DNA of 64,000 nt from a candidate division FCPU426 bacterium (lineage in GTDB: Bacteria > Oederibacteriota > JAAXVQ01 > JAUVAV01). Each line of letters begins with the position of its first letter. Within the stretch, counting starts at the first letter, position 1. The notes under the pieces were generated by a model that saw nothing but the letters and a program-made list of their open reading frames with translations, had not been told where the DNA came from and searched no databases. The DNA lies in the NCBI GenBank assembly GCA_030591525.1, contig JAUVAV010000001.1, positions 1 to 64,000 of the forward strand. The letters are read 5' to 3'. Below, piece after piece: positions 1 to 64,000 of this stretch. Position numbers and translations under genes: made by a program.

Positions 1-121
1 ACCCGGCCACGATGGCATTGCACAGCGCGATGAGAAATTGACCCTGGATAAAGTTTTTTAAGACCAGGCCTAGTTCTTGGAAAAAAGTAAGTTTGGGTTC
101 AAAATGAATTGGAGACGACAT
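1..121 (-). pseudogene. partial permease-like ORF cut by the window edge
   Basis: Read on the minus strand from an ATG at 121, an open frame of about 40 codons runs off the left edge. Its last part (FIQGQFLIALCNAIVAG) resembles the conserved Q-x-L-I-A-L-x-N-A-I segment of AI-2E/PerM-family transporters. In that family this segment lies well inside the protein, after roughly 150 or more residues, yet here only about 25 residues precede it and the frame closes a little further upstream. I infer a 5'-truncated remnant rather than an intact gene. The family assignment rests on one short motif and is weak. Confidence 0.3.
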
Positions 122-216
122 AGTTACTCCGGCACTGAATTGCGAAACCAATAGCTTCGCGCCATGAATGTATGTTGGGTGGATAAGTTGACTCCTGGAC
201 TTCCCCTATCTCACTG

Positions 217-678
217 TTAGAACTTAAGCTTTATTTGAGGATTTCGTGATTTTGCTTCTGTCAAGATTTGAGAAACTATCTGCTTGGCATCGGAAAATGC
301 TTTTTGCGCCTCGGTTTTTGACAGCAAGATACCAGCTTCATAGGTCAACTGGTTACGCTTACGGCGCATAGTTTCGAATTGCATAGTAATTCGCTTGTAT
401 TTTTCACCTAAAAAATCCGTAGTTACATCAACAACGGTTTTGTGTTGTGCTCCATCATCCGGAAGATACCCCAACATAAGCAGCAAAGCTCTGCCTGCTT
501 TCAACATAGCCATATATGCCAATAAATAAGTAGCGCGCTCAGCCAAGTGACATATTTTTTCCGCCTCTTGCATATCCAAATATGCTTGCTCCAACAGAGC
601 TTCAACTTGAACAATGCCGACTGATTGTTTTTTAAGTTTGCCTTGTTTTTCCAGCTTTTCTAAAAAAGATTTATCCAT
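217..678 (-). CDS. HEPN-domain protein, partner of the upstream MNT nucleotidyltransferase
   Basis: A 153-residue, mostly helical protein. Family knowledge: HEPN proteins pair with minimal nucleotidyltransferases (MNT), either as toxin-antitoxin modules or as substrate-binding partners. The core helix with bulky hydrophobics (YLLAYMAMLKAGRALLLMLG) and the late R-N-Q-L-T-Y-E motif (about residue 108) match HEPN. Nuclease HEPNs have R-x4-6-H at that spot; here the His position is Tyr, so RNase activity looks unlikely. The start overlaps the end of the MNT gene by 8 bp, so the two are translated from one message. A non-nuclease HEPN that positions substrates for the MNT enzyme is an alternative to a toxin. 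Confidence 0.72.
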   Translation of the reverse strand: MDKSFLEKLEKQGKLKKQSVGIVQVEALLEQAYLDMQEAEKICHLAERATYLLAYMAMLKAGRALLLMLGYLPDDGAQHKTVVDVTTDFLGEKYKRITMQFETMRRKRNQLTYEAGILLSKTEAQKAFSDAKQIVSQILTEAKSRNPQIKLKF

Positions 679-1240
679 GAATAGACCCTTTAAGTATAAT
701 CATTTTGTCCTGAAGAACGCGGTTTAAAAATCCACCTGGTTTTTTCTTTTCTTTTCGAAAATCGCCCAAACTATAATGGGTAAAATTAATCTCCCGGTTA
801 AAACGCGCCTCTAATTTTCTTATTTCTTCTGTGAATTTTCCTACCGGAAGTTCGCCCACCACAGCCAAATCTACATCCGAGGTTTTTGTTTCCTTTTGTT
901 TTGCATAGGATCCATAGATAAACGCCAAATCAATCTGCGGATATTGGCGAACCATTTCCGTAAGCGCGCCTTCAATTCCCGCGGTTTTAAAAACAAGGTT
1001 TTTGAGATCATTAAACAACGGATATTGTTTATTTAACGAATAGTATTTCGCCCCGCCTTTGGCATGGAAACGAAACATGCCCTCTTTTTCAAGCACTTTG
1101 AGGACTCGGGATACATTTCCAGGTCTCGCATCCAACATAGAGGCCATTTGACGCACATACCATGAATCTTCCGGATGCGTAAAAGCATAAATCAATATCT
1201 TGTCTTTCAATTTTTTAGTTGAAAAGATCGGCAGTATCAT
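671..1240 (-). CDS. winged-helix plus MNT-type nucleotidyltransferase
   Basis: 189 residues with two modules. Residues about 8-70 look like a winged helix-turn-helix (VRQMASMLDARPGNVSRVLK followed by a basic wing). Residues about 100-185 form a minimal nucleotidyltransferase of the DNA polymerase beta fold, with the G-S-Y-A...S-D-V-D-L signature holding two metal-binding Asp. In MNT/HEPN modules the MNT partner can neutralise its HEPN partner by nucleotidylation; the fused DNA-binding domain suggests this protein also regulates its own operon. It is the first gene of the pair and overlaps the HEPN gene. A consensus-like promoter with a dyad lies immediately upstream and leaves almost no leader. 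Confidence 0.8.
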   Translation of the reverse strand: MILPIFSTKKLKDKILIYAFTHPEDSWYVRQMASMLDARPGNVSRVLKVLEKEGMFRFHAKGGAKYYSLNKQYPLFNDLKNLVFKTAGIEGALTEMVRQYPQIDLAFIYGSYAKQKETKTSDVDLAVVGELPVGKFTEEIRKLEARFNREINFTHYSLGDFRKEKKKPGGFLNRVLQDKMIILKGSIHG

Positions 1241-1250
1241 AGTTGTGAAT

Positions 1251-1279
1251 ATTATAACAATTGTTGCTTTTTTTGCAAC
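1251..1279 (-). promoter_or_regulatory. promoter with overlapping dyad for the MNT/HEPN pair
   Basis: On the minus strand TTGCAA (1278-1273), a 16-bp spacer and a perfect TATAAT (1256-1251) precede the ATG at 1240 by only about 10 nt, so the transcript would be nearly leaderless. An inverted repeat GTTGC-N7-GCAAC (1263-1279) covers the -35 box and is a good candidate operator for the winged-helix domain of the first gene. Confidence 0.62.
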
Positions 1280-1609
1280 ACTTTACACGCTGATTGGGGG
1301 AACTCAAGGAATCGACTTATCCACTTAAAGGGTTTATAAGTGCATCGGTGGCTGGTACTGTCTCTGTTTTTCCATTCTATTTCTTGCAATTATTTCCTTA
1401 AGTTGATACCTGAATTTTGCACCAAATTTTGCCTCAGGTTTTGCTAAACGCCACAGATATTATCCAAATCGTGCAAGAAATTTCTTACACGAGTAACCAA
1501 ATAGAAGAAACGCGAAAATAAAAGAAATTCCCCTCCCCTCAAGGAAGGAGAACACCAATATAAATCATTTTTTTCACAGCTTCTCACTGACATGTTACGA
1601 AAAAAAAGA
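1280..1609. other. intergenic stretch without a recognisable gene
   Basis: AT-rich sequence between bioD and the MNT promoter. I see no coding frame, tRNA or repeat of the families found elsewhere in the window. Confidence 0.5.
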
Positions 1610-2311
1610 TCAGGCCTTGGGCTGGCGGCTTAATCGGCGGCTGAAATCCTGCAACTCCGGGGGTATCTTGATTTCCTGGGCATGCGGATCGAACTTCGGA
1701 ATATCAATCACAGGAAGCCGGGGAAAAAAACGCTCAAAGACCTGGCGCGTGTCTTTGGCCATGACGGGCGTTGTGGATATAAAATGGTTGTAAAACAGGG
1801 CATTGACCGTGATCCGGCGGGCATGCAAAGCTTCCAGGGTCAGCAGGGTATGATTGATACTGCCCAGTCGGCTTGAGCTTACCACCAGGCAGGGATACTT
1901 TCTCTCGCTGATAAAGTTTAAGATGGTATATTGGGCATAGAGGGGAACATTAATTCCACCCACACCTTCCATCAAAACTACGTCAAAGCTGCGGCTTAAC
2001 TTAGCCGTGGCGGCATCGATAACCTCGGCGTTAATCCGCTGCTTTTCCTGCTTGGCGGCCAGATGAGGGGAGCCGGGAAACCGGAAGCAGTAGGGACAGG
2101 TAATTCCCTCTTTATCCCAACTGGTCCACTCCTGGCCCATGATGGTGCGGTGCAGACGCAGGTCCGGAGAAGACCCCCGGGGGGCCCCGGTCTGGACGAT
2201 TTTGCTGGTTATCACGCGCATCCCCTGCTCTTGCAGAGCCAGTCCCAGGAGGCCGGTTACATAGGTCTTACCAATACCCGTATCAATACCCGTGATAAAT
2301 ATTATCCCCAT
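1610..2311 (-). CDS. bioD: dethiobiotin synthetase
   Basis: A 233-residue P-loop ATPase of the BioD family. It carboxylates 7,8-diaminopelargonic acid with CO2 and ATP to close the ureido ring of dethiobiotin, the penultimate step of biotin synthesis, in the cytoplasm. The N-terminal F-I-T-G-I-D-T-G-I-G-K-T Walker A is diagnostic, and the later M-E-G-V-G-G-I-N-V-P-L motif is the family's catalytic/dimer loop. Length matches the family. A purine-rich GGAAGAGG precedes the ATG. No bioA, bioB or bioF lies nearby, so the pathway is either scattered or BioD is an outlier here. A conserved-looking CPYC pair around residue 72 is extra to the usual enzyme; its role is unknown. Confidence 0.93.
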   Translation of the reverse strand: MGIIFITGIDTGIGKTYVTGLLGLALQEQGMRVITSKIVQTGAPRGSSPDLRLHRTIMGQEWTSWDKEGITCPYCFRFPGSPHLAAKQEKQRINAEVIDAATAKLSRSFDVVLMEGVGGINVPLYAQYTILNFISERKYPCLVVSSSRLGSINHTLLTLEALHARRITVNALFYNHFISTTPVMAKDTRQVFERFFPRLPVIDIPKFDPHAQEIKIPPELQDFSRRLSRQPKA

Positions 2312-2430
2312 TATTTCCTCTTCCGTTTATATCTTGCCAAGACAGGGGCAAAACAATTTTGCAAAAGCCGGGTTATCTAAAAAGCCAGTATAGAAAAAGT
2401 CAGCACAGTACGTCAACATAAACATACGTC

Positions 2431-2586
2431 TTAGGAGTTTGAGCAATTAGTCTATGACTAAATGCTCAAACTCCAGAGCAATTGAAAATTGACCAATGGA
2501 GCAATAAAAAAACTCAATTGCGTCTATTTTCTATTGTTCAATTGCTCAGAAATTAAAAAAATTAGACTAATTGCTTAGACTCCTAG
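2431..2586 (-). repeat. 157-bp structured repeat, copy A
   Basis: Ends are related to CTAGGAG...CTCCTAG. In this orientation it opens with a hairpin (GGAGTTTGAGCAATTAGTC and its near-complement, 2434-2475) and closes with GACTAATTGCTTAGACTCCTAG. On the minus strand it carries the core GAAAATAGACGCAATTGAG, which lacks one C compared with the other copies; that explains its length of 156 bp. It lies between bioD and the EF-G-like gene. Confidence 0.85.
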
Positions 2587-2605
2587 TTATTGCCAGCCAC
2601 ACGGA

Positions 2606-2635
2606 TGTAGGGGCGTTTAATTAAACGCCCCTACA
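2606..2635. repeat. 30-bp perfect GTAGGGG palindrome
   Basis: TGTAGGGGCGTTTAA followed by its exact reverse complement. It shares its outer TGTAGGGGC/GCCCCTACA arms with palindromes at 21647, 24641 and 34644, but the centre differs. Confidence 0.9.
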
Positions 2636-2724
2636 CAAACCCTATACTTGTCCCTCTTCTGGTAGCCGCTCGCAATAACTTTTTTCTATTTCGTTTTCAG
2701 GGTACATAATATTGCGAAAAAACC

Positions 2725-2754
2725 TTGACAGGGTTTTTCTCTCCTTTCTATAAT
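2725..2754 (+). promoter_or_regulatory. sigma-70-type promoter for the EF-G-like gene
   Basis: Perfect TTGACA (2725-2730) and perfect TATAAT (2749-2754) with an 18-bp spacer. The start codon follows about 98 bp downstream, leaving a leader of roughly 90 nt that contains a small GGCTG-A-CAGCC hairpin. Confidence 0.72.
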
Positions 2755-2852
2755 TCATGGTTAATGGCTTAGACGGCTGACAGCCGGAGCTTTTTCCCCA
2801 GGGAAGACCGCGCCGGCAACAGTCCATATTCGAATATACCGGGAGGCTGCTT

Positions 2853-4943
2853 ATGATCAAAGATTACCGCATGGAAAATATCCGGAATATACTGCTGGCC
2901 GGGCACGGCCATGTCGGCAAAACAACTTTAAATGAATCGCTGCTCACGGCGGGCGGTGCTCTGAAAGAACCGGGTTCCATAGAAAAAGGCACGACGGTTT
3001 CCGACTTTGATGAAGAGGAAATCGCCCGCAAAGTATCTCTCCGAACCGCTGTAAGCTTTGTTGAATATCAGGACCGCAAGTTAAATTTCCTCGACACCCC
3101 GGGGTCTCCGGATTTCATAGGGGAAATTCGGGCAGCCTTGCACATCGTGGATGCCATGTTGCTGGTAATCGACTCCGAAGCCGGGACGCAGATTGAGACC
3201 GAGAAACACGCCTGTTTAGCCTCCGAATTCAATGTGCCCCGCGTGGTCTTTGTGAACAAAATGAATAAGGAAAATGCGAACTTTGAAGCCGCTCTTGAAT
3301 CCGTCTCTCAAAAATTCGGAAAACCCGCGGTTCCGGTCTGGCTGCCCCTGGGATCCGGCAGTTCTTTCACCGGCGTCATCGACCTGCTCAGCATGAAAGC
3401 TCTGAAATTTGAGACCGGGGCTAATACGCCGGTGGTGGTCGAAATTCCGGCGGACCAACAGGCGGAAGCAAAAGCCGCCCATGAACGCCTGATTGAGGCC
3501 GCGGCTGAGGGCGATGACAGCCTGACCGAAAAATTCCTGGACAATCAGACCTTAACCACTGCCGAAATCGCCAAAGGGCTTAACGAGGTTATTATCGCCG
3601 GCAGTTTTATTCCGGCAACTTGCGGCTGTGGTAATTTACCGGCTTGCGCTTCTGCGCTTCTGGATTTTATGATATTGACCCTGCCGCATGCCGGACAACG
3701 TCCGGCAACTGAAGGTTTCGCGCCCGGGACCGAGGATAAGCCTCTGACCAGAGAGCCTAAGCCGGAAACTCCCTTTTCCGGTTATGTCTTTAAAACTTTG
3801 ATAGATCAATATGCCGGGAAATATTCATTTTTCCGTGTTCTTTCCGGAACGGTCAATACGGATCAAGACGTTTTAAATGTGAATGTCAACCGCAAGGAAC
3901 GTTTCCACCATATTTATGCCATGCAGGGCAAGAAAACCATAGAAATCCCCCAGGCCGTGGCCGGTGATATCGTAGCTGTGGCCAAACTGGATGCCACCCG
4001 GACCGGACATACTTTTGCGGATCCGGGCCAGCCGATTCAGTACCCGCCCCTGCGTATGGCCCAAGCGGTCTATTCTGTAGCGGTCAGTGCGGTTAAAAAA
4101 GGCGATGATCAAAAAATGGCTACTATCTTAGCCCGGTTATGCGAAGAAGATCCCACTTTGAATTTTTACTTTGAACCTGAGGCCCACCAGTCCCTGCTCT
4201 CCGCCCTGGGAGACCTGCAGATTGACATCACAGTGACTAAATTGAAAAAAAGATATAATATTGAAATTGAACGCAGCGTTCCCCGGGTGCTATACAAGGA
4301 AACTGTTCAAAAGTCCTCATCCGGGCATCACAAGCATAGAAAACAGTCCGGCGGTCACGGACAGTATGGGGATGTCTACCTCGAGCTTGCGCCCCGCGAA
4401 CGAGGCGAAGGTTATCATTTTGAGGACAAAACAGTAGGCGGATGCATTCCTAAGGGATATATTCCCGGCGTGGAAAAAGGTGTAAAGGAAGCTCTGCAAC
4501 AGGGTGCGGTCGCTAAATACCCGGTGATCGACGTCAATGTTAAAGTAACGGACGGTTCCTTCCATGATGTGGATTCCTCTGAAATGTCATTTAAAATCGC
4601 GGGTCGCAAGGCTTTTTTAGACGCTATGCAGAAGGCTTCACCAATTCTGCTGGAACCGGTCATGCAGGTTAAGATCTATGCCAATGAGAGCTATATGGGA
4701 GCCATTACCAGTGACTTGAACTCAAGGCGGGGACGGATTCTTTCCATGGGCACCGGACAGATTGAAGCGCATATCCCCCAGGCTGAACTTCTGGCTTACT
4801 CCAAGGATTTGAAATCCATGACCTCAGGCACGGCTTCGTTTGAAATGGCCTTCTCTTGCTTTCAACCCATTTCCGGCCGGGTGGCCGATAATGTCATCAA
4901 GCAGGCGGCCATCCTGCACGGTGAGAGCAAAGAGGAAGATTAA
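2853..4943 (+). CDS. elongation factor G-like GTPase (FusA2 type)
   Basis: 696 residues with EF-G domain order: GTPase domain (about 10-270), beta barrel (about 300-385), then domains III-V. G1 is GHGHVGKT (17-24) and G3 is DTPG (81-84). The usual NKxD guanine-specificity motif reads NKMN (135-138). The switch region lacks the canonical R-G-I-T-I and instead reads EEIARKVSLRT, as in the EF-G-like paralogue group rather than the housekeeping translocase. Members of this group may act in translation under special conditions, but their role is poorly defined. The start is fixed by GGGAGG six bases upstream of ATG. The gene converges on the downstream metallo-hydrolase with a 4-bp stop overlap. 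Confidence 0.88.
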   Translation: MIKDYRMENIRNILLAGHGHVGKTTLNESLLTAGGALKEPGSIEKGTTVSDFDEEEIARKVSLRTAVSFVEYQDRKLNFLDTPGSPDFIGEIRAALHIVDAMLLVIDSEAGTQIETEKHACLASEFNVPRVVFVNKMNKENANFEAALESVSQKFGKPAVPVWLPLGSGSSFTGVIDLLSMKALKFETGANTPVVVEIPADQQAEAKAAHERLIEAAAEGDDSLTEKFLDNQTLTTAEIAKGLNEVIIAGSFIPATCGCGNLPACASALLDFMILTLPHAGQRPATEGFAPGTEDKPLTREPKPETPFSGYVFKTLIDQYAGKYSFFRVLSGTVNTDQDVLNVNVNRKERFHHIYAMQGKKTIEIPQAVAGDIVAVAKLDATRTGHTFADPGQPIQYPPLRMAQAVYSVAVSAVKKGDDQKMATILARLCEEDPTLNFYFEPEAHQSLLSALGDLQIDITVTKLKKRYNIEIERSVPRVLYKETVQKSSSGHHKHRKQSGGHGQYGDVYLELAPRERGEGYHFEDKTVGGCIPKGYIPGVEKGVKEALQQGAVAKYPVIDVNVKVTDGSFHDVDSSEMSFKIAGRKAFLDAMQKASPILLEPVMQVKIYANESYMGAITSDLNSRRGRILSMGTGQIEAHIPQAELLAYSKDLKSMTSGTASFEMAFSCFQPISGRVADNVIKQAAILHGESKEED

Positions 4944-5755
4944 ATCGTAACTTCCCAGCCTTCCCGGGCCAGTTCCGCACGGGGAAAGAGTTTGCGGGCC
5001 GGAGCCAGAATTTTCCGTTCCAGGAAACGGTCGGAATGCATTTGATCGTGATGAAAGAAATGGAGTTGCCTGACTCCGGCCGTTTGGGCTAATTCTATTC
5101 CCTTGGCCCAGGTACTGTGTCCCCAGGTTTTTCTCCCTTGCGCGTACTCTTCCGGAGTATATTGCGCATCAAAAATCAGCAGATTAGCCCCCTGGCAGAG
5201 TTTAAGCACATCTTGATTCCAACCATCCTCGGAATGTTCAAAGTCAGTGGCCAGAACAAAACTTCTGGCACCCTGGGCGAACCGGTACATATTCCCGCCC
5301 CCGGGATGACTCATGGCACACGAGGTCACCACCAGATCATCCACGCTTAGGCTTTGCCCGGGTTTGACTTCTTTAAAAGTATGTTGGCTGGGCATTTTAT
5401 CGAACTCCACCGGAAAAGTAATAAACTCCTGTTGGCGCTTCAGAATCTCGGCCAAGCGTGGCGGGCCGTAGTGGGTAAACTGGTTTCCGGGAATAAAATT
5501 CGGTATAAAAAAGGGAAACCCTTGCAGATGGTCCCAATGATAATGCGTCCAGAAAAAAACCGCTTCCCCTTTTCCCTTTCCAAAAGCCTGGGGCATTAAA
5601 TCATTGCCCAGCAATCGCAGGCCCGAACCACCGTCTACAATATACTGCCGTCCGCCGGCCCGGATTGAAAGACAGGTGGTATTGCCGCCGTATTTTATGG
5701 TTTCCTTGCCAGGAGTGGGCAGCGAACCCCGGACACCATAGTATTTAATAATCAT
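4940..5755 (-). CDS. metallo-beta-lactamase-fold hydrolase
   Basis: A 271-residue member of the MBL-fold superfamily. The metal-binding H-x-H-x-D-H motif reads THYHWDH (about residue 70), and further ligands follow in MSHPGGG, ATDFEH and the C-terminal FHHDQ. It opens with YYGVRGSLPTPG and GGNTTC, features of a subgroup related to cyclic-nucleotide phosphodiesterase-like and tRNase-Z-like hydrolases; the substrate is unknown. I place the start at the ATG of MIIKYYGVRG, which has GGGAGG six bases upstream, rather than 12 codons earlier where the frame runs into repeat B. It is probably cytoplasmic, with no signal peptide. It may be read through from the metX operon. Confidence 0.85.
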   Translation of the reverse strand: MIIKYYGVRGSLPTPGKETIKYGGNTTCLSIRAGGRQYIVDGGSGLRLLGNDLMPQAFGKGKGEAVFFWTHYHWDHLQGFPFFIPNFIPGNQFTHYGPPRLAEILKRQQEFITFPVEFDKMPSQHTFKEVKPGQSLSVDDLVVTSCAMSHPGGGNMYRFAQGARSFVLATDFEHSEDGWNQDVLKLCQGANLLIFDAQYTPEEYAQGRKTWGHSTWAKGIELAQTAGVRQLHFFHHDQMHSDRFLERKILAPARKLFPRAELAREGWEVTI

Positions 5756-5767
5756 TTTACGCCTCCC

Positions 5768-5924
5768 ATAGGAGTTTGAGCATTTAGTCATAGACTAATT
5801 GCTCAAACTCCAGAGCAATTGAAAATTGACCAATAGAGCAATATAAAAACTCAATTGCGGTCTATTTTCTATTGTTCAATTGCTCAAAAATTAAAAACAT
5901 CAGACTAATTGCTCAGGCCCATAG
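5768..5924 (-). repeat. 157-bp structured repeat, copy B
   Basis: Full-length copy ending GCTCAGGCCCATAG. The core on the minus strand reads AATAGACCGCAATTGAG, 63 nt from its 5' end, the same spacing as in copy D. The last five codons and the TAG stop of the Nudix gene fall inside this element. Confidence 0.87.
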
Positions 5925-6504
5925 GGGTTTTCGATATATTACCGCCAGGAGCCATGATATTCACACCCAGCCGATTCGCTGCCAAGATCAATGCCAGGAC
6001 GGATTTCCCATCCTGAATGGTTCCCTTTTTGATCATAGTTGAGACACCGGCCCATGTCATCATTTCTACGGTCAGTAATTCATCCGCATCCAACTTCGGC
6101 TTTCCCCGGCGGCGCAGGCCCCGGGCTAAAAACAAATGGATGCGTTCCCGGGTAAACCCCGGGGAGCTGTATATGGTAAGCAGCGGCTCCAGCCGCCCGG
6201 CCTGATACCCTGTTTCCTCTCTTAATTCACGGGCCGCCGCTTCACGGACCGGCTCCCCGCGTCCTACCAAGCCGGCCGGTATCTCCCACAGCGTCCGCTT
6301 AACCGCATAGCGATACTGCCGAATCAAAATTACGCGCTCTTCCGGAAGAACCGGAACCACGGCCACGGCCGGACAATGATCTACCACTTCACGAATATGC
6401 CGGCCGCCCTGGGGAACACTGACCTGGTCTACATATAAATTAAGAATTTTTCCCTGGTAAACTACCCGGCGTTGAATTTTTTTTTCCCGGAATCCCGGCT
6501 TCAA
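5905..6504 (-). CDS. Nudix hydrolase, ADP-ribose pyrophosphatase type
   Basis: 199 residues with a complete Nudix box: G-x5-E-x7-R-E-L-x-E-E-x-G-Y (AGLVGRGEP...RELREETGY). The upstream IRQYRYAVKRTLWEIPAG is typical of ADP-ribose/ADP-sugar pyrophosphatases, which cleave to AMP and a sugar phosphate. I choose the TTG at 6504, which has GGAGG just upstream and overlaps the nfu stop as TTGA; the longer frame with ATG at 6591 would overlap nfu by about 90 bp and adds only low-complexity Gly/Ser/Arg residues. The C-terminal residues GLSN and the stop codon are encoded by repeat B, so the natural end of the gene has been replaced. Confidence 0.86.
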   Translation of the reverse strand: MKPGFREKKIQRRVVYQGKILNLYVDQVSVPQGGRHIREVVDHCPAVAVVPVLPEERVILIRQYRYAVKRTLWEIPAGLVGRGEPVREAAARELREETGYQAGRLEPLLTIYSSPGFTRERIHLFLARGLRRRGKPKLDADELLTVEMMTWAGVSTMIKKGTIQDGKSVLALILAANRLGVNIMAPGGNISKTPMGLSN

Positions 6505-6749
6505 ACAGCCTCCACCCGATCGACTTCCGGCACTATTTCCTTGAGGCGTCTTTCCACCCCGTGCTTTAAAGTCACGGCGGACAGAGGGCAAGAACTACAA
6601 GCTCCCTTGAGCTGAACTTTCACCACATTGCCTTCTATAGCCACCAGCTCCAAATTCCCTCCATCGGCTTGTAGAACCGGCCGGATACTCTCTAAAGCTT
6701 TTTCCACTCTCTCCTGCATTCCTAAAATCCCCCTCTTCGCTTTGGTCAT
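6501..6749 (-). CDS. NifU C-terminal-domain (Nfu) iron-sulfur scaffold
   Basis: A compact 82-residue Nfu protein. The family assembles a transient Fe-S cluster on a C-x-x-C pair of a dimer and passes it to target enzymes. The sequence has the hallmark RPVLQADGGNLELV and GACSSCPLSAVTLKHGVE, with CSSC at about residues 51-54. The start ATG overlaps the stop of the upstream lipoprotein gene as ATGA; an internal ATG (MQERVEK, 6719) is an alternative start. Its place between methionine genes and a Nudix enzyme is a compact operon position rather than an isc/suf cluster. Confidence 0.92.
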   Translation of the reverse strand: MTKAKRGILGMQERVEKALESIRPVLQADGGNLELVAIEGNVVKVQLKGACSSCPLSAVTLKHGVERRLKEIVPEVDRVEAV

Positions 6750-7144
6750 GATTCCGGCACCTCCAATAAAAATCGAGCCGTTGCGCTTGGACCCGGCTCA
6801 GCCGCAAATTCAAAAATCAGTTCATATTTGCCGGGCCGGTCAAATTGGACCCAACCCCGCAGATCTTTACCCGGACCGGCCTGCAAAGTCACTTGCTGTT
6901 CCCGGGCGCCGTGGAGATCTATTACTTTTAGACGACCGTCCGAAACCTCTATGATTTTATAATCCCGGTCCTGAATACGCAAGCCAATTTGTATTTCCCC
7001 GACACTTAATTTTCCCGGCAGGGGATAGAGAACCAGACAGTAATTGTCTCTGCGTTGGATATAATTTGCTCCGTGACAGCCGAAAAAAAACATCATACCT
7101 AAAAGCCATACTGCTGGCAGGACATATTGTAACCGCCGGGTCAT
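6746..7144 (-). CDS. small lipoprotein of unknown function in the metX operon
   Basis: 132 residues. The N terminus has two Arg, a hydrophobic stretch (LPAVWLLGMMFFFG) and Cys at about residue 23, a plausible lipobox for export and lipid anchoring. The mature part is short and beta-rich with W-V-Q-F-D-R-P-G-K-Y-E-L-I-F-E-F, resembling the Ig-like sandwich of FixH/YtkA-type periplasmic proteins. I cannot name the family. Its stop overlaps nfu and its start overlaps metW, each by four bases, so it is co-translated with methionine genes. Confidence 0.7.
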   Translation of the reverse strand: MTRRLQYVLPAVWLLGMMFFFGCHGANYIQRRDNYCLVLYPLPGKLSVGEIQIGLRIQDRDYKIIEVSDGRLKVIDLHGAREQQVTLQAGPGKDLRGWVQFDRPGKYELIFEFAAEPGPSATARFLLEVPES

Positions 7145-7773
7145 GGCGCCCCCCGGGCCAGAACGAATATCCCTTCATCTGCGAATAAGTTGGGCCAAAA
7201 TTGTGCCCAGCCGGCGCCTAAAGACGGGGTACTTAAAAGACTAAGGCTGGCAAGGATTTGAATATTCCTTTCCCGGCAAAATATCTTAAAATCCTTAATC
7301 GTTAACAAATGGATGTTCGGGGTATCATACCATTCGTCGGGCAGTTTCAAGGTCCGGGGCATGCGGCCGGTCAAAAAATACTGCGCCCTAACCCTCCAGT
7401 ACCCAAAATTCGGAAAAGAGACAATCACTTTCTTTCCCACCCGAAGCATTTCTTCAATCACAACATCCGGCCGATCCAGTACTTGCAAGGTCTGGTTTAA
7501 AATTACATAATCATAGGCGCCTTGCCCGTAGTCGTCCAGCCCTTCGTTAATGTTACCTTGAAAAACCGAGAGCCCTTTATGAATACACTCAATCACGGCA
7601 GCTTGATTAATTTCTACGCCCCTCCCCTGAATCCGCCGTTCCTTAATCAAACGGAGCAGCAATTCGCCTTTTCCGCAGCCCAAATCCAGCACCCGGGTTT
7701 CCGGTTCCACCAGGGAAACAATTGAATCATAATCGGAAAGCAGTATGTTTTCCCGCAGACGTTTCCGGATCAT
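7141..7773 (-). CDS. metW: methionine biosynthesis protein MetW
   Basis: 210 residues, class I SAM-methyltransferase fold. Motif I is LDLGCGKGELL (about 30-40), and the conserved MetW segment VIVSFPNFGYWRVRAQYFLTGRMP follows in shorter stretches. MetW partners MetX and is required for efficient homoserine acylation in many proteobacteria; its methyltransferase activity is uncertain. The start ATG overlaps the metX stop (ATGA), and the metX-metW order is the common arrangement. Confidence 0.93.
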   Translation of the reverse strand: MIRKRLRENILLSDYDSIVSLVEPETRVLDLGCGKGELLLRLIKERRIQGRGVEINQAAVIECIHKGLSVFQGNINEGLDDYGQGAYDYVILNQTLQVLDRPDVVIEEMLRVGKKVIVSFPNFGYWRVRAQYFLTGRMPRTLKLPDEWYDTPNIHLLTIKDFKIFCRERNIQILASLSLLSTPSLGAGWAQFWPNLFADEGIFVLARGAP

Positions 7774-8957
7774 GCGGCGCCCTGATTCTGGTACAAATTA
7801 TCCAGAAAGCTGTCCACTACCCGGCTTAGCGGCTGGGAGGGTATAAGAAAAGCATCATGCCCGGAGGCTGATTCAATTTCCACGTATGAAACATCTTTAT
7901 TGTTTTGACGCAGAGCTTTTACTACTTCTTTGGACTGAGAAGAGGGAAAAAGCCAGTCCGAAGTAAAGGATATTACCAGACTTTTGGCCCGCACCCGCGC
8001 GCAGGCGCGTTCCCAGGAACCTTGGCCCCAATCTTCCGCGGCATTATAATAGTCCATGGCTTTGGTAATATAAAGGTATGAATTAGCGTCAAAACGCTGA
8101 ACAAAACGCAAGCCCTGAGCGTGCAGATAATTTTCCACCTCGAATTCCCGCGTTAATTCATAACTGTACTCTGTCTTGTTCTGGAGGCGTCTTCCAAACT
8201 TGATGTTCATGGATTCTTCCGACAGGTAGGTAATATGTCCGATCATGCGGGCAATCCCCAGGCCGGTCTCCGGCCGGACTTCTGAGGAGTAATAAGCTCC
8301 CTGGCGCCAATTCGGGTCGGAAATAATAGCATGACGTCCCACTTCATGAAAAGCAATGGCTTGAGGAGACAGTTTCGAGGTCGAGGCGATAATAATTGCG
8401 GAACGGGTCTTTTCAGGATAACGCAGGCACCACTCCAGAGCTTGCATACCTCCCATGGAACCGCCGGCCAACGAAAGCAGGCACTCAATGCCTAATTGGT
8501 CCAGTACCAGTTTCTGGACTTTAACCATATCACCGAGCGTCAGCATGGGAAAGGTCACGCCAAAGTGACGATTGGTTTCGGGGTTTATGGCTGCCGGCCC
8601 GGTAGTTCCTTTGCAGCCGCCCAGCACGTTGGTGCAAATTATAAAATAACGGTTGGTGTCAAAAGCCCGGCCGGCCCCAATCATAAAATCCCACCAACCC
8701 GGTTTGGCATCCTTAGAATGATGATACCCGGCCGCGTGCGCATCCCCGGTTAAGGCATGCAAAATAAGTATGGCATTATCGCGCTGAGGATTTAGTTCCC
8801 CGTAGGTTTCATAGGCCACTTGAATGGGGCCCAGATTACGTCCGCAATCCAGCATCAAGTCATCCGGCGGGGCAGCTACCTGCATAGTATGGGTTTTTAC
8901 CAGACCTACGGATCCGGAATTCGCCAATCCGCCATTTTTTCCATCCTTGATCGCCAA
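7770..8957 (-). CDS. metX: homoserine O-acyltransferase (acetyl or succinyl)
   Basis: An alpha/beta-hydrolase of 395 residues that activates homoserine for methionine synthesis. The nucleophile elbow is G-G-S-M-G-G-M-Q, the ALTGDAHAAG segment is typical, and the Asp (TSDWLFP) and His (GHDAF) of the triad are near the C terminus. I choose TTG at 8957 with an AGGGAG eight bases upstream; upstream in-frame codons lie in repeat C and are not conserved protein. It heads the operon metX-metW-lipoprotein-nfu-nudix, in which every junction overlaps by four bases. MetX usually uses acetyl-CoA, but some members use succinyl-CoA and the sequence alone does not settle this. Confidence 0.93.
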   Translation of the reverse strand: MAIKDGKNGGLANSGSVGLVKTHTMQVAAPPDDLMLDCGRNLGPIQVAYETYGELNPQRDNAILILHALTGDAHAAGYHHSKDAKPGWWDFMIGAGRAFDTNRYFIICTNVLGGCKGTTGPAAINPETNRHFGVTFPMLTLGDMVKVQKLVLDQLGIECLLSLAGGSMGGMQALEWCLRYPEKTRSAIIIASTSKLSPQAIAFHEVGRHAIISDPNWRQGAYYSSEVRPETGLGIARMIGHITYLSEESMNIKFGRRLQNKTEYSYELTREFEVENYLHAQGLRFVQRFDANSYLYITKAMDYYNAAEDWGQGSWERACARVRAKSLVISFTSDWLFPSSQSKEVVKALRQNNKDVSYVEIESASGHDAFLIPSQPLSRVVDSFLDNLYQNQGAA

Positions 8958-8980
8958 TTCGTAATCTCCCTGGAATAGTA

Positions 8981-9117
8981 CTAGGAGCCTGAGCAATTAG
9001 TTGCTCAGGCTTCAGAGCATTTGAGATTCGATAGTAGAAATTAGATAAAATATCTCAAATGCGGTCTACTTTCCACTATCTACTCTCAAAAAACCGACTA
9101 AATGCTCAAGCTCCTAG
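8981..9117 (-). repeat. structured repeat of the 157-bp family, short copy C
   Basis: 137 bp bounded by CTAGGAG and CTCCTAG. It is shorter than A, B and D both in the terminal hairpin (GCCTGAGCAA/TTGCTCAGGC) and in the 5' arm. The core on the minus strand reads GTAGACCGCATTTGAGAT, and its partner arm reads ATCTCAAATGC in a slightly mismatched form, so the stem base A has become T on one side with the matching change on the other. It lies just upstream of metX. Confidence 0.82.
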
Positions 9118-9260
9118 TGCCTTATTTTAAATCAGAATACCAAAATGCCGAATAACTTGGCAATCATTATTTTGAAGATGCAGTAAAAGACTTGCATCCC
9201 GGTATGGTTTTGGAGTATTATGCGCTAGTTCCTGTTGCGAAAAGATAATTTTGGTTTTTT

Positions 9261-9393
9261 ATCATTCCGAGGAAGCGAAACGACCGAGGAATCTCCTTGA
9301 AAATCAGGGTTTTTAGAGATTCCTCGCTGCGCTCGGAATGACAAAGCGTGAGAATCCCGTTAAAAAAGGCTTTCCGCAACAGAAACTAACTCA
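9261..9393. repeat. dispersed TCCTCG...CGAGGA inverted repeat
   Basis: TCATTCCGAGGAAGC and AGATTCCTCGCTGCGCTCGG-AATGA form an imperfect inverted repeat, followed by a shared tail containing CTTTCCGCAACAGAAACTAA. Near-identical sequence recurs at 57080-57213, and a shorter piece at 32190-32265. This repeat type is widespread in bacterial intergenic DNA. The rest of the 9118-9471 interval shows no gene. Confidence 0.75.
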
Positions 9394-9471
9394 ACTTCGA
9401 CTCAATTTACAAACCTATTACAAGCCTGAATTAATCCAGGTTGAGCTAACAAATTAAAGGAGTAAAGATTT

Positions 9472-10293
9472 ATGCCTAGTTATCATTATACCACCCCCGG
9501 CCCGCGTTTTTCCTTCGGCCAGCCCTGGACGCCGGCTGTCAAACGGCTGATTATAATCAATGTGATCGCATTCCTGGCGCAAATTGTCTTTGCCCAGCGA
9601 TTGCCGCTTCAATTACTGGGACTTCAGCTCCCGGAAATGTTTTTATATTCGCGCATCTGGCAGCCCTTCACCTATCTGTTTCTTCATGCCGGTTTCTGGC
9701 ATTTGGCTTTTAATATGTTTGCCCTTTGGATGTTTGGCTGCGAGGTTGAGCTGACCCTGGGCGCACGGCGTTTTTATCTTTACTATTTTATTACCGGTGT
9801 CGGCGCCGGACTCTGCGTAGCTTTGGTAGGCCGGTTGGCCGGAGAACACAGTCTAACCATCGGAGCTTCGGGAGCAATTTTCGGCGTTTTAATGGCTTAT
9901 GGAATTTTATTTGCCGAAAAAAAAATCACCTTATTGGTTTTCTTCGTGTTGCCGGTTACTATGAAAGCCAAAATGATGGTCCTGCTTTTCGGTATTTTTG
10001 AATTCCTGGCCGGCGTGGGAAATGCTTTTGGACGAGTATCCCATCTGGCTCACTTAAGCGGTCTGGTAATCGGCTATCTCTTCTTTTTAATCGGATGGCC
10101 TGAATTGGCCCAACGTTTGACTTTTTGGAATGATATAAAAATGTGGTGGTTCAGCCGCCGGGTGCGTAAATTCGAACCCGAAGAGGATATTGATCAAATC
10201 CTGGAAAAAATTTCCCGTCAGGGCATTGGCTCGTTATCCCGCCGGGAAAGAGAGATCCTGGCTCAAGAATCCAAACGCCGACGCGGCGAATGA
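9472..10293 (+). CDS. rhomboid-family intramembrane serine protease
   Basis: A 273-residue multi-pass membrane protein. The catalytic Ser lies in the G-A-S-G motif (about residues 130-133) and the His in the later HLAHLSGLVIGYLFF helix (about 186-200). The WQPFTYLFLHAGFWHLAFNM segment matches the conserved loop and helix 2 (H-x-N-M). Rhomboids cleave transmembrane segments within the inner membrane; targets cannot be predicted. The charged C terminus (about residues 225-273) is an extra cytoplasmic tail. AAAGGAG lies upstream of the ATG. Repeat F starts 24 bp after the stop. Confidence 0.93.
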   Translation: MPSYHYTTPGPRFSFGQPWTPAVKRLIIINVIAFLAQIVFAQRLPLQLLGLQLPEMFLYSRIWQPFTYLFLHAGFWHLAFNMFALWMFGCEVELTLGARRFYLYYFITGVGAGLCVALVGRLAGEHSLTIGASGAIFGVLMAYGILFAEKKITLLVFFVLPVTMKAKMMVLLFGIFEFLAGVGNAFGRVSHLAHLSGLVIGYLFFLIGWPELAQRLTFWNDIKMWWFSRRVRKFEPEEDIDQILEKISRQGIGSLSRREREILAQESKRRRGE

Positions 10294-10317
10294 CCCGGGA
10301 AGAGGTTAGCGGGTTAC

Positions 10318-10474
10318 GTAACCTTTCCGTTATGGTACTAAAATCGCATTGTGATAAGTAAGCGTTGAGAAAAGAAAATCGAAAATTGACCGCATTTGAA
10401 TATTATTATCTAGGTTTAAGGTTCAAATGCTTTGTAACCTATCAGTCATATTAGTACCATGACTGATAGGTTAC
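10318..10474 (+). repeat. structured repeat, diverged subfamily, copy F
   Basis: Bounded by GTAACC and GGTTAC. It holds GAAAATTGACCGCATTTGAA, the matching arm TTCAAATGC (about 10431) and a terminal hairpin TAACCTATCAGTCAT / ATGACTGATAGGTTA. Copy G at 54846-55002 has the same order of parts. The terminal hairpin lies between the convergent rhomboid and H1-like lipoprotein genes and could also terminate transcription. Confidence 0.82.
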
Positions 10475-10478
10475 CGGG

Positions 10479-11489
10479 TTACCCGGTGTTTTGTTTGGGA
10501 AATGGTAGAATTTTTGCCTTTTTCACGGTCTTTTTAGCGGTCTTCTTCACGGTCTTCTTCACGGTCTTCTTCACGGCCTTTTTCACGGCCTTCTTCACGG
10601 TCTTCTTCACGGCCTTCTTCACGGTCTTCTTCACGGTCTTATACCTGCTTATTTTTTTTCTCCGGACTGCCTTTACGCGCAGCGCGGTAACAGGTTTTAT
10701 CTCTATCGGCTCTTCTTTTGGTTCCTCCCTAACCTCGCTTATTGCCTTTGTTTCTACCGGCACCTCGGGTTGGAGCTCTGTTTTTTTCTCTGCTTCAGGA
10801 AGAACAGCTGTTGGTTTTAATTTCTCCTGCTCGAGTTTATCAGTCTCATATTGGGATGGAATCCGGATTTCCTCGTCCGGTGGTCTTTCCACCATTTTCC
10901 CTGGTTTGCGTCTTTGCTGGGTTCGGCGCCAATATAAATAAACCACTGTACTTAATAAAACGAATACAATTAAAATCATTGCCAGCCAACCAGCAGTTCC
11001 GGACCTCGTATCAGCGGTTGATATCGGCCTGCGGGCTGCCATTACAGACGGAATTGGCGTAGGGGTATACATAATCTCGTCGCCCGGAATCAAAGGAGGA
11101 AGAGCAGCCGTATCTTCAACCGCTTCGGCTTGGTCGCTTTCCCTCCCAGTCGTAAATTCTTCTTCCCAAGTATCCTCAGGTTCATAGACCCCGGGCGAAG
11201 ACACCGGAACAACGGGGACTCGGCTTATCGTTGGAAACGGCGTGGGTTGCAACTTCGGAGTGGGTTTTGGGGATGGTTCAATCCAGGGAGTTTGTTCCGG
11301 GATCGCTCCTTCGGCTTCGCTCCCTTCGGCTTCGCTCAGGACAGGCAGCATCGGTGAAGCCGGGGTGGCAATGACGGCCGGAGTAGGCGGCAAATCCTCT
11401 GATTTAATGGTTTCTTTAGATGGCGCGCAAGAAATCACCAAGCATAATCCAATAGAAAATAGAGCATAATAAATTTTCTTATTAGCCAT
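10479..11489 (-). CDS. lipoprotein/membrane protein with histone-H1-like lysine tail
   Basis: 336 residues, family not recognised. Parts in order: signal with lipobox ending L-V-I-S-C (Cys near 21); a Pro/Thr/Ser/Glu-rich linker to about 160; a transmembrane helix around 166-186 (LAMILIVFVLLSTVVYLYW) followed by Arg residues; an acidic-basic linker; and a tail of about a dozen KKTV/KKAV units. If both anchors are used, the tail lies on the cytoplasmic side and could bind DNA or another polyanion; this is inference. I start at the second ATG, five bases after GGAGG. It lies 18 bp downstream of the NtrC-type gene and is probably co-transcribed. A dispersed repeat encodes residues LSEAEGSEAEG in the linker. 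Confidence 0.7.
   Translation of the reverse strand: MANKKIYYALFSIGLCLVISCAPSKETIKSEDLPPTPAVIATPASPMLPVLSEAEGSEAEGAIPEQTPWIEPSPKPTPKLQPTPFPTISRVPVVPVSSPGVYEPEDTWEEEFTTGRESDQAEAVEDTAALPPLIPGDEIMYTPTPIPSVMAARRPISTADTRSGTAGWLAMILIVFVLLSTVVYLYWRRTQQRRKPGKMVERPPDEEIRIPSQYETDKLEQEKLKPTAVLPEAEKKTELQPEVPVETKAISEVREEPKEEPIEIKPVTALRVKAVRRKKISRYKTVKKTVKKAVKKTVKKAVKKAVKKTVKKTVKKTAKKTVKKAKILPFPKQNTG
10518..10640 (-). repeat. 12-bp coding tandem repeat (KKTV/KKAV)
   Basis: About ten tandem units related to TTCTTCACGGTC on the plus strand, encoding the lysine tail. Units differ mainly at one base (GTC versus GCC, Val-Thr versus Val-Ala), so the copy number is probably unstable by slippage. Confidence 0.85.
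11308..11345. repeat. dispersed CCTTCGGCTTCGCTC repeat inside a gene
   Basis: Two copies of CCTTCGGCTTCGCTC followed by AGGACAGG. The same module occurs between genes at 40683-40734. Here it is in frame and encodes LSEAEGSEAEG in the lipoprotein linker. Confidence 0.85.
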
Positions 11490-11507
11490 CATATCCTCCA
11501 TCTGTTT

Positions 11508-12908
11508 TCATCCTAATCCGTATTCCTTCATTTTATTATAGAGCGTTTTATAATCTATTTCCAGCTTTCTAGCGGTTATGGTGCGGTTCCAATGAGTAGT
11601 TTCCAAAGTATCCCGAATAACCCGGGATTCAATATTGGAAACTTCGCGTTTCACTATTTCTTTCAGTGAGGTTCCGCTCAGGTCAGACCAGACCGGCTCT
11701 GGCGGAGAAGGCTGTCTCTCCGGCACTTCCATTTCGGTTAATTGTTTTTCCGGAAGATGCCCGACTTCCACCCTCTCGTTTGCCAGTACCACCGCCCGTT
11801 TTATGACATTCTTAAGCTCCCGGACATTTCCCGGCCAGGCATACTGCTCAAACCAGGACATGACTTCCGGGCAAATTTCTTTCACCGACTTATTAAACTG
11901 ACGGTTGAAAACATTCAAGAAATGTTTGGCCAGGAGGGGAATATCTTCACACCGCTCCCGCAAGGTGGGCAGGCGCAGCATAAATTCATTTAAGCGGTAG
12001 TAAAGGTCTTCGCGAAAGTGCCCCTGCCGAATGGCCTGCTCCAGGTTAATATTAGTGGCAGTAATAATCTTAGCCTTAAAAACCTGTTCCTCTTTACCGC
12101 CCAAGCGGTAAAACCTCCGTTCCTGGAGCACCCGCAGCAGTTTGACCTGAACCGGTATGGGAAGATTGCCTATCTCATCCAGAAAGAGAGTCCCGTCTGC
12201 CGCATGCTCAAAACGCCCGGTCTTCCTGGCGGTAGCGCCGGTAAAAGCTCCGCGTTCATAACCAAAGAGTTCGCTTTCCACCAAGCTTTCCGGCAGGGTA
12301 GCGCAGTCTACTGAAACAAAAGGGGATTTGGCTCGCGGACTTTTGGCATGCAAGGCACGGGCGGTTAATTCTTTGCCTGTCCCTGAGTCTCCGCGAATCA
12401 TTACTGTAATATCATGCGAAGCGATATGCTCGATAATCCCCTGAAGTTCCTTCATCTTGGGGGATTCACCCAGCAGTTGTTCCGGACTCTTATGGATTTC
12501 AATCTGGGTCTTGAGGGTTTTAACTTCTTGTTGAAGTTCCTTGGCCTTTATGGCATTGGCCACGGTGATAAGCAACTCATCCAGGTTGATGGGTTTGTTA
12601 AGAAAATCGTAGGCTCCCAACTTCATGCATTTTACCGCAATATCCACATCACTGAAAGCCGTAAGCATTATAACCTGATCATCGGAGGACAGTTTTCGTA
12701 TTTCTTCCAGAACCTTAATGCCATCCCAGGGCTGCATTCGGATATCCAGTAGATAGATATCAAAACGCTCCTCCCGGCTTGCCTCCACAGCCTTAGGACC
12801 ATTATAGGCGGTACGCGTAATATAACCCTCAGCCATAAGGGCCCGGGATACTATGTTACAATGGTCAGGTTCATCATCCACGATTAAGATTTTTTTTTGA
12901 TTTTCCAC
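11508..12908 (-). CDS. sigma-54-dependent response regulator, NtrC family
   Basis: 466 residues. Receiver domain 5-120 with phospho-Asp in YLLDIRM; AAA+ domain about 145-380 with Walker A GDSGTGKE, the sigma-54-contacting GAFTGA loop and Walker B TLFLDEIG; a C-terminal Fis-type helix-turn-helix (WNRTITARKLEIDYKTLYNK). When phosphorylated such proteins remodel sigma-54 RNA polymerase to open promoters. GTG start. No histidine kinase gene is adjacent, so its sensor is elsewhere. The H1-tailed lipoprotein follows after 18 bp, which suggests the two serve one process. Confidence 0.95.
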   Translation of the reverse strand: MENQKKILIVDDEPDHCNIVSRALMAEGYITRTAYNGPKAVEASREERFDIYLLDIRMQPWDGIKVLEEIRKLSSDDQVIMLTAFSDVDIAVKCMKLGAYDFLNKPINLDELLITVANAIKAKELQQEVKTLKTQIEIHKSPEQLLGESPKMKELQGIIEHIASHDITVMIRGDSGTGKELTARALHAKSPRAKSPFVSVDCATLPESLVESELFGYERGAFTGATARKTGRFEHAADGTLFLDEIGNLPIPVQVKLLRVLQERRFYRLGGKEEQVFKAKIITATNINLEQAIRQGHFREDLYYRLNEFMLRLPTLRERCEDIPLLAKHFLNVFNRQFNKSVKEICPEVMSWFEQYAWPGNVRELKNVIKRAVVLANERVEVGHLPEKQLTEMEVPERQPSPPEPVWSDLSGTSLKEIVKREVSNIESRVIRDTLETTHWNRTITARKLEIDYKTLYNKMKEYGLG

Positions 12909-12974
12909 TGGGCTGCTTGTCCTCTATTTTAAAATGTTAACCAAGACGAAATGAAGCTTCTCCCCCGGAGGTTC

Positions 12975-13048
12975 TGGAGGCGGCACTCGGAGTCGAACCG
13001 AGGATAAGGGTTTTGCAGACCCTGGCCTTACCGCTTGGCGATGCCGCC
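12975..13048 (-). tRNA. tRNA-Cys (GCA)
   Basis: 74 nt including an encoded CCA. Acceptor GGCGGCA/TGCCGCC, discriminator T, anticodon loop CTGCAAA with anticodon GCA, and T-loop GGTTCGACTCC. It follows tRNA-Gly after 44 nt and is probably in the same transcript. Confidence 0.93.
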
Positions 13049-13092
13049 CAATCCAAATCTGTCGGTCCACTAGCAACCGACAGGTAACTTTC

Positions 13093-13167
13093 TGGAGCGG
13101 GAAATGGGGCTTGAACCCACGACATCTACCTTGGCAAGGTAGCGCTCTACCACTGAGCTATTCCCGC
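13093..13167 (-). tRNA. tRNA-Gly (GCC)
   Basis: 75 nt including an encoded CCA. Acceptor GCGGGAA/TTCCCGC, D-arm GCTCAGTGGTAGAGC, anticodon loop TTGCCAA with GCC, and T-loop GGTTCAAGCC. Confidence 0.94.
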
Positions 13168-13181
13168 CTAAAACGGCCTGT

Positions 13182-13210
13182 ATTCTAATAATCCGCCTAA
13201 AACTTGTCAA
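13182..13210 (-). promoter_or_regulatory. promoter of the tRNA-Gly/tRNA-Cys unit
   Basis: Minus-strand TTGACA (13210-13205), 17-bp spacer, TAGAAT (13187-13182); the tRNA begins 14 nt further on. The -35 box overlaps the stop codon of the ExeA-like gene. Confidence 0.75.
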
Positions 13211-14037
13211 GCTTTATCCCCGGCTGTCAAACCCAGATCATTTCCCACGCCCACTATAACCTCTTCATCCACTGTTTCCTTTTTAATTAAAAAACTTTCC
13301 AATAAAGCATTATCGCAAATAGTATTGATTAAACGCGGAATCCCTTGGGAATATTGGTACACCTTCCGGCAGGCGCCGGAAGAAAATATTCCCGCTTCGC
13401 CCTCGACCGTGTTCATCCGATGGTGGATATACTCCACCACGTCCTCTTCTTTAAGACTCGGAAGAACAAATTTCAGTGCTATACGCTGCCGCAACGGTGG
13501 ATCGAGCGCAATATTTTGCTCCAACTCCGGAAGCCCGACCAAGACAATAGAAAGAAGTTTTTGTCCCGGCACTTCAAGGTTTAGCAGTCCCCGGAACTCT
13601 TCAAAAATTCCCCGACTGACCAACATGTTGGCTTCATCGATAATTACCACGGCTTTTTTTCCCGCTTCGTGGATATCCATAAGACGTTCACATAGCGCGG
13701 GAAGGATTTCGGCTTTTTTTTCCCCGGGATCTTCAACCCCGAGTTGCAACGCTATTTTACGCAACAGCCATTCCGCTGTAATTTCGGAATGAATAATTAC
13801 CAGCAAAGAGGCTTCAAAATTCCCGTCATTTTCCAGGTTTTCCAAAAGCTTGCGGGCCAATAAAGTCTTGCCGCAGCCCAGTTCCCCTAACATAACCGCG
13901 AGGCCTTTCATGGTATTAATGCAATGCATCATCCTGATCAGCGCTTCGGCATGCTGCCGGCTTTCATAAAAAAAACGGGGCTCCGGTGCGTTGGAAAACG
14001 GTTGTCCTTTCAGTTTGAAAAAAGATTCATAGCTCAA
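13207..14037 (-). CDS. ExeA/GspA-like AAA ATPase
   Basis: 276 residues. The start YESFFKLKGQPFSNAPEPRF is the standard opening of the ExeA family. Walker A reads GELGCGKT (about 51-58) and Walker B VVIIDEAN. ExeA-type ATPases help assemble secretion channels through peptidoglycan, and relatives sit in exopolysaccharide and Tn7-like systems. This copy is short and lacks the C-terminal transmembrane and peptidoglycan-binding parts of full ExeA, so it is probably a soluble ATPase. It follows the TPR protein by 17 bp in one operon, which suggests a joint role in envelope assembly or secretion. Confidence 0.83.
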   Translation of the reverse strand: MSYESFFKLKGQPFSNAPEPRFFYESRQHAEALIRMMHCINTMKGLAVMLGELGCGKTLLARKLLENLENDGNFEASLLVIIHSEITAEWLLRKIALQLGVEDPGEKKAEILPALCERLMDIHEAGKKAVVIIDEANMLVSRGIFEEFRGLLNLEVPGQKLLSIVLVGLPELEQNIALDPPLRQRIALKFVLPSLKEEDVVEYIHHRMNTVEGEAGIFSSGACRKVYQYSQGIPRLINTICDNALLESFLIKKETVDEEVIVGVGNDLGLTAGDKA

Positions 14038-14054
14038 AAACCTACTCTCCTTCC

Positions 14055-16157
14055 CTACACATAAGAAACACGTCCCCGGCGCCCTTTGCCCGCCGGAGGG
14101 GGATCCTGGTCATCCCCCGCACCCCGGTTTTTTCGTGAAGACCGGCTGGAATCCGGTTGCTCCGCTTCCGGCTCTGGGGTGGAAGCAGCGGCCTTCGTAG
14201 CGGCGACCGGTTTTCGCGCCGCCGACCGGCTGGGAGATGCCGGCTTTTCCGCCTGTTTCCGCAATTTATCCTGTTCTATCATTTTCTTTTGTAGTTCCTG
14301 TTTTTTTACCTGGGCTTCCTGGTTTCCCGGTTCAATCTCAAGAATTTTTTGATAAATTTTAAGCGCTTCGCTTAAAAGACCCTGCTTGGTATATATCTCC
14401 GCCACCGTCACAGTCATGAATTCATCCTGTGCTCCGCCATCAATCTGGTCTTCCTTGGTATTGCCGACCGCCTCAAAAAATTCCCGCTTTTGAGCGGAAG
14501 ATTTAGCGGCTATGGGCGTCTCCGTTGCCGCGCTCCGCTGGGATCTCACCTGTGCTTCCCGCTGCGCCCGTTCACGTGCCTCCCGCTGTACCCGCTGTTC
14601 ATCGCGCTCATCGCTGGAATCCCCGGCCTCCCGGCCGGAAGCTTTAGCGGACACCGCATTCTCAGGATTGATACCGGCGAACATGGCATAAACGCGAGTC
14701 AAAGCTTTTTTAACTTTTCCGTCATTCGGATCATTTTTGAGAATTTTTTGGTAGATCTCTATAGCTTCGTCCAGGGAATTCTGTCGGATATACGTATCGG
14801 CAAGATTCATCATCATCTGCGTATCGTCCTGCTCGGGCGGAGAATCCTCCTTCGGGGCAGAAGGTTCCGCTTTTAAAGCAACCGGGGCTTCTTTCCTGAT
14901 CCGGGGAGCGGGAGTCTCCGGCACCTCGCCCATTAATTCCCCGGCTTTGGATCGCATTTGTTCGGCTTCTTGGGATTTCCCCTCAGCCTCTAAAACCTCG
15001 GCCAGAGCAATACAGGCTTCACCGGCCTGGTATTCCAAACCGGCATTATATGAAGCATCCGCTAATTTTAAATACAGCTGATGGTTTTGCGGATCAAGCT
15101 TGATCGCCTGGTTGGCGCAGGAGGCGGCCCGTTCCCATTGCTCATCCGCCGCGAAAGTATCCATAGCCTGAATAAATTTATCCCTGGCTACATCCATTTT
15201 TTCCTGACGTATGGCGGTTTCTGCCATTTTTTCCAGAGCATCGGCGTTTTTGACGTCGATTTTCACTAATCGCTCATAGAGCGTGAAAGCCTCGGTAAAT
15301 TGCCCGGCCTCATTAAATATCTGGGCCAAATGCGTCAAAGCCCCTTGATGACTGACTTTGAATTTAAGCAGCGTTTCAAACTCACTGCGTGCCTTTTTCA
15401 TTTCTTCCTTTTGATAGTAGACTAATCCCATATAATAACGAGCCTCTATACTCTTAAGCTGGATCGCCTTCTGGGCGAATAATTGACCGCGATCCAGATT
15501 GCCCTGACGAATCAACTGCTCGGCCACCAGTAAAAACTCCTTTTTAGCATCCGAATCCGAGCCTTCTTTACCATGAATTTCACCCAATGCGATATGCGCC
15601 TGAAGGTTGTTGGGCGTCAATTTTAAAATGCGTTGAAAAACCACCTTAGCTTTAGCAAACATGCGGTTGGTATAAAGAGCGTTTCCGATGACTAAGTATT
15701 GTTCCGAGGCCTCGGTTTTTCTTCCTTGTTTGACCAGTAAATCACCCAATTTTTGGTAGTTCTCGAAATTCTTAGGCTCCTTGGCAACTGCCTGCTTCAA
15801 CCTGCCAACCTCCTCGTCCTCCTGATCCGCCTCCGGGCTTTGCTCCCGGGTTTTCTTCTCGGCCATGGATGAAACAATTTCTTCCACGCTATCCGGGTCC
15901 AATTTGCTCATCTTGCGAAGTATAATTTCCACCTTCTCCTTGGCGCCCTGTTGATGAAAAACCTCAACCGCCTGCTTATAATAATCTAATGCCTCGGTTA
16001 TCCTGCCTTTCCGGGAAAAAACATCCCCCAGCATATTCAAGGCGTTAAGGTCCGACGGATCCATTTTCAGAATCTCATGGTATTCCTTGATGGCTTGCTC
16101 AAAACGTCCATCTCGAAAATGAAGATAGGCGGATTTAATCAATGACTTTTTATCCAT
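14055..16157 (-). CDS. large TPR-repeat protein
   Basis: About 700 residues of tetratricopeptide repeats, with signatures such as A-I-K-E-Y-H-E-I-L-K-M-D-P at about 20 and A-L-K-I-Y-Q-K-I-L-E-I-E-P near 600. Linkers of Glu/Ala/Pro/Arg separate the repeat blocks (about 395-445 and 510-570), and the C terminus is Ala/Pro/Ser then Arg-rich. No signal peptide or membrane helix is visible, so it is probably a cytoplasmic scaffold. I use the ATG at 16157 (MDKKSLIK) with GGGGGA upstream; an in-frame TTG six codons earlier lacks a ribosome site. The ExeA-like ATPase is next in the operon. Confidence 0.85.
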   Translation of the reverse strand: MDKKSLIKSAYLHFRDGRFEQAIKEYHEILKMDPSDLNALNMLGDVFSRKGRITEALDYYKQAVEVFHQQGAKEKVEIILRKMSKLDPDSVEEIVSSMAEKKTREQSPEADQEDEEVGRLKQAVAKEPKNFENYQKLGDLLVKQGRKTEASEQYLVIGNALYTNRMFAKAKVVFQRILKLTPNNLQAHIALGEIHGKEGSDSDAKKEFLLVAEQLIRQGNLDRGQLFAQKAIQLKSIEARYYMGLVYYQKEEMKKARSEFETLLKFKVSHQGALTHLAQIFNEAGQFTEAFTLYERLVKIDVKNADALEKMAETAIRQEKMDVARDKFIQAMDTFAADEQWERAASCANQAIKLDPQNHQLYLKLADASYNAGLEYQAGEACIALAEVLEAEGKSQEAEQMRSKAGELMGEVPETPAPRIRKEAPVALKAEPSAPKEDSPPEQDDTQMMMNLADTYIRQNSLDEAIEIYQKILKNDPNDGKVKKALTRVYAMFAGINPENAVSAKASGREAGDSSDERDEQRVQREARERAQREAQVRSQRSAATETPIAAKSSAQKREFFEAVGNTKEDQIDGGAQDEFMTVTVAEIYTKQGLLSEALKIYQKILEIEPGNQEAQVKKQELQKKMIEQDKLRKQAEKPASPSRSAARKPVAATKAAASTPEPEAEQPDSSRSSRKNRGAGDDQDPPPAGKGRRGRVSYV

Positions 16158-16206
16158 TACTCTATGTTCCCCCAAACAAACCCAAAACCTAAATATAGAT
16201 TTTTAT

Positions 16207-16236
16207 ATGTTATCATTCATAATTATTAAGTGTCAA
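16207..16236 (-). promoter_or_regulatory. promoter of the TPR/ExeA-like operon
   Basis: Minus-strand TTGACA (16236-16231), 18-bp spacer, TAACAT (16212-16207), 50 nt ahead of the ATG at 16157. Confidence 0.55.
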
Positions 16237-16384
16237 GGTAAAAACTCCCTTTGTTTATCCACTAATAATTGCTTATTTTCTTTAATTCCAACATTTTTTA
16301 TGCTTTTTACTAACCCTGCGAATCAAAGCGGGAGGGCTGAAGGAGGGGGGGAAGCGCGCATCCTGATACGCAATGTACTATCTA

Positions 16385-16413
16385 TTGACAAATAAATAGG
16401 TTTTGCTTAAGAT
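16385..16413 (+). promoter_or_regulatory. promoter of tRNA-Leu
   Basis: TTGACA (16385-16390), 17-bp spacer, TAAGAT (16408-16413); the tRNA starts 11 nt further on. Confidence 0.78.
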
Positions 16414-16423
16414 AATGCGCTCC

Positions 16424-16511
16424 GCCGGAGTGGTGAAATTGGTAGACGCAGAGGACTCAAAATCCTCCGCCTTTCGCGGGCATGTCGGTTCGAGTCCGAC
16501 CTCCGGCACCA
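16424..16511 (+). tRNA. tRNA-Leu (CAA)
   Basis: 88 nt with a long variable arm, as expected for a class II tRNA. Acceptor GCCGGAG/CTCCGGC, discriminator A, encoded CCA, and anticodon loop CTCAAAA giving CAA, which reads UUG. Confidence 0.94.
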
Positions 16512-16527
16512 AAAATCGTGTTTTAAT

Positions 16528-16562
16528 AAAAAAAGGGGGAGTGCGATAATCCCCCTTTTTTT
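16528..16562. terminator. bidirectional intrinsic terminator
   Basis: GGGGGA (16535-16540) pairs with TCCCCC (16550-16555), flanked by an A-run on the left and a T-run on the right. It ends tRNA-Leu on the plus strand and the MerR-GGDEF gene on the minus strand. Confidence 0.85.
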
Positions 16563-16583
16563 ATTATCCCGTTATATTGGTTT

Positions 16584-17453
16584 TTAAGAAGAGCGTTTAT
16601 CCACCACAAAATCGCTTTTCTTCATTTTTTGAGCATACTGCTTTAATTCGTTGGCGATATCGTCAATTTGGGCGCAATGCGCCAAACTGCGGCGTTCATT
16701 GGTTACCACGCCTATGGTTAGAGGCATTATAGGATATTTCAAGACCTCGCCTTTCCGGTTAATGTTAATAATATACCCTTGCTTTCGATCTTCTTTATCG
16801 TATTGTTGGGCAATCAACTGCTCAAAGTTTTCAATTAGCTTGGAGCATATCAAGGAATACTTTTCAGGAGTAGTTACTATCACGAAATTATCTCCGCCTA
16901 AGTGTCCGATGACATCAGTCGGATTGCCGTAATCCCGGGTAACATCATAAATAACCAAGGCGGTAAATTTCAGCAGCTTATCACCACGCTGGTAACCATA
17001 GCGCAAATTATAGGCCCGGAAATTGTCAAGGTCGATATAGCAAATTGCGGTTTTTAACCGTTCGGAAAGGCGGCGGTCTATTTCCTGCTGGACAAAGAAA
17101 TGATCAGGCAGATTGGTAAGAGGATGAACCCGGGCGGCTCCCTTGGAAGCAGCATATCCTTCTTCCATTTCGGAACCAATATTGAATTGGTGAAGATCTT
17201 TGACCTTCTTCTTCAACATTTCATCCTGCAGAAAAACCGAGGAAGTTATTAAGTCATTAATTCTTAAATTATTACTCTCCAGGGTTTCTTTGAGGGAAAT
17301 AATTTTCTTCACCATGGCCTTAGTGTATTTTCTATGTCCGGAAGGCACACGCACAGGGGAAATAAGGCCAAGACTTTCCCAGTAACGCAGAGTTCTTTCC
17401 GATAAGCCGCTTAATTTTGCCGTAGCTCCAATACCTACCAGTTTATCTTTCAT
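16584..17453 (-). CDS. MerR-type regulator fused to a degenerate GGDEF domain
   Basis: 289 residues. Residues 6-75 are a MerR winged helix (T-A-K-L-S-G-L-S-E-R-T-L-R-Y-W-E; S-G-H-R-K-Y-T). A short coiled linker follows, then a GGDEF fold at about 110-285 beginning PLTNLP and containing C-Y-I-D-L-D-N-F. The active-site loop reads GGDNF (186-190) where cyclases need GGDEF or GGEEF, so cyclase activity is doubtful; the domain may instead sense a nucleotide and switch the DNA-binding half. This is inference. I use the ATG at 17453; a GTG lies four codons upstream. It follows tyrS on the same strand but has its own promoter. Confidence 0.85.
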   Translation of the reverse strand: MKDKLVGIGATAKLSGLSERTLRYWESLGLISPVRVPSGHRKYTKAMVKKIISLKETLESNNLRINDLITSSVFLQDEMLKKKVKDLHQFNIGSEMEEGYAASKGAARVHPLTNLPDHFFVQQEIDRRLSERLKTAICYIDLDNFRAYNLRYGYQRGDKLLKFTALVIYDVTRDYGNPTDVIGHLGGDNFVIVTTPEKYSLICSKLIENFEQLIAQQYDKEDRKQGYIININRKGEVLKYPIMPLTIGVVTNERRSLAHCAQIDDIANELKQYAQKMKKSDFVVDKRSS

Positions 17454-17538
17454 GATTAAATCCACCCTTTAATATTTTTTTAAACAAAATATACAAAGTT
17501 GGAAATATAACAAATTATAATACGCAAAATTTCCATTT

Positions 17539-17576
17539 ACTATAATATAGTGTACTACAACTAATTTTTTTGTCAA
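17539..17576 (-). promoter_or_regulatory. promoter with long spacer and dyad ahead of the MerR-GGDEF gene
   Basis: Minus-strand TTGACA (17576-17571) is followed by the palindrome ACTATAATATAGT (17539-17551). With ACTATA as -10 the spacer is 19 bp, the over-long spacing typical of promoters activated by MerR proteins. Autoregulation is therefore plausible. Confidence 0.5.
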
Positions 17577-17624
17577 GTTTATATTCATTGTTTTTGTAGT
17601 TTTTTTGTATTGTTAATATTTCTA

Positions 17625-18842
17625 TTATACTATACGTATCCGGCCAAATTTTCTTTTACCAATTTGAACGACCAAACCATTTTTAATTAAAACATCCTGC
17701 CTATGATCTATAACCTTTTCCTGATTGATTAATACCGCGCCTTGACATACCATTCTTTGGCCTTCTGCTTTAGTGGCTACCAATCCCATTTCGTATAGTA
17801 AATTTATTATCCATATTTTGCCGTCTTTTAAATTTGCGGCCGCTATAATTTTTTCAGGAATGTCCGCGGGCAATTCCCGGTCTCTAAATATCCGGTCGAA
17901 CTCTTGGACTGCGAGTTGGGCGGCTTTTTCACCGTGATATTGACTTACAATTCTTCCGGCCATGTCAGCCTTAACCTTCCGAGGATGAAGGTTATTAGCT
18001 TTTAAATCCCGGCGTATCTGTTCCAGGCTGCCAAGCTCAATATCCGTTAATAATTCAAAATATTTAAACATTAAATTATCCGGAATACTCATTAACTTTC
18101 CGAACATTTCCTGTGGGGGATCTGTCACTCCTACGTAATTGCCTAAACTTTTGGACATTTTTTGAACTCCATCCAAACCTTCTAAAAGGGGCAAAGCTAT
18201 GATAACTTCCGGCGATTGTCCAAAATCCTGCTGCAGCGACCGGGCCACGAGACAGTTGAATATCTGGTCGGTTCCACAAAGTTCAATATCTGATTTCAGC
18301 ACTACTGAATCATAGCCTTGAATGAGAGGATAGAGCAATTCGTGCAATCCTATCGGCCGGCCTTCCCGAAAGCGTTTTTCAAAGTCATCGCGCTCCATTA
18401 TCCGCGCCACTGTATACCGGGCGGCCAACCGGACTACTTCGGTGAAGTTCATGGCATTACACCAAGCGCTGTTGTAGACTACTTCGGTCTGTTCCGGAAG
18501 CAATATTTTAAAAACCTGCTCCTGGTAGGTCTGAGCGTTGAGCATAATCTGTTCCTGGCTGAGCGGAGGACGGGTGGTTGAACGGCCGGTGGGATCTCCG
18601 ATCATTCCGGTAAAATCCCCGATTAAAAACTGTACGGTATGACCCCATTCCTGCAACTGACGCAGTTTCCTTAAAACTACGGTATGCCCCAGATGAATAT
18701 CCGGGGAAGAAGGATCAGCGCCATACTTTATTTTCAAACGCACGCCGGGTTTTATTTTTTCTCTAAGTTCGGCTTCACTGATAATCTCCGCGCATCCCCG
18801 GCGGATTATTTTAAGCATTTCTTCCATTTCCAAGTAATTCAC
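17625..18842 (-). CDS. tyrS: tyrosyl-tRNA synthetase
   Basis: 405 residues. It charges tRNA-Tyr with tyrosine in the cytoplasm. Class I signatures are the HIGH-type P-D-I-H-L-G-H-T (about 46-53) and KMSKS (about 230-234). A C-terminal S4 RNA-binding domain (VCQGAVLINQEKVIDHRQDV) is present. Length fits the bacterial enzyme. Upstream I see no T-box leader, so control by tRNA charging is not supported. Confidence 0.96.
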   Translation of the reverse strand: MNYLEMEEMLKIIRRGCAEIISEAELREKIKPGVRLKIKYGADPSSPDIHLGHTVVLRKLRQLQEWGHTVQFLIGDFTGMIGDPTGRSTTRPPLSQEQIMLNAQTYQEQVFKILLPEQTEVVYNSAWCNAMNFTEVVRLAARYTVARIMERDDFEKRFREGRPIGLHELLYPLIQGYDSVVLKSDIELCGTDQIFNCLVARSLQQDFGQSPEVIIALPLLEGLDGVQKMSKSLGNYVGVTDPPQEMFGKLMSIPDNLMFKYFELLTDIELGSLEQIRRDLKANNLHPRKVKADMAGRIVSQYHGEKAAQLAVQEFDRIFRDRELPADIPEKIIAAANLKDGKIWIINLLYEMGLVATKAEGQRMVCQGAVLINQEKVIDHRQDVLIKNGLVVQIGKRKFGRIRIV

Positions 18843-18977
18843 GCTCCTAAACTTTAAAATCGGGCCTACTCTATCATTCCCGGATACGCTTTGGCAATTA
18901 AAAAACTAAGCATTTACCTAAAGCATAACTTTTTTCCTGCAAGATTTCCCGGATTATGATAGAATTTCCCGATTATT

Positions 18978-19018
18978 TCATTCCTGGATTCCCGATAAGA
19001 ACATTCGGGAATGACAAC
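18978..19018. repeat. dispersed CATTC...GAATG inverted repeat
   Basis: TCATTCCTGGATTCCCG and CGGGAATGA arms around an AT-rich loop. It is related to the TCCTCG repeats near 9.3 and 57.1 kb and ends three bases before the partial 157-family copy E. Confidence 0.65.
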
Positions 19019-19020
19019 CT

Positions 19021-19050
19021 AAAAAATCGACTAATTGCTCAGGCTCCTAG
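19021..19050 (-). repeat. partial 157-family repeat, copy E
   Basis: Only the terminal ATCGACTAATTGCTCAGGCT-CCTAG end is present; the rest, including the core, is missing and replaced by the neighbouring repeat. The CTAG end coincides with the start of the next inverted-repeat element. Confidence 0.7.
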
Positions 19051-19222
19051 TGTTGTGTTTCATAAATAGATTCAATAAGACCTCCCCCTTTGGAAAAGGG
19101 GGATACAGGGGGATTTGCCAGAAAAACCCACTCGCGATTGATAAAATCCCCCCTGCCCCCCTTTTGTAAAAGGGGGAGACCAGCACGAATTATTGAACGA
19201 ATTTCTGAGACACGACACTAGG
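19047..19222. repeat. 176-bp inverted-repeat element with nested CCCCC repeats
   Basis: Ends are CTAGTGTTGTGT and its near complement ACACGACACTAG. The imperfect arms continue through TTCAATAA and into inner TCCCCCTTT...AAAGGGGGA hairpins with AGGGGGATTT. The inner part resembles the repeat at 54588-54665. No coding frame; this and copy E fill most of the tyrS-PBP1A interval. Confidence 0.75.
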
Positions 19223-19294
19223 AATACAGAGTTATTATTTGGTTATAACGGATGGCTAATATGTTACTGATTTTTTCACAGGAAGGGCTTAGTT

Positions 19295-21565
19295 ATGGAT
19301 AATGATTATTTATCTTCTCACGATCCTCGAGAATCGGCCCCGGAAAACGATTTATCGCCGAAAATAGAAAGCAGGAACTCTTTCCGCTTTAAGAAAAACC
19401 CTGCGCTTCCCGGCTGGACCTGGCGGCGGATCATGATATTACTTTGCTGTGTGGGCGCTTCCATCGCAGGGGGTATTGTTTTTGGCGTCTTAATAACTTA
19501 TTTAGGCGAGATCCCCCTGGTCTCGGATTTAAAAGCCTATAAGCCGTCGCTTTCCACAAAAATATATGATGCCCAGGGTGATCTGATTACAGAACTTTTT
19601 TCCGAACAGCGTACCCTGATCAACCTGGACGATGTTCCCAAGCAGCTGCAACAGGCTATGCTGGCCATAGAGGATAATAATTTTTACCAGCATTTCGGCA
19701 TTCAATTTTCCGGCATTCTGCGTTCTCTCCTGGTTAATTTCCTGCATAGGCGCTATCAGCAGGGAGGCTCCACCATTACCCAGCAATTGGCCCGGAATAT
19801 GTTTCTCACCCGCCGTAAAACCATTGAACGGAAAATAAAGGAAATTATCCTGGCTCTCCAGATTGAACGAACCTATACCAAGCGGGAAATTCTCGAAATG
19901 TATTTTAATCAAATTTATTTTGGAAACGGCGCCTATGGAATCGAATCAGCCTCCCGATCGTATTTCGGCAAGCATGTACAAAATTTACTCCTTCCGGAAT
20001 GCGCTCTCCTGGCAGGCCTGCCCCGGGCTCCCAGTGCCTATAATCCCTATCGACATCCGGAAAAAGCCCTGCGCCGGCGCGATCTGGTTCTCACGCGAAT
20101 GCAGCGCCTGGGCCGGCTTACGCCGGAAGAAGCTGAGGCGGCCAAGCTTACTCCGCTGAAGCTTTCCTCGGTTGAGATTTCCGAAGCGCCTTATTTTGTG
20201 GAATATGTACGCCAACAACTGGAGGAACGTTTTGGAAGCAATGCGATCTATAAAGCGGGCCTGAAAGTCTATACTTCTTTGGACCTTAATCTCCAGCGGA
20301 TGGCTCAGGATGCCTTTAATGAGGGTCTGGCTGAAGCCGAGGCTTTGATCAGGCCGGGCCTGCATACCCCGGAAGGCCGGGAACCGGAACCTTTGCAAGG
20401 TGCCCTGGTTTTGCTCGAACCGGCCACCGGAGAGATCAAGGCCTTGATCGGCGGCCGGGATTTCCAGAAGAGCAAATTCAACCGCGCGGTCCAGGCTCAG
20501 CGTCAGCCGGGATCAGCCTTCAAGCCTTTTATTTATACCACAGCTTTCATACACGGATTCACCCAGGCGGATATCATTCTCGATACGCCGGTAGTCTTCA
20601 AGGATGGCATGGGAAAAGTATGGAAACCGGAAAACTTCTCAAATAAGTTCCGGGGAGCGACTACTCTTCGAACCGCTTTAACCAAGTCACGAAACGTAGT
20701 AACGGTTAAACTGCTCGACAAGCTGGGAGTAAAATCCGTTATTCAAACCGCCGGGAAACTCGGTATCCAAAGCCCCTTAAAGCCTTATTTGACTCTGGCT
20801 CTGGGCGCTTCGGAGGTCAATTTGCTGGAATTGGTTTCAGCCTATGGATGCTTTCCCAATCGCGGTATCCGGGTTGAACCCTTAAGTATTCTTCGCACAG
20901 AAAATGCTTCCGGAGAAATACTCGAAGAAAATACGCCCTTGCGCCAGGAAGTCCTGGATGAAACTTCGGCGGCCATCATGACTAATCTGCTGGAAAATGT
21001 CATTAATCGCGGAACCGGCTACAGCGCCCGCCGCCTGGGCTTCAAATACCCCGCGGGCGGCAAAACCGGCACTACTAATGATTTCTCCGACGCCTGGTTT
21101 TTAGGCTTTACCAGCGAATATGCGGCCGGGGTCTGGATCGGACTGGATTCCCATCGCAGTATGGGAAGAGGTATTACCGGCGGAAAGGTAGCCTGTCCCA
21201 TTTGGACCAAGCTCATGCTGCGAATTTATGCGGAGCGGACTCCTAAAAAATTCATTTATCCCGAGAGCGTGAAAACCGTGAGATTCTGCAATATTTCCGG
21301 TCTGCTGCCCAATCCCGGCTGCCAATCACACGTAGCTCTGGGCGCTTTTGCCATAGGTACCGCCCCTACTCAATCCTGCGATGTGCATAGGGCCGCCGGT
21401 CCGGAAGGCTCCTTGGGCTACGACCTTAATTTATCACCTGACCTGGTCACGCCCATCGAAAATACGGGAACTACGCCGGCCGCAGATGCTTCCGATGACG
21501 CCCCGGTTCAGCCTGAGGCCACGCCGATTCCGCCATCCCTTGACGACCGGCCCGTGATGTTTTAA
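19295..21565 (+). CDS. bifunctional penicillin-binding protein 1A
   Basis: 756 residues. A cytoplasmic N terminus is followed by one membrane helix (about 45-70), then a GT51 glycosyltransferase (EDNNFYQHFG; GGSTITQQLARN) and a transpeptidase with S-x-x-K in GSAFKPF, S-x-N in TKSRN and K-T-G in GGKTGTTN. It polymerises and cross-links peptidoglycan at the outer face of the inner membrane. The C-terminal extension is Pro/Asp/Ala-rich with two Cys near 668 and 680. GGAAGGG precedes the ATG. A terminator follows. Confidence 0.95.
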   Translation: MDNDYLSSHDPRESAPENDLSPKIESRNSFRFKKNPALPGWTWRRIMILLCCVGASIAGGIVFGVLITYLGEIPLVSDLKAYKPSLSTKIYDAQGDLITELFSEQRTLINLDDVPKQLQQAMLAIEDNNFYQHFGIQFSGILRSLLVNFLHRRYQQGGSTITQQLARNMFLTRRKTIERKIKEIILALQIERTYTKREILEMYFNQIYFGNGAYGIESASRSYFGKHVQNLLLPECALLAGLPRAPSAYNPYRHPEKALRRRDLVLTRMQRLGRLTPEEAEAAKLTPLKLSSVEISEAPYFVEYVRQQLEERFGSNAIYKAGLKVYTSLDLNLQRMAQDAFNEGLAEAEALIRPGLHTPEGREPEPLQGALVLLEPATGEIKALIGGRDFQKSKFNRAVQAQRQPGSAFKPFIYTTAFIHGFTQADIILDTPVVFKDGMGKVWKPENFSNKFRGATTLRTALTKSRNVVTVKLLDKLGVKSVIQTAGKLGIQSPLKPYLTLALGASEVNLLELVSAYGCFPNRGIRVEPLSILRTENASGEILEENTPLRQEVLDETSAAIMTNLLENVINRGTGYSARRLGFKYPAGGKTGTTNDFSDAWFLGFTSEYAAGVWIGLDSHRSMGRGITGGKVACPIWTKLMLRIYAERTPKKFIYPESVKTVRFCNISGLLPNPGCQSHVALGAFAIGTAPTQSCDVHRAAGPEGSLGYDLNLSPDLVTPIENTGTTPAADASDDAPVQPEATPIPPSLDDRPVMF

Positions 21566-21604
21566 TCTGTCATATTTTCCTCGGCTCGGAATTAAATAAA
21601 AAAA

Positions 21605-21635
21605 CCCCGGAACTATTTAATCCCGGGGCTTTTTG
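21605..21635. terminator. bidirectional intrinsic terminator between PBP1A and PPDK
   Basis: CCCCGG (21605-21610) pairs with CCGGGG (21623-21628), with A-rich sequence on the left and T-rich on the right, so it serves both convergent genes. Confidence 0.85.
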
Positions 21636-21643
21636 TTTCCTGC

Positions 21644-21679
21644 AGTTGTAGGGGCGACGCATGCGTCGCCCCTACAACT
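21644..21679. repeat. 36-bp perfect palindrome at the PPDK stop
   Basis: AGTTGTAGGGGCGACGCA followed by its exact complement. It touches the PPDK stop codon. The inner 30 bp are identical to the palindrome at 24641-24670 on the other side of the gene. Confidence 0.92.
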
Positions 21680-24549
21680 TACTTTTTCTTCCCTTTACCC
21701 GCCGACTTCTTAGCCGTTTTTTTCGCGGACCGGGCGATCTTTTTCACCGCTTTTTTCACGGTCTTTTTCACGGCTTTTTTACTAACCGGCTTGCTGCTTA
21801 CCGGCTTTTTCTTAGCTCCCGCAGCCTTTACCGCTAGCTTGACCGCCTGAGACTTGTTTTTAGCCTCCTGCTTGGACTCGATCGCAGCCTGGGCAGCAGC
21901 CAGACGCGCAATGGGTATACGGTAGGGCGAGCAGGAGACATAGTCTAATCCGATATTATGGCAGAACGCTACTGAGGCCGGATCACCGCCGTGTTCTCCG
22001 CATATACCCAGTTTGATTTTCGGCCTGGTGGAGCGGCCTTTTTGCACAGCCATATCCACCAATGCGCCTACGCCTTTGACGTCCAGGGTCTGGAAGGGAT
22101 CTTTCTCCAGAATTTTCTTTTCCTGGTAGGCATTAATGACTTTGCCCGCGTCGTCCCGTGAAAAGCCAAAGGTGGTTTGGGTTAAATCATTGGTCCCGAA
22201 AGAAAAGAATTCCGCTTCCTTCGCGATTTCATCCGCTGTCACGGCCGCACGCGGCAGTTCAATCATGGTCCCGATCATGTAGCCGAGCTTTACGCCTTTC
22301 TCTTTTTGCACCTGCCGGATTACCTGCTCGGCCAATACTTTTTGATTTTTTAATTCTAAAACATGGCCGATTAGGGGAATCATGATCTCCGGCATTACCT
22401 GATTGCCCTCGGCTGTACATTCGGCCGTGGCTTCGGCAATGGCTCTCACCTGCATCTCGGTAATTTCCGGGTAGGTAATACCCAGCCGGCAGCCGCGGTG
22501 TCCCAGCATGGGATTCAGTTCATGCAATTCCTGGACCCGGGCCAGCAGCTTTTTTTTCTCCGCCAGTTCCGGCGCTTCCGGATTGACGGCCTCAATTTTG
22601 GCTATCTCAACCATGAGTTCTTCCCGCTTGGGCAGAAACTCGTGCAAGGGCGGATCCAGCAGCCGGATAGTTACCGGAAAACCTTGCATGCTGTCAAAAA
22701 GCCCCTTAAAGTCTGAACGCTGCATGGGAAGCAGTTTATCCAGAGCGGCCCGGCGGCCCGGCTCGTCAGTGGCCAGGATCATTTCCTGCATATAGGGCAG
22801 CCGGTCTTCGGCAAAGAACATATGCTCAGTCCGGCAGAGCCCGATACCCTCGGCCCCAAATTCACGCGCTTTCTCGGCATCCCGGGGAATGTCCGCATTG
22901 GCCCGGACTTTCAATCTCCGGAACTCATCCGCCCACACCATGAATTCGGAAAACTCTTCTGACAACTTAGGCGCCATAGTCTTGACCCGGCCTTCCAGAA
23001 CCCGGCCGGTCGCGCCGTCCAGAGTGATCCAGTCGCCTTGCTTAAAGGTTTTACCGCCCACTTCCAGGGCTGTCCCGCTTTCATGAATTTTGACATCCTC
23101 GCAGCCGGCTACGCAGCATTTGCCCATGCCCCGGGCCACCACAGCCGCGTGGCTGGTCATGCCGCCGCGGGCGGTTAAAATTCCCCGGGAAACCTCCATG
23201 CCGTGAATATCATCCGGACAGGTTTCCTCGCGAACCAGAATCACTTCCTCATCCTTTTCCTCAGCCCAGCGAACCGCGTCTTCGGCCGTAAAAACTATCT
23301 TGCCGGACACCGCCCCCGGCGAAGCCGGCAGGCCCTTGGCCAGAACATTAATTTCAGCCGTGGGATCTATGATCGGATGCAGCAAATGGTCGAGTTGGGC
23401 CGGAGCTACCCGTTGTATGGCCTCTGCTTTGGTTATCAGGCCCTCTTTCACCATCTCTACGGCGATCCGGATAGCCGACTGGGCCGTGCGTTTGCCGGCG
23501 CGGGTCTGCAGCATATAAAGCCGACCGCGTTCAATCGTAAACTCGAAATCCTGGATATCCCGGTAATGTTTTTCCAGACGCTTGGTAATAGCATGCAATT
23601 GCTTGAAAACCGCGGGCATTTCTTCGGACAACTTGGCAATCGGCAGGGGGGTACGCACCCCGGCCACTACGTCCTCTCCCTGGGCATTGGTCAGGTATTC
23701 GCCGTAAAAATGATTTTCACCGGTCGAAGGATTGCGGGTAAACCCGACGCCGGTTCCGGAGTCATCTCCCATATTGCCGAAAACCATGGCCTGAATATTA
23801 ACCGCCGTGCCGAGTGAAGAGGGGATATCATTCATTTTGCGGTAGTAGATCGCCCGATCGTTATTCCAGGATTTAAAAACCGCGTCCCGGGCCATGGTTA
23901 GCTGGGTCATGGTGTCCTGAGGAAAATCACGGCCGGCCTTCCGCCGCGTAATCTCCTTGTAGGTAATGATCAGACTTTTTAAATCATCCGCTGTCAGCTG
24001 AGTATCGAGTTTTATCCCCTGCTCGGCTTTCTTGGCGGTCAGGGCCTTTTCATACGCTTCCTTCTCAACCCCCAGCACCACACTGCCGAACATCTGGATA
24101 AACCGGCGGTAGCTGTCATAAACAAAACGCTCATTGCCGGTGGCGTCCGCAAATCCCTGAACCGTCACATCATTCAACCCGAGGTTCAGGATGGTATCCA
24201 TCATGCCCGGCATGGAAAATTTCGATCCCGAACGCACTGAAACCAGCATGGGGTTCTTGGGATCTCCGAATTTTTTATTCATGGTTTTTTCCAGCCTGAT
24301 AATATTAGCTTTGATTTGGTCATCCAGCCCGGCCGGCACCTGCTTCCGGTTTTCATAATAAAGATTACAGGTTTCGGTGGTAATGGTAAAACCGGCCGGC
24401 ACGGGCACACCGGTATTAATCATCTCCGCCAGACCGGCGCCCTTGCCTCCCAAAAGATCACGCATGCTGCCGCTTCCCTCTGCCTTGCCTTTTCCGAAAA
24501 AGTACACAAATTTTTTCTTGTTTGCCGCCTTGATAATTTTAGTCGCCAT
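21679..24549 (-). CDS. ppdK: pyruvate, phosphate dikinase with lysine-rich tail
   Basis: 956 residues. It interconverts pyruvate, ATP and phosphate with PEP, AMP and pyrophosphate; in such bacteria it can run in glycolysis or gluconeogenesis. The ATP-grasp domain comes first (LGGKGAGLAEM), then the swivelling domain with catalytic His in GGMTSHAAVVARG, then the PEP/pyruvate barrel (SFGTNDLTQTTFG; LGICGEHGGDP). The standard enzyme ends near residue 890; here about 55 residues follow with K-K-A-V-K-K-T-V-K-K units, like the tail of the lipoprotein at 10479. Start MATKIIKAANKKK. Identical palindromes lie immediately beyond both ends. Confidence 0.95.
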   Translation of the reverse strand: MATKIIKAANKKKFVYFFGKGKAEGSGSMRDLLGGKGAGLAEMINTGVPVPAGFTITTETCNLYYENRKQVPAGLDDQIKANIIRLEKTMNKKFGDPKNPMLVSVRSGSKFSMPGMMDTILNLGLNDVTVQGFADATGNERFVYDSYRRFIQMFGSVVLGVEKEAYEKALTAKKAEQGIKLDTQLTADDLKSLIITYKEITRRKAGRDFPQDTMTQLTMARDAVFKSWNNDRAIYYRKMNDIPSSLGTAVNIQAMVFGNMGDDSGTGVGFTRNPSTGENHFYGEYLTNAQGEDVVAGVRTPLPIAKLSEEMPAVFKQLHAITKRLEKHYRDIQDFEFTIERGRLYMLQTRAGKRTAQSAIRIAVEMVKEGLITKAEAIQRVAPAQLDHLLHPIIDPTAEINVLAKGLPASPGAVSGKIVFTAEDAVRWAEEKDEEVILVREETCPDDIHGMEVSRGILTARGGMTSHAAVVARGMGKCCVAGCEDVKIHESGTALEVGGKTFKQGDWITLDGATGRVLEGRVKTMAPKLSEEFSEFMVWADEFRRLKVRANADIPRDAEKAREFGAEGIGLCRTEHMFFAEDRLPYMQEMILATDEPGRRAALDKLLPMQRSDFKGLFDSMQGFPVTIRLLDPPLHEFLPKREELMVEIAKIEAVNPEAPELAEKKKLLARVQELHELNPMLGHRGCRLGITYPEITEMQVRAIAEATAECTAEGNQVMPEIMIPLIGHVLELKNQKVLAEQVIRQVQKEKGVKLGYMIGTMIELPRAAVTADEIAKEAEFFSFGTNDLTQTTFGFSRDDAGKVINAYQEKKILEKDPFQTLDVKGVGALVDMAVQKGRSTRPKIKLGICGEHGGDPASVAFCHNIGLDYVSCSPYRIPIARLAAAQAAIESKQEAKNKSQAVKLAVKAAGAKKKPVSSKPVSKKAVKKTVKKAVKKIARSAKKTAKKSAGKGKKK

Positions 24550-24640
24550 CCTGCTTTAACTCCCCTTCCTTTTTTTTATTTAATATTTATGTAATGCTGT
24601 TTTTTCAATCCCTTAAATTCGAGATATGCCACCCACGGAA

Positions 24641-24670
24641 TGTAGGGGCGACGCATGCGTCGCCCCTACA
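24641..24670. repeat. 30-bp perfect GTAGGGG palindrome upstream of PPDK
   Basis: TGTAGGGGCGACGCA plus its exact complement, identical to the inner part of the palindrome at 21644-21679. The rest of the 24550-24860 interval holds no gene that I can see. Confidence 0.92.
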
Positions 24671-24860
24671 ACTGCCGGTAATGCTATAACCAACGGCTAA
24701 TATATCCCGAAATTGGAGGGTTTTCAAAACCTTTAATCTGAACAAAAATAATTTTCTTAGGCATGTAAAAATTGGGGAAATATTAGCATACTCATAAGGC
24801 AATCTGCAAGTTTTTTTCAAAATTCCTTGCGGAAGCCGGCCAGGAGATAAGAATAAGTTG

Positions 24861-26432
24861 TTATTTCAGCTTTTTTATTACTTTCAGAAAAGCCTCCACT
24901 ACCTGGGGATCGAATTGAGTACCCGAACCCTCCCGTATCATTTTCAAGGCTTCTTCCCGGGTAAAAGCCTTGCGATACGGCCGGTTTGTGATTAAAGCTT
25001 TATATACATCCGCCACAGCGACAATTCTTGCGCCCAAAGGAATCTCCTCGCCCCGCAATCCGGAAGAATATCCCAGTCCGTCATATCGCTCGTGATGATA
25101 AAGTATGATAAATATTACCTCGTGTAAAAATTGGATGGATTCGATGATCTCCGCCCCGATGCGCGGATGTTTTTTAATCTCCGCGAATTCCCGCTCGTCG
25201 AGTTTGGTTTTCTTGCGTAAAATATCATCTGAGATGCCGATTTTGCCCAAATCATGTAGTATCGCCGCATGCCGCAGGTTTTCTATTTCCCGGTCGGAAA
25301 GCTTGAGTTCTTTTCCTATGCCCACGACTATGGTTACTATATTTTCAGTCTCTTCTCCGAAATAACAATCTTTGGCATTGATGGTTCTGGCAAAGGCATA
25401 TATTGATTCCAATAAGTTCTGGTTCACCCGGTTTTCCATCTTTGCCAGTTTTTCCTTTAACATATCCACATTTTCCTTGCCGCCCTTGGCCGCAATTTTT
25501 TCCATATCCTGCTGGCTTATCCCCTGGGATAGCGAAAGACGGTTCCCTCCCATTTCTTTGGCATTTCGCAAGGCCTGGTCGGATGAATCCAGCAGTCCGG
25601 ATTCCGTATTAAAACCGTCTTCCGGAAAACTGGCTATGCCCATGCTTATTTTAAGTTTTATCCGCTTACCCTCCGCATCGAAAATATGCTCCTGGATGGC
25701 TGCCAACAGCCGTTTTCCAAATTGCAAGGCACCGCTTTTTCCGGTATCGGGCAGCAGTACCAGGAATTCCTCGCCGCCGTATCGAACCACCATGTCATTA
25801 GCCCGGGCGTAACTCAATAAATATCCGGCCAACTCCTTTAAGATCACATCACCGTACTGGTGACCATATACATCATTTATGGATTTAAAATAATCGATAT
25901 CCACCATTAAAATGGAAAGCGGCAAAATATATCGGTGAGCTCTTTTAAACTCCCAGGCCAGCCGTTCGCGCAAGTACCGGTAATTGTGTAAATTCGTAAG
26001 CGGATCTTTTAAGCTGCGCTCTTTTAATTTTTTAATTAAATTTTTGTTTTCCCAGGCGATACTCTGCATTTTAAGGGCTTTTTTAATGGTTATCTTTACC
26101 TCGTCCATATTTAGCGGTTTTTGCAGATAAGCAAATGCCCCGCGGTTCATGGCGTTAATCGCGCTTTCCACGGACGCAAAACCGGTACAAACGACAATCA
26201 TGAGATCGGTATTCCGGCTTTTCCTTCCCTTGAGCAACTCTAATCCCGAGCCATCGGGAAATTTAATATCCAGTAGTACCAGGTTATAAAATTCTTCCCT
26301 TAATTGCTGCCGGGCCAGTTCGATAGACTCCACGCCGGTGTTTTTATATCCTTCCTCGCCTAAAATATCTATTAGGTTTTCACGCATGTTATCATCATCA
26401 TCAACTATCAAAATCTTGATGTCTTTTTTCAT
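24861..26432 (-). CDS. response regulator with GGDEF and HD-GYP-type domains
   Basis: 523 residues. Receiver 5-120 with phospho-Asp 55 (LVLLD); GGDEF domain about 140-300 with an intact active-site GGEEF (219-223), predicted to make cyclic di-GMP; HD domain about 335-520 with H-D at 393-394 (LHDLGKIG) and HHERYDGLGYS near 446-456. The HD-GYP signature normally ends G-Y-P; here Pro is Ser. Synthesis and breakdown of cyclic di-GMP may both reside in this one output protein. It is the last gene of the kinase operon, 10 bp after the single-domain receiver. Confidence 0.92.
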   Translation of the reverse strand: MKKDIKILIVDDDDNMRENLIDILGEEGYKNTGVESIELARQQLREEFYNLVLLDIKFPDGSGLELLKGRKSRNTDLMIVVCTGFASVESAINAMNRGAFAYLQKPLNMDEVKITIKKALKMQSIAWENKNLIKKLKERSLKDPLTNLHNYRYLRERLAWEFKRAHRYILPLSILMVDIDYFKSINDVYGHQYGDVILKELAGYLLSYARANDMVVRYGGEEFLVLLPDTGKSGALQFGKRLLAAIQEHIFDAEGKRIKLKISMGIASFPEDGFNTESGLLDSSDQALRNAKEMGGNRLSLSQGISQQDMEKIAAKGGKENVDMLKEKLAKMENRVNQNLLESIYAFARTINAKDCYFGEETENIVTIVVGIGKELKLSDREIENLRHAAILHDLGKIGISDDILRKKTKLDEREFAEIKKHPRIGAEIIESIQFLHEVIFIILYHHERYDGLGYSSGLRGEEIPLGARIVAVADVYKALITNRPYRKAFTREEALKMIREGSGTQFDPQVVEAFLKVIKKLK

Positions 26433-26442
26433 GGGGCCTTTC

Positions 26443-26817
26443 CTATCCCGCGGAATTAATCTTGGTTTTCAGCAGTTCCAGAAATTTATCGATATTCAGG
26501 GGTTTTCGCACAACCTCGAAGTCGCGGCTCTGCAGTCCCTCTTTAAAAAAAACATCGTCCGCAAAAGCCGTTATCATGATCACCTTCAGACCGGGTGAGA
26601 TCTTCTTTAATATCTTCAAGGTATCTATGCCGTTGATCCCGGGCATTTTAACATCCATAAGCACCAGGTTGAATTGCCCTTTTTCCACGGCTGCGATGGC
26701 CTGATGGCCGTTAAATACCGCCATTACTTCATACCCCATTAATTCCAGGATATCCGACAGACTTTCACACAAATCCCGGTTGTCATCCACTATTAACAGT
26801 TTGACTTTCCGAGACAT
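26443..26817 (-). CDS. single-domain response regulator
   Basis: 124 residues, receiver only. The acidic pair DD (11-12), phospho-Asp 55 (LVLMDVKMPG), Thr/Ser in MITAFA and Lys in VRKPLN are all present. Without an output domain it may relay phosphate or bind a partner. It starts three bases after the stop of the giant kinase, whose last codons contain its GGAGGG ribosome site, so synthesis of the two is coupled. Confidence 0.94.
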   Translation of the reverse strand: MSRKVKLLIVDDNRDLCESLSDILELMGYEVMAVFNGHQAIAAVEKGQFNLVLMDVKMPGINGIDTLKILKKISPGLKVIMITAFADDVFFKEGLQSRDFEVVRKPLNIDKFLELLKTKINSAG

Positions 26818-26820
26818 GGG

Positions 26821-29800
26821 CTATTCTCCCTCCGAGTTATCCGTCAGGGGCAGGGTTAGTGTTATTCCGGTCCCGCGGCCCGGTTCGGATTCAACCTTAA
26901 TGTTTCCCCGGTGTTTCTCCACGATCATTTTACAGATGGCCAGCCCAAAACCGATACCCCGTTTCTTGGTGGTAAATAGGGGACGGAAAATACTTTCCCG
27001 GTTTTCGGGAGCAATGCCTTCGCCGGTATCCCGGATAACTATTTTAATCCCCTGCTCCCCTTCCCTATCGACCTGCAAGGTAATCCGGCCTTGGTCCTTA
27101 ATGGCTTCCTCGGCGTTTTTTAGAATATTGGTAAATATCATATTTAATTGTTCCTTATCCGCCTCAATAAAAATTTCTTTCCCGGGATAATGCCGGGCCA
27201 GTTGTATGCGGTCCGGAAGCTCCAGGGCTTCCACCGCATCATCCAATATGCGGATTAAATCCCAGCGGGCTTTATACGGCGATTTTATGCCCGACAAGCT
27301 TAAAAGACTGTCAATAATCGCATTGGAGTTTTGGACTTCGGCCTGGATGCGCGCAATATGTTTTTGTACTTTTTCATCCTCCTTGCCGAGTTTTATTTTT
27401 AGATAATAGGCGGAACTATTGATGACATTGAGGGGATTGCGAATTTCATGGGATATGCTTCCGGATAATTGTCCCAGTATTGCCAGATGTTCCGCCACCA
27501 TCAAGTCTTTCCGCGTTTCATGCAGCTGCCGGGTCCGTTTCTCCACTATTTCCTCCAGATGGTCCCGGTGCTGCTGCAACGCGGCTTCGGTCTGTTTCAT
27601 TTTTTCCACCAGGCGGGCGTTCTCCAGGGCAATGGCCGCCTCGTAAGTAAATAATTTGGTTAATCCGGTTCTTTCCGCCGTAAAGACCGCATCCGAGAGG
27701 CGGTTTTCCAGATATAAAATACCGATCAACTTATTCTGTTTAATCACCGGCAGGCAAAGCACTGACTTGAGCTGCATGGATTGTGCTTCCGGATTATCTT
27801 TAAAACCTCCCTCCTCCAAAGCATTTTCCAGCAGCACCATTTCCCGGGTGCGGTAAACATAACGCACAATGGCATGACAGATATTCCGGGAAGCTTCAAA
27901 TTTTTCCTTTACCGTACGCACCCGGTTTTTTTCCGCCACCCGGCTCTCGGCCCGGATAACCAACTCATTGTTCTCTTCCATAATTAAATATCCCAGCTGG
28001 GCGCCCGAGCTTTCCAGAACCACGTTCATAATCCTGTGCAACAGAGTTTCTTCGTCCGTCTCGGCCGGAATAAACAAGCAGGATTTTATCAGGTAATTGA
28101 CATCAATATTCGGCAGCGTATATCCCGGCTCCGAACCGGCCGGCACAGCCGCCGGCCATTCCCGGCCGGCATATTCCGGATATTTTTTCGTCAGTAATAA
28201 CATCTTGCGATCCGCACGGCATTTTTGATACAATTGTATGGCGGTTTTAAAGAATCCTCCGGCGTCTTTTCCCGCGTGCCCATCGTGCTGGTCAGCAATT
28301 TTATGGGAACCGGGTCCCGGCGCTGCCAGTTCTCCCAAACACTCATTAAGATAACCCTCCAGAAAGGTATAGCGGTATCGGCGGGCCAGTGTCAGCGCCT
28401 CCAGATACAGGCCGCGGGCCTGCTGAGCACTCCCCAAGATCCTTTCCCGTTCTGCATAAAGCAGTGCCAGGTAGGGACGCAATAAAGGCCCTAAACCGGC
28501 CCAGGTTTCAATTCTTTTTACCAGGGGGGCAAGGTAGGAAAGCAATTTATCCCGTTCCCGGTACTTAACTTTTTTTTCATGCAGACGCAGGGCGTTCAGG
28601 GCCAGAAAGACATGCCATTGTCGTTTCAAAACATTATCCGTCAAACCGGCCAGATAACGTTTGACGCCCTGTAAATAATCCTCGGCTTGAACATATTCTC
28701 CGAAATAATAATGTGCCAGGCCCTTATGCACGTAGTAACTGCCGGCCGAGGAAACATGATTATCCTTCTCCCATTGTTTTAATTTTGCATCCATCGGCGT
28801 GGACGCACTCTCCTTCTTCATCGGCTCTACCCAGCCGGCTAGCATGGCCTCCGCCAAATGCACGGAAAAATAGAGATGATATTTGCGGGAAAATTCGAGA
28901 CATTCTTCGGCATACTCCTCAATTTTCCCAAAATCGTCTCCCTGCACCTGGCTATTCCACATTAAGGGCCCGTAAGACAACCCGGCATTATAAAGATCCC
29001 CCGAATTTTTACCGCATTGGATGGCTTTTCGGCAATAATCGGCTATTTCTTCGGGATGATTTCTGGAATGCATATTAACCCATACAATCCCGTTCATACC
29101 GCGGGTGGCGCCGAAAGTATCTGGATACTTCTCGCATAAGTTGCGGGCCAAATCCTCATATTTAAACGCTTTATCAAATTCCCCTTTATCCCCCAGGTAT
29201 AGGCCCATAATGGTAAAAGAGTAAATAACCGATTCGTCCATTCCTCCGGACAAGCAATGCCGGGTGGACTGCACGGCGGATAAATACAGCTGGGGAACCA
29301 TGCCGGACATATATAGATCCGGGATCATTTCACTGTAAAACGCCAATTCGATCTTGCTCTTTCTTTCCCGGGTAAAGGGCATATTAAGGATGGTACTCTC
29401 CACATCGATATTTTCCGATTCAATTTCCTGCATTAAAAGTTCTCTTTTTTGCTCCGCCGCCCGGGGATCGTCCGGAATCGACTTTCCAAAATAAGCCAGG
29501 CCGCGGTTCGCGGTTTCAATGGCTTTAATAAAATTCCCGATGGAAGATAAAGAACAGGTCTGCTCGGCCAGACATTCGGCTTTATCCATGTCCGTCTGGG
29601 CGTTTTCCAGCAATTGATCAAGCAAATTCTCCGAGACGGCATATTGTCCGCACATCAATTCGGTCTTGGCCGATTTGCGGAAAATATTGAAAGTCTTCTG
29701 ATACGCCGTTTCCCAGCAAGCTTTGGGCAAAAGTTTTCTGGCCAGCCGGAAGTACTCGTTGGCCGCCTCAGTAGCCAAGGCATCCAGCGCTTTATTACCG

Positions 29801-32034
29801 GCATAATAATTCACCTCGGATAAGCGGGCCGCCGTCCCGGCGTCCAGGTTCCCGGGTCTTCCCAAATTCAGGTGCGCGGTTATGGCAAAAAGATTCTCAA
29901 CCTTTCCCAGCAGGGCCGCGTCCGGCACGGCGGAGAGTAAATGCGTCCCGATTATCCAGTGTATCCGGCGGCGTTTATCCGGCGGAATGGCGTTTAAAAC
30001 CGCTTCCTGCACACGGTCATGAACAAACTGCAAGTCATCCTGCTTTTCCATTAAGAGTCCCTGGGCCAAAGCCGACTTCAGTACCCGAAAGGTATCTTCC
30101 AAGCTGATTTTCTTTACCAGTGAAATCTCCGTGGGTGAAAACCGGTTCCCCATGCAGGCGCAGTATTCGAGCAGCTCCAGCGACTCGGGTGGTAATTTTT
30201 CGACTTTGGACCTGAAAAGCTCAACCACGGTTGGCGGCATATCTGATTCCCGGATTTTATTCAGGTCCCACTGCCAATGCCGGCCGGCGTCCAGAAAAAG
30301 CAGATCCTTGGTATGCAGATAGGATAAAATCTCGCTCGCAAATAAGGGATTGCCCTCGGTCAGCCGGGATATAAAAGCGGATAGCTCCTGGGTCTGGGAA
30401 AGCGGTGAATCCAGGATATATGATACTTGCTCATGGCAGTATTGCGGTTCCAGGGGCTTTAAGTTTATTTCGCCGGGCGGCGCCGGGCTTTGCCGGAAAT
30501 TACTAATCAGTTTGGCCAGAGGATGCCGGTTATCAACCTCATTGTTACGATAGGCACCGATGAAAAAAAGATATTTATGTTCTTTATAATTGCCCAGCAC
30601 ATGTCTTAAAAAATCCAGGGTGGCGGTGTCGCACCATTGGAGATCGTCAATAAAAAGGGTGAGAGGATTTTCCTCTGTCGCCAGACAGGTCAGAAACCGG
30701 TCAAAGGTATAATGAAAACGGATGCGGGATTCTACCGGCGGTAGTTCCGGCACCTCCGGTTGAACTCCCACCAGCATTTCCAGTTCGGGAATAACTTCGG
30801 TCAGAATTCGGCCGTTGTTTCCCAAGGCCTGGAGCATTTTACTCTTCCAATACCTTATTCTTTGATCACTTTCCGTCAGAAACCTCTGCATTAAATTCCG
30901 CAGACTCTGAATCAGGGCACTATAGGGAATATTTCTTTGATAGAAATCGAATTTTCCGGAAGTAAAATAACCTTGGTGTTCAATAATCGGTTTCTGAAGT
31001 TCCTGAATCAGGCGCGTCTTGCCAATCCCGGGCAGGCCGGATATAAACAAGGAAACAAAAGCTCCCTGGGCCGCCCGGCCATATTTATCCAGAACCAATT
31101 TGACCTCGGTTTGACGTCCCACCATTTTGGAAATAAAAATAACCCGATGAGTATAATCGTACCGGCCCAAAGGAAATTCGGCGATGGTGCCCTTCTGCGA
31201 ATATTCATTACGGCACTGCACCAGGTCGGCCAGCAGGCCGGCGGCGCTCTGGTAACGCTTCTCGGATTGTTTAACCAGCAACCGGGTGATTATTTTGCTC
31301 CAGACCTGTGGAACCTCGGGGTTTAACCGGCTGACCTCGGCCGCCTCCTCGGCCAGGTGGGAATGGATTAATTCCAGGGGATCGAGCGAGAAAAACGGCG
31401 GTTTTCCCGTCAACAATTCATAGAAAACAATTCCCAAAGAATAAAGGTCCGAGGTTACATCAACTCTATGATTTATACGGCCGGTCTGTTCCGGCGAGGT
31501 ATAGGTCAGAGTGCCTTCCAGGAAAAGGCGGTCATAAATAAAATGACTGACTTCGCTGACATCCAACGTGGTAATATAGTCGATCAGACGGACTTCCAAA
31601 CTTCGGGGTTGAATTAATATATTATGCGGCTTGATGCTGCCGTGAATAATCCCGGCCTCATGGACTTTATTTAGGGCCTCTGCCAGAAAACAACTTACTG
31701 TCAAAATGTCTTTTAAAGATTTCCGGGACGTTGCCCACTCGTTCAGGGCAGTACCTTCAAAATAACTCCGGACAATAAAATAGGTGCCGGCTTGTTCCTC
31801 GAAAATTGTACATCGGATAAGCAGGGGATCAAATAAAAGCTTGAGCTGCTCGATTTTCTGCCGAAAGTGCTGTTTTTGCTGTTCGGAAAGGTAGCTGGTT
31901 TTCAGGATTTTAAGCACTACTGCTCTTTGCGGTGCTGCTTTATGAAAAGCCTTATATACGACTGCTTGCGGACTTTCACCCAGTTTTTCAAGAATTTGGT
32001 AATCCGGAATTATGGGCACACTTGCTTCCGGCAT
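26821..32034 (-). CDS. giant hybrid: Ser/Thr-kinase-like, ATPase, TPR, GAF and histidine kinase
   Basis: 1737 residues. Kinase fold 11-270: Lys in AVVLKILK and SPEQTGRINHRVDVTSDLYS are kept, but the catalytic loop reads HGSIKPHN (131-138) instead of HRDxKxxN and the metal motif reads IDY (151-153), so the catalytic Asp is missing. ATPase domain about 300-620, with Walker A GLPGIGKT (333-340) and Walker B FIDDLQWCD. Helical TPR-like region about 620-1270. GAF domain about 1290-1450. Coiled coil, then histidine kinase with phospho-His about 1529 (SHEIRNP), N box ILKNAEEA and G boxes DTGEGIA, GIGFGLAI. The architecture matches HstK-type proteins of cyanobacteria and others. No membrane helix is apparent. 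First gene of a three-gene operon. Confidence 0.93.
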   Translation of the reverse strand: MPEASVPIIPDYQILEKLGESPQAVVYKAFHKAAPQRAVVLKILKTSYLSEQQKQHFRQKIEQLKLLFDPLLIRCTIFEEQAGTYFIVRSYFEGTALNEWATSRKSLKDILTVSCFLAEALNKVHEAGIIHGSIKPHNILIQPRSLEVRLIDYITTLDVSEVSHFIYDRLFLEGTLTYTSPEQTGRINHRVDVTSDLYSLGIVFYELLTGKPPFFSLDPLELIHSHLAEEAAEVSRLNPEVPQVWSKIITRLLVKQSEKRYQSAAGLLADLVQCRNEYSQKGTIAEFPLGRYDYTHRVIFISKMVGRQTEVKLVLDKYGRAAQGAFVSLFISGLPGIGKTRLIQELQKPIIEHQGYFTSGKFDFYQRNIPYSALIQSLRNLMQRFLTESDQRIRYWKSKMLQALGNNGRILTEVIPELEMLVGVQPEVPELPPVESRIRFHYTFDRFLTCLATEENPLTLFIDDLQWCDTATLDFLRHVLGNYKEHKYLFFIGAYRNNEVDNRHPLAKLISNFRQSPAPPGEINLKPLEPQYCHEQVSYILDSPLSQTQELSAFISRLTEGNPLFASEILSYLHTKDLLFLDAGRHWQWDLNKIRESDMPPTVVELFRSKVEKLPPESLELLEYCACMGNRFSPTEISLVKKISLEDTFRVLKSALAQGLLMEKQDDLQFVHDRVQEAVLNAIPPDKRRRIHWIIGTHLLSAVPDAALLGKVENLFAITAHLNLGRPGNLDAGTAARLSEVNYYAGNKALDALATEAANEYFRLARKLLPKACWETAYQKTFNIFRKSAKTELMCGQYAVSENLLDQLLENAQTDMDKAECLAEQTCSLSSIGNFIKAIETANRGLAYFGKSIPDDPRAAEQKRELLMQEIESENIDVESTILNMPFTRERKSKIELAFYSEMIPDLYMSGMVPQLYLSAVQSTRHCLSGGMDESVIYSFTIMGLYLGDKGEFDKAFKYEDLARNLCEKYPDTFGATRGMNGIVWVNMHSRNHPEEIADYCRKAIQCGKNSGDLYNAGLSYGPLMWNSQVQGDDFGKIEEYAEECLEFSRKYHLYFSVHLAEAMLAGWVEPMKKESASTPMDAKLKQWEKDNHVSSAGSYYVHKGLAHYYFGEYVQAEDYLQGVKRYLAGLTDNVLKRQWHVFLALNALRLHEKKVKYRERDKLLSYLAPLVKRIETWAGLGPLLRPYLALLYAERERILGSAQQARGLYLEALTLARRYRYTFLEGYLNECLGELAAPGPGSHKIADQHDGHAGKDAGGFFKTAIQLYQKCRADRKMLLLTKKYPEYAGREWPAAVPAGSEPGYTLPNIDVNYLIKSCLFIPAETDEETLLHRIMNVVLESSGAQLGYLIMEENNELVIRAESRVAEKNRVRTVKEKFEASRNICHAIVRYVYRTREMVLLENALEEGGFKDNPEAQSMQLKSVLCLPVIKQNKLIGILYLENRLSDAVFTAERTGLTKLFTYEAAIALENARLVEKMKQTEAALQQHRDHLEEIVEKRTRQLHETRKDLMVAEHLAILGQLSGSISHEIRNPLNVINSSAYYLKIKLGKEDEKVQKHIARIQAEVQNSNAIIDSLLSLSGIKSPYKARWDLIRILDDAVEALELPDRIQLARHYPGKEIFIEADKEQLNMIFTNILKNAEEAIKDQGRITLQVDREGEQGIKIVIRDTGEGIAPENRESIFRPLFTTKKRGIGFGLAICKMIVEKHRGNIKVESEPGRGTGITLTLPLTDNSEGE

Positions 32035-32189
32035 ATTTATACCCCCGGGAAAATAATGATTATTTATAACATAATCCCGGAGATATTGCTACTTATTAGA
32101 TATGGCCTTAGAATCTAAATTGAAATAGCTAAAAAGAGAAAAAGGGAGGGATTTTAAATTCAATTAGATTCCAGGGTACATCTTCGAGT

Positions 32190-32265
32190 AAGCGTGGAGA
32201 TCCCTCGCCTATGGCTCGGGATGACAAAGGGCGAGAATTCTGCTAAAAGGGGCTTTCCACAACAA
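32190..32265. repeat. short copy of the dispersed CTCGG...ATGACAAA repeat
   Basis: GGAGATCCCTCGCC...GCTCGGGATGACAAAG followed by a tail with TTCTGCTAAAAGGGGCTTTCC, matching the tail after the repeats at 9.3 and 57.1 kb. Confidence 0.65.
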
Positions 32266-32268
32266 TAC

Positions 32269-32481
32269 TTAATTAGTATAGAACAAGTATTGCATCCGGG
32301 GATACTCGCGTTTTACGCTTTCCACTGTAGGATTAAGCCGCCCGCTTGTTCTGCTAATTAAGACTAATATTTTTCTCAGGAGATTATTGCGTTCCACGAC
32401 CCTGACAATGTTCATAGATTCCGGGTTCAATAAAATCAGCAGTTTTTTTCCTTTTGTCACTTTTTGTATCATGACCATCAC
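32269..32481 (-). CDS. small hypothetical protein
   Basis: At most 70 residues, starting MMVMIQKV; the third Met (MIQKVTKGKK) is an equally good start. The sequence is basic with alternating hydrophobics (LLILLNPESMNIVRVVERNNLLRK in two short stretches) and has no recognisable domain. A GGGGGTGATGG purine run precedes it. It lies alone between the kinase operon and repeat D, so it may be a chance frame. Confidence 0.3.
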   Translation of the reverse strand: MMVMIQKVTKGKKLLILLNPESMNIVRVVERNNLLRKILVLISRTSGRLNPTVESVKREYPRMQYLFYTN

Positions 32482-32550
32482 CCCCGTCGGCTTTCATCCT
32501 GCTATTTTTAAGTATAGCACATAAAAATCGTGCTGGCAATGTCCAGATTG

Positions 32551-32707
32551 CTAGGAGCCTGAGCATTTAGTCTGATTTTTTTAATTCCTGAGCAATTGAA
32601 CAATAGAAAATAAACCGCAATTGAGTTTTTCTATTGCTCTATTGTTCAATTCTCAATTGCTCTGGAGTTTGAGCAATTAGTCTATGACTAATTGCTCAAA
32701 CTCCTAG
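32551..32707 (+). repeat. 157-bp structured repeat, copy D (reference copy)
   Basis: Bounded by CTAGGAG and CTCCTAG. The core ATAAACCGCAATTGAG begins near 32609, and its partner arm CTCAATTGC lies near 32652. The terminal hairpin has perfect 19-bp arms (32664-32682 and 32686-32704) around TAT. A second complementary pair, AATTGAACAATAG and CTATTGTTCAATT, crosses the first pair. It lies between the small ORF and pgi, opposite in orientation to copies A-C. Confidence 0.88.
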
Positions 32708-32735
32708 GGCCGCTGGACTTTCCGGAGTTATCCCA

Positions 32736-34376
32736 TTATCTGATGCTTTTATAATAATTTATCAGGCCGTTGGTGGAGACGTCATGCGAAGAGACCTTCT
32801 CCCGGTTCTTTAGTTCGGCCCCGATTGTTCGAGCGAGACTTTTCCCCAGTTCCACACCCATCTGATCAAAAGAGTTGATATTCCAAATAACTCCCTGGAC
32901 AAATATTTTATGCTCATAAAGCGCGATCAAAGCGCCCAGGGTTTCCGGCTTCAGTTCCTGAAATATAATAGAATTGGAGGGACGGTTGCCGGGAAAGGTT
33001 TTAGCGGGAACCAGCTTTTCCAACCCAGCTCCTGTGATTCCCGAAGCTTTAAGTTCGCGCCGCACTTCCTCCTGGTTTTTTCCTTGCATTAAGGCCTCGG
33101 TTTGAGCAAAAAAATTGGAAAGCAGAACAATATGATGATCGTCCAGAGGGTTGAGAGTTTTAGCGGGTGCCAGAAAATCACAGGGTATTAATTTTGTCCC
33201 CTGGTGGAGAAGTTGAAAAAAAGCATGCTGTCCGTTGGTTCCGGGCTCTCCCCAAATCACCGGGCCGGTGGAATAGTCCACTTCCTGACCGCTGCATGTA
33301 ACCCGTTTTCCATTGCTCTCCATATCTCCCTGCTGAAAATAAGCCGGAAAGCGGCAGAGGTATTGATCATACGGCAGAATAGCATGGGTCTGGGCATCAA
33401 AAAAATTATTGTACCACACCCCGAGCAGAGCCATTATTACCGGAATATTCTCTGCTAAAGGCGCGTTTCTAAAGTACTCGTCCGCCTTATAAGCCCCGGT
33501 TAAAAGTTCTTCGAACCGGTCCATACCGATTGCCAAGGCAATGGCCAGGCCTATGGCGGACCACAGGGAATAGCGTCCCCCCACCCAATCCCAAAACTCA
33601 AACATATTCTCCGGATCAATTCCGAATTCAGCCACCGCCGGCCGGTTAGTGGACATGGCCGCAAAATGCCTGGCAATGGCTGATTCATCCCGGGCGGCCG
33701 ATAAAAACCACTCGCGGGCGGAATGGGCATTCGCCATGGTTTCCTGCGTGGTAAAAGTTTTGGAGGCCACCAGAAACAGGGTGGATTCCGGGGAAACCCG
33801 CTTTAAGACCTCGGCAATATGCGTACCGTCGACATTCGACACAAAATGGGAATTCAATCCCGGCTGGGTATAATGCGCCAGAGCCGAAACCACCATCTGC
33901 GGACCTAAATCCGATCCGCCAATCCCAATATTCACTACATCCGTTATAGGACGGCCGGTATATCCCCGCCATTGCCCCGAACGAACCGCCTCGCTGAATT
34001 TCCGCATTTTTTTCAGCACCTGATTAATTTCCTGCATAACGTCCTGTCCATCGACTATAATCGGCCGGTGGGAGCGATTGCGCAAAGCCGTATGCAGCAC
34101 GGCCCGTTCCTCGGTATGATTAATCTTTTGTCCCGAAAACATAGCCTCGATTTTTTCCGCCACTCCGGCTTGACGCGCCAATTCCAGCAGCAGGTCCAGG
34201 GTTTTTGGCGTGATTCGGTTTTTGGAATAATCAAATAAAATATCATCCAGTTTCAACGAGAAACGTTCAAAACGTTGGGCATCATCCCGGAACATATCGC
34301 GCATTTGTAAACCCGCGATCTCCTGATAATGAGCTTGCAAGGCCTTCCAGCTCTTTGAGTTAGTAAGAGTAGTCAT
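32736..34376 (-). CDS. pgi: glucose-6-phosphate isomerase
   Basis: 546 residues, full length for the long bacterial/eukaryotic-type enzyme. It interconverts glucose 6-phosphate and fructose 6-phosphate. SIS-domain signatures include [27 protein letters not shown] and MESNGKRV; the catalytic His lies in [11 protein letters not shown]. Two adjacent ATGs follow AGGAGG; I use the second, which gives better spacing. No sugar-metabolism gene is adjacent, but a glycogen debranching enzyme lies at 60.4 kb. Confidence 0.96.
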
Positions 34377-34643
34377 CATTCCTCCTGGTTCTTTTCCGGC
34401 CGGCAGCATAAGCTCTTATCCCGGCAAGGTTTGATCGGTTCATTCCATGAATAAACCGGCTATAATTTTTCCGGGATATTCTCCCTTTTCCCACGGGGAA
34501 AATCAAGGAAAGTTTATCCTGTAGAAAATGCCGGGTTCCCTTTCTTTCTCAGTAGGATAAGCGTCCTGCCTGAAGCCGAGGGGTTTATTGACTTTATAAA
34601 TAATCGATGATAAATTTATAAATAGTATGTAACCCTGTATTAT

Positions 34644-34671
34644 GTAGGGGCACGGCGCGCCGTGCCCCTAC
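34644..34671. repeat. 28-bp perfect GTAGGGG palindrome
   Basis: GTAGGGGCACGGCG followed by its exact complement. The rest of the interval 34377-34762 has no gene that I can see. Confidence 0.9.
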
Positions 34672-34762
34672 TTGAACACCGAAAAAATGTCTAAGTTAGT
34701 GCCATTCAGGACGCATTGTAAAAATTTATGGAATTTGCATGAAATAAGGAGATGAAGTCCAT

Positions 34763-35725
34763 ATGCTGGACCACTACCATCAAATCCGCTCCCTGGGCCT
34801 GGTCTTCATTTTCCATTCGATGTTTTTTGTGCTCCCGGCTTCGGCCTATACCGACCCTGTCGACTTAATATCCCCCGACAAGGAAGAGCGTATTGACAGG
34901 ACTCAGGCGCCCGCGCATCGCCCGGTTTACCGGACCAGGACGCTTAGATCCGTTATTAGCAATCCGCCCCGTCCGGGTAAAAAAATCTATAGAATCGAAA
35001 AATTCAATCAGCTTTTTGAAAATATTAAATCGCCGTTTCCCATAGATCTTATCAAGGCCATCGCCTGGAACGAGAGCCGCTGGCATCATTTCCGTAAGGA
35101 CGGAAGCATTGTGGCCTGTCCTAATTATAAAAAAGATGTCGCGGGAAGACCCCGCCTGGACCGTTATACCAACAAACCGCTGATAGCTTCCGTGGATTGG
35201 GGAATTATGCAGATAAATGACAAATACAGCACTTTGAACATGAAAGTTTGGAATTTCAGCCGGATTAAAACCGATCCCCGATATAATATCCAGGCTGGAA
35301 TAACCGTCCTGCAAAACAAACTCAAACTCGTCCTGAGAATGAAGAAATTAAAAAACTGGAAGCAGATTGAGGCTTACTATAACTTAACCGGGTACTCCGA
35401 CCTGGTAATTGCGGTCAAAGCCTATAATGGATTACAGTATTCCCCTATTTACATTAACCGGCTTATAAAAACCTTGCATCAAAAACCATGGCTTCGCGCC
35501 GGCGCCGGCGGGACTATTGCCGGAGCAGCTCATTATAGTTTAAAATTTCACCGGAAAAACATCACGTTTCGTAGAAAAGCGGATATTAAAATCGCCAAAC
35601 TTCCCCGCCTGCCTAAACCGCCGAAACTTCCCATGTCAATATTTAAATATATGGTGCGGGATAAGCCCGCCCTCTCGCATTATTTTGATAAAGGCCTGGG
35701 AGATGTAGACCCGCTGCTGCATTAA
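34763..35725 (+). CDS. secreted lytic transglycosylase (SLT domain)
   Basis: 320 residues. An N-terminal hydrophobic stretch ending P-A-S-A-Y is a likely signal peptide with cleavage near residue 28. The SLT catalytic Glu lies in IAWNESRWHH (about 97-106), and GIMQIN near 150 and ITVLQNKL are family motifs. Such enzymes cleave the glycan strand of peptidoglycan with formation of 1,6-anhydro-MurNAc, in the periplasm. An insert (about 110-140, RPRLDRYTNKP) separates the Glu from GIMQIN, and the C-terminal basic region (about 245-320) has no known domain. ATAAGGAG lies upstream. Confidence 0.88.
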   Translation: MLDHYHQIRSLGLVFIFHSMFFVLPASAYTDPVDLISPDKEERIDRTQAPAHRPVYRTRTLRSVISNPPRPGKKIYRIEKFNQLFENIKSPFPIDLIKAIAWNESRWHHFRKDGSIVACPNYKKDVAGRPRLDRYTNKPLIASVDWGIMQINDKYSTLNMKVWNFSRIKTDPRYNIQAGITVLQNKLKLVLRMKKLKNWKQIEAYYNLTGYSDLVIAVKAYNGLQYSPIYINRLIKTLHQKPWLRAGAGGTIAGAAHYSLKFHRKNITFRRKADIKIAKLPRLPKPPKLPMSIFKYMVRDKPALSHYFDKGLGDVDPLLH

Positions 35726-35834
35726 ATTACTCCGCCCTGAATACTCCAGTAGCCTGGGAAGGCACATTTTCCATTTGCTTTCCCGCGCACATCCGGTAAT
35801 ATGGGACGCAAAAGCCCAAGGACGGACAAGCTCT

Positions 35835-37553
35835 ATGTTCATTTCCAACCAAGACATCGCCGCTTTGCTGAGCCGCATGGCCGTGCTGCTTGAGCTTGAA
35901 GGCGCCAACGTCTTCCGCGTGCGGGCGTATCAAAACGCTGCCGCCTTGATCGACAAGCTGCCCCATAACTTGGCGGACTCCAAGCAGGAAGACAAGGCCC
36001 TGACCGGACTGCCCGGCATTGGCAAAGACCTGGCTGGAAAAATAAACGAGATCATTCAGCGCGGCAGCTTCCGCCAACTCGAGGAGCTGGAAGCCCGTTT
36101 GCCAAAAGTGCTGCTTGAGCTTATCAAAATTCCTGGCCTGGGACCCAAACGGGCCCGCGCCTTGTGGGACAATCTTTCGCTCCAAACCGTGGCCGACCTC
36201 AAGGCTGCGGCAGGCAAGGGCAAAATCCGCGGACTTTCCGGATTCGGCCCCAAGCTGGAAGAGCAAATTCTCCAGGGCATTGCTTTTTACGAGGCAAACC
36301 CGTTGCGCACGCTCTGGGCGGATGCTGAAAACACGGCCCATGAGTTGTGCTCCTACCTGAAGCAAATCAAAACCGTGGCGCAAGTCGAGGCTGCCGGCAG
36401 TTTCCGCCGCAAAAAAGAAACCGTGGGCGACCTGGACATCTTGGCCGTTTGTCCGCAGCCCGAACTTGTCATGCAAACTTTCCTGCGCCACCCCCATGTG
36501 GAAAAAGTCATCTCCCATGGCAGCACCCGCTCCTCGGTAATCCTACGCAGCGGGTTGCAAGTTGATTTGCGCGTGGTTTTGGGAAAAAGTTTCGGCGCAG
36601 CCCTGCATTACTTCACCGGCTCGCAGGCCCACAACATCGCCCTGCGCAAACTGGCGCAGCAGCAAAACCTCAAGCTGAACGAGTACGGGGTCTTCCGGGG
36701 CGAGCGCCAGCTCGCAGGCAAAACCGAAGCCGAAGTTTACCAACAATTGGGCCTGCCCTACATCCCGCCAGAGCTGAGGGAAATGACGGGCGAATTGGAG
36801 GCAGCAGCAGCCGGCAAGCTGCCGGATTTAATCACCTTGAATAAGCTTCGCGGAGACCTGCATTGCCACACCTCTGAAACCGACGGTGCGCTCAGCCTGG
36901 AGGAACTCGCCCTGGCCGCGCAAGACCTGGGCTATGAGTACCTCGGCATTACGGACCATTCCCAGCACGTGACCATTGCCGCAGGAATGGATGAAAAACG
37001 CCTCAGGCGCCAGTTGAAGGCAATCGACCAGGTTAATGCCAAACACAAGGATATTGTGCTTTTAAAAGGCATTGAAGTGGATATTATGGATAATGGAAAA
37101 CTTGACCTGCCGGACAGCGTTCTGAAAGAGCTCGACTTTACGGTGTGCTCAATTCATTCTAAATTCAACCTGCCGGAAGCCCGGCAGACCGAACGCATAC
37201 TCCGCGCCATGGACAATCCGCTTTTTACGGTCTTCGGCCACCCCTCGGGCCGCCTCATAGGCACTCGGCCCGGATATGCGGTGAACATGGAGAAAATCGT
37301 ACTGGGCGCCAAGGAACGCGGCTGTTTCCTGGAACTTAATGCCCATCCCCAGCGTCTGGATCTGACTGAGGTTTATTGCAGACTGGCCAAGGAAACCGGG
37401 GTGCTCGTGGCCATATCTTCGGACGCCCACAGCCGTCAGGGGCTTGACGCCCTGCGCTACGGCATCAACCAGGCCCGCCGCGGCTGGCTTGAGGCCAGGG
37501 ACGTGCTCAACACCAGGCCGCTGGGGGAATTGAGAAAGTTATTTAAAAGATGA
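35835..37553 (+). CDS. polX: family X DNA polymerase with PHP domain
   Basis: 572 residues. The N-terminal helix-hairpin-helix lyase-like domain (LPGIGKDLAGKINEI, IPGLGPKRARALWDNL) is followed by a Pol beta-type palm with metal Asp in VGDLDILAV and DLRVV, and then by a PHP phosphoesterase domain (GDLHCHTSETDG; ITDHSQH; SSDAHS). Bacterial PolX fills short gaps in repair; the PHP part has 3'-5' exonuclease or AP-endonuclease activity in studied members. The start at MFISNQDIAALL matches the family; upstream codons are unlike it. By eye, codon use is richer in GCC, CTG and CGC than its neighbours, possibly reflecting transfer. It overlaps no other gene. Confidence 0.93.
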   Translation: MFISNQDIAALLSRMAVLLELEGANVFRVRAYQNAAALIDKLPHNLADSKQEDKALTGLPGIGKDLAGKINEIIQRGSFRQLEELEARLPKVLLELIKIPGLGPKRARALWDNLSLQTVADLKAAAGKGKIRGLSGFGPKLEEQILQGIAFYEANPLRTLWADAENTAHELCSYLKQIKTVAQVEAAGSFRRKKETVGDLDILAVCPQPELVMQTFLRHPHVEKVISHGSTRSSVILRSGLQVDLRVVLGKSFGAALHYFTGSQAHNIALRKLAQQQNLKLNEYGVFRGERQLAGKTEAEVYQQLGLPYIPPELREMTGELEAAAAGKLPDLITLNKLRGDLHCHTSETDGALSLEELALAAQDLGYEYLGITDHSQHVTIAAGMDEKRLRRQLKAIDQVNAKHKDIVLLKGIEVDIMDNGKLDLPDSVLKELDFTVCSIHSKFNLPEARQTERILRAMDNPLFTVFGHPSGRLIGTRPGYAVNMEKIVLGAKERGCFLELNAHPQRLDLTEVYCRLAKETGVLVAISSDAHSRQGLDALRYGINQARRGWLEARDVLNTRPLGELRKLFKR

Positions 37554-37710
37554 TTTTTTCGGTTTTAGCCCAAGTTCCGCAGTTTGAGGTTAATTAAGAT
37601 GTCAGTGATATGCTGAGAGTGGCACCTGAAGGACGCGCAATGAGGAATTAATTTGTGGTTCTTCACAGTAAGCTTCAATTATTTCACAACTTTTGAGGTT
37701 TATGTCCTCC

Positions 37711-38874
37711 CTAAACTGCCAGGTTTAATATCTTGGAAATTATTTTGACGCTGTAATGCTTCATTCCCCAAACCCGGGCCAGGCCATAAGCATTTTGAGC
37801 AATCTTGCCAATATCGCTCTTGGGAATATCAACCTCGGCCAGGCGCACAGGCACTTTTATCCTGGCCAGCCACTGCTCCCAAGCCTTTATGCCCGCCCGG
37901 GCCGTGGCTGTGAGCGAACCTTTATCCAGATTAAAGACACGCCGGCTGAATTGGGCGAATTTAGCCGGAGACTTGCGGCCGGCATATTTCATCCAGGCCG
38001 GGGAAATAATTGAGAGACCGGCGCCGTGGGGTATATCATATATCGCGCTTAATGCATGTTCCATCATATGCATGGGAAATTCCGCCCCTCCGATTCCCGC
38101 TGTGGTCAAACCGTTAAGCCCTAGGGTGGCGCACCACATCAATTCCGCCCGGGCGGTATAATCTTGGGGACGCCGGAATATCCGTCCGGCAGCTTCCATT
38201 ATGGTGATAATCAAGCCCTCTACCAATCTATCCTGCAAGGGGGACCGGCGATCGCCCCCGTTGAAATATCCTTCCAAAAGATGGATGATCGCGTCCACCG
38301 CGCCGTACATGGAGTAGTTGCGGGGCACGGTAAGAGTATTAACCGGGTCCAGGATAGAAACTTTAGGGTACAGCGGAGATCCCATCAAATTATATTTCTG
38401 TTGGTTTTTTTCATTAGTAATTACGCCTCCGCAATTCATCTCCGAGGCTGAGGCGGCTAAAGTAAGCACCGTGGTTATGGGGATCGCTTGGGTTACTACC
38501 GCTTTTCTGCAAAAAAAGTCCCACACATCACCGGGATAACATGCACCCGCAGCTATGGCCTTGGCCGTATCGATCACGCTTCCGCCGCCCACTGCCACAA
38601 TCACATCAGGTTTTTCCCGGCGCCACAGCTCCAGGACCGCATAAACAAAACCCAGTATCGGATTGGATTTAATCCCTCCGCACTCCACCCATTCCAGGCC
38701 CACGGCTTCCAGACTTTCCGTGACCTGCTTTAAAATTCCATGCTTGCGCGCACTGTTTTGACCGAAAAGCAGGAGTGCTTTTCTGCCGTAAGCCGCGGTC
38801 TCCGGGCCAATGCATGGGGTTTGCCCCTGACCGAATATTATCTTGGTCGGATTATGGAAGACAAAATTCCGCAT
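37711..38874 (-). CDS. iron-containing alcohol dehydrogenase
   Basis: 387 residues of the group III ADH family, close to butanol dehydrogenase/YugJ-type enzymes (opening MRNFVFHNPTKIIFGQG). The nucleotide-binding segment reads VGGGSVIDTAKAIAAG. Metal ligands are Asp and His in VDAIIHLLE and two His in MEHALSAIYDIPHGAG. It reduces aldehydes or oxidises alcohols with NAD(P)H; the substrate cannot be specified. I use the ATG at 38874, with AAGGAG about 11 bases upstream, rather than a GTG four codons earlier. Confidence 0.92.
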   Translation of the reverse strand: MRNFVFHNPTKIIFGQGQTPCIGPETAAYGRKALLLFGQNSARKHGILKQVTESLEAVGLEWVECGGIKSNPILGFVYAVLELWRREKPDVIVAVGGGSVIDTAKAIAAGACYPGDVWDFFCRKAVVTQAIPITTVLTLAASASEMNCGGVITNEKNQQKYNLMGSPLYPKVSILDPVNTLTVPRNYSMYGAVDAIIHLLEGYFNGGDRRSPLQDRLVEGLIITIMEAAGRIFRRPQDYTARAELMWCATLGLNGLTTAGIGGAEFPMHMMEHALSAIYDIPHGAGLSIISPAWMKYAGRKSPAKFAQFSRRVFNLDKGSLTATARAGIKAWEQWLARIKVPVRLAEVDIPKSDIGKIAQNAYGLARVWGMKHYSVKIISKILNLAV

Positions 38875-38982
38875 GATAAAAACCACTCCTTAATTGGGGA
38901 TTTTCACTCCAAACCTTTACCAATTCTTTGGCCTGAGCTTCCCTGCCAGCGGTCTGACCACCTTAAACAGCCAGCCGGCTAA

Positions 38983-39759
38983 TCATGCCTTTTGGAGCAG
39001 CCAAATCGCACTTTTCAAGTTGCTTTCCATTAGGCGGCATAATTTTTCCTGGTTTTTTAAATAATTCTCCAAGCGGGCGGCCATTTCCGGATGCGCCTGT
39101 TTTATAGACACGGCACGTTTATGGAACCGGTTCATATACAACCTGTTCATGTCCTTTATATCACCATCCGATATTACGGTTTCCCTCAATATATGGTCCC
39201 CGTATTGGCTTAAACCGCGTCTGGTATCCTTGTAGTTATTGTAATAAGCAAAGCCCGGGTCTTCTATTTTTTTATCCCCTTCCAGAAAGCAGTCGTCAAT
39301 GATTATAAATCCTCCGGAACGCACAGTCTGCCGGAGTTCTTTCAGGCATTGGCCGATGTCGCCCCATACTCCTCCTACTGAGGCAAAAACCAATCCATCA
39401 AATCCGCTTAATTGCGGAACTCGTTCACGAATATTACCATACTCAAAACGGCATAATTTGTCCACTCCGGCGGCCTGGGCCAGCCGTTGCGCTTCCTGGA
39501 TAAAAGGGGGGAAAAAATCAATTCCCATCATTTGAAAACCCAGCTCTTTGGCCAGCGTAATGGACACCGCTCCTTTGCCGCAGCCCAGGTCAAGAATCCC
39601 GGCCTTATCCGGCAATCCCAGAGGCTTTAAAAAATCCACTATCATAGGCGGAGAACTTCCCAGTTCATAGAAATCAGCCAGAAGTTCAGGCAGATAGGGC
39701 AGTAATTCCGGTTCAATTTCCATGGCTTGAGCAATATCCTGCTTCTGCTGCTCAATCAT
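38983..39759 (-). CDS. class I SAM-dependent methyltransferase
   Basis: 258 residues. Motif I ILDLGCGKGAVSI (about 54-66), motif II acidic end MGIDFF, and GGFIIIDDCF after motif III all fit a Rossmann-type methyltransferase. The N-terminal 45 residues are helical and the C-terminal part carries many Lys/Arg. The substrate is unknown; small-molecule methylation is most likely. AGGAGG lies upstream but at a long distance from the ATG. It is followed after about 100 bp by the alcohol dehydrogenase on the same strand. Confidence 0.83.
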   Translation of the reverse strand: MIEQQKQDIAQAMEIEPELLPYLPELLADFYELGSSPPMIVDFLKPLGLPDKAGILDLGCGKGAVSITLAKELGFQMMGIDFFPPFIQEAQRLAQAAGVDKLCRFEYGNIRERVPQLSGFDGLVFASVGGVWGDIGQCLKELRQTVRSGGFIIIDDCFLEGDKKIEDPGFAYYNNYKDTRRGLSQYGDHILRETVISDGDIKDMNRLYMNRFHKRAVSIKQAHPEMAARLENYLKNQEKLCRLMESNLKSAIWLLQKA

Positions 39760-39826
39760 GATTAGATATTATCCTCCTGGAAAAAGACTTGGGCACGAGT
39801 AATGCGCGCTAAAATGGAGATCATGT

Positions 39827-40315
39827 CTAATTATGCGGCAGACTGTAAATAATTTCAAAGCCAATTGCAGGTACTATTGCGATGCCATCTGAAAATTCTT
39901 CCTTAAACCAAGGATTGATAAAGGCCGGTACATATAAAATACCTATGTTTCCGGAAATATCAAAAGCCGGCGTTATAGATCTTGATATTCCAAAATCCAG
40001 ATGAAGGTCGGTGATACCTTGCCCTTCCCCGCGGCCCCTAAAAAACCTCCAGTAACCAATACCTCCCTGCATAAAAGGGGACCATTTTTTTATAATAGTA
40101 TACCTATAGTTCGATTCCACTCTAAGGATTATTCCCGGGAATCCTCCCAGGGACAGGTTAAGAGATGACGTCTCATTCAATTTCAAGTTACCCAAAGCGG
40201 AAAAACACGGTCCTCCCGAGAATCCTACTTTTACCCCGATTCCCGTATCCCCAGCCTGCGCGGTGTTTATGGTCAATAATAATAAATAAGCAATAATAAA
40301 TTTTCTAACCAACAT
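39827..40315 (-). CDS. secreted small beta-barrel-like protein
   Basis: 162 residues. The N-terminal MLVRKFIIAYLLLLTINTAQA is a clear signal peptide (in two stretches) with cleavage after AQA. The mature part alternates hydrophobic and polar residues with many Gly and aromatics (YRYTIIKKWSPFMQGGIGYW; IGFEIIYSLPHN), typical of 8-stranded outer-membrane barrels. The final residue is not Phe, which weakens the case. Family not recognised. Confidence 0.6.
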   Translation of the reverse strand: MLVRKFIIAYLLLLTINTAQAGDTGIGVKVGFSGGPCFSALGNLKLNETSSLNLSLGGFPGIILRVESNYRYTIIKKWSPFMQGGIGYWRFFRGRGEGQGITDLHLDFGISRSITPAFDISGNIGILYVPAFINPWFKEEFSDGIAIVPAIGFEIIYSLPHN

Positions 40316-40411
40316 TTTTCCCCCTTTAGCAGGGTAATTGCATAACTTCGCCGGCCGCCTGCAGGGACCCCAGCTGTTCTCTATCGGAAACCTTCAATCT
40401 TCATTGCTGTT

Positions 40412-40587
40412 ATTCAATTTCCCCGCTCTGAAGAGCGGGGAATTGGATATGATCTGTAGATTATATAAATGTATATCCCGCATTTCGCTTTTTCAGCGAA
40501 ATGTCCCCGGCTTGAACATGCATATCGATAATAATCTTCATCTCATGTCACGAAGTCAAGCCGGGGAATTCGCGGTTAACATATTAA
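40412..40587 (+). repeat. two-hairpin repeat, copy H
   Basis: Hairpin 1: CCCCGCTCT-GA-AGAGCGGGG. Shared AATTGGATATGATCTGTAGA follows. An extra hairpin CATTTCGCT/AGCGAAATG is present only in this copy. Hairpin 2 has arms TCCCCGGCTTGA and TCAAGCCGGGGA, then AATTCGCGGTTAACATATTA. Copy I at 49237-49397 has the same order. The layout resembles non-autonomous IS200/IS605-type elements, but no transposase is present. Confidence 0.8.
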
Positions 40588-40682
40588 ATCCTTGCTTGCA
40601 TAAAACCTGCTTGCTTGATATTTTATATAATATAAGATGTATCATACTATTATAATGGTTTAGCAGGAGCGGGCCCCCTTGG

Positions 40683-40734
40683 CCTGCCTGTCCTGCCTGT
40701 CCTGAGCGAAGCCGAAGGGAGCGTAGCCGAAGGG
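40683..40734. repeat. dispersed CCTGAGCGAAGCCGAAGGG repeat, intergenic copy
   Basis: CCTGTCCTGAGCGAAGCCGA-AGGGAGCGTAGCCGAAGGG. It is the same module as the in-frame copy at 11308-11345. Together with copy H it fills most of the 40316-40887 interval, in which I see no gene. Confidence 0.8.
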
Positions 40735-40887
40735 GGCGAAACCAACGGGTGTGCCCGCCCAACAGAAGAATATTAATCCAATCTCAAGTTGATTGCTACA
40801 AAAATGATATTTAAAAAGCAACCGATTACTGATGTAGCGTAAGTGCTGTCTAAGGTGGCGGGTAGCCTGGCGTCGAGGAAAACAATC

Positions 40888-43800
40888 ATGCATAAAGTGA
40901 GTAATAGAGTAATCTTGACAGGCGTATTGATTATTGCAGGCCTGGCATTATTTGCCTGGCTGGGCATAAAGACCGGTAATGAGCAGGCAAAGCAGCCAGC
41001 CTTAAATCCCGGAAACCGTGTGGTAGATGCCATGGCAGTAAAAGCCGGGGCCAACCAGAGCTGGCTGGAACAAGCCCTGGCCAGTATCGCGTCTGAAGAA
41101 TACAAAATAAAGCCTGACTGCCAGGGTATACTGCAGGCACCGAACCGCAAGCAGAATTTCCGCGCATATTATAAACGCAGTGGTATGGAATTAGGCCCGC
41201 GCCATGCCGGAACGGGCGCAGCCAGCAGGGCACCTGCGAAGAGTGCCCCACTATCCCCTGCTTTGGAAAAAGCAGAGTGTGAAGGGGACTTTTCAAATTG
41301 GAAATTCCAATGGCAGACCGCGTATTTCGGAAGACCGGGAGCTGTAAAACCAGTGCCCGAGGCAAAGCCAACGGCTTTTGGAAACCGGGTGGAATACCAG
41401 CGAAAGGATATAAGCGAGTGGTATATCAATAAGCCGCAAGGCATTGAACAGGGATTTATTATTCATCATAGGCCAAAAAAAAGTAGGGGCGGGCCTCTGT
41501 TCCCGCCCGAACATTCATGTCCGCCCACTAGAGACGCGATTAACCGCGTCTGTATCATCTCCCAACCCATTACAGGCTTAACTTTAAAATTAACTGCTGA
41601 CTATAACGCCATAGACCTATGCGATAAGCATCAGGCAGTGGTCATGCGTTATGGCCAACTGAAAGTAGTGGACGCAAGGAATAAAAAGCTGTGGGCCGGG
41701 ATGCGCGTGGAAAATAATCGCATTGTCCTGGCTTATGATGATACCAGTGCGCAGTATCCAATATACATAGATCCCTTGATGACAACCCCGGCCTGGACAC
41801 AAGAGATCGACCAGGCAGACGCATATTTTGGTTATTCAGTAGGAAGCGCGGGAGATGTAAATGGAGACGGGTATGGTGATGTGATCTGCGGCGCGTATGG
41901 TTATGACAATGGGCAGACAGATGAAGGCCGGGCGTATGTGTATTTGGGCTCAGCCACCGGGCTCAGCGCAACCCCGGCCTGGACCGGAGAAAGCGGCCAG
42001 GCAAACGCAAGTTTTGGCACATCAGTAGGAAGCGCGGGAGATGTGAATGGAGACGGGTATGGTGATGTGATCTGCGGCGCAAATCGTTATGACAATGGGC
42101 AGTCAGATGAAGGCCGGGCCTATGTGTATTTAGGCTCAGGCAGCGGGCTTAGCGCAACCCCGGTCTGGACAGCAGAATGCGACCAGGCAAGCGCGCAGTT
42201 TGGCTATTCCGTAGGCAGCGCGGGAGATGTGAATGGGGACGGGTATGGTGATGTAATCTGCGGCGCATATTATTATGACAATGGGGAGTCAAATGAAGGC
42301 CGGGCCTATGTGTATTTGGGTTCAGCCGGTGGGCTTAGCGCTGCCCCGGCCTGGACCGGAGAGAGCGACCAGGCAAGCGCGCAGTTTGGCTATTCAGCAG
42401 GCAGCGCGGGAGATGTGAATGGAGACGGGTATGGGGATGTGATCTGTGGCGCGTATGGATATGACAATGGGCAGTCAGATGAAGGCCGGGCCTATGTGTA
42501 TTTGGGTTCTGCCAGTGGGCTCAGCGCAACCCCGGCCTGGACAGGAGAGAGCGGCCAGGCAACCGCATTTTTTGGCATATCAGTAGGAAGCGCGGGAGAT
42601 GTGAATGGGGACGGTTATGGAGATGTAATCATTGGTGCGGATAGTTATACCAATGGGCAGTTTAATGAAGGCCGGGCATATGTTTATTTAGGCTCAGCCA
42701 CCGGGCTTAGCGCAGTCCCGGCCTGGACAGGAGAGAGCGACCAGGCAAGCGCGCAGTTTAGTATTTCAGTAGGAAGCGCGGGAGATGTGAATGGAGACGG
42801 GTATGGGGATGTGATCTGCGGCGCGTATCGTTATGACAATGGGCAGTCAGATGAAGGCCGAGCATATGTGTATTTGGGCTCTGCCAGCGGTCTGGCCGCA
42901 AGCGCGGCCTGGACAGGAGAGAGCGACCAAGCAACCGCATTTTTTGGCAGATCAGTAGGAAGCGCAGGAGATGTGAATGGGAACGGGTTTGGTGATGTGA
43001 TCTGCGGCGCGAATAGTTATGATAATGGGCAGACAAATGAAGGCCGAGCATATGTGTATTTGGGCTCTGCCAGCGGTCTGGCCGCAAGCGCGGCCTGGAT
43101 AGAAGAGAGCGACCAGGCAGATGCGCTGTTTGGCTTTTCAGCAGGAAGCGCGGGAGATGTGAATGGAGATGGATATGGAGATGTGATCTGTGGCGCGTAT
43201 ACATATGACAATGGGCAGATAAATGAAGGCCAAGCATATGTGTATTTGGGCTCAGCCAACGGGCTTAACGCAACCCCGGCCTGGACAGGAGAGAGTGACC
43301 AGGCGGATGCGCGGTTTGGCATATCAGCAGGAAGCGCGGGCGACGTAAATGGAGACGGGTATGGAGATGTGATCTGCGGCGCGGATCGTTATGACAATGG
43401 GCAGACAGATGAAGGCCGAGCATATGTGTATTTGGGCTCAGCCACCGGGCTCAGCGCAACCCCGGCCTGGACAGGAGAGAGCGACCAGGCAAATGCGCTG
43501 TTTGGCATATCAGTAGTAAGCGCGGGAGACGTGAATGGCGACGGGTATGGAGATGTGATTGTGGGAGCGCCTTATTATGACAATGGGCAAACAGATGAAG
43601 GCCAAGTATATGTTTATTTGGGCTCAGCCAGCGGGCTCAGCGCAACCCCGGCCTGGACAGTTGATAGCAACCAGGCGGATGCATGTTATGGCAGATCAGC
43701 AGGAAGCGCGGGAGATGTGAATGGAGACGGGTATGGGGATGTGATCTGCGGCGCGTATCTTTATGACAATGGGCAATCAAGTGAAGGCCGGGCGTTTGTG

Positions 43801-45123
43801 TATTTGGGTTCAGCCAACGGGCTTAGCGCAATCCCGTCCTGGACAGGAGAGAGCGACCAGACCGACGCGTGGTTTGGCTGTTCAGTAGGAAGCGCGGGAG
43901 ATGTGAATGGGGACGGGTATGGGGATGTGATCTGCGGAGCGTATCATTATGGCAATGGTCAGTCAAGTGAAGGCCAAGCATATGTGTTTCTAGGCTCAGC
44001 CGGCGGACTTAACGCAACCCCGGCCTGGACAGGAGAGAGCGGCCAGACAAGCGCATTTTTTGGCAGATCAGCAGGAAGCGCGGGAGATGTGAATGGAGAC
44101 GGGTATGGGGATGTGATCTGCGGCGCGCATTATTATGACAATGGGCAGACAGATGAAGGCCGAGCATATGTGTATTTGGGCTCAGCCACCGGGCTCAGCG
44201 CAATCCCGGCCTGGACAGGAGAGAGTGACCAGGTGGATGCGCGGTTTGGCACATCAGCAGGCAGCGCAGGAGATGTGAATGGAGACGGGTATGGGGATGT
44301 GATCTGCGGCGCGTATTCTTATGACAATGGGCAAACAAATGAAGGCCGGGCATATATGTACTATGGCAATGATTTTGGTGGTCTGAGCGTGCGTCCCAGG
44401 CAGGTCAAGGCGGATGGGACCAGTCTTATTGGGCCGGCCTGCGCAGCGTCTTATTTGCCAAGCAACACGCAGGCCAGGATCAGGCTCTGGGCCAGGACCA
44501 GCCAGGGCCGTACCCGGGCCAAGGTCCGGGTCGAGACCGCGCTGCCGGGAAACAGCTTCACAGGAACTAATATACAAACCGGCCCAACCTACCAGGATAT
44601 CGGGGTTAGCGGCATGGACCTGGAACTCATTTTAACCGGATTAAATCCCATGCAAGCCTACAGGTGGCGGGCGCGATTGCTGTATGACCCCACTAATGCG
44701 CCGTATGGCTTGCTGCACAGCCCATGGTTTAGTCTAAGCCTGGCGTCCTTGGAAGGCGGCCCTGATTTTCGCACCGGGCCGTTCGCAGAAAACACACCAA
44801 CCCCTGTCCCTACCAGTACTTCTACCCCGGTTAACCTGCCAACACATTCCCTGGGTCCTTTTTTCAGAATTATGCATGCCTTGGCAAGAGTCTCCTGCGG
44901 AGAAAGCGCTGTCATGGAGATCAACCTTTCCCAGGGGAGCCAAGTAAGTATAAAGATTTATGATCTAACCGGCCGGAAGATTTCCACCTTGCGGGATGAG
45001 TATATGCCAGCCGGCCGGCATGAGATAGAATGGAACGGCGGCCAGGCAGGGTCTGGCATGTATTTGGTATACTGCGAGGCCGGGCAGCATAGGGCGCGGG
45101 GGAAGATAGTTGTGGTAAGATAG
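40888..45123 (+). CDS. secreted FG-GAP (integrin-alpha-like) repeat protein
   Basis: 1411 residues. An N-terminal hydrophobic helix (VILTGVLIIAGLALFAWLG) exports or anchors it. An N-terminal domain to about 305 ends with AQYPIYIDP, as in other FG-GAP surface proteins. Fourteen tandem 62-residue FG-GAP repeats (about 311-1178), each with the Ca-binding D-V-N-G-D-G-Y-G-D loop, should form beta propellers. Then come a fibronectin-like region, a Pro/Thr linker (about 1290-1310) and a C-terminal domain (VSIKIYDLTGRKI...GMYLVY) like those that sort or anchor surface proteins. Likely role: adhesion or matrix binding. I start at MHKVSNR with GAGGA eight bases upstream. Confidence 0.9.
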   Translation: MHKVSNRVILTGVLIIAGLALFAWLGIKTGNEQAKQPALNPGNRVVDAMAVKAGANQSWLEQALASIASEEYKIKPDCQGILQAPNRKQNFRAYYKRSGMELGPRHAGTGAASRAPAKSAPLSPALEKAECEGDFSNWKFQWQTAYFGRPGAVKPVPEAKPTAFGNRVEYQRKDISEWYINKPQGIEQGFIIHHRPKKSRGGPLFPPEHSCPPTRDAINRVCIISQPITGLTLKLTADYNAIDLCDKHQAVVMRYGQLKVVDARNKKLWAGMRVENNRIVLAYDDTSAQYPIYIDPLMTTPAWTQEIDQADAYFGYSVGSAGDVNGDGYGDVICGAYGYDNGQTDEGRAYVYLGSATGLSATPAWTGESGQANASFGTSVGSAGDVNGDGYGDVICGANRYDNGQSDEGRAYVYLGSGSGLSATPVWTAECDQASAQFGYSVGSAGDVNGDGYGDVICGAYYYDNGESNEGRAYVYLGSAGGLSAAPAWTGESDQASAQFGYSAGSAGDVNGDGYGDVICGAYGYDNGQSDEGRAYVYLGSASGLSATPAWTGESGQATAFFGISVGSAGDVNGDGYGDVIIGADSYTNGQFNEGRAYVYLGSATGLSAVPAWTGESDQASAQFSISVGSAGDVNGDGYGDVICGAYRYDNGQSDEGRAYVYLGSASGLAASAAWTGESDQATAFFGRSVGSAGDVNGNGFGDVICGANSYDNGQTNEGRAYVYLGSASGLAASAAWIEESDQADALFGFSAGSAGDVNGDGYGDVICGAYTYDNGQINEGQAYVYLGSANGLNATPAWTGESDQADARFGISAGSAGDVNGDGYGDVICGADRYDNGQTDEGRAYVYLGSATGLSATPAWTGESDQANALFGISVVSAGDVNGDGYGDVIVGAPYYDNGQTDEGQVYVYLGSASGLSATPAWTVDSNQADACYGRSAGSAGDVNGDGYGDVICGAYLYDNGQSSEGRAFVYLGSANGLSAIPSWTGESDQTDAWFGCSVGSAGDVNGDGYGDVICGAYHYGNGQSSEGQAYVFLGSAGGLNATPAWTGESGQTSAFFGRSAGSAGDVNGDGYGDVICGAHYYDNGQTDEGRAYVYLGSATGLSAIPAWTGESDQVDARFGTSAGSAGDVNGDGYGDVICGAYSYDNGQTNEGRAYMYYGNDFGGLSVRPRQVKADGTSLIGPACAASYLPSNTQARIRLWARTSQGRTRAKVRVETALPGNSFTGTNIQTGPTYQDIGVSGMDLELILTGLNPMQAYRWRARLLYDPTNAPYGLLHSPWFSLSLASLEGGPDFRTGPFAENTPTPVPTSTSTPVNLPTHSLGPFFRIMHALARVSCGESAVMEINLSQGSQVSIKIYDLTGRKISTLRDEYMPAGRHEIEWNGGQAGSGMYLVYCEAGQHRARGKIVVVR
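41484..41545. repeat. two palindromic repeats in frame inside the FG-GAP gene
   Basis: GTAGGGGCGGGCCT...CCCGCCC is followed by TAGAGACGCGATTAACCGCG-TCT. Both are of the kinds that elsewhere lie between genes. Here they encode a Gly/Pro/Cys-rich insert around residues 200-220 without breaking the frame. Confidence 0.75.
41821..44400 (+). repeat. 14 tandem 186-bp coding repeats
   Basis: Period 186 bp, from the Ala codon before F-G in each unit. Units are very similar in DNA, including silent positions, and vary mainly at the residue pairs around Y-x-Y-D-N-G-Q and before each F-G. Such uniformity points to recent duplication or gene conversion. Confidence 0.93.
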
Positions 45124-45223
45124 TACCTGGCTGCTTCATGGGGATCTGTTTCTAAAATTTTGTGTATCAATGCCCGCCGCTGCTTGTTTGGCACTTTGGT
45201 GGGAATCCTTCGGTGTCGGTTCC

Positions 45224-47341
45224 CTAAGCTGCCAACCGAGAAAAGTCGGCCAGGATCCAGATTTGCCGCGCAAGATTGCTTAATAAATTCAGGCGGTTGC
45301 GGCGGATCTTCTCGTTTTCATCCATGACCAGGACATCATTAAAGAAGCGGTCAATCAGCGGCTTCATTTCAGCTAAGCATTCAAAGCATGCTCTGAAATT
45401 CCCGGCTCGTGATAAATCTGTGATCTCTTTTCCCGCTTTTTGACAGGCGGCTTGCAATTTATTTTCCGTTTCATGGCTGAAAAGCCGGGTATCAACTTCT
45501 TTCTCTTCCTGGCCTGGCGAAAGATTCCGGAACGTATCCTTGGGCAGAATATTAACTACCCGGGAAAAAGTTATGATTTTCTCCGTGAATCCGGGTTCGC
45601 TTCTTAAAGCATGCAGAGTTTCCGCCTTTTGCACCAGGACGGTTATGTCATCCCACCAGACACCCAGCAAAGCCTGGATAAGATCTGGCTTTATATTTCT
45701 TCGCGCAAGTTCACTCTCCATGCGCCCCTGGATATAAATTTTTACCCCGGTTTTAATCTCCTCAGCTTTTTCGCTAAAACTATTAAACCCCTGCACGCTC
45801 AACTTCAGGACTTCATTCAAGGAGTAATGGTACCCAACATCCAGGGTTATGGCAATAATTCCCTGGGCGGCGCGGCGAAGCGCATAAGGGTCTTTGGTGC
45901 CGGTCGGGATAAAACCCGCGCCCCAGCAACCAATGATATGATCGAATTTATCCGCCAGGGCCAGGACTCGTCCCACCGGCGTGGCTGGGAGATTATCATC
46001 CGACCAACGCGGTAAATATTGCTCGCGAATGGCCAGGGCCGCGGATTCCGGAACGCCCTGGGCCAAGGCATAACAGGTTCCCATAATTCCCTGGAGCGAG
46101 CTGAACTCCTTTTCCTGCACCACCAGGGATATAAGATCCGCCTTGGAAAGATGGGCCGCCGGTTGTACGTTTTGTTCCTGTCCGGGCTCCAGCTTTTCAG
46201 CCAGCCGCACGCATAAATTTTCCAGGCGTTGGGTTTTATCCAGCAGGCTTCCCAGCCCTTTTATCCAGAGCACGCGTTCCAAGTCCGAGACTTTTTGTTC
46301 CAAAGGATTTTTAATATCCTGGTTATAGAAGAATTCGGCATCTTTCAGGCGGGCTTCCAGCACCCGTTCGAATCCCGGGCGCATTGTGTCCGGGGCTGCC
46401 AATGGATTGTCATGCACTGCCAGAAAAAACGGCAAAAGTTTGCCGGATTCATCCTCAATTGCAAAATAGCGCTGGTGTTCACGTAAAGTAGTAATAATTA
46501 TTTCACGGGGCAAATCAAGAAAGTTCTTGGAAATACTGCCCGAGAGTACGCCCGGAAACTCGGCCATCATTGCCACTGTTTCCAATAAACCGCTATCCTT
46601 TACCGGACATCCGCCCAATCTCCGGGCTTCTGCTTCTAAGGCTTTTTGTATTGCAATGAGGCGTTCTTCGTTTGAACAAATTACTCTGCCTTGCCGGAGT
46701 ATGTTTTCATGCTCTGAGGCGCTTGGCACCTCGGCTTGTTGCGGACGATGCCGGGGATGCAGCCGGGTAATCCGGCCGGCTTCCACATCCGCGAAATGGA
46801 AGGGAATAACCTCTGTGCCGAACAGAGTTATAATCCAGCGCACCGGCCGCGCGAACCTGGCACCTGATGCTTCCCAGCGCATGGTCTTGGGAAAATCGAA
46901 TTTTTCCCGGATTAATTCGGAAAATATTTCCGGTAATAAAACCTGTGTCGGCCGGCCTTTTTCTTCCAATCGAACAAAAAGCCGGTCGTCTTGTATACTT
47001 ATCTCTTCGGGCCTGACTCCGGCCTTGCGCAGGAATCCCTGGCCGGCCGGAGAGAGTGTGCCATCCGGAAGATAGGCAATGCTTTGCTTTGGCCCGGACA
47101 GCTCCCGGGTAAACGAGGTTTGGTCTTCAGCCAGTCCTTTAATTAAAAATATAATTCTCCGGGGGGTCGCGTGCACCTTCACATTATCAAATACCAGGCC
47201 TTTATTCTTAAGCAGCCCTTCCGTTTTGAGAGATAAACGCGCCTGTTCCCTGGCGGGCATATAATCCGTCGGCAGTTCCTCGCAGCCGATTTCCAGAAGC
47301 GCGTCTTTTTTTAATTGGTCTTTCTGTTTAACACTATTCAT
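45224..47341 (-). CDS. glyS: glycyl-tRNA synthetase beta subunit
   Basis: 705 residues. The beta subunit of the alpha2-beta2 GlyRS binds tRNA-Gly and supports the alpha subunit. Opening L-L-E-I-G-C-E-E-L-P and DKFDHIIGCWGAGFIPTGTKDPYALRRA are family hallmarks. A C-terminal anticodon-binding domain of the DALR type (VLVMDENEKIRRNRLNLLSN) is present. It is separated from glyQ by 190 bp containing an inverted-repeat element, whereas the two genes are usually adjacent. Confidence 0.96.
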   Translation of the reverse strand: MNSVKQKDQLKKDALLEIGCEELPTDYMPAREQARLSLKTEGLLKNKGLVFDNVKVHATPRRIIFLIKGLAEDQTSFTRELSGPKQSIAYLPDGTLSPAGQGFLRKAGVRPEEISIQDDRLFVRLEEKGRPTQVLLPEIFSELIREKFDFPKTMRWEASGARFARPVRWIITLFGTEVIPFHFADVEAGRITRLHPRHRPQQAEVPSASEHENILRQGRVICSNEERLIAIQKALEAEARRLGGCPVKDSGLLETVAMMAEFPGVLSGSISKNFLDLPREIIITTLREHQRYFAIEDESGKLLPFFLAVHDNPLAAPDTMRPGFERVLEARLKDAEFFYNQDIKNPLEQKVSDLERVLWIKGLGSLLDKTQRLENLCVRLAEKLEPGQEQNVQPAAHLSKADLISLVVQEKEFSSLQGIMGTCYALAQGVPESAALAIREQYLPRWSDDNLPATPVGRVLALADKFDHIIGCWGAGFIPTGTKDPYALRRAAQGIIAITLDVGYHYSLNEVLKLSVQGFNSFSEKAEEIKTGVKIYIQGRMESELARRNIKPDLIQALLGVWWDDITVLVQKAETLHALRSEPGFTEKIITFSRVVNILPKDTFRNLSPGQEEKEVDTRLFSHETENKLQAACQKAGKEITDLSRAGNFRACFECLAEMKPLIDRFFNDVLVMDENEKIRRNRLNLLSNLARQIWILADFSRLAA

Positions 47342-47390
47342 GTCATATAACCCTCAAAATTCGCGAATTTTAATTAAACATGCTGTAAAT

Positions 47391-47527
47391 AAGCGTCCGG
47401 GAGGTCTTTTGGAAAAACATTGCGCGGGGACTGCGAAAAACAGTATGTTCTCATGCTTATTCTCGGCTGTGCAGGTTGTGAAACGATTTCCGCTTCAATG
47501 TTTTGTAAAAAGACCTCCCGGACGCTA
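47391..47527. repeat. 137-bp inverted-repeat element between glyQ and glyS
   Basis: Left arm from 47392 (AGCGTCCGGGAGGTCTTTT) matches the complement of the right arm ending at 47526. With the inner AAAACATTG/CAATGTTTT the arms reach 31 nt with three mismatches. The 75-nt middle has no coding frame. Both genes flanking it are on the minus strand. Confidence 0.85.
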
Positions 47528-47531
47528 AAAA

Positions 47532-48398
47532 TCAAACCATTAAGGGAAATCCCAGCTCTTCCCGGTGTTTAATATAGCCTTGCGCGCAGAGCCGGGCCAG
47601 GTTGCGCAAGCGCGAGATATAACCCACGCGCTCGGTAACTGAGATAGAACCCCGGGCCTCCAGTAAATTAAAAAGGTGTGAACTCTTGACCAGTTGGTCA
47701 TAAGCCGGCATAACCAGATTCAACTCGATTAAACGCCCGGTCTCTTTCTCGCAAACCCTAAAAGCTTCCAGGAGCGCTTCAGGATTCGAGACCTCAAAAT
47801 TAAACCGCGACCACTGTACCTCATTGGCATGAAAAAGCTCGCCATAGCTAATGCCGTTTCCCCACTCAATCTTGAAAATCGAATCTACCTTCTGCAGAAA
47901 CATGGCTATTCGTTCCAGTCCGTAGGTGATTTCCACGCTGACCGGGTTTAAATCAATTGAACCCATCTGCTGAAAATAGGTGAACTGAGTGATCTCCAGC
48001 CCATCCAGCCATACCTGCCACCCGAGCCCGCCGGCTCCCAAGGTCGGCGATTCCCAATCATCCTCAGTAAAACGTATATCGTGCTCTTCCAGGTTTAAGC
48101 CGATCTCCTTTAAGCTCGCGCGATATTGTTCCTGGATATCCTTCGGAGACGGCTTGATAATAACCTGGAACTGGTAATAATGCTGTCCCCGGTTCGGATT
48201 CTCGCCGTAGCGTCCGTCCTTGGGCCGGCGGCAGGGTTCAATATTGGCTGAAGCCCATGGTTCCGGTCCCAACACCCGCAGGAAAGTGGCAGGATTAAAA
48301 GTGGAAGCCCCCTTTTCCAAATCGTACGGCTGCACGATCAAGCACCCCTGCGCGGACCAGAAATTTTCGAGCTTTTGAATAATCTCCTGGAATGTCAA
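47532..48398 (-). CDS. glyQ: glycyl-tRNA synthetase alpha subunit
   Basis: 288 residues; catalytic subunit of the tetrameric Gly[36 protein letters not shown] and the class II segment [20 protein letters not shown] (in two parts) are unmistakable. I place the start at TTG 48398, seven bases after AAGGAG; it overlaps the recO stop as TTGA, and a start 12 codons earlier would add residues not found in the family. Confidence 0.95.
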
Positions 48399-49153
48399 TT
48401 CTTTACTCCTTCCAGTTTTGCTACCGCTTGGCAAAAGATATCGCTTTTTAATTTCCGGCCCAGTTGATAATGAAGCGCTGCCTCTAGCAGGGCCGTTATT
48501 TCACTTTGAAGTTTAGGATGCAGATGCAAGCGCTGCATTTTATCCGCCGGAAACCGGAGTAATCTTTCCAGCAGGCGCCGCGCTCCAGGTGAGATGGAAA
48601 CGCCTCCGCTTGGCCGGCAGGCCCGGCAAACCACTCCCCCGGTTTCAGCCTGGTAGGCCATGGCTTCTGACTCACATTGGCAAAGCTGGCAGGCTTGAAG
48701 ATCCGGACGATACCCCAACTGATTTAAAAAACCGGCCTCAAACCAGGTTCCCGCCAGGGAGGGCTGCACGCCGGTCTCCAGGAGCTGGAGCGCGGCCAAA
48801 AGCAGGTTGAAAATTTCAGGCAAAGGCTGCCGTTCCGGCGTAAGTCCATCCACCAGTTCACACATCCGTGCCGCCTGGCCTAAGGCTGTCAAATCCGTTT
48901 TCAAACCCGGAAAGGCGTTTTCCAACTGCCCCTGGGTAATCAGCATAAGTTCCCGGGTTTCCCGGCCGTACAATTGAAGCTCGGAAAAAGAGAGCCAACC
49001 CAGAGATGCGGCCAACCGGCTGCGGCTGCGCCGCACACCCTTGGCAATACCCCGGACTTTTCCCCGCTCCCGGGTAAATAGCACTATTACCCGGTCGGCC
49101 TCGGAAAAATCGTAAGTTCTAAGAACCAATCCTGATGTGCGGTAAGTAGACAT
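48395..49153 (-). CDS. recO: DNA repair protein RecO
   Basis: 252 residues. N-terminal OB fold ([36 protein letters not shown]) and a C-terminal helical domain with a four-Cys zinc site (CQLC...CRAC, about 152-180). RecO helps load RecA at gaps within the RecFOR pathway and anneals ssDNA. It is the first gene of recO-glyQ-glyS, an order found in several bacterial groups. Confidence 0.93.
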
Positions 49154-49167
49154 GGCGGCCTAAAAGA

Positions 49168-49206
49168 AAGAACCACGCCCCGTAGAAAAAGAGGCATGGT
49201 TCTTCT
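49168..49206 (-). terminator. hairpin between the Yip1-family gene and recO
   Basis: AGAACCACGCC (49169-49179) pairs with GGCATGGTTCT (49193-49203) with one mismatch. On the minus strand it is followed by TTCTTTT, so it may end transcription from the upstream gene. Confidence 0.45.
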
Positions 49207-49236
49207 TGTGGTATGATGGGTTTTTATCGCGAACCC

Positions 49237-49397
49237 GGATTCAATTTTCCCCGCTCTTCAGAGCGGGGAATTGGATATGATCTGTAGAAAACCATTATTA
49301 CTACCCCGCTTCATCCCCGGCTTGAACATGCATGTCAATAATAATCTTCATCTCATGTCATGAAGTCAAGCCGGGGAATTCGCGGTTAACATATTAA
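49237..49397 (+). repeat. two-hairpin repeat, copy I
   Basis: Same order as copy H: CCCCGCTCT-TC-AGAGCGGGG, AATTGGATATGATCTGTAGA, then TCCCCGGCTTGA/TCAAGCCGGGGA and AATTCGCGGTTAACATATTA. Its last bases contain the TAA stop of the Yip1-family gene on the other strand. Confidence 0.82.
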
Positions 49398-49921
49398 CGA
49401 ACCGGCGGTACGTATCCGGTTATTCCAATGCCGATAACCGCTAGTGCCACCACAAGAAGTAAGACAATGGCCATGGCAATAGCGACCGCAATAACAGCTT
49501 TAGCGGTCGTAAGTTTATGAATCTCGCGCATGCCTAAAACCGTCAGCACCAGCCCATAAATAGACCCCAGTATGGAAACAATGGGAATCCAGCCTATAAT
49601 ATTTACAACATTGGAATAAGCGACTACGCGCAGCGTAGCTTCATAGGTTCCGGTGCCGCCCACGATTTTAGAGCAGAGCAACAGTAAGAGCGCGGCTAGG
49701 AACAAACTGATGACTACGGCAATGGGCGCAAAAATAATCGCCAGAAATCCGATACCCAGGGTTACGATAGTCAGTCCGATCCCCATAATTACGGCTGTAA
49801 TAACGGCAAAAATCAGTGGTTCCTTATATCCCCCCGTAATTGGCATTGCCTTGAAAAAATCAATCGGTTTGGTAATTATCTGCTTAGCTGTTTCATAATA
49901 TTGTTTTAAAAATTCTGTCAT
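49394..49921 (-). CDS. Yip1-domain membrane protein
   Basis: 175 residues. The opening FLKQYYETAKQIITKPIDFF is typical of bacterial Yip1-domain proteins (substrate and role unknown). About five hydrophobic helices follow. The end GYVPPVR and stop fall within repeat I. It is preceded by a weak purine run only. Confidence 0.8.
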   Translation of the reverse strand: MTEFLKQYYETAKQIITKPIDFFKAMPITGGYKEPLIFAVITAVIMGIGLTIVTLGIGFLAIIFAPIAVVISLFLAALLLLLCSKIVGGTGTYEATLRVVAYSNVVNIIGWIPIVSILGSIYGLVLTVLGMREIHKLTTAKAVIAVAIAMAIVLLLVVALAVIGIGITGYVPPVR

Positions 49922-50001
49922 GTTTGAACCCCCTTGATTTTTATATAAATTTTCTTTTTAATCTATCATGCTTTTTAGCTAAGTCAAGCTAAATTTCCAA
50001 C

Positions 50002-51297
50002 CTACCCTTTTCCCTCCGGATTCCCAGCCGGCAATTTTTCTATTCTAATTTTATCAACTTTTCGGCTGCTGGCTTCCAAAATGGTAAATTCCAAATCCTG
50101 ATAGGTAATCTGCTCGCTTTTTTTGGGCAGATGGCCCAACAAATCAGTGATAAAACCGCCGATGGTATTAAGATCTTTCACGTCCGGAAGTTCGACCGCC
50201 AGTATCGTGTTGATTTCTTTAATATCAGTCTGTCCTTCCACGGTCCATAAATCTTCCCCGATTTTTTCAATTCTTTTTTCCTCCACGTCGTACTCGTCCC
50301 GGATTTCCCCTACAATCTCTTCGATTAAATCTTCCAGCGTAACCAGACCCGAGGTTCCGCCATACTCATCCACCACGATGGCCAAATGCAGCCGGCCCCG
50401 TTGGAATTCATGCAGCAGCTCATCAACCTTCTTGGTTTCGGGCACAAAATGAGGCTGCCGCAGAATATCCTGAAGAACAATAAGTTCGCGGTTCTGCAAG
50501 ACAGATATAATATCCTTGGTATATACCACGCCGATGATGTTATCGACATTTTCCCGGTAAACCGGCATGCGTGAATAGCCGGTCTGAACAATTTGATCGA
50601 TAATGCGCTCCATGTCGTCATCGGCATTAATACCCTCCATTTCCGTACGCGGTACCATAACCTCACGGATCTGGGTCTCACCCAGCTTGATAACACCGTG
50701 GATCATCTGATGCTCCTGACGCTCGATCAAGCCTTCATCCGCCCCCATCTGGATTAGGGCGTGGATTTCCTCTTCAGTTACCATGGGAACAGAACTTCCC
50801 GGTTTTACTCCCAAAGGACGAAGAAAAAAATTGGCGATTTTGATTAATAAGCAGCTGACAGGATGCAGGAGCTTCCCCAGCAGTACCAGGGGCTGAATAA
50901 TTACCAGGGCTATGGGTTCGGATTTATGGATTGCCAGAATTTTCGGTGTAACCTCGCCGAAAAGAATAATAATCAGCGTAACCGCCGCCGCGATCAGTGT
51001 TCCGGTCTGGCCCCGATTCAACTGGAAAAGTTCCGAGATATGTATCGCCAAAAAGGCCGCTACCGTGGTGGCGCTGATATTTATAGCATTATTCAGTATT
51101 AAGATAGTGGTTAAGATGCGATTGGGATCCTTTTTCCATGCTTCCAGGGCCCGGCCCCGGCGGCCGCCCTTCTCAATGGCATGGGCCAGACGCGAGCGCC
51201 CCAAACCCATGAGCGCCGTTTCGCTGGCGGAAAAAACTCCGGAAAGCAAAAACAGCAAACCGAGCACAATTAAATCTACCGTAAAAATAAAATCCAT
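50002..51297 (-). CDS. CNNM/CorC-HlyC family membrane protein
   Basis: 431 residues. An N-terminal DUF21 transmembrane domain (about 1-190; FSASETALMGLGRSRL) is followed by a CBS pair (VPRTEMEGI...; DIISVLQNREL) and a CorC_HlyC domain (VEGQTDIKEINTIL). Relatives take part in Mg2+/Co2+ homeostasis, and some were first named as haemolysins. It lies eight bases after ybeY, a frequent pairing. The start Met opens the first helix. Confidence 0.92.
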   Translation of the reverse strand: MDFIFTVDLIVLGLLFLLSGVFSASETALMGLGRSRLAHAIEKGGRRGRALEAWKKDPNRILTTILILNNAINISATTVAAFLAIHISELFQLNRGQTGTLIAAAVTLIIILFGEVTPKILAIHKSEPIALVIIQPLVLLGKLLHPVSCLLIKIANFFLRPLGVKPGSSVPMVTEEEIHALIQMGADEGLIERQEHQMIHGVIKLGETQIREVMVPRTEMEGINADDDMERIIDQIVQTGYSRMPVYRENVDNIIGVVYTKDIISVLQNRELIVLQDILRQPHFVPETKKVDELLHEFQRGRLHLAIVVDEYGGTSGLVTLEDLIEEIVGEIRDEYDVEEKRIEKIGEDLWTVEGQTDIKEINTILAVELPDVKDLNTIGGFITDLLGHLPKKSEQITYQDLEFTILEASSRKVDKIRIEKLPAGNPEGKG

Positions 51298-51304
51298 TTA
51301 TTCC

Positions 51305-51754
51305 TCACTTCTCCCGGCAGAGATTTGATAAAACACCGTGGAGAGATTGCATTCTCAGTTTATCCACCAGCTTGGCATGATTATAACCCAGGAGATGTAA
51401 AATCCCATGAATTAAAATCAGCTTCATTTCCACCTGCCAGGCTACCTTCCGGGCCTGGGCTTGACGCCGGATGGCCGGCACGGAAATAACGAGATCCCCC
51501 AGAAGCCCGGGATGCGGCGGAAGGGGTTCCGCCGTCCCTTGATGCTCCCGCATGCTAAAAGAAAGAATGTCGGTTGGTTTATCCACGCCCCGGTAGTTCT
51601 GGTTAATAGTCTGAATGCCCTGATCATCCGTAAGCAGAATGGAGAGCTCGGGCGCTGCCAGGCGCAAGTTTCGCAAAATACCGCCTGCCATACGCCGGAG
51701 GGAGGTTAAATTTACGTTTATTTCATTTTGTCGGTTGGTAATCTCCACGGACAT
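51305..51754 (-). CDS. ybeY: endoribonuclease YbeY
   Basis: 149 residues. The zinc-binding motif reads HGILHLLGYNH, where the family usually has H-G-x-L-H-L-x-G-Y-D-H, so one Asp is Asn but the three His are kept. NYRGVDKPTDILSFS is the other conserved block. YbeY takes part in 16S rRNA 3' maturation and ribosome quality control. The corC-type gene follows. Confidence 0.93.
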   Translation of the reverse strand: MSVEITNRQNEINVNLTSLRRMAGGILRNLRLAAPELSILLTDDQGIQTINQNYRGVDKPTDILSFSMREHQGTAEPLPPHPGLLGDLVISVPAIRRQAQARKVAWQVEMKLILIHGILHLLGYNHAKLVDKLRMQSLHGVLSNLCREK

Positions 51755-52025
51755 GTATCCTAACTCCTTTTCCTTGCGTTCCCAGGGCAGCGCGAAAAAA
51801 TAAAAAAGACAGATAAGGAACCCGGGATTTTTTGCGGATAAATGGAAGCTAGATAAAATAAAAATTGATTTTTACATATTACCGGCGGGAAATAATACAG
51901 GATCAGCCTTGGGTCAAACCTAGGCACACCAGGCCGCACTCTGACTGGTTTAATATGCTCGCCTTTATTCAAAAGAAATTATCGCCCTCATCAATACTCC
52001 ATAGCCGGGATTTAACCGGAAAAGA
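51755..52025. other. intergenic stretch without a recognisable gene
   Basis: Between ybeY and the LysM lipoprotein. A 70-codon frame (51760-51972) has no family features. A CCTAGG/CCAGG-rich segment near 51920 could hold a small RNA, but I cannot support one. Confidence 0.4.
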
Positions 52026-52056
52026 AAAAAGGGGCCTTGCCAGCCCCTTTTTTCAT
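52026..52056. terminator. intrinsic terminator of the LysM lipoprotein gene
   Basis: GGGGC (52032-52036) pairs with GCCCC (52044-52048), with A6 on the left and T6 on the right, so it works on both strands. Confidence 0.85.
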
Positions 52057-52070
52057 CAGAAATATTGCGC

Positions 52071-52499
52071 TTAGTACTCTATTGGCAAACGCTGACGCGG
52101 TGTGGTATGTGGTACATAGCGCGGCGTGCGTTTGGCGTTTTCGATAGCCATCTCGACCTCTTCGGCCGAAAATTCGCGTGAAATGGCCAAATCCTGACCG
52201 ATCTCAATAATATCCGGATCTTCAATCTGGTCACGGTTAGCCTTAAACACCAGCGGCCACTGGAAGTTATCCCCGTAAATATCCGCCATCCCGGAAATAT
52301 CCCAGAGTGTATCCCCCTGCAGGACTGAGTAACGCTGCATTTCAGGCTCAGGTGCTTCCTCGGGTATTGGTTCAGGTTCTGCCATCATTGGAGTAGGTTC
52401 CGGTTGTATCTCGGTTTGACCTCCGCATCCGGCCATCCCTACCAATGCGCTGGCCAGGAATACCGCCACTGAAAATTTTACTATCCCGTCAAATTTCAT
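52071..52499 (-). CDS. LysM-domain lipoprotein
   Basis: 142 residues. The signal peptide ends in a lipobox L-V-G-M-A-G-C (Cys near 24). A Pro/Glu-rich spacer follows, then one LysM domain (YSVLQGDTLWDISGMADIYG, with the NRDQIEDPDIIEIGQDL end). It likely binds peptidoglycan or organises envelope proteins from the outer or inner membrane. A strong GGAGG lies upstream of ATG. It stands alone, with its own promoter and terminator. Confidence 0.9.
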   Translation of the reverse strand: MKFDGIVKFSVAVFLASALVGMAGCGGQTEIQPEPTPMMAEPEPIPEEAPEPEMQRYSVLQGDTLWDISGMADIYGDNFQWPLVFKANRDQIEDPDIIEIGQDLAISREFSAEEVEMAIENAKRTPRYVPHTTPRQRLPIEY

Positions 52500-52523
52500 G
52501 CTTTTTCACCTCCTTCCGAATTA

Positions 52524-52550
52524 GGGTGGTTTAAAAATTGGGAACCACCC
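52524..52550 (-). promoter_or_regulatory. leader hairpin before the LysM lipoprotein
   Basis: GGGTGGTT (52524-52531) and AACCACCC (52543-52550) form an 8-bp stem, close upstream of the GGAGG site on the minus strand. It could influence translation or message stability. Confidence 0.45.
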
Positions 52551-52687
52551 GCCGGCAGAACCCCAACCCTGTCAACATGTAATCCCCATTAGCCGACAAT
52601 TATTAATTTGGTTCCCTTTTTCTGCTTTGCAAATATTTTTCAACAATTACCTTCTATTTGTATTCAAACCACAAAATAACTTTTATG

Positions 52688-52737
52688 TTAAGTTATCACG
52701 TAGTATTAAGTTATCACGTGATATTAAATTTTGTCAA
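52688..52737 (-). promoter_or_regulatory. promoter with two 14-bp direct repeats
   Basis: Minus-strand TTGACA (52737-52732) is followed after 17-18 bp by ATAACT/TAACTT. Two exact copies of ACGTGATAACTTAA (52706-52719 and 52688-52701), 18 bp apart, cover the -10 region and the likely start site, as a repressor or activator site would. The leader to the LysM gene would be about 200 nt. Confidence 0.5.
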
Positions 52738-52762
52738 GCCTTTGTTCAACCTACTTGTTTTT

Positions 52763-54550
52763 TTATGGCCTGGATTCCGCAATTTTCAAATTCAACTCTT
52801 TTAATTGTTCCGGACCGATTGGTCCCGGAGCGCCGGTTAAAAGATCCTGGGCTCTCTGCGTCTTGGGAAAAGCCATTACATCCCGAATGGTATTTTCTCC
52901 CCTGAGAAGCATTACCAGGCGGTCAAGTCCGATCGCGATTCCGCCATGCGGCGGCGCGCCCAGGGCCAAGGCCTCGATCAGAAATCCAAATTTCAACCGG
53001 GCCTCTTCTTCCGAAATACCGATAAGCTTAAAAATCCTGGATTGCAGTCCGGGTTGATGGATTCTGATGCTTCCCGAAGCGATTTCCACGCCATTTAAGA
53101 CCAGGTCATAACTTAAGGAACGGACCCGGCCGGGATCTGTATCTAATCCGGGAATATCTTCCGGATGCGGGGCGGTAAAAGGGTGATGTTCAGAATCCCA
53201 GCGCCGCTGTTCTTCATTGCGCTTGAAAAGCGGAAAATCCACCACCCAGGATAAATGCCAGGAGTTTTTCGGAATCAAGTCCAACTTCCCCGCCAGCTGG
53301 ATGCGTAACCGGGCTAATACATCATTCACCAATCCAGGTCTATCCGCAATAAATATTAATAAATCACCCGGTTTGCCGGCCAGCCGCTCCTGGATACGGG
53401 CCAGTAACTCAGGCGTAAAATATTTAGTCAGGTTGGATTCTAAGCCTTGGCTGGTAACTTTAAACCAGGCCATGCCTTTAGCCCCGAATTTCTGGGAATC
53501 GGCAATCAAGGCGTCTATTTCCATGCGGGAAAAAGACGCTCCTCCCGGCACAGCCAGACCTTTAACCATGCCTCCGCTGCTCACCGCTGCTGAAAATACT
53601 TTGAATTCCGCCAGCACGGCCAGATCTGAAATATTTTTCAATTCCAGGGCAAAACGCTGATCAGGCTTATCCGTACCAAAACGATCCAGCGCCTCGGAAT
53701 AGGAAATACGCGGCAAGGGCAGCAGCTCTGGTTTCTGAATCCCGGCTGCCTGGAAAATCGCGGCCATCAGCCCCTCAACAGTATTTAAGATATCATCTAA
53801 ATCCACAAAGGACATTTCCAGATCAATCTGAGTAAATTCCGGCTGCCGGTCCGCGCGCAGATCTTCGTCCCTAAAACAACGTGCTATCTGGTAATAGCTG
53901 TCGCATCCGGCTATCATCAGGATTTGCTTCAACATTTGAGGTGACTGGGGCAGGGCAAAACATTGGCCCGGATAGACACGCGAGGGCACGATATAATCCC
54001 TGGCGCCTTCCGGAGTGCTTTTTAGCAAGTAGGGAGTTTCTACTTCCAGCAATCCTTTTGCATCCAGGAAATCACGCGCGGCCTTGGTAACCGCGTGACG
54101 AAAACGCAGATTGGACTGCATGCGCGGGCTCCTTATATCGAGGTACCGGTAGCGCAGCCGCAGATCCTCGGAAATCCCCAGATTCTCTCCCACCTGAAAA
54201 GGCGGGGTGCGGGATGGGTTCAGCACCTGAAGTTCGCTGACCCTCACCTCTATTTCGCCCGTGCCTATTTTAGGATTTATGGTTTCCCGGGAGCGGGGCA
54301 CTACTTGACCCTTGGCAGCAATCACAAACTCGCCCCGGAGCGCTGAAGCTTTGGCATGCGCGTCCGCGGATAGGGCCGGATCAAAAACCAGCTGGGTAAT
54401 TCCTTCCCGGTCGCGTAAATCAATAAAAATCAGACCGCCATGGTCACGGTTGGAATCCACCCAACCGGCCAGCGCAACCTCTTCGCCGGTATTAGAAGCG
54501 CGCAGAGCGCCGCAGTTATGCGTTCTTTTAAATTTCATACCGAATCCCAT
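52763..54550 (-). CDS. aspS: aspartyl-tRNA synthetase
   Basis: 595 residues, bacterial type. The OB-fold anticodon domain (VALAGWVDSNRDHGGLIFID) is followed by a class II core with motif 2 FRDEDLRADRQPEFTQIDLE and motif 3 GIAIGLDRLVML, plus the bacterial insertion domain between them. It charges tRNA-Asp, in some species also tRNA-Asn. I start at the ATG of MGFGMKFKRTH with AGGGAGA nearby; an upstream frame extends into a dispersed repeat and is not protein-like. Confidence 0.96.
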   Translation of the reverse strand: MGFGMKFKRTHNCGALRASNTGEEVALAGWVDSNRDHGGLIFIDLRDREGITQLVFDPALSADAHAKASALRGEFVIAAKGQVVPRSRETINPKIGTGEIEVRVSELQVLNPSRTPPFQVGENLGISEDLRLRYRYLDIRSPRMQSNLRFRHAVTKAARDFLDAKGLLEVETPYLLKSTPEGARDYIVPSRVYPGQCFALPQSPQMLKQILMIAGCDSYYQIARCFRDEDLRADRQPEFTQIDLEMSFVDLDDILNTVEGLMAAIFQAAGIQKPELLPLPRISYSEALDRFGTDKPDQRFALELKNISDLAVLAEFKVFSAAVSSGGMVKGLAVPGGASFSRMEIDALIADSQKFGAKGMAWFKVTSQGLESNLTKYFTPELLARIQERLAGKPGDLLIFIADRPGLVNDVLARLRIQLAGKLDLIPKNSWHLSWVVDFPLFKRNEEQRRWDSEHHPFTAPHPEDIPGLDTDPGRVRSLSYDLVLNGVEIASGSIRIHQPGLQSRIFKLIGISEEEARLKFGFLIEALALGAPPHGGIAIGLDRLVMLLRGENTIRDVMAFPKTQRAQDLLTGAPGPIGPEQLKELNLKIAESRP

Positions 54551-54587
54551 TCGCTGCTCTCCCTTACTCAACTTTTGCAAATTTATA

Positions 54588-54665
54588 AAATCCCCCCTTG
54601 CCCCCCTTTTTGAAAAGGGGGGGCCTGAAAGTCTCCCTTTGAAAAAGGGGGATTCAGGGGGATTT
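54588..54665. repeat. dispersed CCCCCTTTTT/AAAAGGGGG repeat
   Basis: AAATCCCCCCTTGCCCCCC, TTTTTGAAAAGGGGGGG, then CTCCCTTTGAAAAAGGGGGA-TTCAGGGGGATTT: two hairpins of the same sort as in the middle of the 19047-19222 element. This repeat type occurs in many bacterial genomes. Confidence 0.75.
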
Positions 54666-54845
54666 ACAGCGGTTTGAATATAACAGTTTATCAAAAAGCA
54701 TATGATATTATTTTGAAAAAACAAAAAAAGCTAAATTTGCTAAAGTCGAGTCCCTTAAAATATAAATCATCTGGAACCAGAATAAGTCCGGCGTTAAATA
54801 TAGACAAATTCACCCTGATTTACAAGCCCAATATTTTGCCCTATT

Positions 54846-55002
54846 GTAACCTATTAATGAACGTACTAAAATCACATTGTGATAAACTTGGCATTGAGAA
54901 TAGAAAACCGAAAATTGACCGCATTTGAATATTATTATCATGTTTAAGGTTCAAATGCTTCGTACCCTATCAGTCATGTTACTAACATGACTGATAGGGT
55001 AC
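54846..55002 (+). repeat. structured repeat, diverged subfamily, copy G
   Basis: Bounded by GTAACC and GGGTAC. GAAAATTGACCGCATTTGAA is followed by TTCAAATGC and a terminal hairpin with 20-bp perfect arms (GTACCCTATCAGTCATGTTA and its complement) around one base. The ligA stop lies four bases beyond its end. Same order of parts as copy F. Confidence 0.85.
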
Positions 55003-55005
55003 GCC

Positions 55006-57045
<2,040 letters not shown>

Positions 57046-57079
57046 TTATATGTTTCGAAAAGAGAACTTTTCTTTGGAT

Positions 57080-57213
57080 TGTCATTTCGAGCGAAGCGAG
57101 AAATCTTATAGAATACTTTTGATTCACAGTTTCCTTGGAGATTCCTCGCTACGCTCGGAATGACAAAACGCAGGAAGTCTGCTAAAACTGACTTTCCGCA
57201 ACAAAAACTAACT
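57080..57213. repeat. dispersed TCATTTCGAG...CTCGGAATGAC repeat
   Basis: GTCATTTCGAGCGAAGCGAG and GATTCCTCGCTACGCTCGGA-ATGAC arms, then a tail with CTTTCCGCAACAAAAACTAA shared with the copy near 9.3 kb. The rest of 57214-57309 has no gene. Confidence 0.75.
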
Positions 57214-57309
57214 ACAGGATTTTGACCCCGCTATTTAATTTCCGGATGAAAAATCCTTAAATTCCCTGGGCTGGCTAAATATTATTAGGTCCGAATTACT
57301 TTATTTTAT

Positions 57310-57338
57310 TTGACCTTATTACACAAGTAAATTATAAT
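57310..57338 (+). promoter_or_regulatory. promoter of the CrtI-like/chemoreceptor-like operon
   Basis: TTGACC (57310-57315), 17-bp spacer, perfect TATAAT (57333-57338), about 65 bp ahead of the ATG at 57404. Confidence 0.72.
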
Positions 57339-57403
57339 AGCGCCATAATTTCAGGAAGTCGAGTTTGGCGGCACGGGTATCATTTTAAAGGAGGATATAA
57401 TTC

Positions 57404-58918
57404 ATGAAAGAAAAATATGATGCCATCATAATCGGCGGCGGTGTGGCCGGTCTTTCTACTGGTGCCTGGCTGGCTTACAAAGGACTGGACGTAATCGTAC
57501 TGGAACAGCGGGAAAAACCCGGCGGACTTTGTGTTACTTTTGAAAGAGCCGGCACTTTTTACAATCCCGGGGCTACCATGCTCACGGGTTATGGCGAAGG
57601 AAGCACATTAAGAAAATTCGCCCGGACATTGGATTTAGAAAAGGAGATGGAGCTTATTTCCTTACGCTGCGGTTTTAAAACGGTTCTGCCGGAACATACC
57701 GTGAGTTTGTGGAGTGACAAAGAAAAAACTATAGCGGATCTATGCCAAATGTTTCCGGCAGAAAGTCAAAAAATCCACGAATTATTCATTACCATGCAAA
57801 AAATTTATGACGAGGTAAATTCCATAAGCTTTTTAGGAACCGGATTGATCGATTTCTTTAAAGTACCGCTTAAATGCCCGCATATGCTCGCGGTCGCCAA
57901 CAAGACCGTGTCCCAGTTTATGAATAAATACTTTAGTAATCAAAAATTGCAGGCCGCCCTGACCGGTGTTCTTCCAGCCTTTATGGGCCCACCCTCCAGG
58001 GTAGCCGTTATTCCATATATTATGCTAATGATGGGATTGATCGGCCAACCGGTCTATACCATAAAAGGCGGAATTTTTAAACTGCCGGAAGCGCTGGCCA
58101 AAGGCCTTGCCAAACATGGCGGCGAATTAAACACCAACAGCCAGGTAGTAAAAATAATCCTGGAAAATAATCAAGCCCAAGGCGTGGAACTGGCCAACGG
58201 CGACAGGATCCAAGGGCGGTATGTAATCTCCGCCTCGGATGCCACCAATACCTTTATTAAACTAGTGGGCGAAAATTCCCTGAAGCCCGATTTCATCAAA
58301 CGAATCAAAACTACGCCTACCAGTTCTTCCCTGGTGGTCAGTTATATGTCCCTGGACATGGATCTGCTTGCAAACGGTTATGAAGCCGCTCACCACCTAA
58401 TCAGCCATACTTATGATTACAATGAGCTTTATAATGATTTTGAAGCGAATATGTTATCCGAGACGGAATACAATCATTCCCTTAACCTGGCTTCCATCTC
58501 TGATCCCTCCCTGGCGCCCCCGGGCTTTTCCACCCTGGAAATTCAACTCAATGTTCCTTATACACCAAAAGACGGCTGGTCTACACTCAAGGAAATCATG
58601 GCGGAAAAATTAATCAAACGGGCCCAAAAGTTGATCCCGGATATTGAGGATCACTTGGTAGTCCAGGAGGTCTCCACACCGCTTTCCTTTGAAAAAATAA
58701 CCGGAAGCCGGTACGGAGCCGTAGGCTGGGCGCCCTATCCCGAATACACCGGCCTGAAGGCGCTGCATCATGCCACCCCTGTAAAAAACCTGTACCTGGC
58801 AGGCCAATGGACCGAACCCGGTGAGAGTCTCGCGGCCTGCATGCTCTCAGGCCTGCAGGTTTCCAAGATGATACTGGACAGAGAAGGCTTAAAAAATTCC
58901 ATAAACGAACTTATATAA
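57404..58918 (+). CDS. FAD-dependent oxidoreductase of the phytoene desaturase (CrtI) superfamily
   Basis: 504 residues. The N-terminal dinucleotide motif IIGGGVAGLSTGAWLAYKG (about 8-26) with E in VLEQREKPGG, and the C-terminal LYLAGQWTEPGESLAACMLS, place it among CrtI/CrtH and related FAD enzymes. These desaturate or isomerise polyenes or act on other hydrophobic substrates; no carotenoid genes are near, so the substrate is open. AAAGGAGGATA precedes the ATG. It is the first gene of an operon with a 119-residue unknown protein and a soluble chemoreceptor-like protein. Confidence 0.87.
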   Translation: MKEKYDAIIIGGGVAGLSTGAWLAYKGLDVIVLEQREKPGGLCVTFERAGTFYNPGATMLTGYGEGSTLRKFARTLDLEKEMELISLRCGFKTVLPEHTVSLWSDKEKTIADLCQMFPAESQKIHELFITMQKIYDEVNSISFLGTGLIDFFKVPLKCPHMLAVANKTVSQFMNKYFSNQKLQAALTGVLPAFMGPPSRVAVIPYIMLMMGLIGQPVYTIKGGIFKLPEALAKGLAKHGGELNTNSQVVKIILENNQAQGVELANGDRIQGRYVISASDATNTFIKLVGENSLKPDFIKRIKTTPTSSSLVVSYMSLDMDLLANGYEAAHHLISHTYDYNELYNDFEANMLSETEYNHSLNLASISDPSLAPPGFSTLEIQLNVPYTPKDGWSTLKEIMAEKLIKRAQKLIPDIEDHLVVQEVSTPLSFEKITGSRYGAVGWAPYPEYTGLKALHHATPVKNLYLAGQWTEPGESLAACMLSGLQVSKMILDREGLKNSINELI

Positions 58919-58929
58919 GGAGGCTGAAT

Positions 58930-59289
58930 ATGGTTGCCACAGCATTGAATATTGATACCCAGAAATTGGATTCTATATACAGTATGGCCCAAAATTTATT
59001 TGAGCCCTGTAAAGGCGAAAATTGCGAGCTTTCCTATCTGAAAGATGTCATCGCGGCCATCCAGGAATACAAAAAATCCAATCAATGCACAGTACAAATC
59101 AATTTAGCCAATATCCGAAAACAGGAAAAATTCAACCCGCTGGAGCTTTCCAGGATCGCCTCCCTGGCCCGGGAACTGAGCCTGGCCTGCAAGGATCTTC
59201 CCCTGGAGACCTATAATCATTCGGTGGTCAATATCCTGAACCAGGCTGTACAATTATTGATCTTCGGCAGGATCATGCCCCGGTCATGA
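58930..59289 (+). CDS. hypothetical protein between oxidoreductase and chemoreceptor-like gene
   Basis: 119 residues, not recognised. It starts 12 bp after the oxidoreductase, with AGGAGGC in between, and its stop overlaps the next start as ATGA, so it is surely translated. It is mainly helical with three Cys (two in EPCKGENCELS near 26-31, a further one at ACKDL) and no signal peptide or membrane helix. The Cys could bind a metal or serve redox sensing, but that is only a guess from the neighbouring redox enzyme. Confidence 0.7.
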   Translation: MVATALNIDTQKLDSIYSMAQNLFEPCKGENCELSYLKDVIAAIQEYKKSNQCTVQINLANIRKQEKFNPLELSRIASLARELSLACKDLPLETYNHSVVNILNQAVQLLIFGRIMPRS

Positions 59290-60335
59290 AATTTTCGGAT
59301 TTTCTTTTTAAGGTCCGGGAGCAGCATAATGACTCCCCAGCCTTAAAAGATGATCTGTCCAAGCTTACCGAGTTTTTGAACGTCCTGCCGAATGAAACTT
59401 CCCACCTGGAATTACTCCCCAGCGACCTAGGTTCCCCGGAAGGCCGCAATTGCCTGGAAGCCTTAACCACGGTTAAAGACCATTATCGCTCAGTGGCCGG
59501 GAAAGAAAATGCCTACCGGTTAAGTGTAGTGCACCGGGTTAATTATATCCTGGAGGTTTTGGCCCAGGTCTTAAAAGGCGATTTAAAATCCCGGGTGGAG
59601 GATATCCAGGCGGATGAACTGGGTATATTGGAGGTAGGATTAAACGGCATGCTGGACAACCTGGAAAATAAAATCACCACTATCACCTCGATTAATAAAG
59701 TCCTGGAATCCCAGTCTTCCGCCATCAGCAATTCTTCCGCGCTGATTCAAAAGATCATCGCCTCCATACAAAATACCGCAATGTATGTGGAAGATGCAAG
59801 CCCGCTGGTAAACCAATTACTGGAGCTTACCAAAACCGGCGGCGAAAACATCAGCCAGTCGGTGCAGGAAATCAACAGCGTAAAGGAATCCGCCAGCTCC
59901 ATTCTTAAAATGGTCAATATAATATCCTCGGTCACCGAGCAAACCAGTCTGCTCTCCCTTAACGCCGCCATTGAAGCCGCCCATGCCGGCGAACATGGAA
60001 AAGGTTTCGCAGTAGTGGCTGATGAAATCCGGAATTTATCCCAAAAAACCGAGGAAAATGCGCTGAACATCAGCCAAGCTATACAAGCCATTGTAGACAA
60101 AATTTATGTTGCTTCCGAGGTCAGTCAAAAGTCAGGCGAGAGTTTTACCGAAATCGAGCATGGCATCTCTAATATCACGGGCAGTATGAAGGAAACCATG
60201 CATAATATGAATGACTTATCCATCCTGTCTAAAAATGTTTCGCAAGAGGTCTTTCAGGTAATGGAACAATTAATGGATTTGATTAAACAATCGAAAAACG
60301 CCGCCAAACTCCTCGAAGACGAATCGCAATCGTAG
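59286..60335 (+). CDS. soluble methyl-accepting chemotaxis-like protein
   Basis: 349 residues with no membrane helix. A helical N-terminal domain (1-90), a HAMP-like stretch (about 92-140), then a coiled-coil signalling domain with the conserved tip SSVTEQTSLLSLNAAIEAAHAG and KGFAVVADEIRNLS (216-250). Membrane-free receptors of this kind sense cytoplasmic cues or act through CheA/CheW arrays, none of which are encoded nearby. The start overlaps the 119-residue gene. The TAG stop comes from the GTAGGGG repeat that begins at 60332, so the original C terminus may have been longer. Confidence 0.88.
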   Translation: MKFSDFLFKVREQHNDSPALKDDLSKLTEFLNVLPNETSHLELLPSDLGSPEGRNCLEALTTVKDHYRSVAGKENAYRLSVVHRVNYILEVLAQVLKGDLKSRVEDIQADELGILEVGLNGMLDNLENKITTITSINKVLESQSSAISNSSALIQKIIASIQNTAMYVEDASPLVNQLLELTKTGGENISQSVQEINSVKESASSILKMVNIISSVTEQTSLLSLNAAIEAAHAGEHGKGFAVVADEIRNLSQKTEENALNISQAIQAIVDKIYVASEVSQKSGESFTEIEHGISNITGSMKETMHNMNDLSILSKNVSQEVFQVMEQLMDLIKQSKNAAKLLEDESQS

Positions 60336-60413
60336 GGGCCGGCTTCCAGGCCGGCCCATGAATTCACAATTACGCAAAAACAACAACGGGCGGTCACAGG
60401 GGGCCGCCCCTAC
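60332..60413. repeat. composite GTAGGGG repeat at the chemoreceptor-like stop
   Basis: GTAGGGGCCGGCTT...GGCCGGCCC, a 28-nt spacer, then GGGCGGTCACAGGGGGCCGC-CCCTAC: outer arms complement each other. It fills the gap between the convergent chemoreceptor-like and debranching enzyme genes. Confidence 0.82.
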
Positions 60414-60429
60414 ACAACATTTTCACTAA

Positions 60430-62439
60430 TCATGACTGTTTTTTATCAGAATGTGCCATAGAATGGCTGCCAACCGGTTCACCCTTTTTCAACTCCAGGT
60501 GCACCCGCAGGATTTCAGCCACACTCTTGGCACTAGCAATGCATCCCCGCGCCTGGTGCGGAGGGTCGCCGTCAAACATCTCGGAAATACTGCCTAAACC
60601 GTGTTCTTCTAAATGATTGACAAAGGGCTTGATCATCCGGGTAATCTCTTCTTTGACGGCTTTGGTTTCGCCATAGATCTTCCGCAGGGCGTCGGCATAA
60701 GGTCCGATGAGCCAGGGCCATACCGTGCCCTGGTGCGTGGCCCCTTCCCGGTTGAGTATATCGCCCTCATAGGTCCCGTGATAATTCTCGTTTGCCTGGT
60801 TCAAACTCCGGAAACCGAAGGTGGTATAAAGTTCCCGCCGCACGGTCCGGAGCGCCTTTTCCGCCTGATCCCGCTCAAGCAGAGAATAAGGCAGGGAAAG
60901 CGCTAATAATTGGTTCGGCCGTAAAGTAGCGTCCTGAAAATTATCTTCCACCCGGTCGAAGAGACAGCTTCCTTTTTTATTCCAGAACAGGCTTTTAAAC
61001 GCCTTGGCGGTTTTGTCGGCCAATTGTCTATAGCGGTTACTGTCCGCCGGCTGCTTGAAATCAGCGGCCAAATCGCGCATCAAACAGAGCGCGTTATACC
61101 AGAGGGCATTAACCTCCACCGGCTTGCCGGAACGCGGAGTAACCACCCAGTCCCCGACTTGGGCGTCCATCCAGGTAAACTGCGCTCCTTCCTCCGGTAT
61201 GTTGATCAGGCCGTCATCTTCGGAACGGACATTAAGGCGGGTGCCTTTTAAATACCAGGATATGATTTCCTCCATGGTCGTCCACAGCTGCTCGCGGATA
61301 AACTGATTGTCCCCGGTAGCCTGACGGTAATGATAAACCGCGACAAAAAACCAAAGCGCCGCGTCCACGGAATTATATATCGGCTGAGAATGCTCTTCAT
61401 TAAAGTGGTTGGGCAGCATTCCCTCGCTGCAATATCCGGCCAGGGTCTGCAAAAGATTTCTGGCTTCTGAAGTGCGTTTCGTCGCCAGAGTTAAACCCGG
61501 AAAGGCTATTATGGCATCCCTTCCGCAGTCCCCCATCCAGGGATATCCGGCGATGACGCTTAGACCGTCTCCCCGCCGGACTATAAACTGATCAGCCGCC
61601 AGGCTCAAGGTTCGGCCGAAATCATCGCTCGGCGCCGCCATATCAACCAAGGCCCGGCGCCGGATAATTTCGGCCTGGGCCGCGGCCATGGGATCAGGAT
61701 GGGTTAAGCTCTCGGGCGTGGCGGCCAGAAAACCGGGCTCGACGTCTGAGAGTTTAAAGCTGAGAATCCCGGGAGAAAATAAATCTTCCCCGCTTTCGAG
61801 CCCCCGGGCATGCTCTTCCCGGTAAAAAAGATTTTGCTGCCAGTTAGCCGAATGTTCATACACCAAAGCATTGTGGCAAATATTTAGCGCGGGCATATTT
61901 CCATCGGGTATCAACTGAATAACGTGTTCCTGCAGCTCATGATACGTATTAACAAAACGCCGTTCCTGGCGGCGCAAATGATGCCCGCGAAAACTGACCA
62001 GCGGGCGAACGGTCAAGATGATGTCTTCCTCCGGCGGGGTAAGCAGGCGGTAAACAATCCAGGTCAAATTATGTCCGTATGACATGAAAATTCTTTTTTC
62101 CAGGAGCTGATCCGCCAGGCGGTAAGTAAAAACCGGAAAAGGTTCCAGGCGAAAGGCTTCAATATTCAGGTAGCCTTTCGGCGTAATCTTATCCGGATAC
62201 TGATAGGTCGAGAGATGATATTTACGCCCGCGGCAGCTGACAGTCTCTTCGAGTTGGGCGAGCATAACCACCCGGTTTAAAGGCACATTCAATGCGGCCG
62301 TCAGCAGGGACTGGTATCCGCGTGTCGGCATTCCGGACACGGTTCCACAAGCATAACCGCCGATTCCATTAGTCTCCATCCACTCCTTGCGGGACGAATT
62401 CTCAAGGTTGGTACATATATTGCGTCCCAGGCTAATCAT
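60430..62439 (-). CDS. glycogen debranching enzyme (amylo-alpha-1,6-glucosidase type)
   Basis: 669 residues. The opening EWMETNGIGGYACGTVSGMPTR is the hallmark of the archaeal/bacterial GDE family. The C-terminal (alpha/alpha)6 glucosidase domain has GYPWMGDCGRDAIIAFPGL, TWMDAQVGDWVVTPRSGKPV and EGATHQGTVWPWLIGPYADA. It removes alpha-1,6 branches from glycogen. The start lies three bases after the membrane protein gene with GGAAAGG in between, so it is part of the uppP operon. Confidence 0.92.
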   Translation of the reverse strand: MISLGRNICTNLENSSRKEWMETNGIGGYACGTVSGMPTRGYQSLLTAALNVPLNRVVMLAQLEETVSCRGRKYHLSTYQYPDKITPKGYLNIEAFRLEPFPVFTYRLADQLLEKRIFMSYGHNLTWIVYRLLTPPEEDIILTVRPLVSFRGHHLRRQERRFVNTYHELQEHVIQLIPDGNMPALNICHNALVYEHSANWQQNLFYREEHARGLESGEDLFSPGILSFKLSDVEPGFLAATPESLTHPDPMAAAQAEIIRRRALVDMAAPSDDFGRTLSLAADQFIVRRGDGLSVIAGYPWMGDCGRDAIIAFPGLTLATKRTSEARNLLQTLAGYCSEGMLPNHFNEEHSQPIYNSVDAALWFFVAVYHYRQATGDNQFIREQLWTTMEEIISWYLKGTRLNVRSEDDGLINIPEEGAQFTWMDAQVGDWVVTPRSGKPVEVNALWYNALCLMRDLAADFKQPADSNRYRQLADKTAKAFKSLFWNKKGSCLFDRVEDNFQDATLRPNQLLALSLPYSLLERDQAEKALRTVRRELYTTFGFRSLNQANENYHGTYEGDILNREGATHQGTVWPWLIGPYADALRKIYGETKAVKEEITRMIKPFVNHLEEHGLGSISEMFDGDPPHQARGCIASAKSVAEILRVHLELKKGEPVGSHSMAHSDKKQS

Positions 62440-62442
62440 GGC

Positions 62443-63108
62443 TTAGCCTTTCCCGGAGGCTTTGACGCGTATAATCCTTCGGCCGGTCTTTCCCAGCTGC
62501 CGCACCGTGGTTAAGACGATAGCCAGCACCGTCCCACTCAACAGGATCAGTACTGCCGGCTGTACCAGGGAACGTTCCAATCCTAAGGCCAGTAGTCCGC
62601 TGTGGAGGCCAAAAACCAGGACCAGGGCGCGAGCCATTCCCGCCGCCAGAAAAGCGGAAGTATGCTCAATGGACAAAAGCAATAGCCGGGCCAGCCAGTT
62701 GGCAACTACTAGCGCGGTCGCCATGATTAATAGCGCATCGACGGCTTTGGGAAGCATTTCAAAGTACGCGCCTCCCAGCCGGGAAAACCAGGCCAGGTCC
62801 GTACGCTCCAAGGCTTTCATAAAAAAGGTCACTATCAGAAACCAAAATATTACCATCCCGGTGGCGTGCGAGGGGGAAATATCCGCCCGGATTTTATTCA
62901 GCAACCGGGTCAGTCCTATCCAGGCGCAAAAACGGTCCCACTGCAGAACGCGCAGCAGCGCTACCCCGGCAAATTTTGCAATTTCCGAAACAATTAACCC
63001 TAATATCATGATGACCAGGGCTAAAAGCAGGGAACGGACATGTTCTATCAACACTCCGGAAAGCTGCCCGATCTGACTCATTATTATTTGAGTGGAATAG
63101 GAATCCAT
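62443..63108 (-). CDS. conserved multi-helix membrane protein (mechanosensitive-channel-like helices)
   Basis: 221 residues with four to five hydrophobic segments. The repeated pattern of a helix followed by W-D-R-F or N-W-L-A-R-L-L resembles the conserved transmembrane-helix repeats related to small mechanosensitive channels (CmpX-like). It lacks the MscS beta domain. I start at MDSYSTQ, where GGAGGAAG lies upstream; an extension of 35 codons beyond that is not protein-like. It lies between uppP and the debranching enzyme. Confidence 0.75.
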   Translation of the reverse strand: MDSYSTQIIMSQIGQLSGVLIEHVRSLLLALVIMILGLIVSEIAKFAGVALLRVLQWDRFCAWIGLTRLLNKIRADISPSHATGMVIFWFLIVTFFMKALERTDLAWFSRLGGAYFEMLPKAVDALLIMATALVVANWLARLLLLSIEHTSAFLAAGMARALVLVFGLHSGLLALGLERSLVQPAVLILLSGTVLAIVLTTVRQLGKTGRRIIRVKASGKG

Positions 63109-63137
63109 ACATCTTCCTCCTTGAAATAAATAGCTTG

Positions 63138-63953
63138 TTATCCCGCTGCCCAGCACAAAACCACGGTGCCTAAAATCAGGCGGTAGATAATAAACACATA
63201 CAATGTCCGGCACCGTAAATAAGCCAGCAGAAATTTTATTCCGGCATATCCCGCCAACGCGGCCGCCAGCATGCCGACTATTAACGTAACCACGGACTGA
63301 TCGAGCACCAAGCCTGCCAGTTTTTTCAACTCAAACACCGCGGCTCCTAGAATCACGGGTATGCCCAATAAAAAACTGAAACGCGCCGCTTCCGCGTGTT
63401 TAAAACGCAAAGCTAGTCCGGCCGCTATGGTAATCCCGGAACGGGAAACTCCGGGCATAAGGGCCAGAGCCTGGGCGAGACCGATAAGCAGGGCATCTCC
63501 CAGCTTCATGGTTACAATTTCCCGGTGCTTAACCGCCCAGTATTCGGCTATCCCCATGATCAGGCTGACGCCTATCAAGCATCCCGCTATAACCGTTGGC
63601 GAACGAAATACGCCTTCCACCTTATCTTCCAAGGTCAGGCCGGCGATCACGGCCGGCACGGTCCCCAACATGATAAACCAAGCCAGCCGCGCCTTAGGCT
63701 CTCCCCAGGGATCACCCTTTAAACCCGCCCGTACCGCGGCCCGCACCATCTCCACCAACTCGCCTCGAAAATAAACCACTACTGCCAGCAAAGTTCCCAG
63801 GTGAAGAGCAACATTAAAGGTCAGGGAATTCAGCAGGGGCGCCTTCCACCCCAACATTTTGGGAATCAGTATTAGGTGAGCCGAACTACTGATGGGCAGG
63901 AATTCCGTCAGCCCTTGTACTATGCCAAGAAGTATTGCTTCCCATATAAACAT
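63138..63953 (-). CDS. uppP: undecaprenyl-diphosphatase UppP (BacA)
   Basis: 271 residues, about eight membrane helices. The two signature loops, GLTEFLPISSSAHLIL (about 15-30) and MPGVSRSGITIAAGL (about 165-180), hold the catalytic Glu, Ser, His and Arg. It recycles undecaprenyl diphosphate, the carrier lipid for peptidoglycan and O-antigen precursors, at the inner membrane. The leader has no clear ribosome site; TATAGT lies close upstream of ATG, so a short leader is possible. First gene of the uppP / membrane protein / debranching enzyme operon. Confidence 0.94.
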   Translation of the reverse strand: MFIWEAILLGIVQGLTEFLPISSSAHLILIPKMLGWKAPLLNSLTFNVALHLGTLLAVVVYFRGELVEMVRAAVRAGLKGDPWGEPKARLAWFIMLGTVPAVIAGLTLEDKVEGVFRSPTVIAGCLIGVSLIMGIAEYWAVKHREIVTMKLGDALLIGLAQALALMPGVSRSGITIAAGLALRFKHAEAARFSFLLGIPVILGAAVFELKKLAGLVLDQSVVTLIVGMLAAALAGYAGIKFLLAYLRCRTLYVFIIYRLILGTVVLCWAAG

Positions 63954-64000
63954 GGACGTACTATACCATAAGCCGCATGCGCCGGAATAAAAAAAACTAC

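Follow-up and report, generated by a model that had tools for sequence, protein, structure and literature searches.

A MerR-type DNA-binding domain joined to a degenerate GGDEF domain in a candidate division FCPU426 bacterium and its phylum: a candidate guanine-nucleotide-responsive regulator

Control of a MerR-like regulator by contact with GGDEF proteins is described for the curli switch of Escherichia coli, in which MlrA is paired with DgcM and PdeR (PMC5052742 and PMC5635695). There, MlrA and DgcM are distinct polypeptides, and DgcM has cyclase activity. BrlR of Pseudomonas aeruginosa likewise ties a MerR-type helix-turn-helix (HTH) to cyclic-dinucleotide signalling; its effector domain is GyrI-like, c-di-GMP is bound by the DNA-binding part, and there is no GGDEF domain (PMC6028453). 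GTP binding by the degenerate GGDEF domain of Caulobacter CC3396 switches the adjoining domain, the output being an EAL phosphodiesterase and not a DNA-binding domain (PMC7288161). The CC3396 motif is GEDEF (PMC8835794). The window, a stretch of 64,000 nt from a candidate division FCPU426 bacterium, contains a gene that joins a MerR DNA-binding domain to a GGDEF domain with the motif GGDNF, for which a role analogous to that in CC3396 is predicted. Unlike MlrA and DgcM, the two parts form one polypeptide with a degraded active site, making the fusion a possible covalent counterpart of the MlrA–DgcM contact. The fusion is an unusual variant of two known kinds of protein, MerR one-component regulators and degenerate GGDEF effectors; among the papers listed for it from an open-access library, which does not cover all the literature, none reports a MerR–GGDEF fusion.

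The fusion gene occupies 16584..17453 (−) and encodes 289 residues plus a stop codon. The ATG at 17453 is the likely start, as the orthologs open with MKEKL at the same codon; the mechanical ORF list places the start at a GTG at 17465. A MerR domain fused to a degenerate GGDEF domain had been proposed in the sequence-only reading, and this holds: both Pfam domains score above cut-off in one frame and the arrangement is conserved in the phylum. The HTH and wing span residues 8–65 (17259..17432, −). Pfam MerR (PF00376) matches residues 8–43 at 48.5 bits, above the curated cut-off of 28.2, which places the protein in the MerR family by its N-terminal HTH. At an E-value of 0.001 or better, a MerR domain is recovered in 18 of the 19 members aligned; the sequence of the remaining one is clipped by a contig end. 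The entire window genome, a 2.70-Mb draft of 91 contigs that is 96 % complete, has 2 MerR-family matches. TnrA and GlnR respond to glutamine synthetase and, unlike the fusion, have no GGDEF domain. Among solved structures, they come nearest to the MerR part by sequence (4r24, 1.8e-7).

A helical linker, residues 66–108 (17130..17258, −), is the least conserved region, with a helix predicted at residues 65–89 at low model confidence. The pseudo-GGDEF domain follows at residues 109–289 (16587..17129, −), and its degenerate motif, GGDNF, lies at residues 186–190 (16884..16898, −) by ortholog alignment. The Pfam GGDEF match on residues 111–217 (55.3 bits, cut-off 23.8) ends at position 110 of 161, yet homology continues to the C-terminus, and relatives from outside the phylum align across approximately residues 109–288. 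A monomer structure model made from six input sequences has a mean pLDDT of 70, falling below 50 at residues 67–98 and 254–289. Its GGDEF core matches solved GGDEF domains; the linker, C-terminus and dimer geometry are too weakly modelled to be used, and the argument for a regulator rests on no part of the model.

The same fusion is present, full-length or near full-length, in 20 of the 45 phylum genomes searched (one ortholog, L015, is clipped by a contig end). Identity to the window fusion is 85–87 % within the same family and order and 54–62 % elsewhere in the phylum, the closest named relatives being metagenome-assembled genomes labelled candidate division FCPU426 (86 %) and Candidatus Firestonebacteria (85 %). 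A profile (A1) built on 19 of the 20 orthologs, omitting L009 as nearly identical to L008, recovered the same 20 fusions from 384 genomes. With at most six candidates scored per genome, at least 69 of the 339 genomes outside the phylum matched this profile, all without the HTH, and the earliest match starts at residue 39. Thus, no MerR–GGDEF fusion was found among these profile matches of the 339 genomes, and a search of 72,556 plasmid records, with coverage set at 80 %, gave none either. As far as searched, the fusion is confined to one phylum. No full-length match was obtained in the other 25 genomes, including one of the same genus (G001). Part of these absences are assembly gaps: in G006 residues 1–34 of the fusion are present at a contig end, and in G043 the contig stops shortly after a PilZ gene. 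Others look real, as in family f8, in which eight genomes, six of them at least 94 % complete, have no fusion. The 20 fusions group together, with support of 100/100, in a maximum-likelihood tree of 76 rows; the tree was midpoint-rooted on a very long reference branch, and a single origin would be a reading of it and no rooted proof.

The fusion is well conserved relative to its surroundings. Between the window and four relatives (G002, G003, G004 and G007) it is 85–86 % identical, and the adjacent tyrS is 65–68 % identical in the same four. Where other neighbours are present, identities are 67–71 % for a penicillin-binding protein, 77–80 % for pyruvate phosphate dikinase, 73–76 % for an AAA ATPase and 55–57 % for a TPR protein. 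In the other branch of the phylum, eight genomes compared with G012 gave 73–80 % for the fusion, 54–61 % for a PilZ protein and 44–50 % for a TMEM260-like protein; a nearby TrpB-like synthase, named by eye, is about as conserved as the fusion (75–77 %, two genomes). Within the fusion, mean pairwise identity in 19 of the 20 members is 0.83 for the HTH (residues 1–70), 0.56 for the linker and 0.65 for the GGDEF part. Conservation is thus highest in the HTH. If DNA-binding specificity has been maintained throughout the phylum, its targets should be conserved too.

The nearest kin of the GGDEF part is a widespread GGDDF subfamily, to whose members it is 32–42 % identical and among which the fusion clade sits in the tree. 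The fusions share the GHxGGDDF block and the DRxxG stretch after the motif, the motif itself being degraded. In the 55 relatives outside the MerR clade GGDDF is invariant, as is His184 two places ahead of the motif. Input domains among the 54 distinct outside relatives are a receiver in 42, HAMP in 5, EAL in 1 and MerR in none. Given kin that are mostly receiver–GGDDF and never MerR, exchange of the input domain for a DNA-binding domain is the most economical account of the fusion. Receiver–GGDDF regulators and PA3258-like EAL–CBS–GGDDF proteins belong to the same subfamily as the fusion by alignment, tree or match; unlike the fusion, subfamily members have receiver, EAL–CBS or membrane-sensor inputs and an intact GGDDF. 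The Pseudomonas EAL–CBS–GGDDF protein, which matches over the same stretch as the GGDEF part of the fusion, is judged PA3258-like on the basis of its domains and the adjacent gene. GSU1937 is likened to the fusion through its description in PMC8835794 and not by alignment.

The GGDDF subfamily (L021–L030, L033–L035 and L069–L108), with its GHIGGDDF block and conserved DRxxG stretch, is widespread and apparently under-described. Pfam GGDEF matches end near position 110 of 161 in the subfamily members inspected. Additionally, the C-terminal tails of the Omnitrophota receiver–GGDDF proteins L033:11-1198 and L035 resemble, by eye, the c-di-GMP-binding MshEN domain, which the Pfam scan did not flag in L033.

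None of the 20 fusions retains GGDDF: 16 have GGDNF, and GRDNF, GEDNF, GSDDF and GADDF occur once each. The fourth motif residue is thus Asn in 18 of 20 members, so the GGDNF of the window is no sequencing oddity, and Asp in the other two; the Glu expected at this place in a diguanylate cyclase (GG[DE]EF) occurs in 0 of 20. Two further residues that are invariant in the 55 outside relatives are replaced throughout the fusions, Asp150 by Lys (11), Leu (5), Asn (2) or Gln (2) and Lys275 by Gln (18), Ala (1) or Asn (1). Lys275 is presumably the phosphate-binding lysine, an assignment made by motif and PleD numbering. When a changed column was defined as one residue in at least 80 % of relatives and the same residue in at most 25 % of fusions, 10 of 185 columns qualified. 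Three are here related to catalysis (the fourth motif place, 150 and 275); the others are 117, 135, 143, 161, 181, 185 and 279. Four short fragments caught by the profile were excluded from the motif-column count. The three catalytic-site positions have changed in step with the fusion. Many GGDEF domains are dismissed as ‘degenerate’; the fusions are a natural series in which absence of the catalytic residues coincides with a DNA-binding domain.

According to PMC8835794, catalysis relies on the residue at the fourth motif place as a base acting across the dimer, GGDDF can be active, as in GSU1937, and an engineered change of GGDDF to GADDF abolished GSU1937 activity. GADDF is the natural motif of ortholog L015. 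With a base at the fourth place and GADDF inactive in GSU1937, both motif routes taken by the fusions point the same way, and loss of catalysis is predicted; since GGDDF can be active, the ancestor of the fusions may have been an enzyme. The earlier argument that GGDNF speaks against cyclase activity is strengthened by the change of catalytic positions in 20 of 20 fusions.

The predicted nucleotide-pocket residues have been retained. In the alignment columns Asp141, Asn149, Asp158 and Asp188 are present in 20 of 20 fusions. Asp141 and Asp188 are taken here to be the metal aspartates and Asn149 and Asp158 the guanine-binding residues, by motif; on this assignment every fusion has the metal aspartates and the guanine-binding Asn and Asp of diguanylate cyclases. 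Counted from the column list, 43 of the 181 GGDEF columns in A1 are invariant, about a quarter, and the chance that all four pocket residues would be invariant is approximately 0.3 % under column independence, which does not hold. A base-binding aspartate of PleD is named in PMC7288161 and is here equated with Asp158. No fusion among the 20 has the arginine of the RxxD I-site, and 54 of 55 relatives lack it too; a PopA-type receptor site ahead of the motif is thus not found. Loss of catalytic residues with retention of the pocket residues is seen in the fusion alignment, and the invariance of the predicted metal and guanine residues makes nucleotide sensing by the GGDEF domain plausible.

The reading favoured, held tentatively and somewhat short of even confidence, is a one-component transcription regulator whose pseudo-cyclase holds a guanine nucleotide, GTP most probably, and does not turn it over. 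GTP is preferred because the guanine and metal ligands are kept, CC3396 provides a precedent and the I-site is gone. The MerR domain occupies the place of the receiver domain found in most GGDDF relatives, and the protein would work as a dimer. Guanine nucleotide, probably GTP, would be held by the metal aspartates and guanine-recognizing residues of the GGDEF pocket without being turned over, and its binding would alter the packing of the two GGDEF domains. Altered packing would be passed through the helical linker and change the seating of the two HTH domains on DNA. The state of guanine nucleotides or of the c-di-GMP network may in this way be coupled to transcription of a conserved gene set, perhaps including the fusion gene itself. 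The 15 PilZ and 16 GGDEF matches of the genome, and the PilZ-domain gene present at the locus in 12 genomes, count in favour of this reading. The retained pocket residues could be kept for folding instead, and loss of Lys275 might weaken triphosphate binding. A more doubtful extension is that the fusion is a phylum-specific transcription factor sensing free GTP or another guanine nucleotide through its pseudo-diguanylate-cyclase, a core regulator with a role like that of CodY and a different fold. The sensor would then derive from the cyclase of a response regulator that exchanged its receiver for the MerR domain and lost its catalytic residues. With an invariant pocket and a protein better conserved than the adjacent tRNA synthetase, the fusion would be a clear case for a pseudo-cyclase nucleotide sensor; it would also offer a handle on regulation in an uncultured and poorly known phylum.

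The main rival, unlikely as it stands, is that the pseudo-GGDEF is a docking module, with an active cyclase or phosphodiesterase inhibiting or co-activating the MerR part by contact. Proteins known to interact in other systems are often functionally linked when found fused, which counts for docking. The contact of MlrA with DgcM and PdeR is a direct precedent (PMC5052742 and PMC5635695), and further GGDEF proteins are plentiful in the window genome, whose 16 GGDEF matches include two that share a frame. However, pure docking does not require pocket residues that are invariant in 20 of 20 fusions despite loss of the catalytic ones, and no consistent partner adjoins the gene: tyrS and the convergent PilZ and TMEM260-like genes are all lineage-specific. 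tyrS (17625..18842, −) lies upstream and co-directional and is a neighbour in the same family and order only, in 5 of 5 cases (family f1 and the order relative G007). In the other branch a convergent TMEM260-like/TPR gene adjoins the fusion in 12 genomes and a PilZ gene comes next in 11 of these; in G020 the contig ends before the PilZ position, and G042 has the PilZ gene without the TMEM260-like gene.

A tRNA-Leu (CAA) gene at 16424..16511 (+) is convergent with the fusion gene on its downstream side and is similarly placed in G002, G003 and G004; none was seen beside the fusion on the G007 contig. In the other branch tRNA-Leu (CAA) is found on the far side of the PilZ gene in the 11 genomes that have the TMEM260-like and PilZ pair. 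This common tRNA gene points to orthologous loci that differ between the branches by gain or loss of the PilZ block, and it marks the fusion locus as ancestral. Its recurrence beside the fusion across the phylum (window 16424-16511; L038–L055) is an observation in its own right. So is the succession of a PilZ gene and a gene for a TMEM260-like O-mannosyltransferase bearing TPR repeats, which converge on the fusion gene (L045:10013-12499, −, and equivalents), a pair possibly serving c-di-GMP-linked glycosylation.

That the GGDEF part is a c-di-GMP receptor switching transcription, as in PopA, or in BrlR through the MerR domain, is quite improbable. The genome is rich in c-di-GMP components by its GGDEF matches and 15 PilZ matches, a PilZ gene stands at the fusion locus in 12 genomes, and a response of MerR regulators to c-di-GMP has a precedent in BrlR (PMC6028453). 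The PilZ domain is above cut-off in the two locus proteins scanned, and the eight locus proteins inspected carry RxxxR and NxSxxG. However, no PilZ gene of the locus kind was found in the family of the window at E 0.001, the PilZ gene is absent from the window’s own locus, and the convergent gene order means that PilZ is not co-transcribed with the fusion; the positional link to c-di-GMP is thus only suggestive. Moreover, the PopA precedent relies on an intact I-site (PMC5052742), whose arginine is missing from all 20 fusions and 54 of 55 relatives, and the Pfam scan found no GyrI-like domain of the BrlR kind in the fusion.

Reading of (p)ppGpp, or of the GTP to (p)ppGpp ratio, by the pocket instead of GTP alone is decidedly improbable. 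PleD has been solved in complex with ppGpp and with pppGpp (9g85 and 9g86), and 36 of the 45 phylum genomes have a RelA/SpoT synthetase, but the 96 % complete draft of the window genome (G000) has no RelA_SpoT and no HD_4 match, reflecting either loss or an assembly gap. A working diguanylate cyclase controlled by DNA binding is very improbable: although active GGDDF enzymes exist, two fusions retain Asp at the fourth place and the metal and base residues are retained, 16 fusions are GGDNF and two more GRDNF or GEDNF, the Asp-retaining pair are GSDDF and GADDF, of which GADDF is inactive in the tested enzyme, and Lys275 and Asp150 are gone from 20 of 20 (enzyme data from PMC8835794).

The promoter proposed just upstream of the gene, with a palindrome in a 19 bp spacer, fared less well. 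A −35-like TTGACA at 17571..17576 (−) is conserved upstream of the orthologs: 17 of the 19 upstream regions, the window’s among these 17, have it unchanged, whereas L020 has TTGACG and L011 no such box. At a spacer of 19 bp from TTGACA the window has no −10 box: the hexamer there is ACTATA, matching TATAAT at 2 of 6 positions, and better boxes are TACACT at 16 bp (4/6) and TATATT at 21 bp (5/6). A strong −10 at 16–18 bp spacing occurs in 12 of the 19 regions, and L019 is the one ortholog whose −10 scores best at 19 bp; L012, L016, L017 and L018 have TATAA-like boxes by eye, which went unlisted because the scan required T as the last base. The −10 of the window has drifted from the ordinary spacing of its orthologs.

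The palindrome ACTATAATATAGT at 17539..17551 is itself real, but the role of MerR operator given to it is unsupported. It occurs once in the 2.7-Mb genome and is absent near the −35 box in 18 of 18 orthologs examined (L015 has no upstream sequence). As a unique and unconserved sequence with no −10 at the named spacing, it was rejected as a MerR operator/promoter. The 19–20 bp spacer with a dyad of MerR activator-type promoters is therefore not found at the fusion’s own promoter, to which alone this result applies. A conserved operator was sought by comparing dyads and shared 8-mers between fusion promoters and PilZ-gene upstream regions, and none was found; the most frequent shared 8-mer is the −35 box. 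Against simple letter shuffles over 150–200 bp, with PilZ starts guessed and the G044 stretch plainly intragenic, dyad counts in fusion promoters were similar to those of the shuffles, and the PilZ-upstream dyads that stood out come from the tRNA gene. Lineage-specific inverted repeats were detected by script in the spacers of L003, L012, L016 and L019, with no common sequence; ATCAC-AC-GTGAT was noted by eye in those of L007 and L010 and likewise shares no sequence with the other repeats.

Several other genes in the window deserve mention. Approximately 7.5 kb from the fusion gene, 24861-26432 (−) encodes a single protein with a receiver, a GGEEF domain and an HD domain. Its motif is canonical, and the one chain is predicted both to make and to hydrolyse c-di-GMP. 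The proteins at 10479-11501 (−) and 21679-24549 (−) end in histone-H1-like KKTVKKAVKK repeats, and one of the two is the pyruvate phosphate dikinase, named by eye. The AAA ATPase at 13207-14037 (−) resembles the XrtA/PEP-CTERM-associated ATPase at 197 bits, below the cut-off of 324.5, and stands in line with a sigma-54 response regulator.

Follow-up and report, generated by a model that had tools for sequence, protein, structure and literature searches.

Four-helix-bundle proteins of the S23/IVP family are widespread and their structures have been solved; to our knowledge, no function has been assigned to them and the spread of their 23S rRNA IVS elements remains unexplained. These elements place an S23 gene inside an rRNA transcript and are excised from it by RNase III (PMC4990558). 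Here, a repeat from a candidate division FCPU426 bacterium (assembly GCA_030591525.1) is compared with this and related systems. The window, that is, the whole stretch of DNA analysed, covers 64,000 nucleotides (contig JAUVAV010000001.1, positions 1 to 64,000), and the whole genome comprises 2.70 Mb in 91 contigs. The repeat in question, element D, is on balance probably a MITE whose cargo is a structured module originating in a separate selfish unit at tRNA and tmRNA 3′ ends and captured by MITEs.

Element D (32551-32707, 157 bp) has exactly the features first described for it, namely CTAG at both ends, a hairpin with perfect 19-bp arms, a core (ACCGCAATTGAG, 32614-32625) and a partner of the core (CTCAATTGC, 32652-32660). 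In the leader orientation used below, which is the reverse complement of that adopted in the earlier note, D lies on the minus strand with its hairpin first. The terminal hairpin (32664-32704) is formed by arms at 32664-32682 and 32686-32704 around a 3-nt loop, with the terminal inverted repeat recurring in one arm, and the other terminal repeat, CTAGGAGCCTGAGCATTTAGTC, occupies 32551-32572. Stem b pairs a 5′ arm at 32652-32660 (GCAATTGAG, minus strand) with a 3′ arm at 32617-32625 (CTCAATTGC, minus strand), the latter being extended to 32614 by the GGT of a conserved GGTC block. Stem a, which interleaves with stem b, joins AATTGAACAATAGA (32594-32607) to its partner arm TCTATTGTTCAATT (32638-32651). 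The folding energy of D has a z of -8.7 against dinucleotide shuffles.

Elements A (2432-2586) and B (5769-5924), both on the plus strand in leader orientation, are 90-93% identical to D; A belongs to the same MITE family, and B has ATAG on both sides (5768-5771 and 5921-5924). Element C (8981-9117, plus strand) is a 137-bp variant with a CATTTG/CAAATG stem and the arm GATAGTAGAAA, and fragment E (about 19021-19050) is the module-side (left) end of an element of the D/C type. The earlier note had grouped these elements with two diverged copies, F and G, into one family of seven. This grouping does not hold, since two unrelated MITEs carry one module: F (10318-10474, minus strand) carries the module of D and has GTAACC ends and an 8-bp duplication (CGGGTTAC at 10310-10317 and 10475-10482), and G (54846-55002, minus strand) is the same MITE as F, flanked by the 8-bp repeat GCCCTATT/GCCCTACT (54838-54845 and 55003-55010). 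The module is all that F and G share with the D family. In agreement with the earlier note, no transposase was found among the open reading frames of the window, as judged by inspection and by a Pfam check of 10 proteins.

Several other features of the window were recorded. Neighbouring HEPN and nucleotidyltransferase genes in a HEPN/MNT toxin-antitoxin layout lie at 217-1240 on the minus strand, and a 1426-aa open reading frame (40843-45123), rich in Val-Gly-Asp and FG-GAP-like by eye, contains at least 14 tandem 186-bp (62-aa) repeats at 41650-44367. A 79-bp dispersed repeat family (GGAGATTCCTCGCTACGCTCGGAATGACAAAG) occurs at 9313, 32196 and 57135, with copies 66-82% alike. Another pair of hairpin-ended repeats, beginning with CCCCGCTCTGAAGAGCGGGGAATTGGAT and TCCCCGGCTTGAACATG, is located at 40418-40587 and 49246-49397, and stretches resembling this pair adjoin tRNAs at two loci elsewhere (L080 and L039).

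The expectation that further copies exist was borne out on a much larger scale, with approximately 40 places in the genome matching D over most of its length. The end motif has 148 + 145 matches in the genome compared with 0-1 in the control, the core 112 compared with 0, and the exact core module 110 compared with 0. D, A, B and C constitute one MITE-like family with CTAGGAG...CTCCTAG ends and a TA-centred, usually CTAG, target. Both types carry terminal inverted repeats, CTAGGAG in D/C and GTAACC in F. F-type copies have flanking repeats of about 8 bp (7 bp or more in 11 of 17 copies), whereas the two ends of D/C copies carry TA, for the most part as CTAG; the two MITEs have therefore been spread by two kinds of transposition. 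The orientation of D/C copies to neighbouring genes shows no bias (33:32), as expected of plain insertions and in contrast to the tRNA-linked copies described below. A search for an autonomous partner, confined to one transposase family, found no PF01609 (DDE_Tnp_1) gene in the genome; the genomes searched in this study are mostly metagenome assemblies, so that a missing gene carries little weight. Among composite forms, three loci (L029, L041 and L042) have two modules and one hairpin, and in a comparison of two loci from species that are sisters (L026 and L111), one has precisely one extra 102-bp module with a hairpin arm within a D element, a difference that could reflect either gain or loss.

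Comparison with the sister species (G001) lends further support to the proposal that D is a non-autonomous mobile element, now with empty sites in addition to the enlarged set of copies. B is absent from G001, where CTCCCATAGGGG corresponds to CTCCCATAG-element-ATAGGGG with ATAG duplicated, and F is absent as well. The places of A and C are taken by other sequence in G001; the flanks of D lie on separate contigs there, so D offers no usable empty site. The same comparison revealed a module inserted cleanly, hairpin included, straight after the CCA of a tRNA-Ser gene, with no clear duplication. The tRNA array is shared with G001, where the elements are missing, so these insertions are recent and dispensable. 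Elsewhere (L080, 573-646), a tandem duplicate of a tRNA-Arg gene, itself decayed, is followed by a module of its own, and both are missing in G001.

The module common to both MITE types spans approximately 75 nt and comprises the hairpin, the stem GCAWTTGA/TCAAWTGC (stem b) and the interleaved second stem (stem a). The paired A/T exchange noticed in a few copies was confirmed in 46 cluster representatives, with 25 A-U pairs, 21 U-A pairs and no broken pair; in the same set, the next free pairs of stem b remain intact in 42 of 46 and 42 of 45 sequences. The A/T pair and these outer pairs are the informative positions, as the search pattern itself dictated the inner ones. The leaders of the four-helix genes discussed below, which were gathered through the protein family of the genes, with no sequence pattern involved, provide an unbiased set of stems: the sequences GCAGTAGAGA, GCAATGGGT, GCAGATTG, GCAGCCGAT, GCAATTGAAC and others each have their own complement before GCGGTC. 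In an arm-swap test, own arms paired better than swapped arms (p = 1.5e-8 for stem b and p = 0.003 for stem a), although own pairs are somewhat favoured in this test because the arm was picked on the same sequence. Since stems a and b interleave, together they would form a pseudoknot, predicted from sequence to be of the H type. A C-to-T change in stem b of many D copies yields a broken A-C pair in leader orientation, while pairing is kept as G-U on the other strand; for this reason, neither the strand nor action at the RNA level is proven. Between the small RNA and the folded single-strand DNA that the earlier note had left open, RNA is tentatively favoured because the module is tied to tRNA, tmRNA and four-helix-bundle genes. 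Searches with Rfam covariance models returned only tRNA, tmRNA and rRNA, with no match to the module.

The exact module pattern, searched over 84,980 species, was found in 101 stretches, nearly all from Omnitrophota, Firestonebacteria, Goldiibacteriota/FCPU426, Auribacterota and Planctomycetota. In a search of relatives, the module was detected at the levels of genus, family, order and phylum, compared with none of 100 genomes from other phyla, and a scan of IMG/VR gave no match. The view that D is an ordinary MITE only, with the core as internal sequence and the remaining correspondences as coincidence, agrees with the behaviour of D/C and F as MITEs, but two MITEs that differ in their ends and in their target duplications have the core in common, and it also lies outside MITEs in other phyla. 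These two facts refute it as a full account, and it retains almost no credibility.

Outside the MITEs, the module hairpin adjoins, and often takes in, the 3′ CCA of tRNA and tmRNA genes. The hairpin side adjoins the 3′ end of a tRNA gene encoded on the other strand at about 31 places versus 3 in the reverse arrangement, and tmRNA genes likewise carry adjoining modules. A strong hairpin at the CCA is present in 41 of 53 module-bearing tRNAs versus 8 of 47 others, and several of these eight represent degenerate modules. The sequences of the hairpins vary among copies, and truncated tRNA 3′ ends lie beside some of them. The constant orientation behind tRNA and tmRNA 3′ ends, together with the strong secondary structure, might indicate a non-mobile host RNA element, such as a 3′ processing, stability or termination signal serving tRNA, tmRNA and further genes, that was followed or copied by four-helix genes and MITEs. 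However, the element-free but otherwise identical tRNA array of G001 marks the element as recent and dispensable, the truncated tRNA ends fit poorly with a host signal, and most tRNAs in these genomes lack the module, which makes a host element unlikely.

The truncated tRNA ends and, at L080, the decayed tRNA gene that is followed by a separate module could instead be explained by retroposition, in which a reverse transcriptase copies tRNA-hairpin-module transcripts in the manner of a bacterial SINE. However, no RVT_1 gene was found in the window genome or in G001, and the occurrence of RVT_1 in 9 of 31 genomes does not match that of the module. Retroposition was set aside because no reverse transcriptase was found in the window genome, and it must be considered very improbable.

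A third possibility is a single-strand DNA element mobilized by a Y1/HUH transposase of the RAYT kind, which would recognize the hairpin and insert after CCA without duplication. Hairpins at the ends, the insertion at tRNA-Ser without clear duplication, the presence of four Y1 genes in the window genome and of others in most relatives that carry the module, and a RAYT beside the module at a few loci are all compatible with such an enzyme. By contrast, a strict module lies near only 2 of the 40 Y1 genes examined, Y1 genes are about equally common in module-free genomes, the hairpin sequence varies freely, and F is flanked by 8-bp duplications, which Y1 enzymes, as far as we know, do not make. 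This mode of mobilization is accordingly judged quite unlikely. Y1/RAYT genes were noted near the module at L107 (in the order tmRNA-module-RAYT), L113 and L310, and a systematic RAYT link was considered and rejected, as the association is promising at two or three loci and not systematic.

When module loci are read in the direction of the tRNA, they often run into an open reading frame beginning MPFLFENLxVYQKA, which belongs to TIGR02436/PF05635 (23S rRNA IVP/S23 family; solved relatives 2gsc and 2rld) and shows a weak similarity to Avd (E 4e-5) that falls below the cut-off. In a sample of 69 PF05635 genes from 43 genomes, a tRNA or tmRNA gene lies within 450 nt upstream of 15 of the 21 genes of the linked subtype versus 1 of 48 others (p = 1.4e-9, the limits of the subtype having been drawn by motif once the sequences had been inspected). 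Stem b is located upstream of 14 of 20 subtype genes and downstream of 1 of 20. The gene accompanies a minority of module copies, in full-length units only. In the window genome itself, contig 78 carries one such unit, situated behind tRNA-Asp (L229), and a second, decayed unit lies on contig 90 (L230). At five loci (L186, L140, L234, L247 and L248), direct repeats of the module surround or precede the four-helix gene, with the order module-gene-module at L186; insertion may have happened repeatedly there, or the module may have been duplicated in tandem. The interpretation of D is changed by the copies linked to tRNA and by the associated protein gene, both beyond the view of the earlier note.

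Under the captured-module interpretation favoured here, the source unit, read in leader orientation, lies behind a tRNA or tmRNA gene ending in CCA, opens with a perfect hairpin that starts at or includes this CCA, and then presents GAGC and stem b, one arm of stem a, the closing b strand with the invariant GGTC and the second a arm; full-length units additionally have the S23/23S-rRNA-IVP four-helix-bundle gene. The unit might form a 3′ tail on the tRNA or tmRNA transcript, in which case a cut at CCA, for which the adjacent hairpin would be a natural place, would free both RNAs and leave the host unharmed. The leader, linked as it is to the four-helix gene, is a putative binding site for the protein, and the agent that copies the unit would recognize it as well. 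Units that had lost the gene would spread as tRNA-linked modules, and at least two MITE families (CTAGGAG and GTAACC) may have taken up the module, the presumed direction of capture, whether by chance or for some benefit, and multiply it through ordinary transposition. Several points weigh against this scheme: the tRNA-linked copies and the MITEs may be unrelated and make use of a single RNA or DNA signal of the host, many D copies carry a C-to-T change that leaves stem b paired on the other strand only, the four-helix gene occurs with only a minority of copies, and no mover was found, neither reverse transcriptase nor DDE_Tnp_1 having been detected in the genome. A broader proposal, that such units form a class of selfish RNA-protein elements homing to the 3′ CCA of tRNA and tmRNA, with the four-helix protein and the pseudoknotted leader as their sole own parts, no known transposase or reverse transcriptase, and MITEs as parasites, is tentative and rather doubtful.

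For S23/IVP proteins, the conserved leader at tRNA and tmRNA 3′ ends provides a concrete candidate for both an RNA ligand and an insertion site. A literature search of partial coverage found no paper on the module, its tRNA and four-helix link or its role as MITE cargo, and within that coverage the same structured module in unrelated MITEs represents a kind of cargo for which no description was found. Like bacterial MITEs, D/C and F have inverted ends, target duplications, tens of copies and no gene, whereas their interior is a structured module common to two unrelated MITEs and to tRNA-linked copies. The intergenic hairpin repeats and the Y1 genes of the genome recall REP/RAYT systems (REPtron), from which they differ in having no constant tetranucleotide and hairpin sequence and in Y1 linkage at only 2 of 40 loci. 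A four-helix protein beside a structured RNA also resembles the Avd and template RNA of DGRs, given the sub-threshold Avd similarity, but the genome has no reverse transcriptase and no variable repeat was seen. As in the 23S rRNA IVS, a selfish, stem-bounded unit lies in or against a stable-RNA gene and encodes a PF05635/TIGR02436 protein (PMC4990558). In contrast to that system, the units described here are situated behind the CCA of tRNA and tmRNA genes instead of within an rRNA helix, and they possess a conserved leader of the pseudoknot type and multi-copy, gene-less forms.
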